Source of the DNA: Chloroflexota bacterium
GTDB lineage: Bacteria; Chloroflexota; JAHJIN01
DNA: 64,000 nt
Assembly (NCBI GenBank): GCA_018823415.1
Contig: JAHJIN010000457.1
Coordinates: 1-64,000 of the forward strand
Direction of reading: 5' to 3'
Position numbers and translations under genes: made by a program. Shown here piece after piece: positions 1 to 64,000 of the stretch. Every line of letters begins with the position of its first letter. The stretch's first letter is position 1. Under the pieces are notes generated by a model that made no database searches, was not told the origin of the DNA, and was given only the letters and a program-made list of their open reading frames with translations.

Positions 1-735
1 GCTGCCGGGCTGCTGCCGGGCCAGTTGGCGCTGCAGTCGCCGCAACTGCTCCTGGGCGCGTCCCAGGGCCTTGGGGTTGGCATAGGTCGTGCCATCCGAG
101 CAGGTTGCCAGGGTCTGCACGCCCAGGTCGACCCCCAATGGGTCGACCTGCGCAGGGATAGGGTCGGGCAATTCCATCTCGACCTGGAGGCTCACAAACC
201 AGCGCCCAGCCCGTTCGGACACCGTGGCCGACAAGATCTTGGCAGCGGCGACCGGGTCAGGTCCCTGGGACGTGATGGGCAAATAGCCCCGCTCTTTCAG
301 CCGCAGCCGGCCCAGCCGGGGCAGTTGAATGGCGTCCTCAAATACCCGAATACTGCCGGTCAGCCGAAAACTGCCGATTCCGCGTTTGCGGCTCTTGAAG
401 CGGGGAAAGCCTACCGGTCCGGGGTGCTGCCCTTGTTTCTGCAGCTTCACCCGCCGGAAGAAATGAGCGAACGCCCGGTCCAGGTCGCGCAAGGCCTCCT
501 GCGGCGCGCATTTGGATACTTCATACATCCAGTCCAGTTCGGTCTGCTTGAGGGCATTCAACTCGCGGTGCAGGTCGATGGCTGTCGGCGTCGGCTGGCC
601 GGCCTGGTAGGCGTCGATCTTGCGCTGCAGGCCCCAGTTGTACGCAAAGCGCGCCGCCCCGGCGTGGCGCAGACAGGCCGTGCGCTGCCGATCGTTCACA
701 TCGAGTTCGGTCTTGTAGCCCCGCAGCACTTTCAT
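1..735 (-). CDS. tnpB: TnpB RNA-guided nuclease / OrfB transposon protein, C-terminally cut by window edge
   Basis: This frame is absent from the ORF track because it runs off the window, but it is open from the ATG at 735 to base 1 (245 codons). It begins MKVLRGYKTELDVNDRQR, carries the typical N-terminal helix-turn-helix region of OrfB (AYNWGLQ, FPRFKSR), and reaches the first RuvC motif GVDLGV, with the catalytic Asp at about residue 203. TnpB proteins are roughly 350-400 residues, so about two fifths is missing, including the remaining RuvC motifs and the zinc finger. The start overlaps the tnpA stop (ATGA), implying coupled translation. Function known for the family: RNA-guided DNA cleavage that helps retain the transposon. 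Whether this copy is intact cannot be seen. Confidence 0.9.
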   Translation of the reverse strand, partial: MKVLRGYKTELDVNDRQRTACLRHAGAARFAYNWGLQRKIDAYQAGQPTPTAIDLHRELNALKQTELDWMYEVSKCAPQEALRDLDRAFAHFFRRVKLQKQGQHPGPVGFPRFKSRKRGIGSFRLTGSIRVFEDAIQLPRLGRLRLKERGYLPITSQGPDPVAAAKILSATVSERAGRWFVSLQVEMELPDPIPAQVDPLGVDLGVQTLATCSDGTTYANPKALGRAQEQLRRLQRQLARQQPGS

Positions 736-1346
736 AGCTCCTGGGCCGCCTCCCGCAGGCTCTCGATCAGTTGGCGGTTCTTATGGCTACGACTACCATA
801 CAAGCGGGCCGAGAACACGGTGATGATCTCCAATACGTCCTGGACCAGTTCTTCCTCGAAACTCGCGGGTTGCTCGCTGCGGTTGATGATGACCACCTCC
901 ACCCCGAACTCGGCACACAGGGTGAAGATGAGTTCAGAACCGAAGCGCAGCAGGCGGTCTTTATGGGTCAGAACCAGGCGGCCCACCTCGCCGGCGCAGA
1001 TGCGCTTGATCAGCTGGCGCAGGCCGCGTTTCTGGTAGTTCAGGCCCGAGCCCAGGTCTTGCAGCACTTCGTAGGTCCAGCCGTTGGCGCTGCAGAACGA
1101 CTCCAGCAGGGCCACCTGGGTGACCAGGTCGCTTTTCTGGTCATGGCTAGACACGCGAGCGTAGGCCAGCGTGAGCCGCTGAGAGGGGGCTTGGCGGGGC
1201 ACAATACCGCGTAACTGGGCCAGGTCATAGCGCCGGTGGCCGCCGGGCGTGCGTTCGGCCTGGATCTTGCCGGCGGCTTCCCAGCGCCGCAAGGTATCGA
1301 CTGACACACCGAGTTCTTGGGCTGCTTGGCTAATGCGTATCTTCAT
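732..1346 (-). CDS. tnpA: IS607-type TnpA serine recombinase (MerR-like HTH plus resolvase domain)
   Basis: A 204-residue protein. Residues about 1-45 form a MerR-like DNA-binding region (SQAAQELGVSVDTLRRW, then TPGGHRRY). The rest is a serine-resolvase domain with the nucleophile in YARVSSHDQ and the downstream LTHKDRLLRFG segment. Together these are the hallmark of IS607 transposases, which use site-specific recombination through a circular intermediate. I start at the ATG at 1346 rather than the track's 1364, because the upstream Met codon overlaps a consensus -10 box. The gene has no Shine-Dalgarno and is probably translated from a leaderless mRNA. It looks complete, so the element may still be active. 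Confidence 0.92.
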   Translation of the reverse strand: MKIRISQAAQELGVSVDTLRRWEAAGKIQAERTPGGHRRYDLAQLRGIVPRQAPSQRLTLAYARVSSHDQKSDLVTQVALLESFCSANGWTYEVLQDLGSGLNYQKRGLRQLIKRICAGEVGRLVLTHKDRLLRFGSELIFTLCAEFGVEVVIINRSEQPASFEEELVQDVLEIITVFSARLYGSRSHKNRQLIESLREAAQEL

Positions 1347-1353
1347 AGCGTTA

Positions 1354-1381
1354 ATTATATGCAAAACGCGCGAATTGTCAA
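1354..1381 (-). promoter_or_regulatory. Consensus sigma70-type promoter of tnpA (leaderless)
   Basis: On the minus strand, TTGACA (1381-1376) and TATAAT (1359-1354) are both perfect consensus hexamers separated by 16 bp. Only 7 bases separate the -10 box from the ATG at 1346, so transcription should begin at or next to the start codon. Confidence 0.85.
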
Positions 1382-1409
1382 GATACCAGTAGGTTCTAGT
1401 GAGCAGTAT

Positions 1410-1724
1410 CTACCCCCCATAATAGTTGTAAACGACCCGGGCCGCGGAGGGGGCATTCGGGTCGTTGATATAGTTGGTATTCTCGGTCCCCACCCGGAGC
1501 ACCTCGCTGGCGTGGTGGTCAAAGGCCAGATGGACGCTGGGCACGTAGGGGAGGTTGGTGGTGATGTCGTCCCCGGTCAGTTCCACCTTGCCGTCCTGAA
1601 CATCCTTGGGGTGAACGAACTTGATCTCGCCGAGCAGCCCCAGTTCCTTCAACCAGACTGCGCAGACCAGGCCGTCCATATCGCTGCGGGTCACCAGCCG
1701 ATATGTTCTCTTTTCTGCCGACAC
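1410..1724 (-). pseudogene. DHH-family phosphoesterase, N-terminal fragment disrupted by the IS607 element
   Basis: The first about 103 residues of a DHH-superfamily phosphoesterase (often annotated exopolyphosphatase-like). Motif I RSDMDG and the name motif in FDHHASE are both present, as is a PSAARVVYNYYGG segment. Full-length relatives are around 300 residues. The frame ends in a TAG immediately after the GG run where the IS607 element begins, so the gene is split and its C-terminal part should lie beyond position 1 on the other side of the element. Translation starts at GTG 1724 with AGGAGG six bases upstream. Metal-binding residues of the first two motifs are intact, but later motifs and the DHHA1 substrate domain are lost. 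Confidence 0.8.
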
Positions 1725-1756
1725 GATGCACCTCCTTGTGGGTTATGGGGCCTAAC

Positions 1757-1859
1757 CCCAAGACGGTTCAGTTAGCGTGGAGTCGAAGCTTTAGCTGGTT
1801 TTGGCCCCCAAAACACCCGCCTGAAGGCTCTACTCCACTCTTATCTGAACCGTCTTGGG
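1757..1859. repeat. 103-bp MITE-like element with perfect 15-bp terminal inverted repeats
   Basis: Ends are CCCAAGACGGTTCAG (1757-1771) and its exact reverse complement (1845-1859). A second matched pair lies inside, GTGGAGT (1777-1783) and ACTCCAC (1832-1838). The 10-bp word GGCCTAACCC occurs at both edges (1749-1758 and 1858-1867), like a target duplication. There is no coding capacity. It sits at the start of a dispersed repeat copy. Confidence 0.7.
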
Positions 1860-1939
1860 CCTAACCCGTGAAATTCCTGTACAACGAGCAAGAATTTCCA
1901 AACCATCAACCCAGTTGGTTCTAATTCATCCAGGTTAGG
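1857..1939 (+). repeat. Dispersed repeat family A, copy 1
   Basis: About 83 bp beginning GGGCCTAACC and ending GGTTAGG, with a conserved core TGTACAACGAGCAAGAATT flanked by a short inverted repeat. Copies 2 (39251-39334) and 3 (59997-60080, opposite strand) match over the whole length. Spurious ORFs reading MLVVQEF or similar arise from it. Confidence 0.85.
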
Positions 1940-2057
1940 ATCGTTTTCCAGAGCCGCATTGTTCGCGAGTCCGGTCGTCTTGCTCATTCTACCACACCCC
2001 GCTGGCCGACGCAAGCCGGCGCGCCGGCACGGCACGCCGTGGGGGTCGAGGTTGCGC

Positions 2058-2086
2058 TTGCCTAGATAGTGCATCTATGGTATACT
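2058..2086 (+). promoter_or_regulatory. Promoter of the rpsB operon
   Basis: TTGCCT (2058-2063) and TATACT (2081-2086) with exact 17-bp spacing, plus a TGG extended -10 just before the -10 box. Predicted transcription start is near 2093. Confidence 0.75.
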
Positions 2087-2092
2087 CACCGT

Positions 2093-2276
2093 CTGAGCGC
2101 CGGCATGTCACGCCCGGCGCCATCATACACGCTTTCGGACAGCGCGAGGTGTGCCGGGTCCCGGTACAAGGCCGGCGAGCTACTTGCTGGAGAGTGGCCT
2201 GGCGGTTGGCATCTTGGCCCCGGTCCTCCGCTGGTAGAAGAAAGCGGACGCATAACAAAAGAGGAGGACACACACA
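2093..2276 (+). promoter_or_regulatory. Long structured 5' leader of rpsB
   Basis: About 185 nt separate the promoter from the rpsB start, with no plausible ORF. It contains GC-rich self-complementary stretches, the last a TCCGCT...AGCGGA hairpin ending about 10 bases before the Shine-Dalgarno. rpsB leaders in other bacteria bind S2 and autoregulate. That role here is an inference from position and length only. Confidence 0.45.
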
Positions 2277-3218
2277 TTGACTAGGATCGTGACCATGAAA
2301 CAACTCCTGGAGGCTGGCGTCCACTTTGGGCACCAGACCAGGCGTTGGAACCCCAAGATGCGCTCGTTCATCTTTACCGAGCGCAACGGCATTCACATCA
2401 TTGACCTCCAGCAAACCGTAGCCCGGCTCACCAAAGCCTATAACGTTGTGCGAGACGCCGTGGCCGAAAATGACAGCAAGGTCCTGTTCGTGGGCACCAA
2501 GCGTCAGGCCCAGGAGACAGTGGCTGAAGAAGCGACGCGCTGCGGGATGTTTTATGTGAACCAGCGGTGGTTGGGCGGCATGCTCACCAATTTTCTCACC
2601 ATCCAAAAGCGCATCGATTATCTGGTTCGACTCGAAGAGCGCAAGATCAAGGGCGAATTTGAGCGGTTGCCCAAAAAAGAGGCCAAAAACCTGGAAGATC
2701 AGATTCGCAAGTTGAATCGGCTTCTGAGCGGCGTCAAGGGCATGACCGAACTGCCCGATATCGTGTTTGTGGTGGATACCCATCGCGAGACCCTGGCCAT
2801 CAAAGAAGCGCGTCGCCTGCACATCCCCGTCGTGGGGCTGGTAGACTCGAACTGTGACCCGGATGATGCCGACTATCCCGTTCCGGCCAACGACGACGCC
2901 ATTCGTGCCATTCGCCTGCTCACCGGCAAGATCGCCGATGCAGTGGTGGAAGGCCGCCAGTTGCGCGAATCCCTGCTCGCGCCCGAACTCGAGCGCATGG
3001 AGAGCGGGGTTATCTATGTGGATGGCGCCGAGTTCGAAGCTGGCCCATACGAAGAGATTGTGGAAGAAGTGATCGAGTACATTGTCGATGACGGGGACGC
3101 GTTGGACGAGGATCTGGGCGATACCCCGGCCGATGAAGACGTGGTCGACGAGGACGTGGCTGACGAAGACGTGGTCATCGAAGATTTGGCCGAGCAGACG
3201 GACGAGACCGAGGAATAA
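2277..3218 (+). CDS. rpsB: 30S ribosomal protein S2 with acidic C-terminal tail
   Basis: Ribosomal protein S2, a structural protein of the small subunit that contacts S1 and the 16S rRNA head-body junction. The start of the protein aligns with S2 ([23 protein letters not shown]), followed by [12 protein letters not shown] and [13 protein letters not shown] signatures. I keep the TTG start at 2277: AGGAGG lies 9 bases upstream, and the residue count before VHFGHQ matches other S2 proteins. At 313 residues it is longer than the usual 230-260. The excess is a strongly acidic C-terminal tail rich in Asp/Glu with repeats like [10 protein letters not shown]. It is the first gene of a translation and lipid-precursor operon. 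Confidence 0.97.
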
Positions 3219-3261
3219 GATCAACAACTCGCTGTGCGCAGCGAGCCATTCAGGAGGCAAT

Positions 3262-3858
3262 ATGGTCGAGATTACCACGGCGCTGGTCAAAGAGCTACGC
3301 ACTGCGACCAACGCTGGCGTTTTGGATTGCAAGAATGCCTTGCAAGAAACCGGCGGCAATATGCAGGAAGCCGTTCGTATCCTGCGGGAAAAGGGATTGG
3401 CCGTGGCCGACAAAAAGGCCGGCCGCGAAGCCAAAGAGGGCCTCATCGCCTCATACATCCACTTTGGCGGCCGCATTGGCGTGCTGCTCGAGCTGAACTG
3501 CGAATCGGATTTTGTGGCGCGCACCGAGATCTTTCAGGCCTTGGCCCACGATCTCGCCATGCAGGTGGCGGCCCAGCACCCGCTGTACGTCCAACCGGCC
3601 GACGTGCCGCCGGACGTGCTCGAGTCGGAAAAGGACATCTATCGCAAACAGGCTGCGGAAAGCGGCAAGCCGGCTCCGGTCATCGAGCGCATTGTGGAAG
3701 GCAAGCTCAAGAGCTATTACGAGGATACTTGCCTGCTGTTGCAGCCGTTTATCCGTGACACCGACGTCACCATCGAGCAGTTGATCAAGAATCATATCGC
3801 CGAGCTGGGCGAGAACATTGTGGTACGCCGATTCGTGCGTTACGAACTCGGTAGCTAG
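3262..3858 (+). CDS. tsf: Elongation factor Ts
   Basis: EF-Ts, the nucleotide exchange factor that regenerates EF-Tu-GTP. The true start is the ATG at 3262 (AGGAGG four bases upstream), not the longer ORF-track frame, giving 198 residues. The N-terminal UBA-like segment ([20 protein letters not shown]) and the EF-Tu-contact region ([14 protein letters not shown]) are clear. The short length matches the compact, Thermus-like form rather than the about 280-residue E. coli form. It follows rpsB by 43 bp, the classical rpsB-tsf arrangement. Confidence 0.97.
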
Positions 3859-3870
3859 GCATATCTACCC

Positions 3871-3903
3871 CGGGGGGCCAGCGGGTTGACCGTTGGCCCC
3901 CCG
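3871..3903 (+). terminator. Hairpin between tsf and pyrH
   Basis: CGGGGGGCCA (3871-3880) pairs perfectly with TGGCCCCCCG (3894-3903) around a 13-nt loop. The following TTGTCCC lacks a proper U-tract, so it is more likely an attenuating or processing hairpin than a strong terminator. Confidence 0.5.
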
Positions 3904-3953
3904 TTGTCCCTATGCCGGTGGACCGGTCGAGACCGAACTCGGGAGCAAGGTCC

Positions 3954-4694
3954 ATGCCTGAAAAGTCCAAGTCCGGGTCAGCAAAATACAGCCGCATCCT
4001 CCTCAAATTGGGTGGTGAGTCGTTGGCCGGCGAGGGGGCTTTTGGCATCAATCCCCAGTCTGCCGAGGCCGTGGCCCGCGAGATCATCCGCGTTCGGCAG
4101 CATGGTGTCGAGGTTGCCGTAGTCATTGGCGGGGGCAATATCTGGCGGGGCCAATCGCACGTGGCCGCTGGCATGGACCGGGCCCAGGCCGACTATATGG
4201 GCATGCTGGCTACCGTAATCAACGCCCTGGCCCTGCAGGATGCCATGGAACGGATGGGTGTCTTTACTCGGGTGATGACCGCCGTCGAGATGCGTGATGT
4301 GGCCGAACCCTATATCCGCCGCCGGGCCATCCGGCACATGGAAAAGGGCCGCGTGTGCATCTTTGCCGCCGGCACCGGCAACCCCTACTTTACCACGGAC
4401 TCGGCCGCCGCCCTGCGCGCCGTCGAGATCAACGCCCAGGTGCTCATCAAGGCCACCAAGGTGGATGGCGTCTATGACGCGGATCCCAAAAAGGTCCCCA
4501 CGGCCAAGCGTCTGGCCCAGCTCAACTATCTGGACGCGTTGACCCTGGACCTGGGCTTCATGGACAGCACCGCGCTCTCGCTGTGCATGGACAATCACAT
4601 GCCCATCATCGTGCTCAACCTGTGGGATGCGGGCAGCGTGGAGCGCGCTGTGCTAGGCGAATCTATCGGCACGTTGGTCACCAGCAACAAGTAA
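3954..4694 (+). CDS. pyrH: UMP kinase
   Basis: Uridylate kinase of the amino-acid-kinase family, converting UMP plus ATP to UDP plus ADP in pyrimidine nucleotide synthesis. The 246-residue protein shows the P-loop-like [23 protein letters not shown], the UMP-contact segment [18 protein letters not shown], and the [16 protein letters not shown] signature. I prefer the ATG at 3954 (GGGAG eight bases upstream) over the track's 3912, because family members begin shortly before the RILLKLGG motif. The gene lies in the common bacterial order tsf-pyrH-frr. Confidence 0.96.
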
Positions 4695-4715
4695 AAAGAC
4701 TATGGGAGGTGTATC

Positions 4716-5282
4716 ATGTCTGAACTGGTCGATCTGGTACTGGAAGAAGCTGAAGGCAAGATGAGCAATGCCGAAGAGGCGCTGCGCAGCGAACTGGCTA
4801 CCATTCGCACCGGCCGTGCGTCGCCGGCCATTCTGGAGCGCCTGCACGTGGAATATTATGGTGTGTCCACCCCCCTTAATCAAGCAGCCAGCATCTCGGC
4901 CCCAGAACCCCGCTTGCTCATCGTGAACCCCTGGGAACGCCAGATGCTCACCGTCATTGAAAAGGCCATCCTCAAGTCGGACCTGGGCCTCAACCCCATC
5001 AACGACGGTCAGGTGCTACGTCTGGCTATCCCGGCGCTGACCGAAGAACGCCGCCGCGAACTGGTACGCTCGGTGGGCAAGCGCGTCGAAGAAGGCCGCG
5101 TGGCCGTGCGTAACTGTCGCCGGGACGCCCAGAACGACCTGCGCAAGTTGGAAAAGGACAAGGAAATCTCGCAGGATGACCTGTATCGGGGTCAGGAGCA
5201 GCTACAGGATCTCACAGACCGGTACATCAAGCAGGTGGACGAGATTGGGGCGCGCAAAGAAACCGAGATTTTAGAGATATAA
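4716..5282 (+). CDS. frr: Ribosome recycling factor
   Basis: RRF, which with EF-G splits post-termination ribosomes. Its 188 residues match the family length of about 185. Typical features are the [19 protein letters not shown] segment, NPWERQML, the [21 protein letters not shown] signature and the long three-helix bundle. GGGAGG precedes the ATG at good spacing. The gene is 21 bp downstream of pyrH and in the same operon. Confidence 0.97.
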
Positions 5283-5325
5283 CAGATTGCACGCCAATCG
5301 TGCAAATGGCAATGGCGGTGAGCCC

Positions 5326-6045
5326 ATGACGGACGTAAACAAAGGACTCGAAATCGCCGGTGCGCCCCGGCATGTGGCGATCATTATGGATGGTAACGGA
5401 CGGTGGGCCAAGGGCCGCGGCCTGCCGCGCTTGGCCGGCCACCGCGCTGGCGTGGAGAATATCCGGCGCATCATCGAGGGCTGCGGGGAGTATGGCGTGG
5501 AGATCCTGACCTTGTGGGCCTTTTCCACGGAAAACTGGACCCGGCCACTGGACGAGGTGCGCGGCCTGATGCGGCTCCTGGGCGAGACGCTCGACCGGCA
5601 ACTGGACGAGTTGCATGAGAAAGGCGTGCGGCTGTGCCATAGCGGCCGTCTGGAAAACCTGTCGGAGGACCTGCAGCACCGCGTCCGCAAGGCCGTCGAA
5701 CTGACCAAGAACAATGATCGCCTTACCGTCAACCTGGCCTTTGACTATGGCGGCCGGGCCGACATCCTTCACGCCGTACAGGGCATTATCCAGGATGGTG
5801 TGCCGGCCGAGCAGGTAGACGACGCCCTGTTCTCCCGTTATCTGTGGACCGCCGGTCTACCGGACCCGGATCTCATCGTGCGCACCAGTGGCGAGTACCG
5901 CGTCAGCAACTTTATGCTCTGGCAGAGTGCCTATGCCGAGTATTTCTTTACGCCCCTTTACTGGCCCGACTTTGGCAAAGACGAGTTGCGCCAGGCCATC
6001 CTGGCTTATGTCCAGCGCGAGCGCCGGTTTGGCGGCCTGGCGTAA
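5326..6045 (+). CDS. uppS: Undecaprenyl diphosphate synthase (cis-prenyltransferase)
   Basis: Condenses isopentenyl diphosphate with farnesyl diphosphate to make the C55 carrier for cell-wall glycans. The catalytic Asp is in [10 protein letters not shown], and [29 protein letters not shown] and [11 protein letters not shown] follow. The last differs from the usual GE[QH]R[IL]SN by a Tyr. The start at 5326 (GGTGA five bases upstream) gives 239 residues. The track start at 5287 would add an unsupported 13-residue leader. It overlaps no neighbour and lies 6 bp before cdsA. It consumes isoprenoid units that the nearby mevalonate genes could supply. Confidence 0.95.
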
Positions 6046-6051
6046 CTGACC

Positions 6052-6888
6052 ATGCTACGTACTCGCGTGCTCAGCGCCATCGTGCTCATCCCCGTCGTGC
6101 TGGCGTTGGCCTGGCTGGGCGGCCTGGGGTTCCTGCTGCTCATCGGCGTGTTTGCCCTGCTGGGCAGCATCGAGTTCGCACAGATGATGCGCCACGGCAA
6201 TCACCAAACGCTGTGGTTCGTGAGCATCCCGGTGGCGCTGGCGCTGGTGGGTCTGGCTTATCTGAACGTGCCGCTGGCCGGGACCGGGGTGCTCATTGCT
6301 GGCGCCACCCTGCTGGCGTTGGGTTTCCTCACCCTGCGGCAGGACCTGACCGGCACTCTCACGGACTGGGCGTTGACCGTGGCCGGTGCCCTGTACCTGG
6401 GCCTGCCCATGAGCTATTTTGTGTACCTGCGCGCCCTGCCGAATGGCCCCATCCATGCCGCCACGCAGGGCCTCATTCCCGACGGGTTGGCCTGGTTGGC
6501 GGCCGGTGTGCTGCCGGTGTGGGCCTGCGACACCGGAGCCTACCTGGTGGGCCGGGCCATCGGCCGGCGACCCTTTTTCCGTCACGTCAGCCCCAAAAAG
6601 ACGCTGGAAGGGGCCATCGGCGGGTTGGTGGCCGGCACCGTCGTGGCAGCGGTCATCCTGACGCTGCTGGGCCAGCCGATCTGGCATGGACTCGTCGTGG
6701 GCGTGCTGTTGACCGTCGCCGCTATCTTTGGCGACCTGGCCGAGTCACTCATCAAGCGGCAGGTAGGCGTCAAAGACTCGGGCCGGCTCATCCCCGGCCA
6801 CGGTGGGGTGCTGGACCGGCTGGATAGCCTGCTCTTTGCCGTGGTGGTGCTATACTGGTACGTCATGCTTTTTGTGCACCCGACTTGA
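6052..6888 (+). CDS. cdsA: Phosphatidate cytidylyltransferase
   Basis: CDP-diglyceride synthase, a multi-pass membrane enzyme that makes CDP-diacylglycerol from phosphatidate and CTP. The 278-residue protein is almost entirely hydrophobic helices and ends with the family signature SLIKRQVGVKDSGRLIPGHG, followed by GVLDRLDSLLFA. It is the last gene of the rpsB operon. In many bacteria the next gene is dxr of the non-mevalonate pathway. Here dxr is absent and mevalonate-pathway genes follow a regulator instead. Confidence 0.95.
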   Translation: MLRTRVLSAIVLIPVVLALAWLGGLGFLLLIGVFALLGSIEFAQMMRHGNHQTLWFVSIPVALALVGLAYLNVPLAGTGVLIAGATLLALGFLTLRQDLTGTLTDWALTVAGALYLGLPMSYFVYLRALPNGPIHAATQGLIPDGLAWLAAGVLPVWACDTGAYLVGRAIGRRPFFRHVSPKKTLEGAIGGLVAGTVVAAVILTLLGQPIWHGLVVGVLLTVAAIFGDLAESLIKRQVGVKDSGRLIPGHGGVLDRLDSLLFAVVVLYWYVMLFVHPT

Positions 6889-6931
6889 CCGGCCTGGCTC
6901 GCCGGTGGCCGCCGCGCCGTTGCCTCGGGTA

Positions 6932-6940
6932 TGTTATAAT
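6932..6940 (+). promoter_or_regulatory. Extended -10 promoter for the 7TM-GAF sensor gene
   Basis: TGT followed by TATAAT (6935-6940). No convincing -35 box at 16-18 bp. Predicted start is near 6947, giving a leader of about 90 nt. Confidence 0.6.
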
Positions 6941-6982
6941 CTGACCGCGGCTGGATCGCGGTTCGTTGCCTGACGAGCATCC

Positions 6983-7006
6983 GCGGAGACCCCAGGGGGT
7001 CTCCGC
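6983..7006 (+). promoter_or_regulatory. Perfect 10-bp hairpin in the sensor-gene leader
   Basis: GCGGAGACCC (6983-6992) pairs exactly with GGGTCTCCGC (6997-7006) around a four-base loop. ATTGTG follows rather than a U-tract, so it is a leader structure or weak attenuator 30 bp before the start codon. Confidence 0.5.
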
Positions 7007-7035
7007 ATTGTGTACAGCTGGAAGAGGGGTATTCT

Positions 7036-9006
7036 TTGATCGGCTCCACACTGCTGGGCGCCTTGACCCTCATCAACCTGATCCTGGTATCCACGAACGT
7101 CATTGTGGCGTTTTCGCTGTGGGTCTATATCCTGGCGCGCCGGGCCCAGCGGCTGCAACATCCCATCGTGACCGCCTATCTGGGGTTCATGTTTGCCCTC
7201 ACCACGTTCTACGCCGGCGAGATCTTTCACATCAGTACCGAGAACCTGGATGTGGGGTTCTTTTGGCTGCGAGTGCAGTGGATCGGGACCGCATTCCTGC
7301 CGCCCACCTTCTTGCTCTTTGCCGATGCCTTGCTGCGCACCACCGGGTCCACCTCGCGCCGGCGCCGCTGGCTCATCAATGCGGCCTATGTGGTGAGCCT
7401 GGGCTTTTTGCTGATGGCCGTGTTTACCAATTGGCTCATGGCCGGGCCGGTGGCCGTTCCCTGGCGCGTCCACTTTGCGCCGGGGCCATTGTATCTACTG
7501 TTCGCCGTGTATGCCATCTCAGCTACAGCCTGGGGCATTGTGCTGGTCATACGAGCTCGTCAGCAGTTCCTGGCCCCTCCGGCCCGTCGCCGGCTGCGCC
7601 GCCTGCTCTGGGTTCTGGTTCCCTGCGCCGGGGCCGCTCTACCCTATCTGCTGGTGCCCTATCTGCTGGATATACTACCCGGTGTGCCCCCGGCGGCGCT
7701 GATCCTGGTGCCTATCGTCGCCCATGCCGGCGTTTCGATTCTGGGCGTTATCCTGACCTACATCGTGGCCTACCACGGCGTGATGATGCCGGACCGGGTC
7801 ATCAAGCAAAGCCTCATCCTGTACCTGCTGCGGGGACCGTTCCTGGGCGTGGTCGTGGTGGTGTTGGTGGTCCTGACCTCGAACCTGGGCCGGCTCCTGG
7901 GCGTGGACACGGCGCAGGCGCAACTGCTGGTGGTCGTTGCCACCATCGTGCTGGTCCAGATTGTCATCGAGCAGTCCCGGCCCCTCATCGACATCTGGGT
8001 CTATCGCGACGACCGCGAAGAGATCCGCTGGTTCCAGGAGGTATACCAGCGTCTGCTCACGCCGTCGGACCTGGCCGATTTGCTCGAAAGCACCCTGGCC
8101 GCCGTTTGCGAGGCACTGCGGGTCCGGATCGGCTACCTGGCCGTGCCGGGCACCAACGGCAACGGGTTCATGATCCTGGCCGTGTTTGGCGCGGATGGCC
8201 CCCCGGACGAATTCGCCGCACGCCCCGAAGTCCAAGAGTTCCTGCACCGCACGGCCCCCTTGCAGGCGTTGGACGAGTGGGATCTGGAAGAGATGGAGAC
8301 CTGGGGCTTTCACCGGGAAAACGACCACTTGATGTTCCCCTTGCAATTCCGGGGCGAGGGTGAGACGGTGCTGGGCTTTTTGTGCCTGGAAGGGGCGCAG
8401 GACGTCGAAACCCTGTCGCAGGAGCAAAAGCGGCTGGTGGGTTCCCTGCTGGACCAGGTCGAAGTGGCACTGGAGAGCGTCCAGTTGCAGAGTGGCATCG
8501 TGGCTATCCTGCGTCGCGTGGCCTCCAACATCGAGTGGGTGCAGCGGTGGAGCAGCAAGCTCAAATACGCCTCACCCCTCACCATCGCCGAAATCGAGGC
8601 GGTGCCGGCCTATGACGACGACGAGTTCCAGAGCCAGGTCAAGGATGCGCTGGACCATTACTGGGGTGGTCCCAAGCTGGCCCAAAGCCCGCTCCTGCAA
8701 TTGCGCGTGGTGCGCAACCAGCAGCAACTCACCCGGCGCACCGCCACCCAGGCCCTGCGCCAGGTCATTGCCGAGGCGGTCGAGATGCTGCGGCCGGAGG
8801 GCAGCGAGAAAAGCAGCGCCCCGGAGTGGCTGCTCTACAACATCAGCAAGATGCGGTTCTTGCAGGGCAAGCGCGTCAAGGAAATTGTGAACGAGTTGTA
8901 CATGAGCGAATCGGATTATTACCGCAAGCAGCGGGCCGCCATCGAAGAGGTGGCCCGGGTCCTGGCCATGATGGAAGAAGAGGAGCGTGGGAGTATCGGG
9001 CAGTGA
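7036..9006 (+). CDS. 7TM-GAF sensory protein with C-terminal HTH-like module
   Basis: A 656-residue membrane sensor. Residues about 1-320 contain eight or so hydrophobic helices resembling the 7TM region of some histidine kinases. Residues about 340-490 form a GAF-like domain (SDLADLLESTLAAVCEALRV). There is no histidine-kinase or cyclase domain. Instead the last about 120 residues form a module starting near residue 536 (LAQSPLLQL, QALRQVIAEAVEMLRPEG) and ending in a helix-turn-helix-like segment (NELYMSESDYYRKQRAAI). The same module opens the STAND ATPase at 41943-44201. It starts at TTG with AGAGGGG upstream. It probably couples a membrane or small-molecule signal to DNA or protein binding. 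Its position next to the mevalonate cluster suggests, but does not prove, control of that cluster. Confidence 0.75.
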   Translation: MIGSTLLGALTLINLILVSTNVIVAFSLWVYILARRAQRLQHPIVTAYLGFMFALTTFYAGEIFHISTENLDVGFFWLRVQWIGTAFLPPTFLLFADALLRTTGSTSRRRRWLINAAYVVSLGFLLMAVFTNWLMAGPVAVPWRVHFAPGPLYLLFAVYAISATAWGIVLVIRARQQFLAPPARRRLRRLLWVLVPCAGAALPYLLVPYLLDILPGVPPAALILVPIVAHAGVSILGVILTYIVAYHGVMMPDRVIKQSLILYLLRGPFLGVVVVVLVVLTSNLGRLLGVDTAQAQLLVVVATIVLVQIVIEQSRPLIDIWVYRDDREEIRWFQEVYQRLLTPSDLADLLESTLAAVCEALRVRIGYLAVPGTNGNGFMILAVFGADGPPDEFAARPEVQEFLHRTAPLQALDEWDLEEMETWGFHRENDHLMFPLQFRGEGETVLGFLCLEGAQDVETLSQEQKRLVGSLLDQVEVALESVQLQSGIVAILRRVASNIEWVQRWSSKLKYASPLTIAEIEAVPAYDDDEFQSQVKDALDHYWGGPKLAQSPLLQLRVVRNQQQLTRRTATQALRQVIAEAVEMLRPEGSEKSSAPEWLLYNISKMRFLQGKRVKEIVNELYMSESDYYRKQRAAIEEVARVLAMMEEEERGSIGQ

Positions 9007-9032
9007 TCTGATAGGTTTTGACAGGTAGCATC

Positions 9033-9129
9033 TGCTATAATACCGCCAGATTTGGATAGGCAAGCCAGCGAAAACGCCATTTTGCGCGCGTTCGAGCTGG
9101 CTTTCGCGCGCACAGGAGTTGAATTGCTC
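9033..9129 (+). promoter_or_regulatory. Promoter and structured leader of the mevalonate operon
   Basis: TGC plus TATAAT at 9033-9041 forms an extended -10. TTGACA lies only 12 bp upstream, too close to act as a normal -35. The about 80-nt leader can fold two ways: GCCAGC (9064-9069) with GCTGGC (9096-9101), or GCGCGCG (9084-9090) with CGCGCGC (9105-9111). The second ends two bases before the AGGAG at 9114. The structures interlock, so they compete or form a pseudoknot. Confidence 0.5.
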
Positions 9130-10416
9130 ATGACTTCACGTATTCCCGGATTCTTCAAACTCGACGTCCCGGACCGCGTGGTTCGCATCCGCGAGATCGC
9201 CGGGCTCACCGACGAGGAGACCCAGTTACTCGCCGCCTCTTTCGGGGCGCTGGAGCAGGACCGCGCCGACCGCATGGTGGAGAACGTCGTCGGCGTGATG
9301 GGCGTGCCGCTGGGCATCGCCGTGAATTTCCTGGTCAACGGTCGCGATTATCTGATCCCGATGGCTATTGAAGAGCCGTCGGTCATTGCCGCCGCCAGCA
9401 ACGCGGCCCGGATCATGCGCGATGCTTCGCACGGCGGCATCAGCGCCCACTATGTCAGCGCGATGATGATCGGCCAGGTGCAACTGGTCAAGCTGCCGGA
9501 CCCTGTAGCAGCGCGCGAGGCCGTCCTGGCTGCCCGTGACGCGGTCCTGGCCGAAGCCAACGCCGCCGACCCCATCCTGGTGCGATTGGGCGGCGGGGCG
9601 CGGGACCTGGAGGCCCGGCTGCTGCCCGAGACGCCGGCCGGCCCCATGCTCATCGTCCACCTCATCGTGGATACCAAGGACGCCATGGGTGCCAACGCCG
9701 TGAACACGATGGCCGAGACGGTGACACCCACGCTGGAACGGCTCACAGGCGGGCAGGTGCGGTTGCGCATCCTCAGCAACCTGGCCGATAGGCGCGTGGT
9801 CCAGGCCAGCGTCGCCATTGCCGAGGCGCATCTGGGTACCGACGAGTTTGCCGGCGCGGACGTGGCCGAGCGTATCGTCGAGGCGTATGCCTTTGCCGCC
9901 GCCGACCCGTACCGGGCCGCCACGCACAACAAGGGCATCATGAACGGCATGGACGCTGTTGCGTTGGCGACCGGCAACGACTGGCGGGCGCTGGAGGCCG
10001 GCGCCCACGCCTACGCCGCTCGCGACGGCCGCTACCGGCCCCTGTCGGCCTGGACCCGCGACGGTAAGGGGCACCTGGTGGGCACGTTAGAGATGCCGGT
10101 GGTGCTGGGGCTGGTGGGCGGGGCCACGCGCACGCACCCCACGGCCCAGCTCGCCGTCAAGGTCCTGGGCGTGCAGACCGCCGCCGAGTTTGGCGAAGTG
10201 GTGGCGGCCGTGGGGCTGGCGCAGAATTTCGCCGCCCTCAAGGCGTTGAGCACAGAGGGCATCCAGCGCGGGCACATGGCCCTGCACGCCCGCAACGTCG
10301 CCATGTCGGCCGGGGCGGAGGGCGAGCAGGTGGACCGGGTGGCGGCTCAGATGGTGGCGGAGCGCGCCATCAACATCGCCCGCGCCAAAGAGATCCTGGA
10401 GACGTTGACCGCATGA
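9130..10416 (+). CDS. mvaA: Hydroxymethylglutaryl-CoA reductase, class II
   Basis: Interconverts HMG-CoA and mevalonate. Class II (Pseudomonas mevalonii-like) features are the 428-residue length and [18 protein letters not shown], the catalytic Glu in [12 protein letters not shown] (about E82), Lys in HNKGIMNG (about K268), Asp in [12 protein letters not shown] (about D284) and His in [11 protein letters not shown] (about H382). All four catalytic residues are present. The start is either ATG 9130 or TTG 9124; the latter has better spacing to AGGAG. Its stop overlaps the HMG-CoA synthase start (ATGA). With a synthase and mevalonate kinase downstream, a biosynthetic rather than catabolic direction is most likely. 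Confidence 0.95.
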
Positions 10417-11465
10417 AACCGAAACGTGATGTAGGTATCGTCGGATATGGGGCCTATGTGCCCCGGTTCCGCATCGCCGCCGCCGAGATTGCCCGGGTGT
10501 GGCAGCCCGGCCAGCCCTTTGCCGGCAAGACCGAGAAATCGGTGCCGGGGCCGGACGAGGATACCGTGACCATCGCCATCGAGGCGGCGCGCAACGCCGT
10601 CTATCGTGCGCAGGTGTCGCCCCGGGACATCCGGGCCGTGTGGGTGGGCACGGAGAGCAAGCCCTACGCCGTCAAGCCCACATCCACCATCGTCGCCGAG
10701 GCCATTGGGGCCACGCCGGAAGTGAGCGCCGCCGATTGGGAGTTTGCCTGCAAGGCCGGTACTGAGGCCATGCAGGCGGCCATCGCCCTGGTGGGTTCCG
10801 AGATGGCCAACTATGCGATGGCGATTGGCGCGGATGTGGCCCAGGGCCGGCCCGGCGATCCGCTAGAGTACAACACCGGCGCCGGCGGCGCGGCCTTTAT
10901 CATCGGCCCGGCGGCGGAGAGCGTGGCTCAACTGGAAGCATCATATTCCTACGTGACGGACACGCCGGACTTTTTCCGGCGCCAGCTCCAGGAATTCCCG
11001 GAGCACGGGCACCGCTTTACCGGCGAGCCGGCCTATTTCAAACACGTGGAGGGTGCGGCCCAGGCCCTCATGGCCGAGCTGGGCTATCAGCCGCAGGATT
11101 TCGCCCTGGCCGTGTTCCACCAGCCCAATGTCAAATTTCCGCAGCGCGCGGCCCAATCGCTGGGGTTCAGCAAGGAGCAGATCGGGCCGGGGCTGCTAGC
11201 CGGCGTCATTGGCAACACCTATGCGGCGGCGACGATGTTGGGCCTGACGGCTGCTTTGGACCACGCCAAGCCGGGCGATCGCATCCTGTGCGTGAGTTAT
11301 GGCTCCGGGGCCGGCTCCGACGCCTTTTCCTTCGTCGTGACCGATGTCATCGAGGAAAAGCGCGACCGCGCGCCCCGGGTCCAAGAGTACATCGACCGCA
11401 AAAAGATGGTGGATTACGCCACGTATGCGCGGTACACGGGCCGGTTCGGGAAACAGGATGCATGA
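10413..11465 (+). CDS. Hydroxymethylglutaryl-CoA synthase, archaeal type
   Basis: Condenses acetyl-CoA with acetoacetyl-CoA to HMG-CoA. The 350-residue length and sequence ([51 protein letters not shown]) match the archaeal-type synthase rather than the longer Firmicute/eukaryotic form. Catalytic residues all appear intact: Glu in VGTESKPY (E81), the nucleophilic Cys (C113) and His in FHQPN (H236). It overlaps mvaA by ATGA. In archaea this synthase forms a complex with a thiolase and a DUF35 protein, and homologues of both occur downstream in this cluster. Confidence 0.95.
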
Positions 11466-11482
11466 TGCGGTGAATATGGCGG

Positions 11483-11884
11483 ATGAGTAATCAGCGTCTG
11501 CGTGTCTTGGCCTACGCTCTTATCATATTGGCAATGTTGAACGTTGCTTGCTTTTGCCAGTGCTGTGTGTGTTGGCCTCCTCCTACCCCAGATGTGGTTA
11601 CTCGCGCAGATTTGGCTGGAGAGTACACTTACAAATACAATGGTAGGACAGCCACAGTCTACCTTAACGCCGACGGCACGTTCCAGATTATAAACTCGAC
11701 CGCATTCTCAGGAGCAGGAACTTGGGAAGTTGATAGCGAGGCGCAGATCATTCTCAGATATCAAAGGCCAAGCACGTATGTGGCAACCCCCGGCTGGTAT
11801 GTAACCGGTTTGAAAGGCAGATTTGCAATCATAGGTGGTGAGGGAGACCCTGACGGTTGGAATGGGCTCACTCGAGTGCAGTGA
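11483..11884 (+). CDS. Small putative lipoprotein inserted in the mevalonate cluster
   Basis: Residues 1-23 are a hydrophobic signal region ending in a cysteine cluster (ACFCQCCVC), any of which could serve as the lipidated Cys. The mature part contains LAGEYTYKYNGRTATVYLNADGTFQI and GTWEVDSEAQIILRY, a beta-rich pattern like lipocalin-like or META-type small exported domains. No function is recognised. GC content is visibly lower than in the surrounding genes, and it separates two functionally linked genes, so it probably arrived by transfer. It starts 17 bp after the HMG-CoA synthase stop. Confidence 0.7.
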   Translation: MSNQRLRVLAYALIILAMLNVACFCQCCVCWPPPTPDVVTRADLAGEYTYKYNGRTATVYLNADGTFQIINSTAFSGAGTWEVDSEAQIILRYQRPSTYVATPGWYVTGLKGRFAIIGGEGDPDGWNGLTRVQ

Positions 11885-11955
11885 AAATACTCCTACTCAT
11901 AAACGACCAGGGTAACCCTGTCCAGATCGACGTTTGACGCTTGATGGAGGAAACA

Positions 11956-13110
11956 TTGCGCCAAGTCTGTGTGTTGGGCATCGGCCAGGTGCCGGTGCAG
12001 GAATTGTGGGACAAATCGCTGCGCGAGCTGGCGGTGGCGAGCATCGTCGCCGCGCTGGAGGACGCCGGGAACCCGGCTGTCCAGGCCTTGTATGTGAGCA
12101 ACATGCTGGGCGGCGAGTTGACGGACCAGGCCCAACTGGGCGCGCTGGTGGCCGATTTCGCCGGGCTGGCCGGCATCGAGGCGTTCCGGGTGGAAGCGGC
12201 CGGGGCTTCTGGCGGCGTCGCGTTTCGGCAAGGCTATCTGGCCGTGGCGAGCGGCATTCACGACATCGTACTGGTGACCGGCGTAGAAAAGATGACCGAG
12301 CGGCTGGACCCACAGGTGACGGCGGCCCTGGCCCACGCCCACGATGGCGATTATGAAACGTTTCCCGGAGCCACACCGGCCTCGCTGGCGGGCATGATCA
12401 TGCAGCGCTACATCCACGAGCACGACGTGGACCGGGGCGATTTCGCCGTGTTCCCCATGACCAGCCACCAGAACGCGGTCCACAACCCGTACGCCATGTA
12501 CCGTAAGGCCATCTCCCGCGAGTTCTATGACCGGGCGAGCATGGTGGCCGCGCCGTTGAACATGCTGGATGCGTCGCCCACGTGCGACGGGGCGGCGGCG
12601 GTGGTGCTGGCCCCGGCGCAACTGGCCCGGGACCTGGGCCGGCCGGTGGTCAAGGTCATCGGGTCCGGCGCCGCCACAGATACCATCGCCGTCCACGACC
12701 GGGCCGACCCGCTACAGTTTGCGGCGGCGGCGCGCTCGGCGGCGGCGGCGTACAAGCAAGCCAACAAATGGCCCGAGGCTATCGACTTTTTCGAGCTATA
12801 CGACGATTTCACCATCACGGCGGTCCTGGCCCTGGAAGCCTGCGGCTTTGCGGAACGAGGCCAGGGCGTGCGATTCGCCAACGAGGCCGGCGTCGGCCTC
12901 GACGGGCGGCTTCCCATCTGCACGCTGGGCGGGCTCAAGGGCCGGGGAAACCCCGACGGGGCCACCGGCGTCTATCAGATCGTAGACGTGGTACAGCAAT
13001 TACGAGGCACGGCCGGCGCCAATCAACTGGACTGCCGCGTGGGAATGGCGCAAGCCATTGGCGGCAGCGGCGCCACGGCCGTCACACACATTCTGGAGGT
13101 AGAAAAATGA
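11956..13110 (+). CDS. Thiolase-family protein lacking the catalytic residues
   Basis: Thiolase fold of the SCP-2/archaeal acetoacetyl-CoA thiolase group (MRQVCVLGIGQVPVQ, GVEKMTE, GSGATAVTHIL). The family's nucleophilic Cys motif (normally CASGG) reads GASGG, with Gly at about residue 83. The HDAF-type His is Tyr (ELYDDF, about 282), and the GHP His is Asn (KGRGNPDGATG, about 332). All three are DNA-clear substitutions, so ordinary thiolysis or condensation is unlikely. I favour TTG 11956 (GGAGG five bases upstream) over 11941. It overlaps the DUF35 gene (ATGA). A scaffold role in an HMG-CoA synthase complex is my inference. Confidence 0.88.
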   Translation: MRQVCVLGIGQVPVQELWDKSLRELAVASIVAALEDAGNPAVQALYVSNMLGGELTDQAQLGALVADFAGLAGIEAFRVEAAGASGGVAFRQGYLAVASGIHDIVLVTGVEKMTERLDPQVTAALAHAHDGDYETFPGATPASLAGMIMQRYIHEHDVDRGDFAVFPMTSHQNAVHNPYAMYRKAISREFYDRASMVAAPLNMLDASPTCDGAAAVVLAPAQLARDLGRPVVKVIGSGAATDTIAVHDRADPLQFAAAARSAAAAYKQANKWPEAIDFFELYDDFTITAVLALEACGFAERGQGVRFANEAGVGLDGRLPICTLGGLKGRGNPDGATGVYQIVDVVQQLRGTAGANQLDCRVGMAQAIGGSGATAVTHILEVEK

Positions 13111-13538
13111 CCATGGAAATCTCTCGACATTGGCGGTTGAATTCTCAGCGCTACGTGCTGGGTGGCGTCGAATGCTCCGGCTGCGGGACTCGCTACTTTC
13201 CCCCGCGCCCCCTGTGCCCGCGCTGCGGGTCACGGCTGATGCAGCCGGCCAACTTTATCGGCAACGGGCTGGGCGAGGTCTATTCGTACTCGGTGGTGCA
13301 CGACGCGCCGGCCGGCTATGGCGACCATGCCCCGTACCCGGTGGCCCTGGTCCGGCTGGATGATGGCCCCGTCATCACGGCCCAGCTTACCGACGTGGAC
13401 CCGGAGAACGTGCAGATCGGCATGCGGGTAGAGATGGTGACCCGGCGTATCAAAGAAGACGGCGACCGTGGCCTCATCAACTATGGCTACAAGTTCCGGC
13501 CCATGCTGAACCCGGCCCGTGTCGAAGTACCCGCGTAG
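13107..13538 (+). CDS. DUF35 zinc-ribbon/OB-fold acyl-CoA-associated protein
   Basis: A 143-residue protein hidden inside a longer shadow frame in the track. Its N-terminal rubredoxin-like zinc ribbon has four cysteines (ECSGCG and LCPRCG), followed by an OB-fold with GEVYSYSVVHDAPAGY and PYPVALVRLDDG. In archaea, DUF35 proteins bridge acetoacetyl-CoA thiolase and HMG-CoA synthase and share their CoA-binding channel. This gene overlaps the thiolase-like gene by ATGA, preserving that gene pair. Its TAG stop lies inside a 27-bp palindrome. Confidence 0.93.
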   Translation: MTMEISRHWRLNSQRYVLGGVECSGCGTRYFPPRPLCPRCGSRLMQPANFIGNGLGEVYSYSVVHDAPAGYGDHAPYPVALVRLDDGPVITAQLTDVDPENVQIGMRVEMVTRRIKEDGDRGLINYGYKFRPMLNPARVEVPA

Positions 13539-13561
13539 ACCAAGTTGCCAACTTGGTCTAC
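13535..13561. repeat. 27-bp palindrome overlapping the DUF35 stop codon (family P, copy 1)
   Basis: Arm GTAGACCAAGTTG, one central base, then the exact reverse complement of the arm. The DUF35 TAG stop is bases 2-4 of the arm. A second copy with compensating base changes lies at 52375-52405. There is no U-tract. Confidence 0.8.
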
Positions 13562-13645
13562 ACGCTGCTGGGACGGGACGGTAACACGTCGGCGTGAGCT
13601 GGGCCAAGTTATCTGACTGACTGCTCGGCCCGAAAGTCGAAAGCG

Positions 13646-14815
13646 ATGGAACCTCGGCCGGTGCTGCACATTCCGGCACTCGTCATGCTCCTGGCCTGTC
13701 TCCTCACTGGAGGAACCAGCGCGCACGAGTTGACTGCACGCAGCCATGTCTCGGGCGCGCTGTCTGTATGGCGCATCGAGATGGTGGATGATGATGGCTG
13801 GGTAGGTGAGTATTCCTCCCTGGCCCTGGACTCGGCCGAGCGGCCGCACATCAGCTACTTTGACGAGTTCAACCTTGATTTGAAATACGCCTACCAGGAC
13901 GACTCGGGCTGGCACGTCGAGCGGGTTGACTATGCCGGAAACATGGGCCAGTACTCATCCCTGGCCCTGGACGCTTCCGACCGGCCGCACATCAGCTATT
14001 ACAATGAGAGCAACGGGGACCTGCGATACGCCTACCAGGATGCCGCCGGCTGGCACATCGAGACGGTGGACGGCGATGGCGTAGACGTGGGCCAATACAC
14101 CTCATTGGTACTCCTGGGCGGCCAGCCGCACATCAGTTACTACGACGAGACCCACGGCAACCTGAAATATGCCTACAAGGATGGTTCCGGTGTTCCACAC
14201 ATTGGGACAGTAGACAGCAGTGCCGGAGATGTCGGACTCTACACCTCCCTGGCGCTCGATGACATTGGTCGACCTCACATCAGTTACTACGACGCCACCC
14301 ATAGCGATCTCAAATATGCGTACCACGACGGCGCCAATTGGCAGATCGCGACAGTCCCTGCGGGCGCGGGGGCCGTGGGTGGCTTTACTTCCCTGGCTCT
14401 GGATGCCGCCGGCCGACCGCACATCAGTTACCACGACATCACGCAAGGCGATCTAGAGTATGCCTATCAGGATGCCAGCGGTTGGCACGTCGAGACGGTG
14501 GATAGCGCCGGCAGCGTAGGTGCTTATACCTCCCTGGCCCTGGACGTCGCCGGTCACCCGTACATCAGCTATTACGATATCGGCAAGGGCGACCTCAAGT
14601 ATGCGTACCAGGATGCCGCCGGCTGGCACGTCGAGACGGTCCCTGCGGGTACTGGGGACGTGGGAAGCTACTCTACCTCCCTGGCCCTGGACTCGACCGG
14701 ACACCCACACATCAGTTACTACGACGATACCGACGAAACGCTCAAGTACGCCTACGAACCGCGCATGGTTTTCTTGCCGCTGGTCCTGCGCAGCGCGATG
14801 GGGCAGGTGCGATGA
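13646..14815 (+). CDS. Secreted seven-repeat beta-propeller-like protein with FLPLVLR tail
   Basis: A 389-residue exported protein. After a signal peptide (residues about 5-27) there are seven near-identical units of about 47 residues, each with a consensus like YTSLALD..GRPHISYYD....DLKYAYQD..GWHVETV. The seventh unit lacks its GWHVETV strand, while the N-terminus begins with an isolated matching strand (VWRIEMVDDDGWVGE). That is the strand-exchange closure expected of a seven-bladed propeller. The C-terminus is MVFLPLVLRSAMG, a motif also found on another secreted protein here. Its stop overlaps the mevalonate kinase start (ATGA). Ligand and function are unknown. Confidence 0.8.
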   Translation: MEPRPVLHIPALVMLLACLLTGGTSAHELTARSHVSGALSVWRIEMVDDDGWVGEYSSLALDSAERPHISYFDEFNLDLKYAYQDDSGWHVERVDYAGNMGQYSSLALDASDRPHISYYNESNGDLRYAYQDAAGWHIETVDGDGVDVGQYTSLVLLGGQPHISYYDETHGNLKYAYKDGSGVPHIGTVDSSAGDVGLYTSLALDDIGRPHISYYDATHSDLKYAYHDGANWQIATVPAGAGAVGGFTSLALDAAGRPHISYHDITQGDLEYAYQDASGWHVETVDSAGSVGAYTSLALDVAGHPYISYYDIGKGDLKYAYQDAAGWHVETVPAGTGDVGSYSTSLALDSTGHPHISYYDDTDETLKYAYEPRMVFLPLVLRSAMGQVR

Positions 14816-15750
14816 CGACTCGTCGCGTGCAGGCCAGCGCTCCCGGCAAAGTGATCCTCCTGGGCGAGCACGCCGTGGTCTATGGCCGGCCGGCCATCGC
14901 CGTGCCTTTGAGCGGGCTGCACGCTACTGTTATGGTGATGCCCGGCGCAGCTGGGACCGGCGTGGTCGTCGAGGCGCGAGACGTGGGCCGGACCCTTCGC
15001 GCAAACCAGGACACGTCGGACCCGCTGGTGGTCACGGTGCAGAACACGTTGGCCCGGTTGGGTGTGACAGACCCCGGCGACCTGTACCTCACCATCGCCT
15101 CCGACATCCCGGTGGCCAGCGGGCTGGGCAGCGGGGCCGCCGTGGCCGTGGCGACCATCCGGGCATTGAATGCCTGGCTCGATGGTCACTTGACGGACGC
15201 CGACGTGTCGGCCCTGGCCTATGAGACCGAGGTGCTGCACCACGGCACGCCCAGCGGCATCGACAACAGCGTGGTCACGTACGAACAACCCATTGTATTC
15301 ACCAAGGCTCGCGGCGTCGAGCCTTTTGTGTTGGGCGCGCCCCTTACCCTGGTGGTGGGCGACACTGGCATTGCCAGCCCCACGCGGGAGACGGTGGGCG
15401 ACGTGCGCCGGGCCTGGCAGGCCGATCCGGCCCGTTACGAGGCCCTGTTCGACGCGGTGGCGGAGACGGTGCGGGCCGGCCGGGCCGCCATCGAGCGCGG
15501 CGACGCGCCGGCCCTGGGCGCGGCCATGCGCCGGGACCACGTGCTGCTGCAAGAGATGGGGGTCTCGGGTCCCGAGCTGGACGCGCTGGTGGCGGCGGCG
15601 GAGCGGGCGGGGGCGTTGGGGGCCAAGCTGGCCGGCGGCGGGCGCGGCGGCAACATGATCGCCTTGGTCACGCCGGCAAACGCACTCGGTGTGGCTGCGG
15701 CATTGCGACAGGCCGGGGCCACCCGGGCGCTCATCTCCCAGATCGTCTGA
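14812..15750 (+). CDS. mvk: Mevalonate kinase (GHMP family)
   Basis: Phosphorylates mevalonate to 5-phosphomevalonate with ATP. GHMP signatures are all present: SAPGKVILLGEHAVVYGRPA at the N-terminus, the ATP loop PVASGLGSGAAVAV, HHGTPSGIDNSV with the substrate-binding and catalytic region, and the C-terminal KLAGGGRGGNM. The length of 312 residues is typical of archaeal and bacterial forms. Start at 14812 overlaps the propeller gene stop. Downstream enzymes (phosphomevalonate kinase and decarboxylase, or the alternative phosphomevalonate decarboxylase and isopentenyl phosphate kinase) are not in the window. Confidence 0.93.
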   Translation: MTTRRVQASAPGKVILLGEHAVVYGRPAIAVPLSGLHATVMVMPGAAGTGVVVEARDVGRTLRANQDTSDPLVVTVQNTLARLGVTDPGDLYLTIASDIPVASGLGSGAAVAVATIRALNAWLDGHLTDADVSALAYETEVLHHGTPSGIDNSVVTYEQPIVFTKARGVEPFVLGAPLTLVVGDTGIASPTRETVGDVRRAWQADPARYEALFDAVAETVRAGRAAIERGDAPALGAAMRRDHVLLQEMGVSGPELDALVAAAERAGALGAKLAGGGRGGNMIALVTPANALGVAAALRQAGATRALISQIV

Positions 15751-15780
15751 CTGGATCAAACCTCTCGACCAGGCGCTGCG

Positions 15781-15910
15781 CTACGAACCGTCCACCAGCG
15801 CCTTCAACGTCTTGGACCCTACAATGCCATCCACGGTAAGGCCGCGTGACTGTTGAAAATCGGTCACGCGGCCTGTATTTGTTGTTGCTAACGGCAGTGA
15901 GTATGGACCG
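15781..15910 (-). pseudogene. Remnant of a peptidoglycan-binding (PG_binding_1) domain
   Basis: No ORF-track entry. On the minus strand, a frame ending at TAG 15783-15781 reads FQQSRGLTVDGIVGSKTLKA, then LVDGS and stop. This is the unmistakable C-terminal half of a PG_binding_1 domain. Upstream about 25 residues stay open (LLNGPYSLPLATTNTGRV), but no start codon or leader precedes them before the helicase stop. I read it as the decayed tail of a cell-wall protein gene. Confidence 0.6.
15839..15874. terminator. 12-bp hairpin between convergent mvk and DEAD-helicase genes
   Basis: AGGCCGCGTGAC (15839-15850) pairs exactly with GTCACGCGGCCT (15863-15874), followed on the plus strand by GTATTTGTTGTT. 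It lies inside the peptidoglycan-binding remnant, and could serve as a bidirectional terminator for the convergent genes. Confidence 0.6.
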
Positions 15911-15920
15911 TTCAGGAGCG

Positions 15921-17381
15921 CTAACGACGGCTGCGCTGGCGCTTGGGTTTGGGTTTCTTGGCGGCTGGTTTCAAAGTCTCGACCGGGGCTGATGGGGCCT
16001 GAAGCGACTGCTGGTAAAGATCGTCCAGCAGCATGGCGATGAGGGGCAACTCGCCTTCGCCCTGGGCCAGGCTCTGGGCCAGGGGCACAAAGCGCTGCAT
16101 GCGCTCGATCTCGACGCGGTCCCGAGAGCGCAGGCGTGCCTCTAGCAGCGCGATCACGCGCTCGGCCACGACGGTCTGCACGTCCTCGTCGCTGGGCAGC
16201 GGTCGTTCGTGCAGGTCCAGGTTGTAGCGTTTGGCGATCTGGTTGAGCCGGGTCTGTTCCACCAGGCTGACCAGCGAGATGGCGGTGCCGCTGGCCCCGG
16301 CCCGGCCGGTGCGCCCGGCGCGGTGGATGTAATCCTCCGGGTCTTCGGGCGGTTCGTACAGGATGATGTGCGAGAGTTCCGGGATGTCGATCCCGCGCGA
16401 GGCCACGTCGGTCGCCACCAGGAACCGCAACTTGCCCTGGCGCAGACGGGTCAAGACCCTGTCTCGCGCATCTTGGGGCAGATCCGAGCTCAACTCGGCG
16501 GCGTCATAGCCAAAGCGCCTGAGCACCTCGGTCACATAGTGAACCTCGGACCGGGTGTTGCAAAAGACCATCGCCGCGTCCGGGTTTTCGACCTCGATGA
16601 TTCGCACCAGGCTGCGTACCTTGCCCATGCCGGGCACCACATAATACACGTGCTCGGTTTCGGCCACGTATACGCGGTCGCGGCTCAGGCTCAAAAAATC
16701 GGGCTGGTGCAAGAATTGCCGGGCCAGGCTCATCACGCGCGGCGGGAACGTGGCCGAGAACATGTAGGCGTTCACCCGGTGGTTCGGCAGATACTCTTGG
16801 ACGCGCCGCATGTCTGGATAAAAGCCCATCGACAGCATGCGGTCGGCCTCGTCAAAGACCAGGATTTGCAGGTGTTCCAGCGAGAGAGAGCGCCGCAGCA
16901 GGTGGTCGAGGATGCGGCCGGGGGTGCCGACCACAAGGTGGGCGCCTTGGCGAAACGCTTCGAGCTGGGGACCATAGCCCACGCCGCCATACACCGCCAC
17001 GACGCGCACGCCGCTGCCGTCGCCGGCGCCGCCGGCCAGGGTTTCGGCGTCGCGGGCCACCTGGCGGGCCAGCTCGCGTGTGGGCACCAGCACCAGGGCC
17101 TGGCACACGGCGCGCCGGGTGTCGACCCGGTCCAGGATGGGCAACACGAAAGCGCCGGTCTTGCCGCTGCCCGTGCGTGATTGGACCATCAGGTCGCGCC
17201 GGGCCAACAAGTAGGGGAGCGCCTTGGCCTGGACAGGCATGAGCTCGGGCCAGCCGGCCCGGACCAGCGCTTCCTGCAAATGAGGCGGCAGGTCGGCCAT
17301 CGTCACCGGGGGCAGGGCATTCTCCGGCTCGACGACGTCTTCTGTTTTGTGATCTGGGACTGGCTCTGTGGGCTTGGTCAA
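15921..17381 (-). CDS. DEAD-box ATP-dependent RNA helicase
   Basis: A 486-residue helicase with all motifs in order: Q-motif region (WPELMPVQAKALP), SRTGSGKTGAF (Walker A), PTRELA, GTPGRI, DEAD, SAT, then the second RecA domain with FCNTRSEV, ATDVASRGID and HRAGRTGRAG. A charged C-terminal extension ends in a basic KKPKPKRQRSRR tail, likely for RNA binding. Start is TTG at 17381 with GGAGA five bases upstream. Probable roles are ribosome assembly or mRNA turnover. Sequence alone does not separate RhlE/CsdA/DbpA-like assignments. Confidence 0.93.
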   Translation of the reverse strand: MTKPTEPVPDHKTEDVVEPENALPPVTMADLPPHLQEALVRAGWPELMPVQAKALPYLLARRDLMVQSRTGSGKTGAFVLPILDRVDTRRAVCQALVLVPTRELARQVARDAETLAGGAGDGSGVRVVAVYGGVGYGPQLEAFRQGAHLVVGTPGRILDHLLRRSLSLEHLQILVFDEADRMLSMGFYPDMRRVQEYLPNHRVNAYMFSATFPPRVMSLARQFLHQPDFLSLSRDRVYVAETEHVYYVVPGMGKVRSLVRIIEVENPDAAMVFCNTRSEVHYVTEVLRRFGYDAAELSSDLPQDARDRVLTRLRQGKLRFLVATDVASRGIDIPELSHIILYEPPEDPEDYIHRAGRTGRAGASGTAISLVSLVEQTRLNQIAKRYNLDLHERPLPSDEDVQTVVAERVIALLEARLRSRDRVEIERMQRFVPLAQSLAQGEGELPLIAMLLDDLYQQSLQAPSAPVETLKPAAKKPKPKRQRSRR

Positions 17382-17414
17382 GACATTCTCCGTTCTGGCT
17401 TTCCAGGTTCGGGC

Positions 17415-18620
17415 CTAAAACCCAAACGTGATCTGGGTGGGGTACATGCGGTCGTTTACGTGGCCCACATGCTCGTGCTCCAGGCCCACCCAAAAGTAGG
17501 GCGCGTCGCTTGCCCCCTGCGGTGGGGGCTCGGCAAACTCGATATAGCCGGTGATGGTCACTTCTTCGCCGGGCTGCAAATAGTCCCAATCGCCCGGGGC
17601 CAGGTCTGTGCGCTTGCTGACAGCCCAGCGGTACGGGTAGACCCGAGAGATGGTATTGCCCTCAAAGTCTACAGCCACGCGAAAGCAGCCCGGCGACTCG
17701 AAATAACCCACGGTGTTGAAATTCTCATTGTTCTTGTAGGTGTATCCAGAGGCCGGCCCCTGGGTACGAATCGCCACGTTGCCGGTGTTGCGCACCGTGA
17801 TGGTGACGGCTACTTTTTGGCCCAGGGGCACCGATTCCGGCCAGAACTCGGCGTGGATGATCTCGGCCAGGGGGACGCCGCCGTTGGTGATGGTGAGGGG
17901 CACGCCGGCCACGGCATACTGGCCCACCAGGTCGCGGGCTTCCACGGTGACGGTGTAGAATCCATTGGGCGGCGGCGGTGCGCCCAGGTCCACGCCGCCT
18001 TCCCAGTCGTGCTGTTGCACCCCGGCCTCGGCCTTGGCGTCCAGGTCCACCGGGTAGCGCTCGCCGGTTTCCCGGTTCAATACGGTAACGATGATGGTGG
18101 CATCTTTGGTGAGGCGATACGAGATCTTGACCCGGTCGTTCACGCCGTCGCGGTTAGGGCTAAAGGTCAAAGGGAATACGCTCAGGTCCACGATGTCCAA
18201 TGCCACAGGGTCACCGCCCCGGATGGCAAAGGGCAGCTCGATGACGGCGCCCATGCCGGCGTCGTCCACGGCTTCTACCGCACAGGTATAATCACCATCC
18301 GGCAAGATCCGGCCATTCACGACGCCGCTAAAGTAGGCACTGTATTCGAGCGCGCTGCGGTCCTCGTGGTCGCGGAAATAGTGGCGGGTCTTGGTCTCGT
18401 CATAGCGCTCGATGAAATAGATGGACACCTCGGCCGGCCGGCGCAGCGCATAGGCAATCACAGCCACGTCTTCCACGCCGTCGGCGTTGGGGCTGATGGC
18501 ATCCGGGGTGATGGAAGCCGAGACCAGGGGCGGCCCGGCGTCGCAGCCGGTGGCGGCGAGCGTGGCCCCGGTCAACATGGCCCCGATGATGAGCAAGGAA
18601 CTGACGTGCCGAATGTTCAC
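17415..18620 (-). CDS. Exported lipoprotein with FlgD-like Ig-type repeats
   Basis: The GTG at 18620 (AGGAGG five bases upstream) gives a 401-residue lipoprotein with lipobox LAATGC. Two segments open with Asn/Asp-rich ITPDAISPNADGVEDV and LTFSPNRDGVNDRVKISY. These are typical of FlgD-like or calcium-binding Ig repeats, each followed by a DGDYTCAVEAVD- or NGFYTVTVEARD-type strand. The C-terminal about 150 residues form another beta domain resembling extracellular adhesive or protease-inhibitor-like modules (VAVTITVRNTGNVAIRT). No catalytic motif is seen. It is probably a surface structural protein. Confidence 0.75.
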   Translation of the reverse strand: MNIRHVSSLLIIGAMLTGATLAATGCDAGPPLVSASITPDAISPNADGVEDVAVIAYALRRPAEVSIYFIERYDETKTRHYFRDHEDRSALEYSAYFSGVVNGRILPDGDYTCAVEAVDDAGMGAVIELPFAIRGGDPVALDIVDLSVFPLTFSPNRDGVNDRVKISYRLTKDATIIVTVLNRETGERYPVDLDAKAEAGVQQHDWEGGVDLGAPPPPNGFYTVTVEARDLVGQYAVAGVPLTITNGGVPLAEIIHAEFWPESVPLGQKVAVTITVRNTGNVAIRTQGPASGYTYKNNENFNTVGYFESPGCFRVAVDFEGNTISRVYPYRWAVSKRTDLAPGDWDYLQPGEEVTITGYIEFAEPPPQGASDAPYFWVGLEHEHVGHVNDRMYPTQITFGF

Positions 18621-18656
18621 GGCAACCTCCTGGACATGATGCGTGGTGCGGGAATC

Positions 18657-18685
18657 ATTATACCCCACTCGATAGAACCTGGCAA
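18657..18685 (-). promoter_or_regulatory. Promoter of the FlgD-like lipoprotein gene
   Basis: Minus strand TTGCCA (18685-18680) and TATAAT (18662-18657) separated by exactly 17 bp. This gives a leader of about 30 nt. Confidence 0.8.
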
Positions 18686-18713
18686 GCCAACCCGATCCCG
18701 CGACGATCGGGGA

Positions 18714-18938
18714 CTAGATGGGGTAGATGCCTTGCACATCTACCTGGGCCTGGTCCAGGATGTCTCGCACGCGGTCCTGCTGGTTCCGGGGAAGGCGCAG
18801 GCACACACCACAGTCCGAGCCTAGCTGCCGGGGTACAGGGATGAGTTTGACCTTGATGTCCTGTTCTCCCACAAGCTTTTCTGCTCGCAGGGCTGCACTG
18901 GTCGAATAGAACAGGACGACGGCGAACGAGTCGGGCAT
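18714..18938 (-). CDS. DUF3343 small protein
   Basis: A 74-residue protein matching DUF3343: AVVLFYSTSAALRAEKLVGEQ, then VKLIPVPRQLGSDCGVCLRL with the conserved Cys motif following Ser-Asp. The family has been proposed to act in sulfur or selenium carrier chemistry, often near YedF-like proteins, but that is not experimentally firm. I start at ATG 18938, where AGAGG sits five bases upstream. No selenium genes are visible nearby. Confidence 0.8.
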   Translation of the reverse strand: MPDSFAVVLFYSTSAALRAEKLVGEQDIKVKLIPVPRQLGSDCGVCLRLPRNQQDRVRDILDQAQVDVQGIYPI

Positions 18939-18978
18939 GAACACCTCTCACGTAGCAGTCAGCGGCCGGCCGCCATTT

Positions 18979-20355
18979 TTACACCGTGACGTGCTTCCAG
19001 CGGCCACGCCGGTAGAACCAGTAGATGAGTACGGACCGGCCGGCCCAATCCGCGGCTGTGCCCAGCCAGACGCCGGCCAGCCCCAGCCCCAGCACGATGG
19101 CGAACAGGTACACTGTGAGCACGCGAAAGAACAGCACCCCAAACAGGGCCACCCACATAGGCGTGCGCGTGTCGCCGGCCCCGCGCATGGCCCCATTGAG
19201 TACCATGGTGATGCCGATAGTGGGCTGTTCCAACGCGGCTACCTGCACGGCCACAGCAGCCAGGGCCAGCACCCCGGGCGTGCTGCCAAAGATAGACACG
19301 ATGGGCTGGGCCAGCGACACAAAGATCAACCCCACCAGCGACATGAATGCCACGGCCAGAATGACGGTGCGCCGCACGCTGCGTCCCGCTTCGTCCACCT
19401 GCCCGGATCCCAGTGCCTGCCCCACGATGGTAGTTGTCGCCACGGCCAGACCCCAGCCAGGCATAAACGAGATGGATTCCACGCGCACGGCAATGCCATG
19501 CGCCGCCAGGGAGGCGGTGCCCAGGTCGGTGATGATGCGCATGAACAGGATATTGCCCACGCGCGTGATCACCTGTTCGCCAATGTTGGGGATGCTCAGG
19601 CGCACGATGCGCTGGATGATGCCCCAGTCCCACGTCAGCAGGCGCCGTGGCGTGACCCGGATGGCCGTATAGCCGGTGAACAGAAACGCCATCGACAGCA
19701 GGCCACCCACCATCCGTGCCGACGAGGTGGCAATGCCGGCCCCGGCCAGATGCATCGCCGGGATTGGTCCCAGCCCAAAGATGAGCACGGTGGCCGCGAT
19801 GACGTTCCACACGTTCATGATCAGCGTGATGATCATGGGTTTGGTGGTATCGCCGGCGCCGCGCATGATGCCGCTGGCGACCAGCATGGGAAAGCTGAAC
19901 ACGCTGGTCGCCAGCATGATGTTGATGTATTCGCTGCCCTGGCGCACCACCTCGGCCTCGGCCCCCATCAGCGTCAGGAATTCGTCGCTAAAGGGGATCA
20001 TGATGAACGTGAACAGCAGCGCCAGGAAGATGCCCAGGTTCATGGCCTGACCGCCGGTGCGTTCGGCCAGATCGAAATTGCGCTCGCCGTAGAACCGGGC
20101 CACCATGGCCGTGGCGCTGATGGCGATGGCCTGGAACAGCCCGTTGGCGATCCACATGAACGTGCCGCTGAGCCCCACGGCAGCCAGGGCCGCATCATCG
20201 TGCAGCCAGCCGATGAGCACCGCGTCGGCAAAAAAAACCATCGTGACCAGCAGGTTTTCCAGCACGGCTGGTGCGGCCAGGCGCACGATGGTGCGATTCA
20301 AGGCCTCCGGTCGCAGGTCGATGGGTTGTTGTTCTTTGTGGGCCGCGTCGGCCAT
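18979..20355 (-). CDS. MATE family efflux transporter
   Basis: A 458-residue integral membrane protein with twelve predicted helices in two homologous halves. Both halves carry the MATE-type motif ending MRGAGDT (ASGIMRGAGDTTKPM and LNGAMRGAGDTRTPM). It exports cationic or aromatic compounds using Na+ or H+ gradients; substrate is not predictable. The track frame begins far upstream. The credible start is the ATG at 20355 (MADAAHKEQQ), because the upstream part is antisense to the nitroreductase region and has no family similarity. It is followed by the small DUF3343 gene. Confidence 0.93.
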   Translation of the reverse strand: MADAAHKEQQPIDLRPEALNRTIVRLAAPAVLENLLVTMVFFADAVLIGWLHDDAALAAVGLSGTFMWIANGLFQAIAISATAMVARFYGERNFDLAERTGGQAMNLGIFLALLFTFIMIPFSDEFLTLMGAEAEVVRQGSEYINIMLATSVFSFPMLVASGIMRGAGDTTKPMIITLIMNVWNVIAATVLIFGLGPIPAMHLAGAGIATSSARMVGGLLSMAFLFTGYTAIRVTPRRLLTWDWGIIQRIVRLSIPNIGEQVITRVGNILFMRIITDLGTASLAAHGIAVRVESISFMPGWGLAVATTTIVGQALGSGQVDEAGRSVRRTVILAVAFMSLVGLIFVSLAQPIVSIFGSTPGVLALAAVAVQVAALEQPTIGITMVLNGAMRGAGDTRTPMWVALFGVLFFRVLTVYLFAIVLGLGLAGVWLGTAADWAGRSVLIYWFYRRGRWKHVTV

Positions 20356-20444
20356 GGGTACATCCTGGCAAAAAGCAAGCGGATGGCGCAAGGTTCTCTT
20401 GCGACAATCCGCTGCTAGATGGGGTGCCGGTTCGTCACTCGGGC

Positions 20445-20948
20445 TTACCAATGCCCGGGGTGAACGCGAACCTCGTCGTACTGGGTGCGGGATGGCTTGG
20501 TCTCGGCCGGGTGGCCGATGGACAGCAGGCTGAGCACCTGGATGTCGTCTGGGATGCCCAGCACCCGGCGGATAGGTGCCACGCGCTCGTCGTTGGGATA
20601 GCAGCCCAGCCACACGCCGCCCAGGCCCAGGGCGGCCCCGGCTACCAGGATGTTTTCCGAGGCCGCCGAGCAGTCCTGAATCCAATACTTGGACGAGATG
20701 GCCGGGTCGGCGCACACGGCAATCGCCAGGGCCGCCCCGGCCAGCATCTTGCCGAACGGGTGCGCGTCGGCCAGGGCCTGGAGTGTTTCTCGCTGGGTCA
20801 CGGCCACAAAGTGCCAGGGCTGGCGGTTGCTGGCCGATGGCGCGGCCATGCCGGCTTCCAGCAGCGTGCGCACCTGCTTGGCTGTCACCGGCTCATCGGT
20901 GTATTGGCGGATGCTCCGCCGGGCAAAGATAATGTCGATGTTGGACAT
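20445..20948 (-). CDS. Nitroreductase-family FMN oxidoreductase
   Basis: A 167-residue protein of the FMN-dependent nitroreductase superfamily. Flavin-phosphate contacts are FARRSIRQYTDEPV, with MAAPSASNRQPWHFVAV, the dimer-region LGLGGVWLGCYP and a LLSIGHPAETKP tail. The compact size matches small single-domain members. It reduces nitro, quinone or flavin substrates with NAD(P)H; the natural substrate is unknown. GAGG precedes ATG by six bases. Confidence 0.9.
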   Translation of the reverse strand: MSNIDIIFARRSIRQYTDEPVTAKQVRTLLEAGMAAPSASNRQPWHFVAVTQRETLQALADAHPFGKMLAGAALAIAVCADPAISSKYWIQDCSAASENILVAGAALGLGGVWLGCYPNDERVAPIRRVLGIPDDIQVLSLLSIGHPAETKPSRTQYDEVRVHPGHW

Positions 20949-20971
20949 GGGAAACCTCGTTGCTATGATGG

Positions 20972-23614
20972 TTACGGTGCCCAGGAGATGCGTTCATCGA
21001 CCCAGTCTTCCAGCAGACCGGTGGGGCCCAGGTCTTTGATCTTGCGGCGGCCACTGCCGTCGGCGCGCATGACCCAGATGCCCCACGACCCGCTCTCTTT
21101 GGAGACAAAGGCGAGCCAGCGGCCGTCTGGCGACCAGGTGGGCAGGCCGTCGGGCACGCTGTTGTTGGTCAGTTGCTTCAGGTCGGCGTCGCCGCCGGCC
21201 AGGCTCACGGTATAGATCTCCCAGTCGCCTTCAGCTTCACGGCGGGACATGAACGCCACGCGCCCCGAGGCTGAAGCCGCAGGGGCCGTATCCACGCCAC
21301 TGGTGGTGACTTGCCACATGGTGCCGCCATCGGGGCCGGCCGCATAGAGGCCCGACTTTTGCCCGGTGGCCCAATAGTCCACCGAGGTAAAGATGAGGTT
21401 GCCATCGGGCATCCAGGTCACGTAATGGCCGGGCACGTCCTTGTCGGCATAGCGCAGCGGGCGGAACGAGAGATCGGCCGTTTCCTTGATGTCGTCGATG
21501 ACGAACACGTGGCTGCCGCCCGTATCGGCGTCAAAGGCAATGCGATTGCCCTGGGGTGACCAACTGGGCCGCTCGTGGTGCGCCTGCGACGAGACGGCGC
21601 GCAGTTGGTCGCCGCCCGGTTGCATGATCAAGATACCTTCTTTGAACCGGATCTCGCCATTTACCGTCAGCCACGTGCCGTTGCTGTTCCAGCTTGGCTG
21701 GCGTACGTCGCCCATTACCTTGTACTGGCCGCTACCATCGGCATTGATGGCCTCGACATCATACTTGTTGGTCAGGGTATTCCACAGGGGGAAAGCGATG
21801 CGGCCGGTGAGGGCCGTGTCGGCCGGCGTTTTGGTGGGCTGCGGCTTGGCCGTGACGGCTGCCGTGGGCTTGGCGGTGGGGGTAGTGGTGGGTTGAGCCG
21901 CGGCGGTGGGCCACACGGTTTCCTCGGGTGTGGGCGTGCCGGCGGGTGTGGCGCCCGAGGTGGTGGGCGACGGGGCGCGCGTGGGGGCCTCGCCCGACAC
22001 TTCGATGATGACGTGCAGCGGGTCGCCAAAGAACTGACCGGCAGCGTTTTTCAGACGCCATTGGCCCACGTGGGTACCCGGTTCCTGGGGGGCCACCATC
22101 GACACGACCACGTCGGTCGTCTCGCCCGGTGGGGTGGTCGACACGGCCACCGAGGCCGGCGCGCTCATTTGTGCGCCTTCGACAAAGGCTAGGCTATAGC
22201 CGTCCCAGGTTTGCGGTCCCACGTTGCGCAAGCGCCACACCTTGGGGAACGACGCGCCCGGCGCGAACTGGGTGCCGTCGGGAACCGTCACGCTTTGCTC
22301 AAAGACCATCTGGTCCTGGTTGGCGACCGCGGGCGAGGGCGTGGCAGTGATGACGATGGGGCTGAGTTGTCGCGTGGGCGTGGGATTACCTGGCCCCAGG
22401 GCGACCTGTTGCACCGTGGGCCATGCCAGCACGCCGACCAGCACCAGACACACGGCCGCTATGCCTACGGTGCCCAGGAGCGCCGCGCCAACGAGCGGCG
22501 TGCGCCAGTTGCGCGAGGCCGGGGCCGGGGTCGCTGGGCGTGGGGGCGGCGGGGCGATGGGCGGCCGCACTGGCCCCTGATCCGGGCGCACGGCCGGGAT
22601 GCCCACTATGGTGGCGGCCCCGGCGCGCTGCTGGCGCTCGGAGCGGGTGCGCGCCGATTGGAGCCGCCGCTCGGCGTCACGATAGCCGGGCCGCAGGTCG
22701 AGCACCTCTTCAAAGGCGGCGGCAGCCTCGGACCAGTTGCCGCGCTGGGCGTGCTGCACGCCGATCTCGTAAAGGTCCTGGGCCTGGAGTTCGTCGTCGC
22801 GTCGCTCCCGCGCTTCTTCCAGCAGCTTTTTCGCGTCGGGGTACTCGGGATCGTGTTCCAGTACCTGTTCCAGGGCCTCGGCGGCCAGTGCCCACTCGCC
22901 CTTGCGCGCATATTCGGCGCCGGCGTCATAGAGCCGGGCCACGGTCTCGGCTTGCTCCCGCTCCAGGGCACTTTTGGCTTCGGCCAGGCGTTCTTCGGCG
23001 CGCCCCTGGGCGAATGATTCGTCGTCGGTTACCACCTGCTCCAGGATGGCCACGGCCTCGGCCCACTGGCGACGCTGGATGTGCTTGAGTCCGGTCTGGT
23101 ATTGTTCTTCCAGCTCGGCATGGCGTTCCAGTTCGGCCTGGGCCAGTTCCAGCTTGGCCTGGGCGTCGCGGTACGCCGGATCGGTGTCGGCGACCTGCTT
23201 GAACATCTCGACGGCCGTGGGCCATTCGCCGGTCTCAAAGCTCAGTTGCGCCGTGCGATAGGTCTGAGTGACCTCGTCGAGCTTTTTTTGCGCCTGTTGG
23301 GCCTGTTCCATCAGGGTGCAGGCGTCTCGATAGTGGGGGTCCACTATCGAGATTTCTTCGCAGATAGTGATGGCGCGGTCCCAATCGCCGACCTGCAAGC
23401 GCTCCTGCGCCTGGTCATAGAGCCGGGCTAGACGCTCGACGCGGGCCTGTTCTACCTCGGCGCGCGCGCGCAACTCCTGGGCCGCTTTGTGCTCTGGGTC
23501 CAGGTCCAACAGCCGATCCAGGGTCTGGATCGCGCCGGACCAGTTGCCGGCCTCGCCCTGGTCTTGAGCCCAGGAAAAAAGGGCCGTCATTCGCTTTTCT
23601 TGCTCGTCTGTCAT
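20972..23614 (-). CDS. TPR / transmembrane / Ig-like / TolB-type propeller envelope protein
   Basis: An 880-residue protein with clear modular order. Residues about 1-330 hold six or seven TPR-like repeats with long charged helices (GNWSGAIQTLDRLLDLDPEHKAA and similar). A Pro-rich segment leads to one membrane helix at about 370-400. Next is an Ig-like domain of the NBR1 type (about 425-535; FAPGASFPKVWRLRNVGPQTW), a Thr/Pro linker, and a WD40-like TolB propeller (about 605-880; PSWSPQGNRIAFDAD, PTWSPDGRWLAFVS). The TPR part should be cytoplasmic and the rest exported, so it may link inside and outside the cell. It lies 31 bp downstream of the SH3-array gene. Confidence 0.85.
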   Translation of the reverse strand: MTDEQEKRMTALFSWAQDQGEAGNWSGAIQTLDRLLDLDPEHKAAQELRARAEVEQARVERLARLYDQAQERLQVGDWDRAITICEEISIVDPHYRDACTLMEQAQQAQKKLDEVTQTYRTAQLSFETGEWPTAVEMFKQVADTDPAYRDAQAKLELAQAELERHAELEEQYQTGLKHIQRRQWAEAVAILEQVVTDDESFAQGRAEERLAEAKSALEREQAETVARLYDAGAEYARKGEWALAAEALEQVLEHDPEYPDAKKLLEEARERRDDELQAQDLYEIGVQHAQRGNWSEAAAAFEEVLDLRPGYRDAERRLQSARTRSERQQRAGAATIVGIPAVRPDQGPVRPPIAPPPPRPATPAPASRNWRTPLVGAALLGTVGIAAVCLVLVGVLAWPTVQQVALGPGNPTPTRQLSPIVITATPSPAVANQDQMVFEQSVTVPDGTQFAPGASFPKVWRLRNVGPQTWDGYSLAFVEGAQMSAPASVAVSTTPPGETTDVVVSMVAPQEPGTHVGQWRLKNAAGQFFGDPLHVIIEVSGEAPTRAPSPTTSGATPAGTPTPEETVWPTAAAQPTTTPTAKPTAAVTAKPQPTKTPADTALTGRIAFPLWNTLTNKYDVEAINADGSGQYKVMGDVRQPSWNSNGTWLTVNGEIRFKEGILIMQPGGDQLRAVSSQAHHERPSWSPQGNRIAFDADTGGSHVFVIDDIKETADLSFRPLRYADKDVPGHYVTWMPDGNLIFTSVDYWATGQKSGLYAAGPDGGTMWQVTTSGVDTAPAASASGRVAFMSRREAEGDWEIYTVSLAGGDADLKQLTNNSVPDGLPTWSPDGRWLAFVSKESGSWGIWVMRADGSGRRKIKDLGPTGLLEDWVDERISWAP

Positions 23615-23645
23615 GATTCGTGTACTCCTTGCCGATATCCACAGG

Positions 23646-26036
23646 TCAGCGCCGGGCGATGGTAAACCCGCGCTCCTGTTGTTTGACGTTGTTCAGATAG
23701 AGGATCAGGCGATAGTCGCCCGGGTCCAGCCCTTGATTGTCCCACATGCGCACATCCCATACCGTGCCCTGTGCGCCGTACCGGGCATAGTCCCACGGCT
23801 CGTCTACGGTGTTCAGATGTTGGCCGTTGAAATACCACTCGCGGCGCACGGTCATGCCGGACTGCATATTGACATAATCCCACACGATGCGGACCTCGTA
23901 GACGGGGGACGCAAAATTGCCGCTGCAATCGGCTTCGCCGCCGCCCGGCGGGATGACGCAGAATTGCAATTCTGTAAACTGGCCGGCGCCAGGTCCCTGG
24001 GTGGGGACGGGCGTTGGTGCAGCCAGGACCAGGTAGCGGCCGTTGCACCAGCCCGGCGTGGAGCCGGGTGGGCCGCTCACGTTGTACCACGGGTCGCCGG
24101 ATACCCACTGGGGACCGCCGGCAATGACGAGCAGGTCGCCATTGTGGGCCGTGTATAGCACCGGGTAGGATGGGCCGGGGCCGCTGCGGATGTTGAGCTG
24201 ACCGTCGGGCGAAGCCACCTGCACCCAGGTTCCCACCGGGAATGTCGGCTCCACCGTGGACGTGGGCGTGACCGGTGCCAGCACTAGGTAGCGGCCGTTA
24301 CACCAGCCCGTGAACGTTTGTCCTTCGTCTGTCACCAGGTACCACGGCGCGCCTTCGACCCAGGTGGGACCCTGGACCACGCGCAGGCGGGTGCCGTTGG
24401 GCACGCTGCGCAGGATGCTATATTGGGAGCCGGGGCCGCTGCGGATGTTGAGCTGGCCGTCGGGCGAAGAGACCAGGACCCAGGTGCCCGGCGGAAAGTC
24501 GGGCTGCGAGGTGGGCGTGATGGTGGGCGGCGGCGGTCCCACCGGCGTGAGATATTGGCCGCTGCACCAGCCCTGGTAGGTCTGCGGGTCGTTTACCACT
24601 TCGTACCAGGGGACGCCGCCCACGACCGTGGGGCCGCCCACGATGCGCAGGCGCGTGCCATTGTTCGCCACGGCAATGACCGCATAATTGGTGCCCGGCC
24701 CTTGCCGGATGTTGAGCCGGCCGCTGGGCGAAGACACCTGCACCCAACTGCCCACCGGGAACACCGGCCCAATGGTGGGCGTGATGGTGGCCGGCGGGGT
24801 GGTAGATACCAGATAGCGGCCCTCACACCAGCCCCGCACTTTGCCGGCCTCGTCTGTCACTTCATACCAGGAGGCGCTGTCGGCCGGCACCGGCCCGCCG
24901 AGGATGCGCAGGCGCGTGCCATTGTTCAACACGGCCACCACTGCATAGCCCAGGCCTGGTCCCTGCCGGATGTTCAGCCGACCGTCGGGCGAAGAGACCA
25001 TCACCCAACTGCCCACCGGGAACACCGGCCCGGTGGTGGGCGTGGGAGTGACGGGCGTGCTGGCGGCCAGATAGCGGCCGTTGCACCAGCCGTTGGCCGC
25101 GCCGCCGTCCGTGACCTGATACCACCGGTCGGCTCCGACGACGGTGGGGCCGGCCGCGACCTGCAAGCGGGTGCCGTAGGATACCGTGGTAACGACGGCA
25201 TAGCCGGTGCCCGGCCCGGCGCGCAGGTTCAGGTTGGCCACGTTCACCTCGACCCACGAGCCCACCGGGAACGGCGCGGGGCCGGCCGTGGGCAGCGCCG
25301 GCGTGATGGTGGGCCAGACGGCCGGCGTGACCGTGGGCTGGCCGATGGGGCCGCGGAACCAGCGCCACATGCCGTTGGCCCGGGCCAGGTGCCCCACGTC
25401 GCTCTGGGCCTGTTGGGCACCGCCGCGTTCGATGGTCAGGGTAAAGGGCACCTGGGCCACATCGGTATATGTGCGGTCCATAAATGCCCATGAAGGCAGG
25501 ATGGTGGTGTCGCCATAGCTGCGGGCCACAATCACGTAATCGACCGTCTGCTCCATGTATCGCACATAGTCATCGCGGGAGAACAGGGCCTGTACGTCGG
25601 GGTGGAGCAGGTCGTACTGGCGGCCGTAATCGCCGGCGATCTGATAGGCGTGAACCAGTTCGTAGGTGCCCTGGGGCGTGCGCACGAGTTCGATGAGCAC
25701 TGTTTCTGCCGTCGGCTGTACGTCCTGGCCTTCGTAGCCCGTGGCCGACACGTGCAGCGCGGCGCCAGGCGGCAGGGGGATGGCAAAGGTCCCGGACTCG
25801 TCGCTCGAGACGCTGGTCGAGCCGGTTTGCACCTGGGCCTGGGGGATGGCCTGCAGCGTGACTGCGTCACGGACCATGCCGCTGATGGTGCGCGTGCCGG
25901 CTGGCGTGGGGGTGTCGGTCGGGCCAAATGGCTGCACCGGCCCCACCACCAGGATCACCATGATCAGCGCCAGCAGGCCTAGCGCAGTCAGTCCCAGCGC
26001 GCCCACTACCAGAATCCATTTGGTGGTCTGGTTCAT
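23646..26036 (-). CDS. Membrane-anchored protein with five bacterial SH3 domains
   Basis: The start at 26036 (AGGAG seven bases upstream) gives 796 residues. An N-terminal membrane anchor (about 6-32) is followed by a carboxypeptidase-regulatory-like domain (about 45-115; ISGMVRDAVTLQAIPQAQV). Next come a poorly conserved region and five SH3b domains of about 75 residues joined by Thr/Pro linkers, each with LN[IL]R.GPG..Y and ending GWCxGxYL. A C-terminal domain of about 130 residues is unassigned (GQFTELQFCVIPPGG). Bacterial SH3 domains commonly bind peptidoglycan, so a cell-wall binding or sensing role is likely. The repeats explain the strong DNA repetition at 24.0-25.3 kb. Confidence 0.88.
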   Translation of the reverse strand: MNQTTKWILVVGALGLTALGLLALIMVILVVGPVQPFGPTDTPTPAGTRTISGMVRDAVTLQAIPQAQVQTGSTSVSSDESGTFAIPLPPGAALHVSATGYEGQDVQPTAETVLIELVRTPQGTYELVHAYQIAGDYGRQYDLLHPDVQALFSRDDYVRYMEQTVDYVIVARSYGDTTILPSWAFMDRTYTDVAQVPFTLTIERGGAQQAQSDVGHLARANGMWRWFRGPIGQPTVTPAVWPTITPALPTAGPAPFPVGSWVEVNVANLNLRAGPGTGYAVVTTVSYGTRLQVAAGPTVVGADRWYQVTDGGAANGWCNGRYLAASTPVTPTPTTGPVFPVGSWVMVSSPDGRLNIRQGPGLGYAVVAVLNNGTRLRILGGPVPADSASWYEVTDEAGKVRGWCEGRYLVSTTPPATITPTIGPVFPVGSWVQVSSPSGRLNIRQGPGTNYAVIAVANNGTRLRIVGGPTVVGGVPWYEVVNDPQTYQGWCSGQYLTPVGPPPPTITPTSQPDFPPGTWVLVSSPDGQLNIRSGPGSQYSILRSVPNGTRLRVVQGPTWVEGAPWYLVTDEGQTFTGWCNGRYLVLAPVTPTSTVEPTFPVGTWVQVASPDGQLNIRSGPGPSYPVLYTAHNGDLLVIAGGPQWVSGDPWYNVSGPPGSTPGWCNGRYLVLAAPTPVPTQGPGAGQFTELQFCVIPPGGGEADCSGNFASPVYEVRIVWDYVNMQSGMTVRREWYFNGQHLNTVDEPWDYARYGAQGTVWDVRMWDNQGLDPGDYRLILYLNNVKQQERGFTIARR

Positions 26037-26085
26037 GCTCTTACTCCTGCCCCCTACGGGCTCCCTTTCACTTTCTAGTTTCCGC

Positions 26086-26114
26086 ATTATAACACGCCCT
26101 GGCAGGTCTATCAA
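26086..26114 (-). promoter_or_regulatory. Promoter of the SH3-array / TPR-TolB gene pair
   Basis: Minus strand TTGATA (26114-26109) and TATAAT (26091-26086) at 17 bp, with a TGT extended -10 element. Predicted leader is about 45 nt. Confidence 0.85.
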
Positions 26115-26128
26115 CAACCGATTGAGGC

Positions 26129-27124
26129 TCAGACCTCAAGGGCCAGAACCTTGAGGTAGGGGTGTTCGCCCGGGGCTACGGGGAAATCCACGGTCGGCTC
26201 GTGGTGGGTGGCGATGATGCGCCCGGTGCGCCCAGCCGCGGTCAGGCCGACCATCACCTGCCGTCGAAAGGCGTCCAGGCTCAACTGGGCGAGGTTGCAG
26301 CAGGCCAGCAGCAGGCCGCCGGGCGCCAGCACCGGCGCCGCCAGCGTCACCAGCCGGCCATAGTCCTGGGCGGCGCGAAAGATCTGGCCTCGGGACCGGG
26401 CAAAGCTGGGCGGGTCCAGGATGAGCAGGTCAAAGGTTTGCGCGCGCTGGGCTATAGTCCGGCTCTGCCGGGCCAGCCGGCCCAGCCAGTCGAACACGTC
26501 GCCATAGACAAAGTCGTACGGATCGGGCGTCAGGCCATTGGCGATATAGTTGTCCTGGCCCCAGGCCAGGGTAGACCGGGACAGGTCGATGTTGAGCACG
26601 CGGGTCGCGCCGCCGGCGCTGGCAGCCACGCCAAAGGCGCAGGTGTAGGCAAAGGTGTTGAGTACGGTGCGGCCGGCGGCCCAGTCGCGCACCCGGGCGC
26701 GCACCTCGCGCATGTCCAGGAACAGACCGGCGTGCAGGCCGGCACCAGGCCGGATGCGGTACGCGAGGCCGTTTTCCCGGCCGGTCAGCTCTGGCACGGC
26801 CTCGCCCCAGGCGGGTTCGGCCGGGGCCAGCGCGGCGATGTCGGCCTCGGTGAGGCGGGCGGATTCGGGGGGACGGCGTTTGAGATAGATGGCCTGGGGC
26901 TGGGCGGCGGCGACGAGGGCCGGGAGCAGGCCGTCAGGCAGACGCGGCGTGTGGGTCGTCACCACGAGCGCGTCGGCGTAACGGTCCACGGCGACGCCGG
27001 GCAGGCCATCGCCAGCGCCGTGGACGAGGCGGTACACGGTGGTGGCCGGATCATGACGGGCCAGCGGGTCGCGCCGGGCCACGGCGTGTTGCACCAGGGT
27101 GAGCAGGTCAGGTGGGGCAGACAT
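26129..27124 (-). CDS. Class I SAM-dependent rRNA methyltransferase, RlmI-like
   Basis: A 331-residue enzyme resembling RlmI/RlmK-type 23S rRNA cytosine methyltransferases. The N-terminal part (TTVYRLVHGAGDGLPGVAVDRY) is the usual EEHEAD-like region. The Rossmann domain has LNTFAYTCAFGVAAS for SAM binding, and DLLILDPPSFARS as catalytic motif IV. A PUA domain is not evident at the N-terminus. Start at ATG 27124. It is separated by 60 bp from the SLC13 gene upstream. Confidence 0.88.
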   Translation of the reverse strand: MSAPPDLLTLVQHAVARRDPLARHDPATTVYRLVHGAGDGLPGVAVDRYADALVVTTHTPRLPDGLLPALVAAAQPQAIYLKRRPPESARLTEADIAALAPAEPAWGEAVPELTGRENGLAYRIRPGAGLHAGLFLDMREVRARVRDWAAGRTVLNTFAYTCAFGVAASAGGATRVLNIDLSRSTLAWGQDNYIANGLTPDPYDFVYGDVFDWLGRLARQSRTIAQRAQTFDLLILDPPSFARSRGQIFRAAQDYGRLVTLAAPVLAPGGLLLACCNLAQLSLDAFRRQVMVGLTAAGRTGRIIATHHEPTVDFPVAPGEHPYLKVLALEV

Positions 27125-27184
27125 GTGGGGATTATACTGCATGGCGCGGCGGTCTGCAAATGCCGGATTTGCGAGCCGATTCGC

Positions 27185-28987
27185 CTACTGCAGCGGCCAA
27201 AAGACCGGCAGCACCAGCAGTAAAGTGACGAACAGCAGCACCGTCAGCGGCAGGCCCACCCGCACAAAGTCGCGAAAGCGGTATCCGCCAGGCCCCATCA
27301 CGAACACGTTCACCGGGTGTCCGGTTGGCGTGAGAAAGGCCATCGAGCAACCTAGCGCGGTTGCCATCGCCATGGCCCGAGGCTCGGTCCCCAGCCCTCG
27401 CGCGGCCGCAATGGCGATGGGAGCCAGCACCACGGCCGCCACCTGGCCGGACATCACCTGCGTCAGCAAGGTTGCCAGGAGGAACAGTCCCCCGGCCAGC
27501 GCCAGTGGCCCCCACCCGGCCAACGTCGTGACCAGCAGGTGCCCCAGCCAGTCCGCCGCACCGCTCCGGCTCAGCGCGATGCCCGCCGGGAGCATCCCGG
27601 CGATCAAAAAGATGGCCCGCCACTCGATGGCCCGGTACGCTTCGTCCATCGTCAGGCACCCGGCGATCACCATACCCAACGCGCCCAGCATCATCGCCTC
27701 GGCGATGGGCAGCAGATTGGTCGCCGTGACGATCAGGGCCAGAGCCATGATCGTCACGGTCAGCCAGCCCTTTTGCGTGCGCGGCGGCTCGTCCAGCTCG
27801 GCCAATACCAGGAAATCAGGGTCGGCGCGCAGCACTGCAATGCGCTCGCGCGGCCCGTGGACGAGGAGCGCGTCGCCAAATTGCAGAGGGATGTCGCCCA
27901 CATCGGTGCGGTAGGAGCGCCCTCCACGCCAGATGGCGACGACGCTCAGGTCGTACTTGGCGCGAAAGTGCAACTCCTTGAGCGTATGGCCGGCGGCCCG
28001 GCTGCGGGGTGCGATCAGGACTTCGAGCAGGGCGACGCGCGCCGTGGCGAGGTCACTATGCCAGTCCAGGTTCTCCAGGATCTCGCCGCCCAGATCGGTC
28101 AATTGCTGCACCCGCTCGGCTCGCCCGGCGATCAGCAGGATGTCACCGGCCCTGATGATCTCGCCGGGAGACGGCGCGATGCTGGCCGGCTGGTGGTTAT
28201 GCCATATAGCCAGGATGCTCAGGCCCAGCTTTTCCCCGATCTGGCTGTCGGCGATGGGCTGGCCAACCAGCGGCGAGGTACTGGCGACACGTACTTCGCT
28301 CAGTCGTTCTTCCAGGGCGTACATCTCGGTCAATTCTTGGCGTAACTGGTTGGCCTGGCCCAACTGCTCGGCCGGACTGACGGCCGGCAGCAGGCGATAG
28401 CCTACCAGGAGCATGTACGCTGTCCCCACCGCGACCAGCGGCAGGCCCACCGGCGCAAAGTCGAGCAGGCCATAAGGGGCCAGGCCCTCGTCCTTGAGCG
28501 CCGTGCTGACGACGATGTTGCTCGTGGTGAGCAGGGTGGCCATGCCGCCCAGGATGACGCCAAAGGCCAACGGCAGCAGCAGCTTGGACGGGCTGACCCG
28601 GATCCGCCGGGCCACGTCCATCATGGCCGGCAACAGCAGCGCCGCCGCCGCGATGTTGTTCATAAAGAGTGACAGCCCGGCCCCTGCCAGCATCGTGAAC
28701 AATAAGAGCCGGCGCGGGCGTTCGCCGGCCAGTCGAGTGAGAACCAAGCCCACGCGCCGCGTGACCCCCGTGCGATATAGGCCCTGCGTGAGGATGAAAA
28801 TGGCCAGGATGGTAACGACCGCAGAGCGCGAAAGCCCGGAGAATGCCTCCTGGACGGTGATGAGGCCGGTCAGCGCCAGGGTTAGGGCTATAAGCAGTGC
28901 CACCACGTCGGCGCGCAGGACCTCGGTCACCATCAGGATAATGGCGACGCTCAGGATTGCCAGTACGGCCAGGATCGCCGGCGTCAT
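27185..28987 (-). CDS. SLC13/DASS-family transporter with two RCK_C (TrkA-C) domains
   Basis: A 600-residue membrane transporter. The halves of the transport domain (about 1-215 and 400-600) carry SLC13/arsenite-permease-like helices, including LFMNNIAAAALLLPAMM and ALGCSMAFLTPTGHPVNVFVMG. Two RCK_C domains are inserted in the middle (about 228-295 and 315-385; AGDILLIAGRAERVQQL and FGDALLVHGPRERIAVL). Members transport dicarboxylates, sulfate or similar anions coupled to Na+. The RCK_C pair is a cytosolic ligand-binding regulator. Substrate is not determinable here. Confidence 0.9.
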   Translation of the reverse strand: MTPAILAVLAILSVAIILMVTEVLRADVVALLIALTLALTGLITVQEAFSGLSRSAVVTILAIFILTQGLYRTGVTRRVGLVLTRLAGERPRRLLLFTMLAGAGLSLFMNNIAAAALLLPAMMDVARRIRVSPSKLLLPLAFGVILGGMATLLTTSNIVVSTALKDEGLAPYGLLDFAPVGLPLVAVGTAYMLLVGYRLLPAVSPAEQLGQANQLRQELTEMYALEERLSEVRVASTSPLVGQPIADSQIGEKLGLSILAIWHNHQPASIAPSPGEIIRAGDILLIAGRAERVQQLTDLGGEILENLDWHSDLATARVALLEVLIAPRSRAAGHTLKELHFRAKYDLSVVAIWRGGRSYRTDVGDIPLQFGDALLVHGPRERIAVLRADPDFLVLAELDEPPRTQKGWLTVTIMALALIVTATNLLPIAEAMMLGALGMVIAGCLTMDEAYRAIEWRAIFLIAGMLPAGIALSRSGAADWLGHLLVTTLAGWGPLALAGGLFLLATLLTQVMSGQVAAVVLAPIAIAAARGLGTEPRAMAMATALGCSMAFLTPTGHPVNVFVMGPGGYRFRDFVRVGLPLTVLLFVTLLLVLPVFWPLQ

Positions 28988-29030
28988 GCGCGGTCAGGCT
29001 CCTCTCGTACACGTATTCCAGCGGTAGCGG

Positions 29031-29480
29031 CTACTCTGCCGGCACCTCGTCCAGCCACCAGGCGCCGCGCGCGCCCTCGCGGACCAGGCGCAGGGTGCCC
29101 TGGAACGAGGCCCGGTCCGGCCCGACGCCCTCTCGCAGCGTCGCGTGCAGCGTCACGTCCACCCGGGCTGTGTCGCCTTGGATGACCGGCGTGCCCATCT
29201 GGACGGTGATGCTCGCCACGTCGTCCCAGATGGGCCGCACCATGTCCACGAACTCGCCCAAGGGGTGCGCCTGGCGGTACGGCGTGGACAAATAGCCATA
29301 CGCCTGGCTGTACGCGCCCTCGCTCAGGGCGATGTAAAAGTTGTTCACCACGCCTTCGGGCGGCGTCACGTTCTCACGCGGACCCGGCGCCGGCCGCAGC
29401 ACGAACCACCAGACGCCCCCGCCAATCGCCGCGATCAGCAGGCAAATTAGAACTATTTGTACCAACCAGGTTCTTTTCAT
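29031..29480 (-). CDS. Membrane-anchored NTF2-like (DUF4878-type) protein
   Basis: A 149-residue protein with an N-terminal membrane anchor (VQIVLICLLIAAIGGGVWWF), then an NTF2-like cone fold (PEGVVNNFYIALSEGAYSQAYGYLS), as in DUF4878-type exported proteins. The track's longer frame would start in a dispersed repeat. The real start is the ATG at 29480, preceded by GGGGGA. Function unknown; the domain usually binds small ligands in the cell envelope. Confidence 0.75.
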   Translation of the reverse strand: MKRTWLVQIVLICLLIAAIGGGVWWFVLRPAPGPRENVTPPEGVVNNFYIALSEGAYSQAYGYLSTPYRQAHPLGEFVDMVRPIWDDVASITVQMGTPVIQGDTARVDVTLHATLREGVGPDRASFQGTLRLVREGARGAWWLDEVPAE

Positions 29481-29531
29481 CGCGAGTCCCCCATATCCTG
29501 GCCTGGCCCAGCCAGGACCGAACCAGAAATT

Positions 29532-29598
29532 TAACCGCCGAGAGCGCAGAGAACACTGAGCAGAAAATCCTTTGCGCTCTCGGCGTGCTCTGCGGTGA
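29532..29598 (-). repeat. Dispersed repeat family B, copy 1 (CACCGCAGAG palindrome)
   Basis: About 67 bp whose reverse complement begins CACCGCAGAGCACGCCGAGAG, closely matching copy 2 at 59839-59908 in opposite orientation. Imperfectly self-complementary. This class of repeat is scattered in many bacterial genomes and often spawns false ORFs. Confidence 0.8.
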
Positions 29599-29622
29599 GT
29601 TTTCTTGCTCACTGCAAGGCGC

Positions 29623-30435
29623 TCACCGGTCAGGTGCCAACTGGCCCAGGCATTCCTCGATGGCTGCTGCCGTGTCGAGGGCGGGCTCCACACCTACGGC
29701 GCCCCAGGCCAGCCACGCCAGGAACTCGTGGTTGCCGGCCGGCCCGGTGATGGGGCTGACCGTCAGGCCGCGCACCGCCAGCCCCAGCTCCTGCGCCCGG
29801 GCCAGCACGTCGGTGAGCACTTGCCGGTGCACCGCCGGGTCGCGGACCACGCCGCCCTTGCCCACCTGGCGCCGCCCGGCCTCGAACTGGGGCTTGATGA
29901 GGGCGACCACATCGGCGGTGGTGTCGAGCAGGGGCAGCACGGCCGGCAGTACCAGCCCCAGCGAGATGAAGGACACGTCGATGGTAGCCACGCTTACCGA
30001 TTCGGGCAGGCGTTCCAGGTAGCGAATGTTGGTGCGGTCCAGTGCCACCACGCGCGGGTCCTGGCGCAGCGCCCAGGCCAATTGACCATAGCCCACGTCC
30101 ACGGCATAGACCCGGGCCGCGCCGCGTTGGAGCAGGCAGTCGGTAAAGCCGCCGGTCGAAGCGCCCACATCCAGGCAGACCCGGCCGGCCACTGCCATGT
30201 CAAAGGCGTCCAGGGCGTGGGCCAGCTTGACGCCGCCCCGACTGACATAGGGCAGGCCGGCCTCCACCGCCAGCTCGGTCTCGACCGGGAGGCGCGTGCC
30301 GGGCCGCAGCGTGGCCGGGGGCCGGTCGCCGGCGCGCACCTGCCCGGCCAGGATGAGGGCCTGGGCCTGCGCCCGGCTCGCGGCCAGGCCCCGCGTCACC
30401 AATAATACGTCCAATCGTTCCTTTTCCTTGCTCAT
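29623..30435 (-). CDS. tlyA: TlyA-family rRNA (cytidine-2'-O)-methyltransferase
   Basis: A 270-residue protein with an N-terminal S4 RNA-binding domain ([29 protein letters not shown]). An FtsJ-like methyltransferase domain follows, with SAM-binding [19 protein letters not shown] and the K-D-K-E catalytic set: K in [11 protein letters not shown] in [11 protein letters not shown] in [10 protein letters not shown] in GNHEFLAW. TlyA methylates 16S/23S rRNA cytidines at 2'-OH. The ATG at 30435 lies only six bases after a -10 box and has no Shine-Dalgarno, so the mRNA is probably leaderless. Confidence 0.93.
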
Positions 30436-30441
30436 GAGGCA

Positions 30442-30470
30442 AGCATAGCGCCAAGGAGCAGAAAAGTCAA
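30442..30470 (-). promoter_or_regulatory. Promoter of tlyA (leaderless)
   Basis: Minus strand TTGACT (30470-30465) and TATGCT (30447-30442), 17-bp spacing, six bases from the tlyA ATG. Confidence 0.75.
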
Positions 30471-30573
30471 GCGGTCCACAACCTGTACAAAAGCCGTGTA
30501 ACCTTTGGCGCCGGGTGGTGTTCTTATAAACTGGACCCTGGGGCAACCTGGTTAACGTTTAAAGAGGCAGATT

Positions 30574-31839
30574 ATGGGACACACATTGGCAGCCAAGATC
30601 CTGGCCGCGCACGCCGGGCTGGACGAGGTCCACCCCGGCCAGTTCATTGAGGTGGCGGTGGATCTGGTGCTGAGCAACGACATCACCGCCCCCATTGCCA
30701 TCCGCGAGTTTGAAAAACTGGGCGTGGCGCGCGTGTTCGACCCGGCGCGCGTGGTCATTGTGCCCGACCATTTTGCGCCCAACAAGGACATCCAGTCAGC
30801 CGAGCATTGCGCCATCATGCGCCGGTTTGCGCGGGCGCAGGAATTGCCCCACTATTTTGACGTGGGGCGCATGGGCATCGAGCATGTGCTGCTCCCGGAG
30901 CAGGGCTTGGTGGCGCCAGGCGACGTGGTGGTGGGCGCCGATTCGCACACCTGCACCTATGGCGCGTTGGGGTCTTTTGCCACCGGCATGGGCTCCACCG
31001 ACATTGCGGTGGCAATGGCGACCGGCCGCATCTGGATGCGCGTGCCCGAGACGATGCGCATCTGCTATCACGGCGCGCTGCAACCCTGGGTAGGTGGCAA
31101 GGACTTGATCCTGTATACCATCGGCCAGATCGGTGTGGACGGGGCGCGCTACCAGTCCATCGAGTTTGCCGGGCCGGCCGTGAACGGGTTGGACATGACC
31201 GGGCGATTCACCATGGCCAACATGGCTATCGAGGCCGGGGCCAAGGCCGGCCTGTTCGCCGTGGACGACGCCACCCGCGCTTATGTCGATGGCCGCGTGG
31301 AGCGCCCCTATCACGTCTATCAGGCCGATGCTGATGCTGAATATGCCCGGGTTATCGACATCGACGCCGGCCAGATCGAGCCGCAAGTGGCGTTTCCGCA
31401 CCTGCCGGAGAACGCGCGTCCGGTGAGCCAGGCCGGCGACGTGCCCATCGACCAAGTGGTCATCGGCTCCTGCACCAATGGCCGCCTGGAGGACCTGCGC
31501 ATCGCCGCCGGGCTGCTGCGCGGCCGTCAGGTCCACCCCCGCGTGCGTTGCATCGTCATCCCCGGCACCCAGCAAGTTTACCTGGATGCGCTGCGCGAGG
31601 GGCTGGTAGAGTCGTTTGTCGAGGCCGGCGCGGCCTTTAGCACCCCCACCTGCGGTCCGTGCCTGGGCGGACACATGGGCGTGCTGGCCGCCGGCGAGCG
31701 CGCGGTGAGCACCACCAACCGCAACTTTCGCGGGCGCATGGGCCACCCGGAGAGCGAGGTCTATTTGGCCGGGCCGGCCGTGGCGGCGGCATCGGCGGTG
31801 GCCGGCCGCATCGCCGGGCCGGAGGAGGTGCTATCGTGA
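30574..31839 (+). CDS. leuC: 3-isopropylmalate dehydratase large subunit
   Basis: Aconitase-family large subunit binding a [4Fe-4S] cluster; isomerises 2- to 3-isopropylmalate. Motifs include [20 protein letters not shown] and the cluster cysteines in VIGSCTNGR and [14 protein letters not shown]. The 421-residue length is that of the archaeal-type/short LeuC group, which can also act on citramalate/citraconate. Start ATG 30574 follows AAAGAGG. Its stop overlaps the leuD GTG start. No leuA is in the window. Confidence 0.95.
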
Positions 31840-32342
31840 CGCAAGCCGGTCGGGCCTGGAAATACGGTGACCACGTGGACACCGATGCCATCATCCCGGC
31901 GCGCTATCTGAACGTGTCGGCGGTGGAAGAACTGGCGCGCCATTGCATGGAAGACATTGACGCTGATTTTGCCGGCGCGGTGCAGCCCGGCGACGTCATC
32001 GTGGCCGGGGAGAACTTTGGCTGCGGGTCGTCGCGCGAGCACGCGCCGCTGGCCATCAAGGGGGCTGGCGTGAGCGGCGTGGTGGCACGCAGTTTCGCCC
32101 GCATCTTTTACCGCAACGCCATCAACATCGGTCTGCCCATCCTGGAATGTCCGGCGGCCGTGGAGGACGCGGAGAGCGGGCATCAGTTGGAGATAGACCT
32201 GGAAACCGGCCAGATCCGCAGCCTGAGCACCGGCCGGGTCCACCAGGCCGAGCCGTATCCAGCGTTCATGATGGAGATCATCAGGGCCGGGGGATTGGTG
32301 CCGTACACGCGGCAGCGCATCGCGGAGGATCAAGTTTCGTGA
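31836..32342 (+). CDS. leuD: 3-isopropylmalate dehydratase small subunit
   Basis: A 168-residue swivel-domain partner of LeuC. It carries [15 protein letters not shown] at the N-terminus and the substrate loop [21 protein letters not shown] start at 31836 gives a four-base overlap (GTGA) with leuC, and it overlaps leuB by the same pattern, so the three genes are translationally coupled. Confidence 0.96.
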
Positions 32343-33415
32343 CCAAGCAAGCAGAGTATCGCATCGCCGTTCTGTCTGGTGACGGCATCGGCGTGGAGGT
32401 GATTGCCGAGGCGGAAAAGGTGCTGCGCGCCGTGGGCGAGCGGTTTGGGTGCCGCTTTGTGACCGAGCCGGGACTGGTGGGTGGCGCGGCTATGAGTGCC
32501 ACCGGTGAGCCGCTGCCGGCGGCCGCGCTGGCCCTGTGCCGGGCCTCCGACGCCGTCCTCTTTGGCGCGGTGGGCGATCCCCGCTACGACGACCCCCAGG
32601 CCGAAAAGCGCCCGGAGCAGGCGTTGCTGGGCTTGCGCAAGGAGCTGGGGCTGTTCGCCAACCTGCGCCCGGTGCAAGTGCACCCGGCTCTGGTGGACGC
32701 CTCACCGGTGCGCCCCGAGGTGGTGCGCGGCGTGGACCTCGTCGTCGTGCGCGAGTTGACCGGCGGTATCTACTTTGGCGAGCCCCGGGTGGAAGGCTCG
32801 GAGCGCGCGGTGGACACCATGACCTACACCCGCGCCGAGGTGGAGCGCATCGCCCACCTGGGTTTCCAGATCGCGCGCGGCCGGCGGGGCAAGGTCACGT
32901 CGGTGGACAAGGCCAACATCCTGGCCTGCTCGCGCCTGTGGCGCCGGACCGTCGAGGCGGTGGCACGCGAGTACCCAGACGTGACCCTGGAGCACATGCT
33001 GGTGGACGCAGCGGCCATGCACCTCATCCGGCGGCCCCGCGATTTTGACGTGCTCCTCACCGAAAACCAGTTCGGCGACATTCTCAGCGACGAGACGTCG
33101 GTGCTGGTGGGGTCGATGGGCATGTTGCCTTCGGCCTCGCTGGGTGAAGGACGCTTTGGCCTGTACGAGCCAATCCACGGCTCTGCGCCGGACATCGCCG
33201 GGCAGGGCATTGCCAACCCGCTAGCGGCCATTCTCAGCGCGGCCATGCTCCTGCGCCACTCGTTGGGGCGCGAGGCAGAGGCGCAGGCGGTGGAGGATGC
33301 CGTGACTGCTGTTCTTGACGCCGGACATCGTACGCCGGACATCGCCGGACCGGGCCAGCTCACGGTTACGACGTCACAGATGGGCGACCTGGTCGTCCAG
33401 GCGCTGATCCAGTGA
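32339..33415 (+). CDS. leuB: 3-isopropylmalate dehydrogenase
   Basis: NAD-dependent beta-decarboxylating dehydrogenase converting 3-isopropylmalate to 2-oxoisocaproate. The credible start is GTG 32339 (GTGA overlap with leuD), giving 358 residues. The track's start at 32147 is a leuD shadow. Typical segments are [58 protein letters not shown] and [19 protein letters not shown]. It also can use citramalate-derived intermediates, fitting the citramalate synthase downstream. Confidence 0.96.
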
Positions 33416-33814
33416 ACCATAGTTGTCGATTAGAACCTGTCATGTGGCAACGCTGCCACGACCAAGACATGGACCGTCATGCACGATCCTCGCAGCGGAT
33501 CATTGCGCCAGCCGGCGCCGGCCAACGGGGGCCAAGCACGAACCAAAGACGAGTGCACATCTGAACATCGTCGCCAGTCACGTGCCCGACCGTTCCCGTG
33601 GCTGACCGTAAACCAAGGCAATTCCAAGAAAATGATCGTCCCAGTTGAATCATAGATCAAGTGCGCTCCGGCGGAGATTGGTGCATTGCAGGGGGATTGC
33701 TTAAGCTTTTCCTCTTGGCCGGCAATTATTTCTCTGTCAGAGTTACTTGCTCGCTGGCAAATTCTGGGACAATTCAAATCTGGAAAAGCCCAAATCGCTG
33801 AGAGGTGAAGAGAC
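33416..33814 (+). other. Lower-GC intergenic region between leuB and cimA, no supported gene
   Basis: About 400 bp with clearly lower GC than either neighbour. It has a GTGGCA/TGCCAC hairpin near 33444-33459 just after leuB. A 165-codon minus-strand frame (33430-33927) overlaps the start of cimA and resembles nothing I recognise. The last 15 bases before cimA carry GAGAGGTGAAGAG as ribosome-binding site. It could hold a decayed gene or a leader for cimA. Confidence 0.5.
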
Positions 33815-35674
33815 ATGACGGTGATTCTGTATGATACCACTCTGCGCGACGGCACGCAGCGCGAGGGCATCTCGTTTTCCATGGACGACAAGCTCAAGAT
33901 CGCCCGGCGGCTGGATCGCCTGGGCATCGCCTACGTCGAGGGAGGTTGGCCCGGCTCCAACCCCAAGGACATGGCATTCTTTGAGCGAGCGTCCGAACTG
34001 CGCCTGAAGCAAGCGGTGGTGACGGCCTTTGGCAGCACCCGGCGCGCCGGCGTGGCACCAGAGGATGACGCCAACATCCAGGCGCTGGTGACCGCCGGCA
34101 CGCCGGCTGTCGCCATGTTTGGCAAGAGCTGGGACCTGCACGTCCTCCACGTGCTGAACACCACCCTGGAAGAAAACCTGCGCATGATCGCCGACAGCGT
34201 GCGATACTTCAAGACGCTGGGACGCGAGGTGATCTATGACGCGGAGCACTTCTTTGACGGCTACCGGGCCAATCCGGCCTACGCGCTGCAAACGCTGGCC
34301 GCCGCCGCCGAAGCCGGTGCCGACGTGCTGGTCCTGTGCGACACCAACGGCGGCTCGCTCCCGTCTACGGTGGCCGACGTTGTCACGACGGTGCAGCGCG
34401 CCACCACTACCCCCCTGGGCATCCACGCCCACAATGACGGCGAGATGGCCGTGGCCAACTCGCTGGCTGCCGTGGAGCACGGCGCTGTCCACGTGCAGGG
34501 CACCATCAACGGCTATGGCGAGCGCTGCGGCAACGCCAACCTCTGCTCTGTCATCCCGGCCCTCAAGCTCAAAATGAGCCACGACTGCGTCACCGACAAG
34601 CAGTTGCGAGCCTTGACCGAGATGGCCCGCTACGTCAGCGGGCTGGCCAATCTCAACCTGTACCCGCACCAGCCCTACGTGGGCAACAGCGCGTTTGCGC
34701 ACAAGGGGGGCATGCACGTCAATGCCCTGGTCAAGTGTGAGGAGAGCTACCAGCACATGGACCCGGGACTGGTGGGCAACCACAAGCGCGTCGTTGTCTC
34801 CGAGCTATCGGGCAAGAGCAACATCGCCTACAAGGCGCAAGAGTTTGGCCTGGAGTTGGACGAGAGCAGCGAAAAGGCTCGCCAGGTCTTGCAGCACATC
34901 AAAGAGCTGGAAAACCAGGGGTTCCAGTTCGAGGGAGCCGAGGGCTCGGTGGAGCTGCTCATCCGGCGCACGCACGCGGACTATGCCGTGCCGTTCGAGT
35001 TGCTGGACTTTCACGTGCTGGTGCGCAACAGCCACAACGGTCACATGGCCGCCGAGGCCACGGTCAAGGTGCGCGTGGGCGACCAGGTGATCCACACCGC
35101 GGCCGATGGCAACGGCCCGGTCAATGCCCTGGACGTGGCAGTGCGCAAGGCCCTGCTGCCGTTTTACCCCGGCCTGGCCGACGTACATCTGATGGACTAC
35201 AAGGTGCGTACCCTGAACGGCGGGGCCGGCACGGCAGCGCAGACCCGGGCAGTCATTACCTCCACCAACAGCCATCGCACCTGGAGCACCGTGGGCTGCT
35301 CGCCCAACATCCTGGAGGCCAGTTGGCAAGCCCTGGCCGATTGCCTGGAGTATGCCCTGCTGCCCGGCGTTGCGCCGGCCGAAGACGAGGAACTGGCCCT
35401 GTTGCCGGTGATGGAAGGCGCGACAGCTGCCGAAACCGCAAAGATTTGCCTGGGCAACCGGTGCATCGAGGATTCTGCGCTGCCCTCGCACAAGCTCGCG
35501 CGACAGTTTCTCGCGCTGCTTCATCTGGTAGACCCGCTGGAAGAGCGGTTGCAAGAGGGCCGGACGCTCATCAACGAGCGGCTAGACAGCTTTTCGCCCC
35601 AGGAACCCGAGATCCTGCGCGCGGTGCGCGACCGGGCCCGCAAAAAGCTGCCCCTGTCATTGCCGGGTCATTAG
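33815..35674 (+). CDS. cimA: (R)-citramalate synthase with C-terminal extension
   Basis: Condenses pyruvate with acetyl-CoA to citramalate, the first step of threonine-independent isoleucine synthesis. LeuA-superfamily motifs are LYDTTLRDGTQREGISFS, VEGGWPGSNPKD, HAHNDGEMAVANSL, and NGYGERCGNANL with metal-binding residues. The C-terminal regulatory (LeuA dimer) domain follows, ending near residue 530. A further about 90 residues (LLPVMEGATAAETAKICLGN onward) are not typical of the family. LeuC, LeuD and LeuB just upstream can complete the route to 2-oxobutyrate. The start at ATG 33815 has GAGGTGAAGAG upstream. Confidence 0.93.
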   Translation: MTVILYDTTLRDGTQREGISFSMDDKLKIARRLDRLGIAYVEGGWPGSNPKDMAFFERASELRLKQAVVTAFGSTRRAGVAPEDDANIQALVTAGTPAVAMFGKSWDLHVLHVLNTTLEENLRMIADSVRYFKTLGREVIYDAEHFFDGYRANPAYALQTLAAAAEAGADVLVLCDTNGGSLPSTVADVVTTVQRATTTPLGIHAHNDGEMAVANSLAAVEHGAVHVQGTINGYGERCGNANLCSVIPALKLKMSHDCVTDKQLRALTEMARYVSGLANLNLYPHQPYVGNSAFAHKGGMHVNALVKCEESYQHMDPGLVGNHKRVVVSELSGKSNIAYKAQEFGLELDESSEKARQVLQHIKELENQGFQFEGAEGSVELLIRRTHADYAVPFELLDFHVLVRNSHNGHMAAEATVKVRVGDQVIHTAADGNGPVNALDVAVRKALLPFYPGLADVHLMDYKVRTLNGGAGTAAQTRAVITSTNSHRTWSTVGCSPNILEASWQALADCLEYALLPGVAPAEDEELALLPVMEGATAAETAKICLGNRCIEDSALPSHKLARQFLALLHLVDPLEERLQEGRTLINERLDSFSPQEPEILRAVRDRARKKLPLSLPGH

Positions 35675-35704
35675 CCCGGGCCTGCACATTCCTTTCCCAA
35701 ACTC

Positions 35705-35727
35705 AATGGGCGCCTCTGGCGCCCATT
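35705..35727 (+). terminator. Terminator-like hairpin after cimA
   Basis: AATGGGCGCC (35705-35714), loop TCT, GGCGCCCATT (35718-35727), followed by TTGACGTT. The 10-bp stem is perfect but the U-tract is short. Confidence 0.6.
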
Positions 35728-35761
35728 TGACGTTGATTGGGCTACCGGCAACCTGGTTGGT

Positions 35762-35791
35762 TTGTCATGGTGAGACTGGATGTGATATAAT
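35762..35791 (+). promoter_or_regulatory. Promoter of the cyclase-AAA-TPR gene
   Basis: TTGTCA (35762-35767), 18-bp spacer, TATAAT (35786-35791), with TGA just upstream forming an extended -10. Confidence 0.8.
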
Positions 35792-35855
35792 AGCAGGTGA
35801 TCGGCCTGCCGGTTCCCCCAACAAGCTCTCGATTCCTGGCATGACGGGTGAGTCA

Positions 35856-38800
35856 ATGACCGAAATCGCCAAGCTCGAACAAGCCATCGCCGCCCTGGAA
35901 AGCCAGCGGGCGATCCTGGGCGACGCCGTGGTAGACGCATCCATCGCCGCCTTGCACGAGAAACTGGTTACCTTGCGGGCCAGCGCGCCTGCGTGGGAGC
36001 ACGGCCGGGGCGAGCAGCAGCGCAAGCTGGTCACCATCCTCTTTGCCGACATTGCCAGCTCGACCGAGATGAGCGCGCACCTGGATCCGGAGGACGCGCT
36101 GGCGATCATGGGCGGCGCGCTGGAGCAGTTTGAGACCGTCATCGAGCAGCACGAGGGCGCGGTCGTTCGGTTCCTGGGCGATGGATTGCTGGCCATCTTT
36201 GGCTTTCACGCGGCTAGGGAGGACGACGCGGAGCGGGCGGTGCGGGCCGGGCTGGGGATACTGGAGACCGCGCAGCAGTATGCGCAGCAAGTGGAGGACC
36301 GGTGGGGACTGGCCGGCTTTGGCGTGCGAGTGGGCCTCAACACCGGGCTGGTGCTGCTGGGCGAGGTGGGTGCTGCGCACGAGATTACTGCCATGGGTGA
36401 CGCCGTGAATCTGGCGGCCCGGATGGAGCAAAATGCCCCGGTGGGTGGCCTGTTGATCTCGCACGATACCTATCGTCACGTGCGGGGGCTCTTTGACGTG
36501 CGCCCGTTGGAGCCGCTGGCGGTCAAGGGCAAGGCCGAACCGGTGCAGGCCTATCTGGTCGTGCGAGCCAAGCCGCGCGCGTTCCGGCTGATGACCCGGG
36601 GCGTGGAAGGCGTCGAGACGCGCATGATCGGCCGCGCCGCCGAAATGGCGCATCTCCAGAACGCCTTGCACACCACGATCGCGACCGGCCGTTTGCGCGT
36701 CGTGACCATCGTGAGCGAGGCCGGGCTGGGCAAGAGCCGCCTGCTGTACGAGTTCCAGAACTGGCTGGACTTGCAGCCGGAGAATCTTCGGCTCTTTCGC
36801 GGTCGCGCGAGCCAGGAGATGCAGCGCTTGCCCTATGCCTTGCTGCGCGACGTGTTCTCCTTTCGCTTCCGGATGGCCGACAGCGACCCGCTGGCCGTGG
36901 CGCGGGACAAGCTGGTGCACGGCATCGCCGGGTTCATGGGTGAGGACCCCGAGGTCGAGATGAAGGCACACTTTATCGGTCATCTCATTGGGTTGGACCT
37001 GTCGGCGAGCCCGCACCTGAGCGGTATCCTGGACAACACACAGCAGATCCGTGACCGGGCGTTGCACTATCTGGCCCAGTTCTTCACGGCCGTGGCCCGC
37101 GAGCGCAGCGAGGCCGCGGTGGTGCTTCTGCTGGAAGACCTGCATTGGGCCGACGACGACTCGCTGGATGCCCTGGTGTATCTGCTGTCCGCGTGCGACC
37201 GCATTCCACTCCTTCTGGTTGTTGCCGCGCGCCCTCCACTCTTTGACCGTCGGCCGACCTGGGCGCAGGGATTGGATGCGTACACCCGGCTGGACCTGGC
37301 GCCCCTGTCCAAAGACGACAGCCGCGCCCTGGTGGAAGAGATCCTCAAAAAGGCCTCGGAGGTGCCGCAGGCGCTGCGGGAGCTGGTGGTGAGTGGCGCA
37401 GAGGGCAACCCGTTCTATGCCGAGGAGCTGATCAAGATCCTCATCGACGAGCAGGTCATCATCCCCGGTGAAGATCTGTGGCGGGTGATGCCGGATCGCC
37501 TGATTCAGGTGCGCGTGCCGCCGACGCTGACCGGCGTGCTGCAAGCCCGGCTGGACAGCCTGCCGCCCATCGAGTACGAGACGCTGCAACGCGCCTCGGT
37601 GGTTGGGCGGGTGTTCTGGAACCAGGCCGTGGCCTTTCTCGGCTCGACCTCGCCGGAGCACCCGGTCCAGTCTCTCACCTCGGCCATGATCGACGCGGCC
37701 GTGCACGCCCTCCACCGTCGGGAACTCGTCTTTCAACGCGAGACGTCGGCGTTTGCCGGGACCGACGAATACATTTTCAAGCACACCATGCTGCGAGACG
37801 TGACCTATGAGACGGTTCTGAAAAAGCAACGGCGCGTCTACCACGCGCAGACGGCTCAGTGGCTGGTGGAACACAGCGGCGAGCGGGCCGACCAGTATGC
37901 CGCGCTCATTGCGGAGCATTACGAGCAGGCCGGCGAAATCGCCTCGGCGGCGGCGTGGTACGGACGGGCCGGGGCACAGGCGCAAGCGGCCTATGCCCCT
38001 GATGCCGCCATCGGCTATTATCGCAAGGCATTTGATTTCACCGCCCAGTTGGGTGGTACGCCCGCACTCGCGTGGTACACGGGTCTGGGTACGGCCTTGC
38101 GCGCGCGGGCGCGATACGCGGAGGCGGTCGACGTATACACCAGTCTGTACCAGGCGGCGGGGGCGGTCGGGGATACGGTGATGCAGGCCCGGGCCTGGAA
38201 CGAGACCGCCGGCGTGCAGAATATCCAGGGCAACCCTCACGCCGCGTTAGAGAGCGCCGAGCGAGCGGAGGCGCTGGCCCGGATAGCTGTCTCAAAGCGA
38301 GACACCGACGCGGCGCAGCTGGCCTGGGCCGCTGCGCTGCTCTGGAAAGGCTGGACGTTGTATCGTATGGGAGATGCCTCCGGGGCGCTGACCTGGGGCG
38401 AGCAGGGATTGGCGCACTGTGAAAAGCTGGGGCCTCGCAGCGAGTGGGCGCGCGGCCTGAATCTGCTGGGCATGGCCCACCTGGTGTTGGGCCACTTTGA
38501 GCAGGCTATCCAGTATGCAGAACGAACGTTGGCCGCCTATCGGGAGTTGGGCGACCGGCTGGGCGAAGGGGCGATATTGAACAACCTGGGGGCCATCGCC
38601 TATTTTCGCGGCGAGTATGCCACGGCCCTGACGCGCTACCAGGAGGCACTGGACATTGCCCGGGAGACGGGGAGCCGGCTGGGAGAGGTGGTGGGTCTCA
38701 GTAACCTGGGCGGGGCGCGGGTCGGGCTGGGCGACTATGCCGCAGCGGAACAAGATTTGCGACAGGTCATCGCCACAGCCGGGGTGGCCGGGGCTTCCTT

Positions 38801-39239
38801 CCTCTCCGAGACCTATCGCTTCCTGGCCGAAGCGTGCCTGGGGCAGGGCAAGGTGACGGAGGCACTGGACGCGGCGCAACAGGCGTTGGCCCACGGGCAG
38901 GAGGCCGGGAACAAGGAACTCATCGGTGGGGCGTGGCGAGTACTGGGCCAGGTGCGGGGTCGCCAGTCAGAAGGGGCCGATGTGGACAGCGAGACCGGGC
39001 CGGCGGGTTGTTTCCGAGAGAGTCTGCGCATGTTCACCGAGATGGGGGCTGAGGCGGAGCGGGCGCGGACGCTGCGCGAGTGGGGGAGGTACGAGATAGA
39101 GAGTGGAGATAGAGAAGGAGAGGGAGGGAGGGAGAAGGGGCGGGAGATGTGGGAGGAGGCGCGCGGGATTTTCGAGCGACTGGAGCTGCACGCAGAGGTG
39201 GAGCGGATGAATCGCCAGAGGGCCAGCCTGCCGGCATGA
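35856..39239 (+). CDS. Class III nucleotide cyclase / AAA ATPase / TPR regulatory protein
   Basis: The start at 35856 (GGTGA upstream) gives 1127 residues. A short coiled segment leads into a class III cyclase domain (about 55-230) with both metal-binding aspartates (LFADIASSTEM and LGDGLLAIFG). A STAND/AAA ATPase follows, with Walker A EAGLGKSRLLYEF and Walker B VVLLLEDLHWADDDSLDAL. From about residue 680 there are TPR repeats (AYRELGDRLGEGAILNNLGAIAYF and similar). These proteins integrate a signal through TPR and ATPase parts to control cyclic nucleotide output or act as adaptors. The 3' end is coded by a nearly pure purine tract giving a repetitive Glu/Gly/Arg stretch. Confidence 0.9.
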   Translation: MTEIAKLEQAIAALESQRAILGDAVVDASIAALHEKLVTLRASAPAWEHGRGEQQRKLVTILFADIASSTEMSAHLDPEDALAIMGGALEQFETVIEQHEGAVVRFLGDGLLAIFGFHAAREDDAERAVRAGLGILETAQQYAQQVEDRWGLAGFGVRVGLNTGLVLLGEVGAAHEITAMGDAVNLAARMEQNAPVGGLLISHDTYRHVRGLFDVRPLEPLAVKGKAEPVQAYLVVRAKPRAFRLMTRGVEGVETRMIGRAAEMAHLQNALHTTIATGRLRVVTIVSEAGLGKSRLLYEFQNWLDLQPENLRLFRGRASQEMQRLPYALLRDVFSFRFRMADSDPLAVARDKLVHGIAGFMGEDPEVEMKAHFIGHLIGLDLSASPHLSGILDNTQQIRDRALHYLAQFFTAVARERSEAAVVLLLEDLHWADDDSLDALVYLLSACDRIPLLLVVAARPPLFDRRPTWAQGLDAYTRLDLAPLSKDDSRALVEEILKKASEVPQALRELVVSGAEGNPFYAEELIKILIDEQVIIPGEDLWRVMPDRLIQVRVPPTLTGVLQARLDSLPPIEYETLQRASVVGRVFWNQAVAFLGSTSPEHPVQSLTSAMIDAAVHALHRRELVFQRETSAFAGTDEYIFKHTMLRDVTYETVLKKQRRVYHAQTAQWLVEHSGERADQYAALIAEHYEQAGEIASAAAWYGRAGAQAQAAYAPDAAIGYYRKAFDFTAQLGGTPALAWYTGLGTALRARARYAEAVDVYTSLYQAAGAVGDTVMQARAWNETAGVQNIQGNPHAALESAERAEALARIAVSKRDTDAAQLAWAAALLWKGWTLYRMGDASGALTWGEQGLAHCEKLGPRSEWARGLNLLGMAHLVLGHFEQAIQYAERTLAAYRELGDRLGEGAILNNLGAIAYFRGEYATALTRYQEALDIARETGSRLGEVVGLSNLGGARVGLGDYAAAEQDLRQVIATAGVAGASFLSETYRFLAEACLGQGKVTEALDAAQQALAHGQEAGNKELIGGAWRVLGQVRGRQSEGADVDSETGPAGCFRESLRMFTEMGAEAERARTLREWGRYEIESGDREGEGGREKGREMWEEARGIFERLELHAEVERMNRQRASLPA

Positions 39240-39250
39240 TGGCTGCGTCA

Positions 39251-39334
39251 GGGCCTAACCCGTGGAGTTCTTGTACAACGAGCAAGAATTCCCAGAAGCG
39301 TTATCTTGGTTGGCTCTGGTTTATCCATTTTAGG
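39251..39334 (+). repeat. Dispersed repeat family A, copy 2
   Basis: Begins GGGCCTAACC and has the core TTGTACAACGAGCAAGAATT. It ends TTTTAGGG, a degenerate form of the GGTTAGG terminus. Same orientation as copy 1; between the cyclase gene and the enoyl-CoA hydratase gene. Confidence 0.85.
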
Positions 39335-39363
39335 GGGAATGAATCAATCTGGAGGGTGTCAAC

Positions 39364-40119
39364 ATGAGCTTGTTGCAAGTCGAGATGGTGGATCAGGTGG
39401 CGGTGGTCAAGCTGGATCACGGCGTCACCAATGCGCTCAGTCGCCAACTGGTGGCTGAGTTGGGCGATGCACTGAACCAGGTGAGACAGGACCCGGCGGT
39501 GCGGGGTCTGGTTCTGAGCAGTGTGGGCGACCGGTTCTTTTGCATTGGGTTGGACCTGCCCGACGTCTATGACCTGCCCCGGGACGAATTCGCGGACTAT
39601 TTTCGGGCCTTTGGCCGGGTCTGCATGGACCTGTACACGCTGCCCAAGCCTACCGTGGCGGCCCTGACCGGGCACGCGTTGGCCGGCGGCTGCATCCTGG
39701 CCCTGTGCTGCGACTATCGCTTGATGGCCGAGGGTCGCAAGCTGATGGGCCTCAACGAGGTCAAGTTGGGCGTGCCGGTGCCGTATCTGGGGGACTGTAT
39801 CTTGCGCCAGTTGGTGGGTGCACGCCACGCCCGCGAGGTGACGGGCACCGGCGAGTTTTTCCCGCCAGAGGAGGCGCTGTGCCTGGGCCTGGTAGACCAA
39901 GTGTTGCCTCCCGCCGAGGTGCTGCCACAGGCCATCGCCAAGGCCCAGGCCCTGGGCGCGCTGCCCGCGGCCGCGTTTGCCATGATCAAGCGCAACCGCA
40001 CCGAGCCGGTGACCCAGCAGTGGGACGCCCACCTGACAGCGCGTGACGAGGCCATGCTGGACCTGTGGTACGCGCCAGAGGCCCGGGCGTTGCTCAAGGC
40101 GGCCCGAGAGAAATTCTGA
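39364..40119 (+). CDS. Enoyl-CoA hydratase/isomerase family protein
   Basis: A 251-residue crotonase-fold enzyme. The oxyanion-hole region is FCIGLDLPDVY, and the second half of the active site is GHALAGGCILALCCDYRLMAEG. Family members hydrate, isomerise or hydrolyse CoA thioesters. The typical hydratase catalytic glutamates are not obvious at the expected positions, so an isomerase-like role is possible. GGAGGG lies eight bases before ATG 39364. It is monocistronic, with a strong terminator following. Confidence 0.88.
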   Translation: MSLLQVEMVDQVAVVKLDHGVTNALSRQLVAELGDALNQVRQDPAVRGLVLSSVGDRFFCIGLDLPDVYDLPRDEFADYFRAFGRVCMDLYTLPKPTVAALTGHALAGGCILALCCDYRLMAEGRKLMGLNEVKLGVPVPYLGDCILRQLVGARHAREVTGTGEFFPPEEALCLGLVDQVLPPAEVLPQAIAKAQALGALPAAAFAMIKRNRTEPVTQQWDAHLTARDEAMLDLWYAPEARALLKAAREKF

Positions 40120-40144
40120 CGCACCGAACGCCAGTCATCGATAG

Positions 40145-40177
40145 AAACCCCCGAGGCTTCTCAAACCTCGGGGGTTT
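40145..40177. terminator. Bidirectional terminator between convergent genes
   Basis: AAACCCCCGAGG (40145-40156), nine-base loop, CCTCGGGGGTTT (40166-40177). The perfect 12-bp stem is flanked by A/T on each side, serving the enoyl-CoA hydratase gene (+) and the secreted-protein gene (-). Confidence 0.85.
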
Positions 40178-40185
40178 GCTTGTGG

Positions 40186-41946
40186 TCAGGGCTGCTTGAG
40201 GACCAGCGGCAGGTAGAGGCGCGCCAGCGGCGGGGCCTGCGATCCCAGGTGAACCTCGTCGAGCCAGGCTACGGCACCGGCCGACGACGCCCGAGCGTCG
40301 TCATCAACCTGAAAGTACAGCGTCACGGTGCCGGTGATGGGCAGGTCGGCGGTGACATAGGCCCACGGGGTGGCGGTGCTCACCTTGGTCACGGTGACGG
40401 CCGAGGCGCCGGCCACCCAGGCCCGGAACGTGTCCGAGGGCACGGTGGGGCTAAAGGCATAGGCAAAGGACAGCGTGGGCGAGATGAGCGCGTCGGTCAG
40501 GACGACGGTCTGGCTGAGGATGGAGCGTCCCGCCGCGCGACCCAACTGGACGGCCCACGGTCCGGTGTGCGCGGGCGTCGTCACGGTAGGCGGCGTGTCC
40601 CCGCCGACCGACCAGCCGGCCAACGGGTCGGCCCCGGTGAAATCGCCGTTGTGCACCACGTCGTCGGCCGGGGGCAGCAGCAGCTCCAGGCCGGTCACGT
40701 GCCTCTGCACGTCCACGTTGGTCATGGGCGGCAGCGGGGCATAGCTGGCAGCGCCCAGGGCCGGCGTGACGACGAGGGTATAGGTGCCGGTGGCTGGCAC
40801 GGCGCACCAAAAGTCGCCGGCGGCGCCGGTGGTGGCGGTAGCCACCAGGCTGCCGGTCAGCGTGACCAGGGCGCCGGGGACGCCGTGGCTGCGGCCGTCG
40901 CCGTTGTCGGCGCTGCGGTTGTTGACCACGTGCCCGACCACGGACCAGGCGGCAACTGTGATCTGGGCGTCGGGCGTGGCCGGGTACTGTTCCACCCAGC
41001 CCCAGACGCGGCCCTCATTGGTGCCGCCGGTGGCGTCGTGGGCGCGGCAGCGAAAGGCATACGTGTCCCCCGGCTCCAGGTTCACCGGGCTACCGGCCCC
41101 AAACGTGGCCGAGGTCGCCAGGGTGTTGGTGAGCCACGTGGTCCAGTTGCCGCCGTTTGTCTGGTATTGCACGTCATAGGAATAGGCCACCGGCGGGCTG
41201 GCGGGCGGAACCGGGCCGGTGGCGCTGGCCGCGTCCGGTATCAGCAGCTCCCAGAACACCGGGAACGCATCGGCGGTGGTGGTGGCCGGCAGCGGCACCA
41301 CACGGGAGGTGTTGGTCGTCGTCACCGGCGAGGGGTAGAGCCGGGCCTCGTCCCATAGGGCCTGGCAGTCGTTGCTGGGCCAGCGGTTGTTGATGTGGAT
41401 GAACAGGGTGGTGGTGGGCGTTTCGGCAGTGAACGACAGGTAGGCGAAATAGGCCCGACGGTCGCGAAAGTCCTCGGCGCCGCGAAACAGCCCGGGGTCC
41501 AGCCAATCGTCGCCGCCCCACAGGTCCACGGCCAACTGCTTGCCAATGTTTTCACGGTCGTCTGGCGGGGTGTTGATCACGCCATAACTGCTGAGGATCC
41601 ACAACTGGTACGTGTACGCGTCGCCGGGCGTCAGGCCGCCCACGGTCTGGTAGAGACCGCATTGATAGCTGCTATAGGTGGACCAGACCCACTGGCTGGG
41701 GAACCCATCGCGGCATTCCTCATAGTTGGGCCGGAACTCGGGCACCACGGGGTCGTACCCATCGACAAAGGGCGTCCAGTGCTCGGCCACGTACTCGGCC
41801 CGGCCGTCGATGTGCCAGGTGATGTATGGTTCGCTAAAACTGCCGTTGCGGAGGGTGGGTACGTCCTGGCCGGTTGCGCCGGGCACGAGCACCATGCTCA
41901 GGATGAGCATGGTCAGCAACCCAATACGCGCGGTTTTCCCGCTCAT
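40186..41946 (-). CDS. Secreted multidomain beta protein with YLPLVLK tail
   Basis: Start at ATG 41946 gives 586 residues with a signal peptide (IGLLTMLILSMVLVPGATG). The N-terminal part has a galactose-binding/CBM-like look (NGSFSEPYITWHIDGRAEY). A fibronectin-like segment follows (SYDVQYQTNGGNWTTWLTNT), then a carboxypeptidase-regulatory-like domain (GVPGALVTLTGSLVATATTG) and a C-terminal jellyroll-like domain (NGDFTGADPLAGWSVGG). The final residues ARLYLPLVLKQP carry the same motif as the propeller at 13646. It overlaps the STAND gene upstream (ATGA), so both are co-translated. Role unknown; probably cell-surface. Confidence 0.78.
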   Translation of the reverse strand: MSGKTARIGLLTMLILSMVLVPGATGQDVPTLRNGSFSEPYITWHIDGRAEYVAEHWTPFVDGYDPVVPEFRPNYEECRDGFPSQWVWSTYSSYQCGLYQTVGGLTPGDAYTYQLWILSSYGVINTPPDDRENIGKQLAVDLWGGDDWLDPGLFRGAEDFRDRRAYFAYLSFTAETPTTTLFIHINNRWPSNDCQALWDEARLYPSPVTTTNTSRVVPLPATTTADAFPVFWELLIPDAASATGPVPPASPPVAYSYDVQYQTNGGNWTTWLTNTLATSATFGAGSPVNLEPGDTYAFRCRAHDATGGTNEGRVWGWVEQYPATPDAQITVAAWSVVGHVVNNRSADNGDGRSHGVPGALVTLTGSLVATATTGAAGDFWCAVPATGTYTLVVTPALGAASYAPLPPMTNVDVQRHVTGLELLLPPADDVVHNGDFTGADPLAGWSVGGDTPPTVTTPAHTGPWAVQLGRAAGRSILSQTVVLTDALISPTLSFAYAFSPTVPSDTFRAWVAGASAVTVTKVSTATPWAYVTADLPITGTVTLYFQVDDDARASSAGAVAWLDEVHLGSQAPPLARLYLPLVLKQP

Positions 41947-44201
41947 GGTATCATCTCCTGGGCCGGGCGCGTGTTGCCCTGGAGCAGTCGCGCCTGCATG
42001 ATGTGTTCGCCGGCCGTATAGTCGCCGCGCTGGGCGTAATAGTCGGCCAGGGCCAGGTGTGACCGGATCTGGCCGGGCACGTCGCCGGCACGGCGGCTGG
42101 CCCACAGGGCCGTCTCGGCATAGGCGATGGCCTGCGCCAGGTTGCCCTGGTCGTGATGGATAGCTGCCAGCACGCGATAGACGTCGCCCACCACGTCGTC
42201 ATGGCCGGCCGGCGGCAGAAGGGCCAGGCCGCGCTGGCAGGTTGCCAGGGCCTCGTCGTGGTGGCCCCGGCGCTGGTGGATCTGGGCGATGCGGGCCAGC
42301 AGCCGACCCTGCCACGCGGACGCTGGCGACGCGGGCACTGGTGACGCGGACGTCGCATCGTCGGGGAGCCCGTCGAGACCGCGCTGCAAGGCCGCCAGCG
42401 CGGCCTCCAGATGGCCTTGTTGCTCGTAGGCATGGGCCAGCCAATAATAGACCTGGGCCTGATACACCGGGACATCTGGCCCGGGCTGGTTCTGCAGGTC
42501 GGCCAACAGCCGGTCATAGGTCGTCAGCGCTCCGTCGTCATCGCCCAGGTGGGCCTGGGCGCGCCCCCGGCTCACGTGCAGGGCGACCAGGTCGGCCGGG
42601 GGCATGTTGGCCGGCGCGACCGACAGCGCGGCCAACTGACCGAGTTGCTTCGCCAGCGGCCCGGCCTGGCCGGTCTCCAACAGCGCGTCGACATAGGTCA
42701 GCAGCAGCCGCGTGGCCTGGGGCACGTCGCCAGCGGCGGCGTGGTGGTGCGCGGCCTGGAGAGGCTCGGCACGCGCTTCATAGGCCAGTGCCGCCCGCCG
42801 ATGCGCGCCATCTCGGGCTGAGGGCTGGCCGGCGAGCAGCGCGTAGCAGAACTCGCGCACCAGGGGGTGCATGGTCAGTGCGGTTCCCTCGGCGGTTTCT
42901 TCCAGGATGTGCTGGTTCACCAGCCGATACAAGAGCGCGCGCGCGGCCTGGTCGGGCTGGTCGAGCAGGGCCACGGCTACCTCGTAAGGTATGGGGGGCC
43001 GGCCAGCCGACAGGGTAAGGAGCGCCTCTTGGTCCTGGGGCGAACCGGCGCGCAGGACATTGTCCATCAAGTACGCATACACGGACCGCTGGCGCGGCAT
43101 TTCGGCGAGCGCGGCTTGGCAGCGGCGGGCCAGGTCGGCCGGGCCGCTATCGGCATCGCCCAGGCTGGCGGCGAACAGGCGCAGCAGGTGTGGATAGCCC
43201 TGGGTGCGCTGGTAAAGGTCGGCAAACAGGGCTGGCGGCAAGGGCGGCCGGCCCATTTGCTGCCAGAGGACGGCGGCATCGGGCTGGGATAGGCCGCCCA
43301 GGGCCGGCCAGGTGGGTTCGGTCATAAACGGGAGCTGGTGGCGGCTGAGGATGAGCAGCTTGTAGCGACCGGCGCCGGCCCATAGGGCTTGCAACAGGGA
43401 GCGCAGTGCCGGGTTCTCATCGACCACGTGGACATCGTCCAGGCACAGGAGCGCGTCCCGGCATGGCAGCGCGGCCAGCAGGCGGCCGACGGTCGGCCCC
43501 AGTGGGCCGGCCTCGCCGAGCGCTGGCGCCTCGTCCAGGCCCAGGAACAGGCCGATTGCCTGGACCACGGAACTGATGTCGTCGTTGAGATCGGGCCGAA
43601 AGGTGTACCAGAAGGCGGATTCGGGGCGCTGCCGGGCCAGCGTGGCCCCCAGCGCCGTCTTGCCCACGCCGGGCGGTCCCTGGATCACGGCCCGCCCTGA
43701 CTCGTTCAACCGTGCGTTATAATGGGTCAGCTCCGGGGCGCGCCCGACAAAGCCCCGGATGACGGGGATGGCCTCGCTGCCGGCCGCCGCCCCGGCCGGC
43801 AGCGAGGCCGGCGTGCTCAGGGCGGTCAATGCCTGGGCCAGCGCCGCGATGGCCCGGCGCTGCTCGCGATAGAACGTGGTGCGGCTCAGGTACAGGCGGC
43901 GCATCACCGTGTCGTTGTCATGGCCCTGCCAGTAGGTATCGTGCAGCAACAGGTACTGCCGCCAGCGCCGGTCTCGCAGTTGCGGCGACCCGGCCGGGCG
44001 CAGCGCCTCTAGGGCCTCGGTGAGCACCTGGCGCAGGGCTTGCGCCAGGTCCAGTGTCGCGGTCAGGTCGGCTTGGTCTCGGGCCAGGCGTTGCTGGACC
44101 AGGGACAGTTCTACCAGCGGTGATTGGGCGAGGCGGTCCGGGTCCCACAGACGCCGTAGGGCGTCGTGCAGGTCCGGGCGCCAGTCGCGAGAAGTGGTCA
44201 T
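41943..44201 (-). CDS. STAND ATPase with N-terminal HTH-like module and TPR repeats
   Basis: The start at ATG 44201 gives about 752 residues; GTG 44234 is an alternative. Residues about 10-120 form the module shared with the 7TM-GAF protein (LAQSPLVELSLVQQRL, AQALRQVLTEALEALRPAG), ending with MRRLYLSRTTFYREQRRAI. The NB-ARC-like ATPase has Walker A QGPPGVGKTALGAT and Walker B DALLCLDDVHVVDE. The rest consists of winged-helix and TPR repeats (VYYWLAHAYEQQGHLEAALAAL). Such proteins oligomerise on ligand binding and act as transcription activators or defence effectors. Here the likely DNA-binding end is N-terminal rather than a C-terminal LuxR domain. Confidence 0.85.
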   Translation of the reverse strand: MTTSRDWRPDLHDALRRLWDPDRLAQSPLVELSLVQQRLARDQADLTATLDLAQALRQVLTEALEALRPAGSPQLRDRRWRQYLLLHDTYWQGHDNDTVMRRLYLSRTTFYREQRRAIAALAQALTALSTPASLPAGAAAGSEAIPVIRGFVGRAPELTHYNARLNESGRAVIQGPPGVGKTALGATLARQRPESAFWYTFRPDLNDDISSVVQAIGLFLGLDEAPALGEAGPLGPTVGRLLAALPCRDALLCLDDVHVVDENPALRSLLQALWAGAGRYKLLILSRHQLPFMTEPTWPALGGLSQPDAAVLWQQMGRPPLPPALFADLYQRTQGYPHLLRLFAASLGDADSGPADLARRCQAALAEMPRQRSVYAYLMDNVLRAGSPQDQEALLTLSAGRPPIPYEVAVALLDQPDQAARALLYRLVNQHILEETAEGTALTMHPLVREFCYALLAGQPSARDGAHRRAALAYEARAEPLQAAHHHAAAGDVPQATRLLLTYVDALLETGQAGPLAKQLGQLAALSVAPANMPPADLVALHVSRGRAQAHLGDDDGALTTYDRLLADLQNQPGPDVPVYQAQVYYWLAHAYEQQGHLEAALAALQRGLDGLPDDATSASPVPASPASAWQGRLLARIAQIHQRRGHHDEALATCQRGLALLPPAGHDDVVGDVYRVLAAIHHDQGNLAQAIAYAETALWASRRAGDVPGQIRSHLALADYYAQRGDYTAGEHIMQARLLQGNTRPAQEMIP

Positions 44202-44230
44202 GGCGACCTCTGGTTGCGCCGGGCGAGCGT

Positions 44231-44932
44231 TCACGCGCCCAGCAGCGGCCCGGTGATGCGGGCCAGTTCGTGCACGCCGTGCAGCAGGCTGTCGCGCTGC
44301 TGCGTCTCGCTCAGCAGGCTGAGCAGTTGGAGCAGCAGGTTCATCAGGTTCAGATACAGATCCACGGTGATGCGCATGGCATTGTCCCAGGTATTGGGAC
44401 CGGTAGCAGCGCGGGCAAAGTCGTACAGGATATAGACGCTAAAGATCAGCGTGCCGATGATGCTGGTGATGATGCGAGCCGTGCTGCCCAGGCGAAAGAG
44501 CATGACCACGGCCATCAATCCCAGCAGGCCCAGCAGCGCCAGGAGCAGGATGAACCCCAGCGGGCTGTTAGTGATATAGCCCCCCAGGGCATAGCCCACG
44601 GCGCCGGCCCCGGCGGCGACGGCGCTGGTCGCCACAAAGGCAAAGGCCACCGTCTGCCAGCCGAGCGATTTGTTATAGTAGTTCAGGGCTGGCCCCAACG
44701 TGAGGCCGGTCATGAACGTAAAGGCGAACATGAGCACCAGGGCCAGACCGGTGGTTCCGGACCACGAGACGCAGCCAAAGATGCCAAACATGACCAGCGC
44801 GGCGATGGTCAGCACGATGATGGTGGTCTTGTTCTTGATGTTGCGCCCCAGCCACGCGCCCAGTCCGCCCAGGGCGATGCTGGGCGCCAGGAGCAAGAAC
44901 ACCTTGCCAATGAGCGGTAGCGAGTCTAGCAT
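44231..44932 (-). CDS. Bax inhibitor-1 / YbhL-like membrane protein
   Basis: A 233-residue protein with seven hydrophobic helices. It carries the BI-1 family pattern FTFMTGLTLGPALNYYNKSLGWQ and RIITSIIGTLIFSVYILYDFARA, including the Asp-containing last segments. Bacterial members form pH-sensitive calcium leak channels or act in membrane quality control. ATG at 44932 has only a weak purine-rich ribosome site. The stop lies 29 bp before the STAND ATG, suggesting co-transcription. Confidence 0.85.
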   Translation of the reverse strand: MLDSLPLIGKVFLLLAPSIALGGLGAWLGRNIKNKTTIIVLTIAALVMFGIFGCVSWSGTTGLALVLMFAFTFMTGLTLGPALNYYNKSLGWQTVAFAFVATSAVAAGAGAVGYALGGYITNSPLGFILLLALLGLLGLMAVVMLFRLGSTARIITSIIGTLIFSVYILYDFARAATGPNTWDNAMRITVDLYLNLMNLLLQLLSLLSETQQRDSLLHGVHELARITGPLLGA

Positions 44933-44982
44933 GTTTTTCTCTTTCTGTGGGGCAATTACGCGGACCTGCAATTCTGGCTTTT

Positions 44983-45047
44983 CTGACCGTTGACCACCGA
45001 CCGCAGACCGCTAAAGGTGGTCGTCGGTCGGCTGTCGGCGGTCGCAG
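44983..45047. repeat. GACCG heptad palindromic repeat (family C)
   Basis: Tandem GACCGNN-like heptads (GACCGTTGACCACCGACCGC) are followed after TAAAG by the inverted equivalent (GGTCGTCGGTCGGCTGTCGG). Only one copy is in the window. The shadow translation TTDHRPQTAKGGRRSAVGGR is a type of low-complexity peptide commonly mis-annotated. Confidence 0.7.
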
Positions 45048-45078
45048 TTGTAATCAGGGTAGTGGCCGGGCAATCGTC

Positions 45079-47472
45079 CTATGGGTATGGCTCGATGCGA
45101 TAGAGCACGCCAGAGGCGTGGTCGCTGCTGCTAAAGAGAGGCACGTCCAGCCAGGCCGCCGGCGTTACGCGATAGTGGGTCTGGGCATAGCGCAGGGCGT
45201 CGTGGGTCTCGGCGCCATCGTGGAGCAGGTACACCGGCGTACCCCGGTCGAACAAGCCCTGGCAAAACGCGGCAAACTCGGCCTGGGACCAGAACCCGGG
45301 GCGATAGGTCATGCGCTGGCTGTATAGCACGATGGGACCGCCATTGAGGCTGCTGCCAACGGCGGCGCCGGCCGGGGTCAGGGCCCCCAGATCGTCAAAG
45401 GCGGCGCGTTGGGCCGGGGTGAGCCCTCCGTAGCCGGCCCAATGGGGCCGCACGGGCTTCATCAGCCAGGTGCGCGATGATAGTGCGAATATTGCGAACG
45501 CGATAAGGCCGGCGCGGGCGACCAGCCACCGATGATTGCCCAGAGTCTCGTGACGAACAACCCAGCGCAGGGCAGCCGCCAGCCCCAGGCCGGTGAGCAC
45601 GGCCGCCACCGGAAAGGCCGAGAGCAGGTCGCGGGTCTTGACGAAATAGTAGGGCGCGTGGACGGCCAGCAAAAGCGCCACACCGGCCAGCAGGATGAGC
45701 AGGGCATGGCGGCGCTCGCGCCACAGGACCCAGGCCCCGGCCAGGGTAAAGGGCAGCACCCAGCCAAACTCGTGCTGGCTGAGGAACGCGGCGCCCAGGA
45801 GTCCCAGGCTGCCGGGGATATTGTGCAAGGCAAAGGCGGCCAGTTCGCCCGACTGCTCCGGCTGGAACGGGTTCCCAAAAGCAGCCCAGTGGTAGAACAG
45901 GTCCGGCAGCGCCACGACCAGGGCCGCAAGTCCGGCCAAACCGACCAGGAAAACCCGTTTTCTGGGAGAAAACGGGTTTCTGGCCGGCCACGCCAGGGCT
46001 GCCGTCAGCGGCAGCAGGGCCACCTGCGTGTGCCGCACCAGATAGGCCAGGCCCAGCATCAGGCCGGCCAGGGCCGCGTCGCGGAGCCGGCCAGTCCGCA
46101 CGCCCCGAATCACGAATAGCAGGAACAGCGTGGTGGCGAGTTGCGCCGCCGCGTCGCCCATGGGCACCAGGAGCCGGTCGATCTGCTCGTAGGAGGTGCC
46201 CAGGAGAAACACGGCTCCGGCGATGGCCAGTAGCCGGTAGCCCCGCGACCAGCCGCGCGCCCGGCAAGGTCCACCGGACGTTGTCACTTCCCAGGCCAGG
46301 GCCGCTGTTGCCAGGAGGGACAGCAGACCCACGACCGGCGTCGTCAGGTAGAGCCCCAGCTCGCCCAGGAGCAGATAGCCCAGGGCGATGGGCACCGCGC
46401 CGCCAAAGGGCCAGGAGCTCACCGCGCGTCCAGTGCCGTCGATGAGGTTGTAGCCAATGGGCGTGGTCGGCGCCGGGTCAATGGGCAGGTCGGTCACCAG
46501 CGCCGGCAGGCGAAACGTGTGAATGGGGTGTCCCTGCGTCGCCAGGTCCACGGCCATCTGGGCGTAGCCATAGGGGTCGCCGGCCGTGACGCCAGTGGCG
46601 ACGTGAGTGACATAATCGGTGGTGGTCCACAGGGCCGTGCCGATGAGCAGCACCGTTGCTGCGCCGGGCAATAACCACCGACGTTGCCCTCGGGTCGTCA
46701 GCACCAGCGCCGCCTCCATCAGCAGCACGTAGATGAACACCGCCCAGGCGTTGGCCTCCAGGTTGAAAAAGGCCATACCCAGGTCGGGCAAGGTAAAGGG
46801 CTGGATGATGGGGGGAATGAGCTTGAGCAGCACAAAGGCCACGCGGTAGGCGATGACGATGGCATAGAGCGCAGCCAGCGGGGTGAGAATGAGCGGGTAG
46901 TGGGAAAAGGGTCGGGCTGCCCGGGGACACAGGAGCCGCGGGATGGCCAGGGCGACGAGGGACATGGCGGCCAACGGGAGGGCCAGGATGTAGGGTTGGC
47001 CCAGGAAGCGGTAGACCAGGGTGAGGCCGGCCAGGTGCGCGACCAGCAGGGCCAGGGCCACCAACGCCGGCAGCGCGGCATCGTCCGAGGTGGGACAAAG
47101 GGCCAGGAGGCGCAGTTGGGTTCGCAGCCAGCCACGCCGGCCGGCCTGGCCGAGCAGCCACAGGGCCGGGGGCAGTGCCGCCAGGATCAGGCCGCCCAGG
47201 AGCAGGGCGCGCATGGATAGCACCGGTATGGCGAGCAGTCGTGCGCCGGCCAGGGCGGCGCACCCGGCGCACAGGCCGGCCTCGCTCAACCACAGGGTGC
47301 GGGGAATCTGGCCGGAGGCGGCCCGGCGCCACCCGGCGAACGCGGTGACGCCGGCAGTCAGGAGCAGCACCAGTCCCAGGATCAGCAGGCCAGTGGCAGT
47401 GAGGCCCGTGGCCGGGCCGGGGATGGGGTCAAAGAGGCGTTGTGGGTCGAGCAGGCGCTGGAGAACGGACAT
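45079..47472 (-). CDS. GT-C-fold integral membrane glycosyltransferase
   Basis: A 797-residue polytopic protein with about fifteen hydrophobic helices. An acidic loop after the first core helices (TGVTAGDPYGYAQMAVDLATQGHP) resembles the catalytic Asp loop of GT39/PMT-like GT-C enzymes that use polyprenyl-phosphate sugars. The first six helices look like an extra N-terminal module. The C-terminal about 130 residues are soluble (LTPAQRAAFDDLGALTPAGA). The upstream GT2 enzyme is a good candidate to make polyprenyl-phosphate sugar for it. The coding region contains a long palindrome (45945-45983). Confidence 0.82.
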   Translation of the reverse strand: MSVLQRLLDPQRLFDPIPGPATGLTATGLLILGLVLLLTAGVTAFAGWRRAASGQIPRTLWLSEAGLCAGCAALAGARLLAIPVLSMRALLLGGLILAALPPALWLLGQAGRRGWLRTQLRLLALCPTSDDAALPALVALALLVAHLAGLTLVYRFLGQPYILALPLAAMSLVALAIPRLLCPRAARPFSHYPLILTPLAALYAIVIAYRVAFVLLKLIPPIIQPFTLPDLGMAFFNLEANAWAVFIYVLLMEAALVLTTRGQRRWLLPGAATVLLIGTALWTTTDYVTHVATGVTAGDPYGYAQMAVDLATQGHPIHTFRLPALVTDLPIDPAPTTPIGYNLIDGTGRAVSSWPFGGAVPIALGYLLLGELGLYLTTPVVGLLSLLATAALAWEVTTSGGPCRARGWSRGYRLLAIAGAVFLLGTSYEQIDRLLVPMGDAAAQLATTLFLLFVIRGVRTGRLRDAALAGLMLGLAYLVRHTQVALLPLTAALAWPARNPFSPRKRVFLVGLAGLAALVVALPDLFYHWAAFGNPFQPEQSGELAAFALHNIPGSLGLLGAAFLSQHEFGWVLPFTLAGAWVLWRERRHALLILLAGVALLLAVHAPYYFVKTRDLLSAFPVAAVLTGLGLAAALRWVVRHETLGNHRWLVARAGLIAFAIFALSSRTWLMKPVRPHWAGYGGLTPAQRAAFDDLGALTPAGAAVGSSLNGGPIVLYSQRMTYRPGFWSQAEFAAFCQGLFDRGTPVYLLHDGAETHDALRYAQTHYRVTPAAWLDVPLFSSSDHASGVLYRIEPYP
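45945..45983. repeat. Intragenic palindrome inside the GT-C gene
   Basis: AAACCCGTTTTC and GAAAACGGGTTT around TGGGA form a perfect 12-bp stem, extended by CCAG/CTGG. It codes for NPFSPRKRVF in frame. It has visibly different composition from the surrounding gene. Confidence 0.65.
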
Positions 47473-47523
47473 GGTGGCTCCACCCTCACCCCGGTTTGGC
47501 TCCCCACGGCGAGGGGATGGGGG

Positions 47524-48201
47524 TCAGCGGAAAAAGCGATACTGGATGAGCGTCCACAGGGCCGGCCAGCCATCGCGCCACGGCGAGAGCTTGCGGATGA
47601 TGCGCGGCGCGTACGAGATGGGTACCTCGTGGATGGTGTGCCCGGCCTTGATGATCTTGGCCGTGATCTCGGGTTCCATGTCAAAGCGGTTCGCTTGCAG
47701 GTCTAGCGTCTGGGCGATGGGCATGGCGATCATCTTGTAGCACGTTTCCATGTCTCGCAGGTGCGTGCCATAGAGCACGTTGGTGGCCCAGGTGAGAAAG
47801 TGGTTGCCAAAGCGCCGCATGAACGCCTGATCGTCCAGTTGTCGCGCGCCATAGACCACCTGGGCCTGCCCGCTGGCGATGAGCGCCCACAGCCCAGGAA
47901 AATCATAGGGGTCGTACTCCAGGTCGGCATCCTGAAAGACCACGGCGTCGCCGGTGGCGGTGGCCAGGGCCGTGCGGATGGCCCCACCCTTGCCCTGGTT
48001 GTGCTCGTGCTCGATGACGCGCAGGCCCGGCACGTCCATTTTCGCCAGTAGTTCCCGGGTGCCATCGGAGGAGCCATCGTCCACCACAATGATCTCGATC
48101 TCGGAGCCAGGCCCCAGGTCCACGTCGGCCACCCGGCGGATCAGCTCCTCGATGGTTTCGTGCTCGTTGTAGGCAGGGATGAGGACAGAGAGTTTCTTCA
48201 A
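47524..48201 (-). CDS. Family 2 glycosyltransferase (dolichyl/polyprenyl-phosphate sugar synthase-like)
   Basis: Start is TTG 48201 with AGGAG six bases upstream, giving 225 residues. The GT-A fold is clear: SVLIPAYNEHETIEELIRRV, IIVVDDGSSDGT, NQGKGGAIRTALATATGD, then the metal-binding DADLEYDP. The size and lack of extra membrane helices match DPM1/polyprenyl-phosphate glucose or mannose synthases. It is 51 bp upstream of the GT-C gene, suggesting it charges a lipid carrier that the GT-C enzyme then uses outside the membrane. Confidence 0.9.
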   Translation of the reverse strand: MKKLSVLIPAYNEHETIEELIRRVADVDLGPGSEIEIIVVDDGSSDGTRELLAKMDVPGLRVIEHEHNQGKGGAIRTALATATGDAVVFQDADLEYDPYDFPGLWALIASGQAQVVYGARQLDDQAFMRRFGNHFLTWATNVLYGTHLRDMETCYKMIAMPIAQTLDLQANRFDMEPEITAKIIKAGHTIHEVPISYAPRIIRKLSPWRDGWPALWTLIQYRFFR

Positions 48202-48234
48202 GTCATGCTCCTGGAGAGTGTCTGCACTGGCCGC

Positions 48235-48263
48235 ATTATAGCCTATGTGTCGTCCTCTGGCAA
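48235..48263 (-). promoter_or_regulatory. Promoter of the GT2-GT-C genes within the trmD 3' end
   Basis: Minus strand TTGCCA (48263-48258) and TATAAT (48240-48235), 17-bp spacing. The -35 box lies in the last codons of trmD. Confidence 0.8.
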
Positions 48264-48992
48264 GCCGGCGATCCACTGGCCCAGAAAGCGCCGGTCCTCG
48301 TCGGTCAGGGGGGCGTGGCGGAGCAGATCGGGCCGGCGCGCCCACGTGCGGCACAGGGCTTGCTGCCGGCGCCACCGTTCGATCTTGGCGTGATGGCCGG
48401 AGAGCAGCACGTCGGGCACGGGCCAGCCCCGGAACTCGGGCGGCCGCGTATAGTGGGGATATTCCAGCAGGCCGGCGCTGTGGCTGTCCTTGTCGGGGGC
48501 CGCCTCGTCGCCCAGGACGCCCGGCACGAGCCGGGACACGGCATCCACGATGATGAGGGCCGGCAGCTCGCCGCCTGTGAGCACGTAGTCGCCAATGCTG
48601 ATCTCGTGCGTGACCAGGTGCTGGCGCACGCGCTCGTCTACCCCCTCATAGTGACCGCAGACCAGGACCAGCCGGCGGTGTCCGGCCAGTTCGCGGACCA
48701 CGGCCTGGGTCAAGACCCGGCCCTGCGGCGTGAGGAGGATGATGGGCGGGCGCGGTTCGCTGTCGGTGAGCAGCGCTTCTACGGACCGAAAGATGGGCTC
48801 TGGTTTCATCACCATGCCGCCGCCGCCGCCGTAGGGATAGTCGTCGGCCACCAGGTGCCGGCCCTCGGCGTGCTCGCGGATGTCGTGGACCTGCACCTGG
48901 ATGAGGCCCCGGTCGATGGCCCGGGCCAGGATGCTCTCGGCCAGCAGCGGGCGAATCAGGTTGGGAAACAGGGTCAAGATATCGAATTGCAT
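48243..48992 (-). CDS. trmD: tRNA (guanine37-N1)-methyltransferase
   Basis: A 249-residue SPOUT methyltransferase that makes m1G37 and prevents frameshifting. Motifs are [69 protein letters not shown] and [14 protein letters not shown]. It starts at ATG 48992 with GGAGAG upstream. In many bacteria it is clustered with rpsP, rimM and rplS. Here it stands alone with its own promoter. Confidence 0.97.
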
Positions 48993-49007
48993 AGGCTCTC
49001 CGATGCT

Positions 49008-49066
49008 ATTGTACCACAAAGCGGCCCCGGTTGCCAACTTACATCGGCGGCAGGTTGTGGTATAAT
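49008..49066. promoter_or_regulatory. Divergent promoters of trmD (-) and the small-protein/menG genes (+)
   Basis: Minus strand: TTGGCA (49037-49032), 18-bp spacer, TACAAT (49013-49008), extended by TGG. Plus strand: TTACAT (49039-49044), 16-bp spacer, TATAAT (49061-49066) with TGG extension. The two -35 boxes are adjacent. Confidence 0.75.
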
Positions 49067-49105
49067 GGGCCTTGCGAACACCACGGTCGGTCCACGGAGG
49101 TGTGC

Positions 49106-49366
49106 ATGGCCTTGCCTAGCTTTGTACGGAACGGGATCATCAAAGTCGCCAAGCAGGACGTTTTGGACTTTTTGGACGAATACGAAGAAGAACTCGTCCG
49201 GTATTTCCTGGAAGAGGTTCAGGTGCTAGATGACCGCATGGACGAGGAGCGGCTATTCATCGACATCCGCATGACCGCGTTGGGAGAAGAGTTGCTGCGG
49301 GCCGTCCTGCGGGCCCTTCGGCGCTTTATTGTCGATTTTGGCGAGGCCGATAAGGACGAGGATTGA
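49106..49366 (+). CDS. Conserved-looking small acidic protein, unknown function
   Basis: An 86-residue soluble protein, mostly helical and acidic ([40 protein letters not shown], ending FGEADKDED). GGAGG lies five bases before ATG 49106, and an extended -10 promoter is upstream, so it is likely expressed. It precedes menG by 7 bp and may be co-translated. No domain recognised; it does not look like a toxin or antitoxin. Confidence 0.75.
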
Positions 49367-49373
49367 CAGACGC

Positions 49374-50096
49374 ATGAGCAGTTCTTTACCGACCGGCGGG
49401 CTATCGCCCCGGGATCCGTCGCGGGCCCCCTCGCGCATCCGGGGTTTTTTCACCAGCATTGTGCGCCGCTATGATCGCATCAACCGGGTGATGAGCCTGG
49501 GGATGGACCTGGGCTGGCGCGAGGCGGCAGCGGACGAGGTGGCCGGCGCGCCGCCCGGCCTGGTGCTGGATGTGGGTGTGGGGACCGGCGACCTGGCGCT
49601 GGCCGTCTCCCGGCGTGGTCGCTGCATCGTGGGGGTCGATTTTTGCCGGCCCATGCTGCAAGCGGCCCGACCCAAGGTGGCAGACGTGTCCGTGGCCCTG
49701 GTGGAGGGCGACGCGTTGGCGCTGCCGGTGCCCGATGCCTCGTACGCGGCGGTGATGGCCGGGTTCTCGCTGCGCAACGTGGCCGACCTGGACCGGGCGC
49801 TATGCGAGGCGTATCGGGTGACACGGCCCGGGGGCCGGTTCGTGAGCCTGGAGATGTGCCCGCCCCGGCGCTGGCGCTGGGCGCACTGGCTCTATCAGCA
49901 GGTGGCGATGCCGGTCCTGGGCGCGTGTTTTGGCGGAGCCGTGTCGGCCTATCGCTACCTCCCGGTGTCCATCCAGACGTTCCCTGACGCCGAGGGGCTG
50001 GTCCAGCGCATGGAGGCGGCCGGCTGGTGGCAGGTGCGCTATCGGACCCTGGGCCTGGGGGCTGTGGCGGTGCACGTGGCGACAAGACCTCATTGA
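49374..50096 (+). CDS. menG: UbiE/MenG-type demethylquinone methyltransferase
   Basis: A class I SAM methyltransferase of 240 residues. The UbiE pattern is FFTSIVRRYDRINRVMSLGMDLGWRE, then the SAM site VLDVGVGTGDLALAVS, and VMAGFSLRNVADLDRAL. It methylates the ring of a demethyl-menaquinone (or ubiquinone) precursor. Start is ATG 49374; the track's 49329 is in the preceding gene. Its end overlaps the convergent polyprenyl-diphosphate synthase gene by 7 bp. Confidence 0.9.
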   Translation: MSSSLPTGGLSPRDPSRAPSRIRGFFTSIVRRYDRINRVMSLGMDLGWREAAADEVAGAPPGLVLDVGVGTGDLALAVSRRGRCIVGVDFCRPMLQAARPKVADVSVALVEGDALALPVPDASYAAVMAGFSLRNVADLDRALCEAYRVTRPGGRFVSLEMCPPRRWRWAHWLYQQVAMPVLGACFGGAVSAYRYLPVSIQTFPDAEGLVQRMEAAGWWQVRYRTLGLGAVAVHVATRPH

Positions 50097-51061
50097 CTTC
50101 TCGCCAGCGCATAGTCGACCAGGGACCACAATACCTGCCGGGCGTCATTGTCGGGCAGCGTGGTCAGTGCGGCCTGGCTGCGCCGGGCGTGGTCGCGGGC
50201 TTCTGTTAAGGCCAATTCGATGGCGCCGGACTGGCAAATGACCGCGCTGGCGGCGCGCACGTGGGCCGTGCAGCGCTGGCCGGCCAGCACGGCGCGGACC
50301 GGGTCATCGGCCCCGGCCTGTTCCAGGTGGTAGATGATGGGCAGGGTGATGAGACCCTGGCGCAAATCGCTGCCGACCGGCTTGCCCAGCCGGTCCTGAT
50401 CGCCCACCAGGTCCAGCACGTCATCCACGATCTGGTAGGCCAGGCCCAGTTCGCGCCCGAAAGCATCCAGGGCTGCGAGTTGCGCGTCGCTGGCCCCGGC
50501 CAGCAGCCCGGCCATCTCGGCTGATGCGGCCAGGAACGCGGCCGTCTTGGCCTCGATGCGTCGGACATATTCCTCGCGGTTGCCAGACTGACTCTGCGCG
50601 GTGACTGACTGGCGGATCTCCCCGGCGCACATGGCCCGCAGCACGCCGGCATAGACCTGGAGGAGGCGCGGTTGCCCCAGGTCGGCTATCAGCGCGATAG
50701 ACTGGGCCAGCAAATAGTCGCCGGCCAGGACGGTGGCCCCGGTGGGCCAGACGGTGTGCAGCGTGTGGCGGCCCCGACGTTCAGCCGCGTCGTCCACCAC
50801 ATCGTCATGGATGAGCGTGGCGGCGTGCAGTAGGTCCAGGGCCGCGGCCAGGCGATAGACTGACGTCAGCGGGGCGCCCATCATGTGCCCGGCCAGGACC
50901 GCCAGCGCGGGCCGCAGTTGCTTGCCGCCACTCACCGCGTGGCGGAGTGCCGTGCCCAGCGGCTCGGTCGCGTCGGCCAGCGCGTCCTGGGTGACGCGCT
51001 CTACCTGCGCCAGTTCCGGGCGAATGGGTTCCAACAAGTCATCGAGTAACAAGGTGCTCAT
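50090..51061 (-). CDS. Polyprenyl diphosphate synthase (trans)
   Basis: A 323-residue trans-isoprenyl synthase with the two Asp-rich motifs LIHDDVVDDA and YQIVDDVLDLVGD, plus GGKQLRPALAVLAGHM. It elongates allylic diphosphates with isopentenyl diphosphate to the quinone side chain (octaprenyl/nonaprenyl type by similarity; chain length not readable). It begins at ATG 51061, overlapping the radical SAM stop (ATGA), and is tail-to-tail with menG. Confidence 0.93.
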   Translation of the reverse strand: MSTLLLDDLLEPIRPELAQVERVTQDALADATEPLGTALRHAVSGGKQLRPALAVLAGHMMGAPLTSVYRLAAALDLLHAATLIHDDVVDDAAERRGRHTLHTVWPTGATVLAGDYLLAQSIALIADLGQPRLLQVYAGVLRAMCAGEIRQSVTAQSQSGNREEYVRRIEAKTAAFLAASAEMAGLLAGASDAQLAALDAFGRELGLAYQIVDDVLDLVGDQDRLGKPVGSDLRQGLITLPIIYHLEQAGADDPVRAVLAGQRCTAHVRAASAVICQSGAIELALTEARDHARRSQAALTTLPDNDARQVLWSLVDYALARSQ

Positions 51062-52353
51062 CCGATTTCTGGTGCCTGGGCGACCTCCGGGGTTTTGCGA
51101 GCCTCGGAGGTCTGTTCCTGGTTGGCATGGATAAAGCACGAGGGGTCTTCGGCCAGAAGGTTGCCGGTGACGGCCAGTGTCCGGCCCCGGCAGCCGCCGC
51201 ACAGCTTGCGATACTCGCACTCGCCGCAGCGTCCTTGCAGCCGGTGCTCCCGGTCTCGCAGGTCCTGGAAAATGGGGGCATCGGCCCAGATGGTTTTGAA
51301 CGGTGTCTCGCGCACGTTGCCGCAGGGCACCTCGATAAAGGGGCAGGGCCAGACCTCGCCGTTGGGCTTTATGTATACAAAGCCGCGCCCGGCCGAGCAG
51401 CCGTGAAAGACGGTTTCCGCCAACCGCAGGAGCGGACCACCCCGGATGCCGTTTTGCTGGAGCAGGAAAGGCCAGTATTGCGGCCCGGCCACCGGCTCCA
51501 TGATGGCCTGCGACACGCGCTGCGCCTGGGCCATAAAGCGGATCAGCCGTTCGTTGGCCCCCAGGTCCAGGGCAGCTTGTTCGATGGCGTGGCCCCGGCC
51601 CACCGGCACCAGTTGGTACATGATGAGGATAGCCGTCCCCAGCTCGTCCAGCAGGCCCATCAGCGACTCTAACTGGTCCAGGTTGTATTCCATGGCCGTG
51701 ATGTTGATGTGCAGCGGGATACCGGCCCGGCGCAGGGCTTCGATACCCCGTAGCGCTGCGTCGAACGCGCCGGGCTGGTTGCGCACGTAATCGTGCGTGG
51801 CGGCGTCAAACCCGTCCAGGCTCACCGCCCCGATGGCGACTCCGTAGCGACGCAGGTCCCGGGCCACCGCGTCGTCGATGAGGGTGGCGTTGGTGGCGAT
51901 GGTGTTGGTAAAGCCCAGCGCTTGTGAGTAGGCCAACAGCTCCATCAGGTCGCCGCGCATCAGCGGCTCGCCGCCGGTGTAGGCCATCATGCGAAACTCG
52001 CTCACCTCGGCCAGTTGGTCAAAGAGACGCTTGGCCTCCTGGGTGGTGAGTTCGTCCGGCGAGCGCTGGCCGCCGGAGGTGTGACAGTGGATGCAGCGCA
52101 GGTTACAGGCCGCCGTCATCTCCCAGACCGGGTGCGCCGGAAAGCCGATGCAGCCCTGGCCCCGGGACCCGGCCGCGCCGGGGATGCACTTGACGCCATA
52201 GTTGACCGCCCAATAGGGTAACTGGCGCCAGCGCACCAGCGCACTCATGTACAGCGCGCTTCCAAGCTGTCGCAGCAGCAGGCTCGGCGGCCACCAATAG
52301 GTCCGCACCTTGCGCGCGGGGCGCTCACCCCATTCCGATAGCCAATCGTTCAT
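51058..52353 (-). CDS. Radical SAM protein with SPASM domain in the quinone cluster
   Basis: A 431-residue radical SAM enzyme: the cluster motif is CNLRCIHCHT, with YTGGEPLMRGD. A SPASM/auxiliary-cluster region has CPFIEVPCGNVRETPF, CGECEYRKLCGGCRG and CFIHAN. It resembles the AhbC/NirJ/PqqE-like group. An N-terminal about 75 residues with hydrophobic helices may associate with the membrane. Substrate unknown. Its coupling to polyprenyl-diphosphate synthase (ATGA) and position next to UbiA suggest quinone or prenylated-cofactor metabolism, which is inference. Confidence 0.88.
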   Translation of the reverse strand: MNDWLSEWGERPARKVRTYWWPPSLLLRQLGSALYMSALVRWRQLPYWAVNYGVKCIPGAAGSRGQGCIGFPAHPVWEMTAACNLRCIHCHTSGGQRSPDELTTQEAKRLFDQLAEVSEFRMMAYTGGEPLMRGDLMELLAYSQALGFTNTIATNATLIDDAVARDLRRYGVAIGAVSLDGFDAATHDYVRNQPGAFDAALRGIEALRRAGIPLHINITAMEYNLDQLESLMGLLDELGTAILIMYQLVPVGRGHAIEQAALDLGANERLIRFMAQAQRVSQAIMEPVAGPQYWPFLLQQNGIRGGPLLRLAETVFHGCSAGRGFVYIKPNGEVWPCPFIEVPCGNVRETPFKTIWADAPIFQDLRDREHRLQGRCGECEYRKLCGGCRGRTLAVTGNLLAEDPSCFIHANQEQTSEARKTPEVAQAPEIG

Positions 52354-52374
52354 GCAGCCTCACAGATAGAATGT

Positions 52375-52405
52375 ACGTAGGTCAAGTTGGCAACTTGACC
52401 TACGT
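52375..52405. repeat. 31-bp palindrome overlapping the UbiA-gene stop codon (family P, copy 2)
   Basis: Arms ACGTAGGTCAAGTTG and CAACTTGACCTACGT around a single base. Relative to copy 1 (13535-13561) the arm differs at two positions, and both are compensated in the other arm. The UbiA TAG stop lies inside. Confidence 0.8.
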
Positions 52406-53323
52406 CAGCAAGAAAGCCACGATATACACCGCCGTGGTACCCAGGTTCACCAGAATGGTGGCCCCGCAGAGCCGTTCCAGCGTGCCCCGGTCCCGCCAGC
52501 CGCCGCGCACCACGAGGGTCACCAGCACCACCGAGAGGGCCAGCACCGGCAGGTAGAGCAGCCCGGCCAGCAGCGGCACGCCCAGGGTCAGGGAAACCAG
52601 CATCCCGGCCCAGGCTCCCACGCCGGCGAATCCGTAGACAAGGGCGGCTCGCTCCGGCCCCAGACGCACCGTCAGGTTTCGTTTCCCGGCCTGCGCGTCG
52701 GCCAGATGGTCCGGGAACTCGTTGAGCAGGATCACGTTGAAAATGGTCAGGCCGATGGGGATGGACATCCAGTGGACCACCGGCGGAATGTCGCCGGCTT
52801 GCAGGTAATAGCCCACGGCCACCGGCAGCCAGCCGTAGCAAAAGGCGATCCACAGCTCGCCCAGGCCGGTGCTTACCCAACGCACCGGCCGTGCCGAGTA
52901 AAAGAACCCGCCCAGCAGGGCCACGGCCATAAAAGGCAGCGTCCACGGCCCGGTCCCGTAGCCAAACTGGAGGATGACGGCCACCCCGATGGCCAACGCC
53001 ACGCTGACCAGCGAGGCCCACAGGGGCGCGCCCCGAGAGACCCGGCCTTGCTGTACCATCTGCGAGCCGCCGGCAAAGCGGCTGCCGCCCAGTTCCCCGG
53101 CGATGGTGTCCTCCTCATAGTCCCAGTACTCGCCGGCGAAATACGTCGCCAGCATCACCAGCACCACGCCGGCCACGCCCCACAGGCCCACGTCCCAGCG
53201 AAACGCGCCGGTCAACCGCCAGGCCAGCACCATTCCCAGGACAAAGGGTAGCACCCCCACGGAATGGAACGGCAGCCGGGCCAGGGCCAGCCAGGCGGAT
53301 ACTCGTTGGCCTATCGTGGACAT
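52400..53323 (-). CDS. UbiA-family prenyltransferase (MenA-like)
   Basis: A 307-residue, nine-helix membrane prenyltransferase. The first Asp-rich motif reads GEYWDYEEDTIAGELGGSRF, and the second is NEFPDHLADAQAGKRNL. It transfers a polyprenyl chain to an aromatic acceptor (likely a naphthoate for menaquinone). GAGGAG precedes ATG 53323. Downstream on the same strand are the radical SAM and polyprenyl-diphosphate synthase genes, and convergent menG supplies the methylation step. A MenA assignment is probable, not proven. Confidence 0.88.
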   Translation of the reverse strand: MSTIGQRVSAWLALARLPFHSVGVLPFVLGMVLAWRLTGAFRWDVGLWGVAGVVLVMLATYFAGEYWDYEEDTIAGELGGSRFAGGSQMVQQGRVSRGAPLWASLVSVALAIGVAVILQFGYGTGPWTLPFMAVALLGGFFYSARPVRWVSTGLGELWIAFCYGWLPVAVGYYLQAGDIPPVVHWMSIPIGLTIFNVILLNEFPDHLADAQAGKRNLTVRLGPERAALVYGFAGVGAWAGMLVSLTLGVPLLAGLLYLPVLALSVVLVTLVVRGGWRDRGTLERLCGATILVNLGTTAVYIVAFLLT

Positions 53324-53408
53324 GACACATTCTCCTCAGCTGAAGCGTTCATATCTATATCGTCACGGCCGGTGGAGCGGGTTTCACGCCGCGCGCGCCC
53401 GCAAACCA

Positions 53409-53437
53409 TTGCCTGACTCGGCGATTTCTGGTACAAT
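53409..53437 (+). promoter_or_regulatory. Promoter of the 124-residue membrane protein gene
   Basis: TTGCCT (53409-53414), 17-bp spacer, TACAAT (53432-53437) with TGG extended -10. Confidence 0.75.
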
Positions 53438-53470
53438 ACCCCCGATCTCGCTGCGTGGAGGAACCGCGAT

Positions 53471-53845
53471 ATGAAGGATTCGCGACGACCGGGAACCGAG
53501 TTGCTGATGGAACTGGGCGCCTTTGCGATTTTGGTCGCCTCTGTCTCGCTGTTGTGGAGAGACAACCTGCTGCTGTTCATTGTGATGCTGATCGAATGTC
53601 CCATCGCGTTGATCCTGTGGCACGACCGGCTCACCGTCTGCTTTTTTCTCATCATCGGCGTGCTGGGCACCCTGGCGGAAGGGGTATTCATCCAGTTTGG
53701 CGTCTGGCAGTATAACAATCCCACCTTCCTGGGCGTGCCCCTGTGGTTCCCGTTGGCCTTTGGCACTACCGGTCTCATCGGGAGCCGGCTGGCCCAGACG
53801 CTTGTCGCCATCTGGGATCGAGTCAGCCCACCGACGACCGGCTAA
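53471..53845 (+). CDS. Small integral membrane protein, unknown
   Basis: A 124-residue protein with four hydrophobic helices (ELGAFAILVASVSLLW, LLFIVMLIECPIALILWH, CFFLIIGVLGTLAEGVFI, PLWFPLAFGTTGLIG). It has a WQYNNPTFLGVPLWFP loop similar to that seen in DUF2878-like membrane proteins. GGAG lies upstream of ATG 53471. Own promoter. No catalytic motif. Confidence 0.7.
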   Translation: MKDSRRPGTELLMELGAFAILVASVSLLWRDNLLLFIVMLIECPIALILWHDRLTVCFFLIIGVLGTLAEGVFIQFGVWQYNNPTFLGVPLWFPLAFGTTGLIGSRLAQTLVAIWDRVSPPTTG

Positions 53846-53894
53846 CGCGGTTCATTATACTGTACCCCTCGGGGAAAAACAAGACCGGCCCATG

Positions 53895-53925
53895 AAAAAA
53901 GCCCCACCGGGAGAGCCGGTGAGGC
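53895..53925 (-). terminator. Rho-independent terminator downstream of tRNA-Arg
   Basis: Minus strand GCCTCACCGG, loop CTCTC, CCGGTGGGGC (10 bp with one G-U), then TTTTTT. Textbook terminator for the tRNA transcript. Confidence 0.9.
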
Positions 53926-53936
53926 GACGATGCCGT

Positions 53937-54013
53937 TGGCGCGCCCGGAGGGATTCGAACCCCCGACTCCCAGTTCCGAAGACTGGAGCTCTAGTCCGCT
54001 GAGCTACGGGCGC
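53937..54013 (-). tRNA. tRNA-Arg(UCG), encoded CCA
   Basis: Minus strand GCGCCCGTAGCTCAGC opens the gene. Acceptor stem GCGCCCG/CGGGCGC, D-arm GCTC..GAGC, anticodon stem CCAGT/ACTGG with loop CTTCGGA (anticodon TCG), and T-arm GGGGGTTCGAATCCCTC. The discriminator is G and CCA is encoded. Reads CGA arginine codons. Followed by a strong terminator. Confidence 0.95.
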
Positions 54014-54081
54014 TTGTGCCAGGTTGATTATATCCCACGACCCAGGCGGCGTCAAGCGCACTGGCCGATTTTTGTCGCAGG

Positions 54082-54090
54082 TGGTATAAT
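54082..54090 (+). promoter_or_regulatory. Extended -10 promoter of the class I aldolase gene
   Basis: TGG followed by TATAAT (54085-54090). No good -35 at the standard distance. About 40 bp from the start codon. Confidence 0.6.
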
Positions 54091-54130
54091 GGGGGTAGAA
54101 TAGCACCATACGAAAAAGGAGGGCATTACC

Positions 54131-55204
54131 ATGTACGACTATCAGGGAATCCAGGCATTGCTGGGCAACGAGGCTGAGGGTCTGCTGACCCATCAGTGCC
54201 AGACCATCGACAAGGCGCAATTGCACCTGCCGGGGCCAGATTTCGTGGACCGGGTCTGGCTGCCGACCGACCGGTCACCGGTGGTGTTGCGCAACCTGCA
54301 GGCATTGTTCGATCACGGTCGGCTGGGCGGCACCGGCTATCTCTCTATTCTGCCGGTGGACCAGGGCATCGAGCACTCGGCCGGGGCCTCGTTTGCGCCC
54401 AATCCCATCTACTTTGACCCGGCGAACATTGTGAGGCTTGCCATCGAAGGCGGGTGCAACGCCGTGGCGTCCACGCTGGGCGTGCTCGGCGCAATAGCCC
54501 GCCAATACGCCCACAAGATCCCCTTTATCCTCAAGTTCAACCACAACGAACTGCTTACCTATCCCAACAAGCACGATCAGGTGTTTTTTGCCTCCATCCC
54601 GCAGGCGTTCGAGATGGGCGCCGTGGCCGTGGGGGCTACCATCTATTTCGGCGCGCCAGAATCCACACGCCAGATCGTGGAGGTGAGCCAGGCCTTTCAG
54701 ATGGCCCACGAGTTGGGCATGGCGACCATTCTGTGGTGCTATTTGCGCAACCCGGCGTTCAAGACGGGCGGCGTGGACTATCATGCCAGCGCCGACCTCA
54801 CCGGACAGGCCAACCACCTGGGCGCCACCATCGAGGCGGACATTATCAAGCAAAAGCTCCCGGTGAACAATGGCGGGTACAAGGCTGTGCGCCAGGAAGA
54901 CTCGGGCTATGGCAAGCTTGACGAGCGCATCTATACCCAGCTGACCACCGATCATCCCATCGACCTGGTACGCTATCAGGTGGCGAACAACTATATGGGC
55001 CGGGTGGGGTTGATCAACTCGGGTGGGGCTGCGGGCAAGAACGACCTGGCCGAAGCGGTCTATACCGCCGTGGTCAACAAGCGCGGCGGGGGCATGGGCC
55101 TCATCAGCGGGCGCAAGGCGTTCCAAAAGCCCATGAGCGAGGGCGTCGCGTTGCTGAATGCTATCCAAGACGTGTATCTGTGTCCTGAAGTGACCGTGGC
55201 CTGA
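54131..55204 (+). CDS. fba: Class I fructose-bisphosphate aldolase (DhnA/FbaB type)
   Basis: A 357-residue class I, Schiff-base aldolase of the archaeal/DhnA family, cleaving fructose-1,6-bisphosphate in glycolysis/gluconeogenesis. Signatures are [35 protein letters not shown], and [19 protein letters not shown] with the likely catalytic Lys. AAAAAGGAGG precedes ATG 54131. It has its own promoter and probably reads into the zinc-ribbon gene 29 bp downstream. Confidence 0.93.
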
Positions 55205-55233
55205 GCATATCGACACCATAGCGGAGGAAAACC

Positions 55234-56232
55234 ATGAATTGTCCCAATTGCGGTCAACCGATCGCGCCTGACGAAGTGTTTTGCGGCCATTGCGGCACCC
55301 AGCTGGCACCACCAGAGCCGATTGCGCCGCCAGCGTCTCCCACCGTGCCCGTGACGCCCGTTGCGACCAAGCCGGCCCGCTCGCTGCCCGTGGTGCCCAT
55401 CGTCGTGGGCGTGGCGGTGGTGCTGTTGATCTGCTGCGTGTGCCTGGGGGTTGTAGGCCTGGTGGGTGGCCTGTGCGCCATGCCGCTGCCTGATACCGAG
55501 CCCACGCCAGTGGCTACCGAACGGCCCATCGCCCAGCCCACGCTGGGTGCCGAGGCCACCGCGGTGCGGCCCGCGACCGCCGGCCCCACAATCGTGATGC
55601 CCACGGCGGAGCTGCCATTCCCCGGCGACACGCCGCTGCGCATCACCAGTTATGCCCAAAACACCAGCTCCCTGAGCAATTCGGCAGTCGAGATCATGGG
55701 TGACGTGGAAAACACGTCCAACAAGGCGGTGGATACGGGCTTTTACCTGGTGTACGTGACCCTGAAGGACCAGAACGGCCAGGTGATCAAGACGAGCAAG
55801 GACCTGACCACGCGCTTGCAGCGGCCTATCCTCCAGCCCGGGCAAAAGTCGTGCTTTCGCTCGTTTTTCAAGGCCGAGGATTTTGGCTTTGCCCTGGCCG
55901 ATGTGGCCCGGCTGGAAGCCGTGGTGCGGGAGGACCCGGCCGGCCACGAGGCGTATACCATCGAGCTGACCACGAGCAACGTCAAGCGCACCGGCAATGC
56001 CGTCACCGGCGACGTTACCAACGATACCCAATACGCCACCCGGTCGGTGTTTATCCTGGTCACGCTGTACGACAGCGCCGGGCAGGTCATTGGCGTGCAC
56101 TATGGGACCCGGGTCGGTGACGAGCAGCTTGCGCCCGGCGGCACCATGAAGTTTACGTACAATATCATCTCGTCTGATGCGGCCTCAACCAAGTCGTTTG
56201 ACGTGTTGGTTATTGCGTACAAGCAAACATAG
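55234..56232 (+). CDS. Zinc-ribbon, single-TM protein with two FxLYD-like beta domains
   Basis: 332 residues. An N-terminal zinc ribbon (MNCPNCGQPIAPDEVFCGHCG) faces the cytoplasm, then a Pro-rich stretch and one membrane helix (PVVPIVVGVAVVLLICCVCL). A Thr/Pro linker leads to two exported beta domains of FxLYD type (VEIMGDVENTSNKAVDTGFY and NAVTGDVTNDTQYATRSVFI). GGAGG lies before ATG 55234. Function unknown; similar architecture is common among Chloroflexota surface proteins. Confidence 0.8.
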   Translation: MNCPNCGQPIAPDEVFCGHCGTQLAPPEPIAPPASPTVPVTPVATKPARSLPVVPIVVGVAVVLLICCVCLGVVGLVGGLCAMPLPDTEPTPVATERPIAQPTLGAEATAVRPATAGPTIVMPTAELPFPGDTPLRITSYAQNTSSLSNSAVEIMGDVENTSNKAVDTGFYLVYVTLKDQNGQVIKTSKDLTTRLQRPILQPGQKSCFRSFFKAEDFGFALADVARLEAVVREDPAGHEAYTIELTTSNVKRTGNAVTGDVTNDTQYATRSVFILVTLYDSAGQVIGVHYGTRVGDEQLAPGGTMKFTYNIISSDAASTKSFDVLVIAYKQT

Positions 56233-56274
56233 GGTGATTACGCGCACCCGGCCTCTTGGTTCCGCGCCATCACC

Positions 56275-57096
56275 ATGACCGTACAACCCGTACAGCTTAT
56301 CGTCAACGCCGACGACTGGGGCCGGTCGCCTGGCGTCAACGCCGGCATTGAGGCGGCCCACCGGGACGGCATCGTCACCAGCACCACGGCGCTGATGAAT
56401 GTGCCCGGCGCTGGCGAAGCCCTGCGCGGCCTGCACGCACGCTGCCCGGCCCTGGGTCTGGGCGTACACCTGAACCTGACACTGGGCCGGCCGCTGCTGG
56501 GCGAACGCGTGCCGTCGCTGACCCGGCCTGACGGGTCGTTCTACCCGCTGGGCCGGGCCGCCGGCCGGATGCACCTGCCCGAGGTCCGGGCCGAGTTGCG
56601 CGCCCAGGTGGAGGTGTTCCTGGAGGCCGCGGTACCGCTGGACCACCTGGACTGCCACCAGCATGCCCTGGTCTTGCACCCGGCGCTGCTGCAAGCTTGG
56701 CTGGACCTGGCTGTCGAATATCGCGTGCCCATCCGCCAGCCGGTGCCCGATAGCGCCCGGGGTTGGCGGGGCCGCTGGTCGTGGCGGGGCATCTGGCGCG
56801 AGGCCCGCGAGCGCACGCAGCGCGCCGGTGTGCCCGTGCCGGCCCGGTTCATCGACACGTTCTACGGCCGGCGTGCCACCTGGCCGCATCTGCTTGCCGT
56901 CATCGACCGGCTGGCGCCGGGCGTGTCCGAGTTGCTCTGCCATCCGGGCCACATTGACCAGGCCCTGCGCGCCGGGGGCGAGTACGTCGAGCCGCGCGCC
57001 GAGGAGTTGCGCATCCTCACCGACCCGACCGTGCGCCAGCGTCTGGCGTCGCATCGCGTCGAACTCGTCACCTTTGCTGTTCTCAACCTTTCATAG
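56275..57096 (+). CDS. ChbG/YdjC-family carbohydrate deacetylase
   Basis: A 273-residue YdjC-type deacetylase. Metal/catalytic motifs are LIVNADDWGRSPGVN (two Asp), GLGVHLNLT (His), LDHLDCHQHALV (His-Gln-His) and LLCHPGHIDQ. It removes acetyl groups from N-acetyl sugars (for example chito-oligosaccharides or cellobiose-like glycans); the substrate here is unknown. There is no evident Shine-Dalgarno before ATG 56275. It is followed within 17 bp by the adenosine deaminase-family gene. Confidence 0.9.
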   Translation: MTVQPVQLIVNADDWGRSPGVNAGIEAAHRDGIVTSTTALMNVPGAGEALRGLHARCPALGLGVHLNLTLGRPLLGERVPSLTRPDGSFYPLGRAAGRMHLPEVRAELRAQVEVFLEAAVPLDHLDCHQHALVLHPALLQAWLDLAVEYRVPIRQPVPDSARGWRGRWSWRGIWREARERTQRAGVPVPARFIDTFYGRRATWPHLLAVIDRLAPGVSELLCHPGHIDQALRAGGEYVEPRAEELRILTDPTVRQRLASHRVELVTFAVLNLS

Positions 57097-57113
57097 AATC
57101 GCAAGGAGTAGTC

Positions 57114-58151
57114 ATGGATCTGTACGATATCATCGCCGCCATGCCCAAGGTCGAGTTGCACGTTCACCTGGAAGGCAGCATCCGGCCACAGACTTTGTTG
57201 GAGCTGGCCCGGCGCAATGCTGTGGCCCTGCCCGCGCACGATGAAGCCAGCCTCCACGAGTTCTATCGCTTTCGCGACTTTGACCACTTTATCCAGGTGT
57301 ACCTGACCATCATCGGCTGCCTCAAGACGCCGGATGATTATCGCCTCATCGCCTACGAATTTGGGGCCGACATGGCCAGGCAGCACATTCGCTACGCCGA
57401 GGTGACGTTTACCCCCGAGACCAACATCCGGGCCAACGGCCTGTCTTTTGACGTAATTCTGGCCGCTCTGAACGACGGGCGCGCCCAGGCGTACCGGGAT
57501 TTCGGCGTGCGGTTCCAGTGGGTGCTGGACATCTCGCGCAACCTGCGCGAGACAGCTGTACCGGTGGCGCGCTGGGCCGTCGAAGCCCAGGACCGGGGCG
57601 TGGTGGCCCTGGGGCTGGGCGGGCCGGAGGTGGGTCACCCGCCCGAGTTGTACGCCGAGGCGTTCGACTATGCCCGGGCTGCCGGTCTGCACTGCGTGCC
57701 CCACGCCGGCGAGCTAGGCGGTCCCCCCAGTGTGTGGGGCGCCATCCGGGCCCTCCATGCCGAGCGTATCGGCCACGGCGTGCGCAGCATCGAGGACCCG
57801 GCTCTGGTGGCGTATCTGCATGAACACCATCTCCCCATCGAGGTCTGTCCCACCAGCAACCTGTGCCTGGGCATCTATCCCTCGTACGAGGCGCACCCGT
57901 TCCGCCGGCTGTGGGAGGCCGGCGTCTATATCACCGTCAACTCGGACGACCCACCGCTGTTCAATACCAACCTGGTCCGCGAATATACCGTGCTGGCCGA
58001 CCACATGGGCTTTTCGGCGGCTGACCTGGGACAACTCAGCCTTAATGCACTGCACGCCAGCTTTTTGCCGGCTGACGAAAAGACCCGGCTGGAGGCCGAG
58101 TTTCTGGACGAGTTGAGCCGGCTGCAATCCACCATCGAGCATGACGCGTGA
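57114..58151 (+). CDS. Adenosine deaminase-family amidohydrolase
   Basis: A 345-residue TIM-barrel metal-dependent deaminase. Metal ligands are in MPKVELHVHLEGSIRPQ (HxH), HAGELGGPPSV, IGHGVRSIEDP and ITVNSDDPPLFNT. It converts adenosine-like substrates to inosine-like products. Aminodeoxyfutalosine deaminase of an alternative menaquinone pathway is a close family alternative, and sequence reading cannot separate them. AAGGAG precedes ATG 57114; 8 bp to the next gene. Confidence 0.9.
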   Translation: MDLYDIIAAMPKVELHVHLEGSIRPQTLLELARRNAVALPAHDEASLHEFYRFRDFDHFIQVYLTIIGCLKTPDDYRLIAYEFGADMARQHIRYAEVTFTPETNIRANGLSFDVILAALNDGRAQAYRDFGVRFQWVLDISRNLRETAVPVARWAVEAQDRGVVALGLGGPEVGHPPELYAEAFDYARAAGLHCVPHAGELGGPPSVWGAIRALHAERIGHGVRSIEDPALVAYLHEHHLPIEVCPTSNLCLGIYPSYEAHPFRRLWEAGVYITVNSDDPPLFNTNLVREYTVLADHMGFSAADLGQLSLNALHASFLPADEKTRLEAEFLDELSRLQSTIEHDA

Positions 58152-58159
58152 GGTGAACC

Positions 58160-59830
58160 ATGAAGCGAATTGCCCTGATCCTGACGACTCTGGCGCTGCT
58201 GGTCACGGCGTGCGACACGGCGACCCCGGCTCCCTCACCCACGGCGCCGCCCCCGAGTGCTGCGCCGACGGCGGCACCTGCCGGGGCACCTACGGTGGCA
58301 CCCAGCGCCACACCGGCCGGCCCGCGCGTGGACGCCCCGGCGTGGCCGGACAATGCCATCATCTATGAGGTCTTTGTCCGCTCCTTCTGCGACTCGGACG
58401 ACGACGGCATCGGCGACCTGCGCGGCCTTACGTCCAGGCTGGATTACCTCAACGACGGCGACCCCAACACCGATACGGACCTGGGCGTGGATGCCATCTG
58501 GCTCATGCCGATTTTCGCGTCGCCCAGCTATCACGGCTATGACACCACCGACTATTATCGGGTGAACCCCGATTATGGCACCAACGAGGACCTGGTGGCG
58601 CTGGTGCAAGAGGCCCACAAGCGCGGCATTCGCGTGATCCTGGACTATGTGGCCGGCCACACGTCCAACCTGCACCCGTTTTTCCTCGACGCGCACCACA
58701 ACCCGGCCTCCCAGTACACGCCATTCTACCAGTGGCTCGACGACAAGAATGGCAGCTATGCCGGCTTTGCCAGCCTGGCCTCCATGCCCTCGCTGAACTA
58801 TGATTCGCCCGAGACGGTGGCCTATATGCTGGATATGGCCCGGTACTGGATGGACCTGGACGGCGATGGCGATTACACCGACGGCATCGACGGGTTCCGC
58901 TGCGACTATGCCAAGGGGCCGCCGCACGCCTTTTGGAAGCAGCTTCGCGCCGAGACCAAAAAGCTCAACCCCAATTTCTATCTGCTGGCCGAAGTCTGGG
59001 ACAGCAATCCCCAGGTCATCACGCCGTATTACGACGCCGAGTTTGACGCCACGTTCGACTTTGTGCTCTATTTCATGCTCGGCGGCAACGAGACCAAGGT
59101 GGGCGACGGCGTGCTGGCCGGGACCACCAAGCCCCGGTTCATCGAAATCCCCCTCAAGGGCCGCGAAAAGCTCTACCCGGCCGGTGCGCAGATCGTGCCG
59201 TTTATCAGCAATCACGACACCAACCGCGTGATGAGCGACGTGCAGGGTGACATGCGCCGGGCCAAGCTGGGGGCCACGCTGCTCCTGACGCTCCCGGGCA
59301 CGCCGCTCATCTACTATGGCGAAGAGATCGGCATGCCCGGTATCAAGGGCGGCGGCAACCCGTACTGGGACGAGTACCGCCGTGAGCCGATGGACTGGTA
59401 CGCGGCCGAGAGCGGCCCGGGCATGACCACCTGGTTCCAGCCCGGGAACCGCTACAACAAGCCCAACGACGGCATTTCGCTGGAAGAACAGCGCGGCGTG
59501 CCCGGCTCGCTATGGGAGCACTATCACGCCCTCATTGCCCTGCGTGACGAGTACCCGGTTCTGCGCGCCGGCGCGCGTATCCCGGTCGCCACCGACCAGG
59601 ACAGCGTCTATGCCTTTTTGCGTGACAATGGCAGCGAGCGCATTCTGGTGGTGCTCAATTTCGCTGACCAGAAGACGCCGGTCACGCTGACCCTGGACGA
59701 TGCCGGATCCATCGCCGGCCCGGTGCGTGACCTGCTCACCGGCGAGAGCCTGCCGGCCATCACCGGTGCCAGCTATCAGCTCACTTTGGAGCCGCTGACC
59801 GGCCACGTGCTATTGATCGGTGCGCCGTAG
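58160..59830 (+). CDS. Secreted GH13 alpha-amylase-family lipoprotein
   Basis: 556 residues: lipobox LLVTAC, a Thr/Pro/Ala linker, then a GH13 barrel. The nucleophile is in IDGFRCDYAKG, the acid/base Glu in LLAEVWDSNP and the third Asp in FISNHDTNRV. The C-terminal beta domain follows. It cleaves alpha-glucosidic bonds, and lipid anchoring implies starch or maltodextrin use at the cell surface. GAGGTGAACC precedes the ATG. It is the last of the YdjC-ADA-GH13 gene string. Confidence 0.92.
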   Translation: MKRIALILTTLALLVTACDTATPAPSPTAPPPSAAPTAAPAGAPTVAPSATPAGPRVDAPAWPDNAIIYEVFVRSFCDSDDDGIGDLRGLTSRLDYLNDGDPNTDTDLGVDAIWLMPIFASPSYHGYDTTDYYRVNPDYGTNEDLVALVQEAHKRGIRVILDYVAGHTSNLHPFFLDAHHNPASQYTPFYQWLDDKNGSYAGFASLASMPSLNYDSPETVAYMLDMARYWMDLDGDGDYTDGIDGFRCDYAKGPPHAFWKQLRAETKKLNPNFYLLAEVWDSNPQVITPYYDAEFDATFDFVLYFMLGGNETKVGDGVLAGTTKPRFIEIPLKGREKLYPAGAQIVPFISNHDTNRVMSDVQGDMRRAKLGATLLLTLPGTPLIYYGEEIGMPGIKGGGNPYWDEYRREPMDWYAAESGPGMTTWFQPGNRYNKPNDGISLEEQRGVPGSLWEHYHALIALRDEYPVLRAGARIPVATDQDSVYAFLRDNGSERILVVLNFADQKTPVTLTLDDAGSIAGPVRDLLTGESLPAITGASYQLTLEPLTGHVLLIGAP

Positions 59831-59838
59831 GCTCCATT

Positions 59839-59908
59839 CACCGCAGAGCACGCAGAGGGCGCAGAGACTCTTGATCTGTTCAGCGTTCTCAGCGATCTCG
59901 GCGGTTAG
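59839..59908 (+). repeat. Dispersed repeat family B, copy 2
   Basis: Begins CACCGCAGAGCACGCAGAGG and ends CTCGGCGGTTAG. It matches the reverse complement of copy 1 at 29532-29598. It lies just after the GH13 stop. Confidence 0.8.
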
Positions 59909-59957
59909 ACTTCTGATCCGTCCAGGTTGGCCGGCGCGCCGCGAGGTCGGCGGTGTG

Positions 59958-59986
59958 TTGATTTTTGACCCAAAGTAACGTATAAT
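59958..59986 (+). promoter_or_regulatory. Promoter upstream of rpiB
   Basis: TTGATT (59958-59963), 17-bp spacer, TATAAT (59981-59986). The start near 59993 places repeat A copy 3 within the transcript leader. Confidence 0.75.
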
Positions 59987-59996
59987 CGAGGCCATC

Positions 59997-60080
59997 CCTA
60001 ACCTGGATAAACCAGAGCCAACCAGGTTGATGCTTCTGAAAATTCTTGCTCGTTGTACAAGAATTTCGCTGGTTAGGCCC
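59997..60080 (-). repeat. Dispersed repeat family A, copy 3 (inverted)
   Basis: Reverse complement begins GGGCCTAACCAGCGAAATTC and ends CCAGGTTAGG. About 80-85% identical to copies 1 and 2. It occupies the rpiB leader. Confidence 0.85.
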
Positions 60081-60097
60081 AAATCACGAGGTGAGGT

Positions 60098-60832
60098 GTG
60101 ACGGACGAGGCACGTGTGCGCGAGATCGTGCGGCAGGTGGTGACGCGGACCCAGCAGGGTCAGGGCCGGGGCAACAAGCCGCCCAGCCCCCGCTTTGTCA
60201 CCGCCGACGAGGTGACGGCTATCCCCGCCGGCGGCCAACTGGCCGTCGCACCCGGTACGCGCCTCACGCCCCTGGCCCGGGACGCGGCCCGCGAGCGCGG
60301 CGTGCGCATTGTGGAAGGGGCCGCGAGCGTGACCCCGGCGCGGTCAGCCTCGCCAGACCGCGTCGCGCCGGACCCGCAGCGCACCGTTGCCATCGGCGCA
60401 GATCATGGCGGCTATGCCATGAAAGAGGACCTCAAAAAGTTGTTGGCTGAGCTGGGCTATACGCCCGATGACGTGGGCACCCACAGCGCCGAGGCCGTAG
60501 ACTACCCGGATTTCGCCCAGGCCGTGGCCGAGCGGGTGAGCCAGGGCCGGGCCTTGCGCGGTATCGTGGTGGACGGGGCCGGGATCGGCTCGTGCATGGC
60601 GGCCAACAAGGTGCCCGGCGTGCGTGCCGCCTTGTGCTACGACCTGTCTACCGCCCGCAACGCCCGCGAGCACAACGACGCCAACGTGCTCACCTTGGGC
60701 GCGCAACTCATCGGCCCGGCGCTGGCCCGCGACATCGTCCGCGCGTTCCTGACCACCGCCTGCACCGCCGAGCGCCACCAGCGCCGCGTTGCCAAGATCA
60801 TGGACATCGAGCGGCGGTATTTGCGTCGTTGA
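60098..60832 (+). CDS. rpiB: Ribose-5-phosphate isomerase B with BMC-cargo-like N-terminal extension
   Basis: 244 residues, well above the about 150 of ordinary RpiB. The C-terminal 150 residues are RpiB (VAIGADHGGYAMKEDLKKLL, GIVVDGAGIGSCMAANKVPG, NDANVLTLGAQLIG). The catalytic site near residue 159 reads GAGIGSCM, where many homologues have GTGIG(M/A)S. The first about 95 residues comprise an amphipathic helix (RVREIVRQVVTRTQQ), a flexible link, and a module (ADEVTAIPAGGQLAVAPGTR, LTPLARDAARERG) also found in cargo enzymes of bacterial microcompartments. GTG start with GAGGTGAG upstream. It is grouped with deoC, as in sugar-phosphate microcompartment loci, but no shell genes are in view. 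Confidence 0.88.
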   Translation: MTDEARVREIVRQVVTRTQQGQGRGNKPPSPRFVTADEVTAIPAGGQLAVAPGTRLTPLARDAARERGVRIVEGAASVTPARSASPDRVAPDPQRTVAIGADHGGYAMKEDLKKLLAELGYTPDDVGTHSAEAVDYPDFAQAVAERVSQGRALRGIVVDGAGIGSCMAANKVPGVRAALCYDLSTARNAREHNDANVLTLGAQLIGPALARDIVRAFLTTACTAERHQRRVAKIMDIERRYLRR

Positions 60833-60847
60833 ATGGAGGCGATCCAC

Positions 60848-61093
60848 ATGGAGGATCCGATGCTTGAGCGAATCACCATCAATCCCCAGGTCATGGTGGG
60901 GAAACCTGTGATCAGGGGCACGCGACTGACCGTCGAGTATATCCTCAATTTGCTGGCTCATGGCGCGACCATTGACGAGATACTCCAAGAATACGATGGT
61001 CTGGAGCCAGAAGACATTCAGGCTTGCTTGCTGTTTGCGGTTCAATCTCTGGAAAGCATCACCTTCATGCCTCTGGCGATGGAGTTGGCCTGA
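60848..61093 (+). CDS. DUF433 antitoxin-type protein
   Basis: An 81-residue protein with the DUF433 pattern ITINPQVMVGKPVIRGTR, then LTVEYILNLLAHGATIDEIL. Family members are usually antitoxins or DNA-binding partners of PIN-like DUF5615 proteins. I choose ATG 60848 (GGAGG eight bases upstream) among three in-frame starts. Its stop abuts the next ATG. GC is lower than in rpiB and deoC. Confidence 0.88.
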   Translation: MEDPMLERITINPQVMVGKPVIRGTRLTVEYILNLLAHGATIDEILQEYDGLEPEDIQACLLFAVQSLESITFMPLAMELA

Positions 61094-61474
61094 ATGCGCT
61101 TTCTGGTGGACGAGTGTACCGGCCCCGCCGTAGCGCAATGGCTGCGCGCGCAGCAGCACGATGTCTTTTCCATCTTTGAACAAGCACGTGGACTGGATGA
61201 TGACGAGATCATCCAAAAAGCGTTCGAGGATGATCGGATCCTGATCACGAATGACAAGGACTTTGGGGAAAAGGTATACCGGGAGCAGTGGCCGCATCGC
61301 GGAGTAGTGCTGCTGCGTCTGGGTGATGAGCGGGCGCTGAACAAGATCAATGTTCTGCAACGACTTTTTGCCAAGCACGCGGATCAGTTGGTTGGGCAAT
61401 TTGTTGTAGTGACAGAGACGACTATTCGCTTTGCCCGTCAACGGCCGGATGACTTGCGAATGGGGATCGAATGA
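61094..61474 (+). CDS. DUF5615 PIN-like toxin-type protein
   Basis: A 126-residue Mut7-C/DUF5615 PIN-like protein: [20 protein letters not shown] with conserved acidic residues, then [13 protein letters not shown]. It directly follows DUF433, the typical toxin-antitoxin arrangement. The final ATGA overlaps the deoC start, so the pair sits inside the pentose-phosphate gene group and may affect its translation. Lower GC suggests insertion by transfer. Confidence 0.88.
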
Positions 61475-62403
61475 CTAGTCTAGACACAGAACGGCTCATC
61501 GAAACCATCACCCGTGAGGTGTTGACCATCCTGCGCCAGGGTGGTGGACTGGCGACCGGCATCGGCACCTGCGCCGACGGCAGCGTGTGCGTCTCGTGCG
61601 GGCTGTGCGTGGTCAAGTCGCCGGACGGCGTCCAGCAGGTGGTGGCAGCCGGGGCAGACCGCATTGGAGCCAGCCTGGGCGTCGCTGACGTGGCTCAACA
61701 ACTCGCCCGGTTCATCGACCACACCATTTTAAAGGCCGAGGCCACCGAGTCCCAGGTCCGCCAGTTGTGCGCCGAGGCCGCGCAGTACAGCTTTGCCGCC
61801 GTCTGCGTGAACCCCACCTGGGTGCACCTGTGCGCCGAACTGCTCTGCAACACGCCGGTCAAGGTCTGCACCGTGGTCGGTTTTCCCCTGGGGGCCACGC
61901 TCCCGGAGGTCAAGGCCTATGAGACGCGGCGTTGCATCCGGTTGGGCGCTGACGAAATTGACATGGTCATCAACGTGGGGGCGCTCAAGAGCGGCGACTA
62001 TGCCCTGGTGGAGCGCGACATCGCCGGGGTGGCCGCTGCCTGCCGCGAAGAAGGCGCGCACAGCAAGGTCATTATCGAGGCCGCCCTGCTCACCGACGAG
62101 GAAAAGATACAGGCGTGCACGCTGTCCAAGTCGGCCGGGGCCGACTTTGTGAAAACGTCCACCGGTTTTGGCCCCGGCGGGGCCACCGTGGATGACGTGG
62201 CCCTGATGCGGCGCGTGGTGGGGCCGGCCATGGGCGTCAAGGCGGCCGGCGGCATCCGCTCCTTCCAGGACGCCGAGGGCCTGGTGCGGGCCGGGGCCAC
62301 GCGCATTGGAGCCAGTGCCAGCGTGCGGATCATGCAAGAGGCCGCCGGCGCCAAGGTTGCGGCCGACCAGCCCCGGGCGGCCCGGGCCAGCGTGGGAGAA
62401 TAG
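61471..62403 (+). CDS. deoC: Deoxyribose-phosphate aldolase with Cys-rich N-terminal extension
   Basis: 310 residues versus about 220 for ordinary DeoC. The aldolase core has the Schiff-base Lys in [16 protein letters not shown], the catalytic Asp in [15 protein letters not shown], and the C-terminal GGIRSFQDA. The first about 80 residues begin with an amphipathic helix ([19 protein letters not shown]). A cysteine-rich segment follows ([15 protein letters not shown]), then a [17 protein letters not shown] linker, a form I associate with microcompartment-linked DeoC. It cleaves deoxyribose-5-phosphate to acetaldehyde and glyceraldehyde-3-phosphate. Coupled by ATGA to the toxin gene. Confidence 0.9.
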
Positions 62404-62406
62404 CCC

Positions 62407-63840
62407 ATGATTCATCGGGCAAGGCCGGTGCTGAGCGCCGTGGCCCGTTTCATGCTTGCCGTCGTGCTCGTGGGAACAGTGCTGGGCGTTGTAAGCGGAT
62501 CGGCCCGGGCCGATAACCCCATCACCGTGAGTGGCTCTACGACTGCCAGCGAGTTTCCCCAGGCGTTGGTCTTTCGGCTCTCGGCTACTGACAGCGCAGC
62601 CGACATCACCAAAATCGAGTTGCGCTTCAAGCAGCGCGGCGACGCATCCACCGAGATTGCCAAACCCGAGTTCGTGCCGGGTCGCCAGGTCGAGGCCACC
62701 TATCGTTGGAAGACCGACAAGACCCAGGTGCCTCCCGGCGCTGCCGTCGAGTTTTACTGGATCGTGTCCGATGCGGCCGGCAACACGCTGACCACCGAGA
62801 CGCAGACCGTCTTTTACGATGACCTGCGCTTTCCCTGGAAGCAGCGTCGGAATGACGACATTGCCTTTTACTGGTACAAGGGCAGCGACGACTTTGGCGA
62901 TTATGTATTCAACGTCGCTACCAGTGCCCTGGGCCGCATCTCTACTGACATTGGTGCGCAGGTCGAGTATCCTATCCGCATCTATGCCTATGCGAACCAG
63001 GACGACTTTCGCTCGGCGTTCCCATCACTGGGCGGCACCCGGTTATGGATTGGTGGTCAAGCGTTTCCTGATCTGGCGATCACCGTGCAAATCCTGCCAG
63101 ACGCGGGCGATGATACCGACTGGATCCACGACGTGATCCCGCACGAGATCAGCCACCTGGTCTTTTACCAGGCTACACACCATCCGCCGGCCGATCCGCC
63201 GCGCTGGCTGGACGAGGGCCTGGCCCAGTACAACGAAGAATCCGACCAGTGGTATGCGATAGCGTTGGTGGAGGATGCCGCCGAGAACGGCACGCTGTTT
63301 TCGCTCAAGGTGTTGAGCGGCAGCTTTTTCAACGACCCGGACAAGACCCGGTTGGCCTACGCCGAGAGCTATCACGCCGTAGGGTATATATTCGATACCT
63401 ACGGGCGCGAGGGGATGGCCCGGCTCATCGCCGCGTTTGGGGCAGGCAAAACCCGAGATGCTGCTTTCCAGGAGGCTTTGGGCCTCTCGCTGGACGATTT
63501 CGACCAGCAGTGGCAGCGTAGCCTGGGGGTGACACCGGCCACGGCCCTGCCGTCGCCCACGCCATTGCCCACGGAGGACCGGCCCTGGCTCAACCCCACC
63601 GCGCCACCCTGGGCCAAAAAGACACCGGGCGGTCCCGAGGCGACGGCCATCACGCCCACCACACCCGGGACGCCGGTCGTGCAGGTGCAGACGCCGCCGC
63701 CGGTGGCACCGACCGGCACGCCGGTGCCGGGCAATGACACCCCGGTGTGGCTGACGGTCGTTGGCGGCACGTTCTGCTGTGCTAGCGCGGTCCTGGCAGT
63801 GGCCTTTTTGGTGGGGTTGGTTTGGCTGGTGCGGCGATAG
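62407..63840 (+). CDS. Membrane-anchored gluzincin peptidase (peptidase MA-like)
   Basis: 477 residues with a signal peptide (about 13-35), a beta domain (about 38-135), then a zinc peptidase. The HExxH motif is VIPHEISHLVFYQ, and the gluzincin Glu is in RWLDEGLAQYNEES. A Pro/Thr-rich segment ends in a C-terminal membrane helix (VAFLVGLVWLVRR). It therefore faces outside, anchored at its C-terminus. Substrate unknown. GGGAGA precedes ATG 62407, only 4 bp after deoC, though a functional link is not evident. Confidence 0.88.
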   Translation: MIHRARPVLSAVARFMLAVVLVGTVLGVVSGSARADNPITVSGSTTASEFPQALVFRLSATDSAADITKIELRFKQRGDASTEIAKPEFVPGRQVEATYRWKTDKTQVPPGAAVEFYWIVSDAAGNTLTTETQTVFYDDLRFPWKQRRNDDIAFYWYKGSDDFGDYVFNVATSALGRISTDIGAQVEYPIRIYAYANQDDFRSAFPSLGGTRLWIGGQAFPDLAITVQILPDAGDDTDWIHDVIPHEISHLVFYQATHHPPADPPRWLDEGLAQYNEESDQWYAIALVEDAAENGTLFSLKVLSGSFFNDPDKTRLAYAESYHAVGYIFDTYGREGMARLIAAFGAGKTRDAAFQEALGLSLDDFDQQWQRSLGVTPATALPSPTPLPTEDRPWLNPTAPPWAKKTPGGPEATAITPTTPGTPVVQVQTPPPVAPTGTPVPGNDTPVWLTVVGGTFCCASAVLAVAFLVGLVWLVRR

Positions 63841-63859
63841 ATAACCAAAGGAGCCTAGA

Positions 63860-64000
63860 ATGTCTCCCTCGACATGTCCTTGTTGCGGCAAAGCTTCGAT
63901 TCCGTGGCGAAGAAGAATGTCAGTGAGTTACGCACGTTCACTCACATGTAGTGAATGTGGCGAAACGCTAGGTTATCCTGTTTGGAAAATCATCCTGAAT
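63860..64000 (+). CDS. Zinc-ribbon protein, N-terminal part (cut by window end)
   Basis: Not in the ORF track because it is open at the end. ATG 63860 with AGGAG six bases upstream gives MSPSTCPCCGKASIPWRRRM and continues to SLTCSECGETLGYPVW at the edge. Two CxxC knuckles form a zinc ribbon. The base composition is lower in GC than its neighbours. The rest, possibly with membrane helices, lies beyond the window. Confidence 0.75.
   Translation, partial: MSPSTCPCCGKASIPWRRRMSVSYARSLTCSECGETLGYPVWKIILN

Follow-up and report, generated by a model that had tools for sequence, protein, structure and literature searches.

Most SPASM enzymes modify peptides. MftC, the mycofactocin maturase, catalyzes the oxidative decarboxylation of a tyrosine, and oxidative decarboxylation is also the chemistry of AhbD, an enzyme of heme b synthesis. 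A lasting partnership between a SPASM enzyme and a UbiA prenyltransferase would give this enzyme class a kind of task new to it, and a search of the open-access literature returned no description of a module composed of UbiA and a radical SAM/SPASM enzyme. The window, by which we mean the whole 64,000-nucleotide stretch of Chloroflexota DNA that was analysed, contains such a pair in the following arrangement:

49106-49366: ORF of 86 aa directly upstream of the UbiE gene, with no Pfam or NCBIfam match
49374-50096, plus strand: UbiE/MenG-family methyltransferase (TIGR01934, 188.9 bits; cut-off 158.35)
50090-51061, minus strand: polyprenyl diphosphate synthase, 323 aa, ATGA-coupled to the radical SAM gene
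51058-52353, minus strand: radical SAM/SPASM enzyme, 431 aa, an ATG to TGA ORF recognized by its Pfam matches and orthologs
52374-52404, no strand: palindrome of 31 bp between the UbiA and radical SAM genes, taking in the UbiA stop codon
52400-53323, minus strand: MenA-like UbiA prenyltransferase, 307 aa (PF01040, 9e-25), with EYWDxxxD and DxxxD intact
53471-53845, plus strand: membrane protein, 124 aa, of a family without assignment, divergent from the UbiA gene

An earlier note, made from the letters of this DNA, had called a radical SAM-SPASM gene at 51058-52353, coupled by ATGA to a polyprenyl-diphosphate synthase gene, beside a UbiA gene and with a convergent UbiE gene, and each of these calls holds. 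The 431-aa protein matches Radical_SAM (PF04055, 5e-27) and SPASM (PF13186, 2.4e-11) and aligns over nearly its full length with 23 orthologs. Its TGA (51060-51058) overlaps the ATG of the synthase gene (51061-51059), giving ATGA at 51058-51061; the UbiA gene ends 46 bp upstream of the radical SAM gene, and the UbiE gene, whose product scores above the TIGR01934 cut-off, converges with the synthase gene such that the gene ends overlap by 7 bp. The cluster motif CX3CX2C (C83/C87/C90) and the SPASM cysteines C319, C337, C376, C379, C385, and C388 are invariant in all 24 aligned sequences, C406 is present in 23 of 24 (the sole gap being a row cut by a contig end), and C68 is an additional invariant cysteine of the family. 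With CX3CX2C and the SPASM cysteine pattern in place, the protein is a member of the radical SAM/SPASM enzymes. Its predicted structure (mean pLDDT 82.6) shows two N-terminal helices at residues 23-40 and 45-60; nearly every aligned ortholog shares the hydrophobic character of the first, and this conserved helix suggests that the enzyme works at the membrane. Foldseek matches of the model (PqqE, SuiB, SkfB, and BlsE) reflect general SPASM folds only. The palindrome between the two genes, not a known component of the module, is predicted to form a stable hairpin (RNA fold z-score -3.9); a second palindrome of the same family (TAGxxCAAGTTGNCAACTTGxxCTA) lies at 13535-13561, the two differ by compensatory arm changes, and none is expected by chance in shuffles.

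The radical SAM protein belongs to a distinct SPASM family of its own, which is apparently undescribed. It reaches the cut-off of none of the 25 best NCBIfam models: AhbD (TIGR04545) comes closest with 303.6 bits against 500, NirJ2 gives 274 against 500, TIGR04053 264 against 395, MftC 175 against 265, and PqqE 119.5 against 381, with the NirJ, NirJ1, NirJ2, and AhbC models together spanning 187-274 bits against cut-offs of 500-650. In a tree that took in representatives of AhbC, AhbD, NirJ, NirJ1, NirJ2, TIGR04053, TIGR04347, and MftC, PqqE sequences being left out, the proteins of the module form a single clade of 26 rows, including two more Chloroflexota sequences, with support of 100/99, and this clade sits outside all of these families. 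Membership in NirJ, TIGR04053, TIGR04347, and MftC was rejected on cut-offs and tree, and membership in the PqqE family, which is absent from the tree, on its score under the cut-off. The family is further marked by the motifs GMGCIGFP ahead of the cluster motif, YQLVPVGRG, EPVAGPQYW, and YIKPNGEVWPCPF.

The 23 orthologs from our genome scan share 48-83% identity; a 24th match, a 35% relative, was not counted among them. Carriers comprise Anaerolineae and other Chloroflexota, WOR-3 (five closed chromosomes), Elusimicrobia, Auribacterota, Kapabacteria, and 'Dehalococcoides' JdFR-56, as well as MAGs called Bathyarchaeota, Hermodarchaeota, and Methanomicrobia. Matches at E<=1e-120 occur in 3/400 genomes of the Chloroflexota sample and in 13/147 genomes of the phylum to which WOR-3 genome G055 belongs, and the module is therefore an accessory trait. 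The archaeal sequences nest among those of Chloroflexota and WOR-3 in the tree. In two of the archaeal loci the GC content of the module tracks that of its contig (48/45% in L040 and 47/43% in L048), unlike in the Anaerolineae locus L036 (64/61%), so that plain contamination with Anaerolineae DNA is not obvious there; in archaeal locus L037, module GC is 10 points above the contig. Given the nesting in the tree, transfer or misbinning may account for the archaeal loci.

Wherever the flanks of an ortholog locus are intact (22 of 22), as well as in the window, the gene directly upstream of the radical SAM gene encodes UbiA, and the two genes are usually within about 15 bases of each other. The 23rd ortholog locus, L031, begins at a contig edge, and the UbiA gene of its genome lies at the edge of another contig. 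Within the phylum of G055, the two genes do not adjoin in four of the 13 genomes with a radical SAM match, the UbiA-subfamily match and the radical SAM gene being located on different contigs in G457, G462, and G465, and no UbiA partner being detected in genome G456, perhaps owing to MAG incompleteness. At a threshold of 270 bits, chosen after seeing the gap from 270 to 189 bits, a profile of the UbiA subfamily (A2) recognizes 15 of 16 radical SAM-positive genomes, 11 of the 16 having built the profile or being close kin of its builders (G457, G462, and G465 did not), and none of 40 radical SAM-negative genomes, the best of which scores 189 bits (Fisher p = 1e-12, with kinship ignored, related genomes being non-independent trials). 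The distance matrices of UbiA and the radical SAM enzyme correlate with r = 0.91, a value reached in 0 of 2000 permutations and to which shared descent contributes. In the UbiA tree, the module proteins form a clade of 24 rows (support 98/99) on the side of E. coli MenA (support 96/88), and the UbiA of the window remains under all MenA cut-offs (best 74.9 bits against 264; TIGR00751, 48.1 against 102.15). These data show that the radical SAM enzyme and one MenA-like UbiA subfamily are inherited together, whether their genes adjoin or are unlinked, and that a polyprenyl-diphosphate synthase of their own often accompanies them. The tie to prenyl metabolism drawn in the earlier note thus holds across phyla, given the 22 upstream UbiA genes and the co-occurrence with the UbiA profile.

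Other neighbors are less constant. In most Anaerolineae and in all seven WOR-3 loci, the synthase gene comes immediately after the radical SAM gene; in the loci from Elusimicrobia, Kapabacteria, Auribacterota, and JdFR-56, it does not adjoin the pair. Homologs of the 124-aa membrane protein (51-61% identical) are present at 6 other module loci, their genes being divergent from and adjoining UbiA in five of the 6 (six of seven with the window); the protein has only a weak resemblance to DUF817/DUF2878, and its predicted model has a pLDDT of 71. None of the other 23 loci showed a UbiE gene beside the module, and UbiE probably does not belong to its core; as it adjoins the module in the window only, we rejected it as a member. 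Beyond the module genes, the neighbors in the window (TrmD, a glycosyltransferase, and a class I aldolase, judged by eye from translations) look unrelated. The label 'prenyl-quinone cluster' that had been given to this locus is therefore an inference.

Individual loci display settings of their own. The Elusimicrobia UBA5214 locus (L050, 4220-13141) has the order selA-ubiA-rSAM-selB with MoaB and MOSC genes upstream; this setting is absent from the other loci examined, and a role in selenium or molybdenum metabolism was rejected on these grounds. In Chloroflexota loci L100 and L101, a gene for a SAM hydroxide adenosyltransferase (SAM hydrolase) lies ahead of the module's UbiA and radical SAM genes, and on another contig of JdFR-56 (L102) such a gene precedes a different UbiA-UbiE pair. 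L100 further contains a second UbiA gene and a TIGR04190-family B12/radical SAM gene downstream. Neither the SAM hydroxide adenosyltransferase nor the TIGR04190 neighbors were seen at other loci examined.

On balance, and by a modest lean, we read the radical SAM gene as one half of a two-enzyme module consisting of UbiA and a radical SAM/SPASM enzyme. We likewise give slightly better than even odds to the proposal that the SPASM enzyme, associated with the membrane, carries out an oxidative alteration of the head group on a prenylated aromatic lipid that its UbiA produces. The polyprenyl-diphosphate synthase would make the prenyl chain, which UbiA would attach to an aromatic head group. Seated on the membrane via its N-terminal hydrophobic helices, the radical SAM enzyme would cleave SAM, and the resulting 5'-deoxyadenosyl radical would abstract a hydrogen of the head group, with an electron passing to the SPASM auxiliary cluster(s). 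The outcome would be an oxidative change, such as decarboxylation or desaturation of a side chain or a new ring bond, comparable to the reactions that AhbD and MftC catalyze; it is because of the kinship to these two enzymes that we infer oxidative chemistry. The pathway would yield a prenylated compound anchored in the membrane of anaerobes in which no known menaquinone route was found, and the enzyme could act before or after prenylation.

Acting before prenylation, the radical SAM enzyme might make or trim a soluble head group, whose product UbiA then prenylates. PqqE and BlsE, SPASM relatives with soluble substrates, are among the closest folds, and the gene order with UbiA first does not settle the order of reactions; however, the conserved hydrophobic N-terminal helix suggests membrane work, and we consider this course of events rather unlikely. 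We find it very unlikely that the enzyme is a RiPP maturase whose peptide is prenylated too, even though its closest folds are mostly peptide-modifying enzymes and peptides are what most SPASM enzymes act on. The WOR-3 genes are packed, leaving no room for a precursor peptide between them, no conserved small precursor-like ORF appears among the conserved neighbor families, for which ORFs of at least 70 aa were clustered, and, along with scores under the MftC and PqqE cut-offs, a precursor peptide gene was not seen nearby. Hardly credible is a variant heme b synthase of the AhbD type, with UbiA serving as a heme prenyltransferase. AhbD is the nearest NCBIfam model, but the score stays under the TIGR04545 cut-off, EPVAGPQYW replaces KPT(C/D)APHY, and the window UbiA does not match the heme O synthase model. 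The earlier note had suggested phylogeny and conserved neighborhood as checks, and both speak against a heme enzyme: the radical SAM proteins form their own clade outside AhbD and the other heme enzymes (PqqE not in the tree), and the conserved neighbors are UbiA and the polyprenyl synthase, with no conserved heme-pathway neighbors. Moreover, JdFR-56 (G063) encodes a separate AhbC/AhbD-like pair elsewhere in its genome and an Elusimicrobia genome (G060) a separate AhbD-like gene close to hemL, hemB, and hemD, the AhbC/AhbD-like proteins of both genomes branching outside the module clade; in seven WOR-3 carriers, the AhbD model at E<=1e-50 recovered the module enzyme and no second AhbC/AhbD-like gene. 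Heme b synthase was rejected on the cut-off, the tree, and the separate AhbD-like paralogs in two carriers.

The proposal of an uncharacterised ring or tail modification, also made in the earlier note, is still our best guess when applied to a prenylated compound, whereas the findings do not support a (mena)quinone enzyme. Its specific form, in which the ring or tail of a respiratory (mena)quinone is modified and UbiE acts as a later methylase, is unlikely in our judgment. The window genome (G000; L093, G000:C538:5282-6223, G000:C544:4915-5868) does have UbiE over cut-off next door and two NrfD-like genes for quinone-linked proteins, the module UbiA is the sole MenA-like one found in it, and five other carriers (G043, G048, G049, G062, and G063) share with it both UbiE and NrfD. 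Yet MenB exceeds its cut-off in 0/24 carriers (7/14 in control genomes), PF02621 (MqnA/MqnD) is found in 1/24, and cytochrome bd in 0/24; UbiE over cut-off and NrfD each occur in 7/26 (the 24 and two more), most carriers having neither, and UbiE adjacency is confined to the window. G000 itself has neither MenB over cut-off nor MqnA/MqnD. These tests address marker genes (MenB, PF02621, cytochrome bd, UbiE, and NrfD), not whole pathways, and by them a menaquinone pathway, taken as MenB or MqnA plus MqnD, was not found in nearly all carriers. All UbiE/NrfD carriers but G062 have neither of the markers for the two known menaquinone routes, and their quinone-linked genes could reflect salvage, an unknown route, or MAG gaps. 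The remaining carriers, closed WOR-3 chromosomes included, show no sign of quinone use by these markers.

The partnership of UbiA and the radical SAM enzyme suggests that uncultured anaerobes make a prenylated compound not yet described. A more specific version, which we regard as possible though doubtful, puts the module in an unknown route to a new prenylated redox lipid, a quinone- or phenazine-like electron carrier of the membrane whose redox-active head group the SPASM enzyme would build; its placement in anaerobic bacteria and archaea without both known menaquinone pathways is equally tentative. If redox-active, the compound would join a short list of known membrane electron carriers and would explain genomes with quinone-linked genes but without a known quinone route.

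Among described systems, the DHNA prenyltransferase MenA is close to the module UbiA, which groups on the side of E. coli MenA in the UbiA tree but differs in scoring under the TIGR00751 cut-off and in residing in genomes without MenB over cut-off and, in nearly all cases, without MqnA/D. AhbD (TIGR04545), the best sequence model for the radical SAM enzyme, likewise unites radical SAM and SPASM with CX2CX5CX2C; in contrast to AhbD, the module enzyme has a different pocket stretch at EPVAGPQYW, an N-terminal extension of about 75 residues, and UbiA instead of heme neighbors. TIGR04053, NirJ2, and the NirJ/AhbC families share a common broad SPASM group with it, at roughly 30-37% identity over the core, yet they form separate clades, and the GCIGFP and PQYW motifs are specific to the module enzyme. 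MftC is a SPASM enzyme as well, but has a peptide as its substrate and works with MftA/MftB, and the enzyme of the module scores under its cut-off and falls outside it in the tree.
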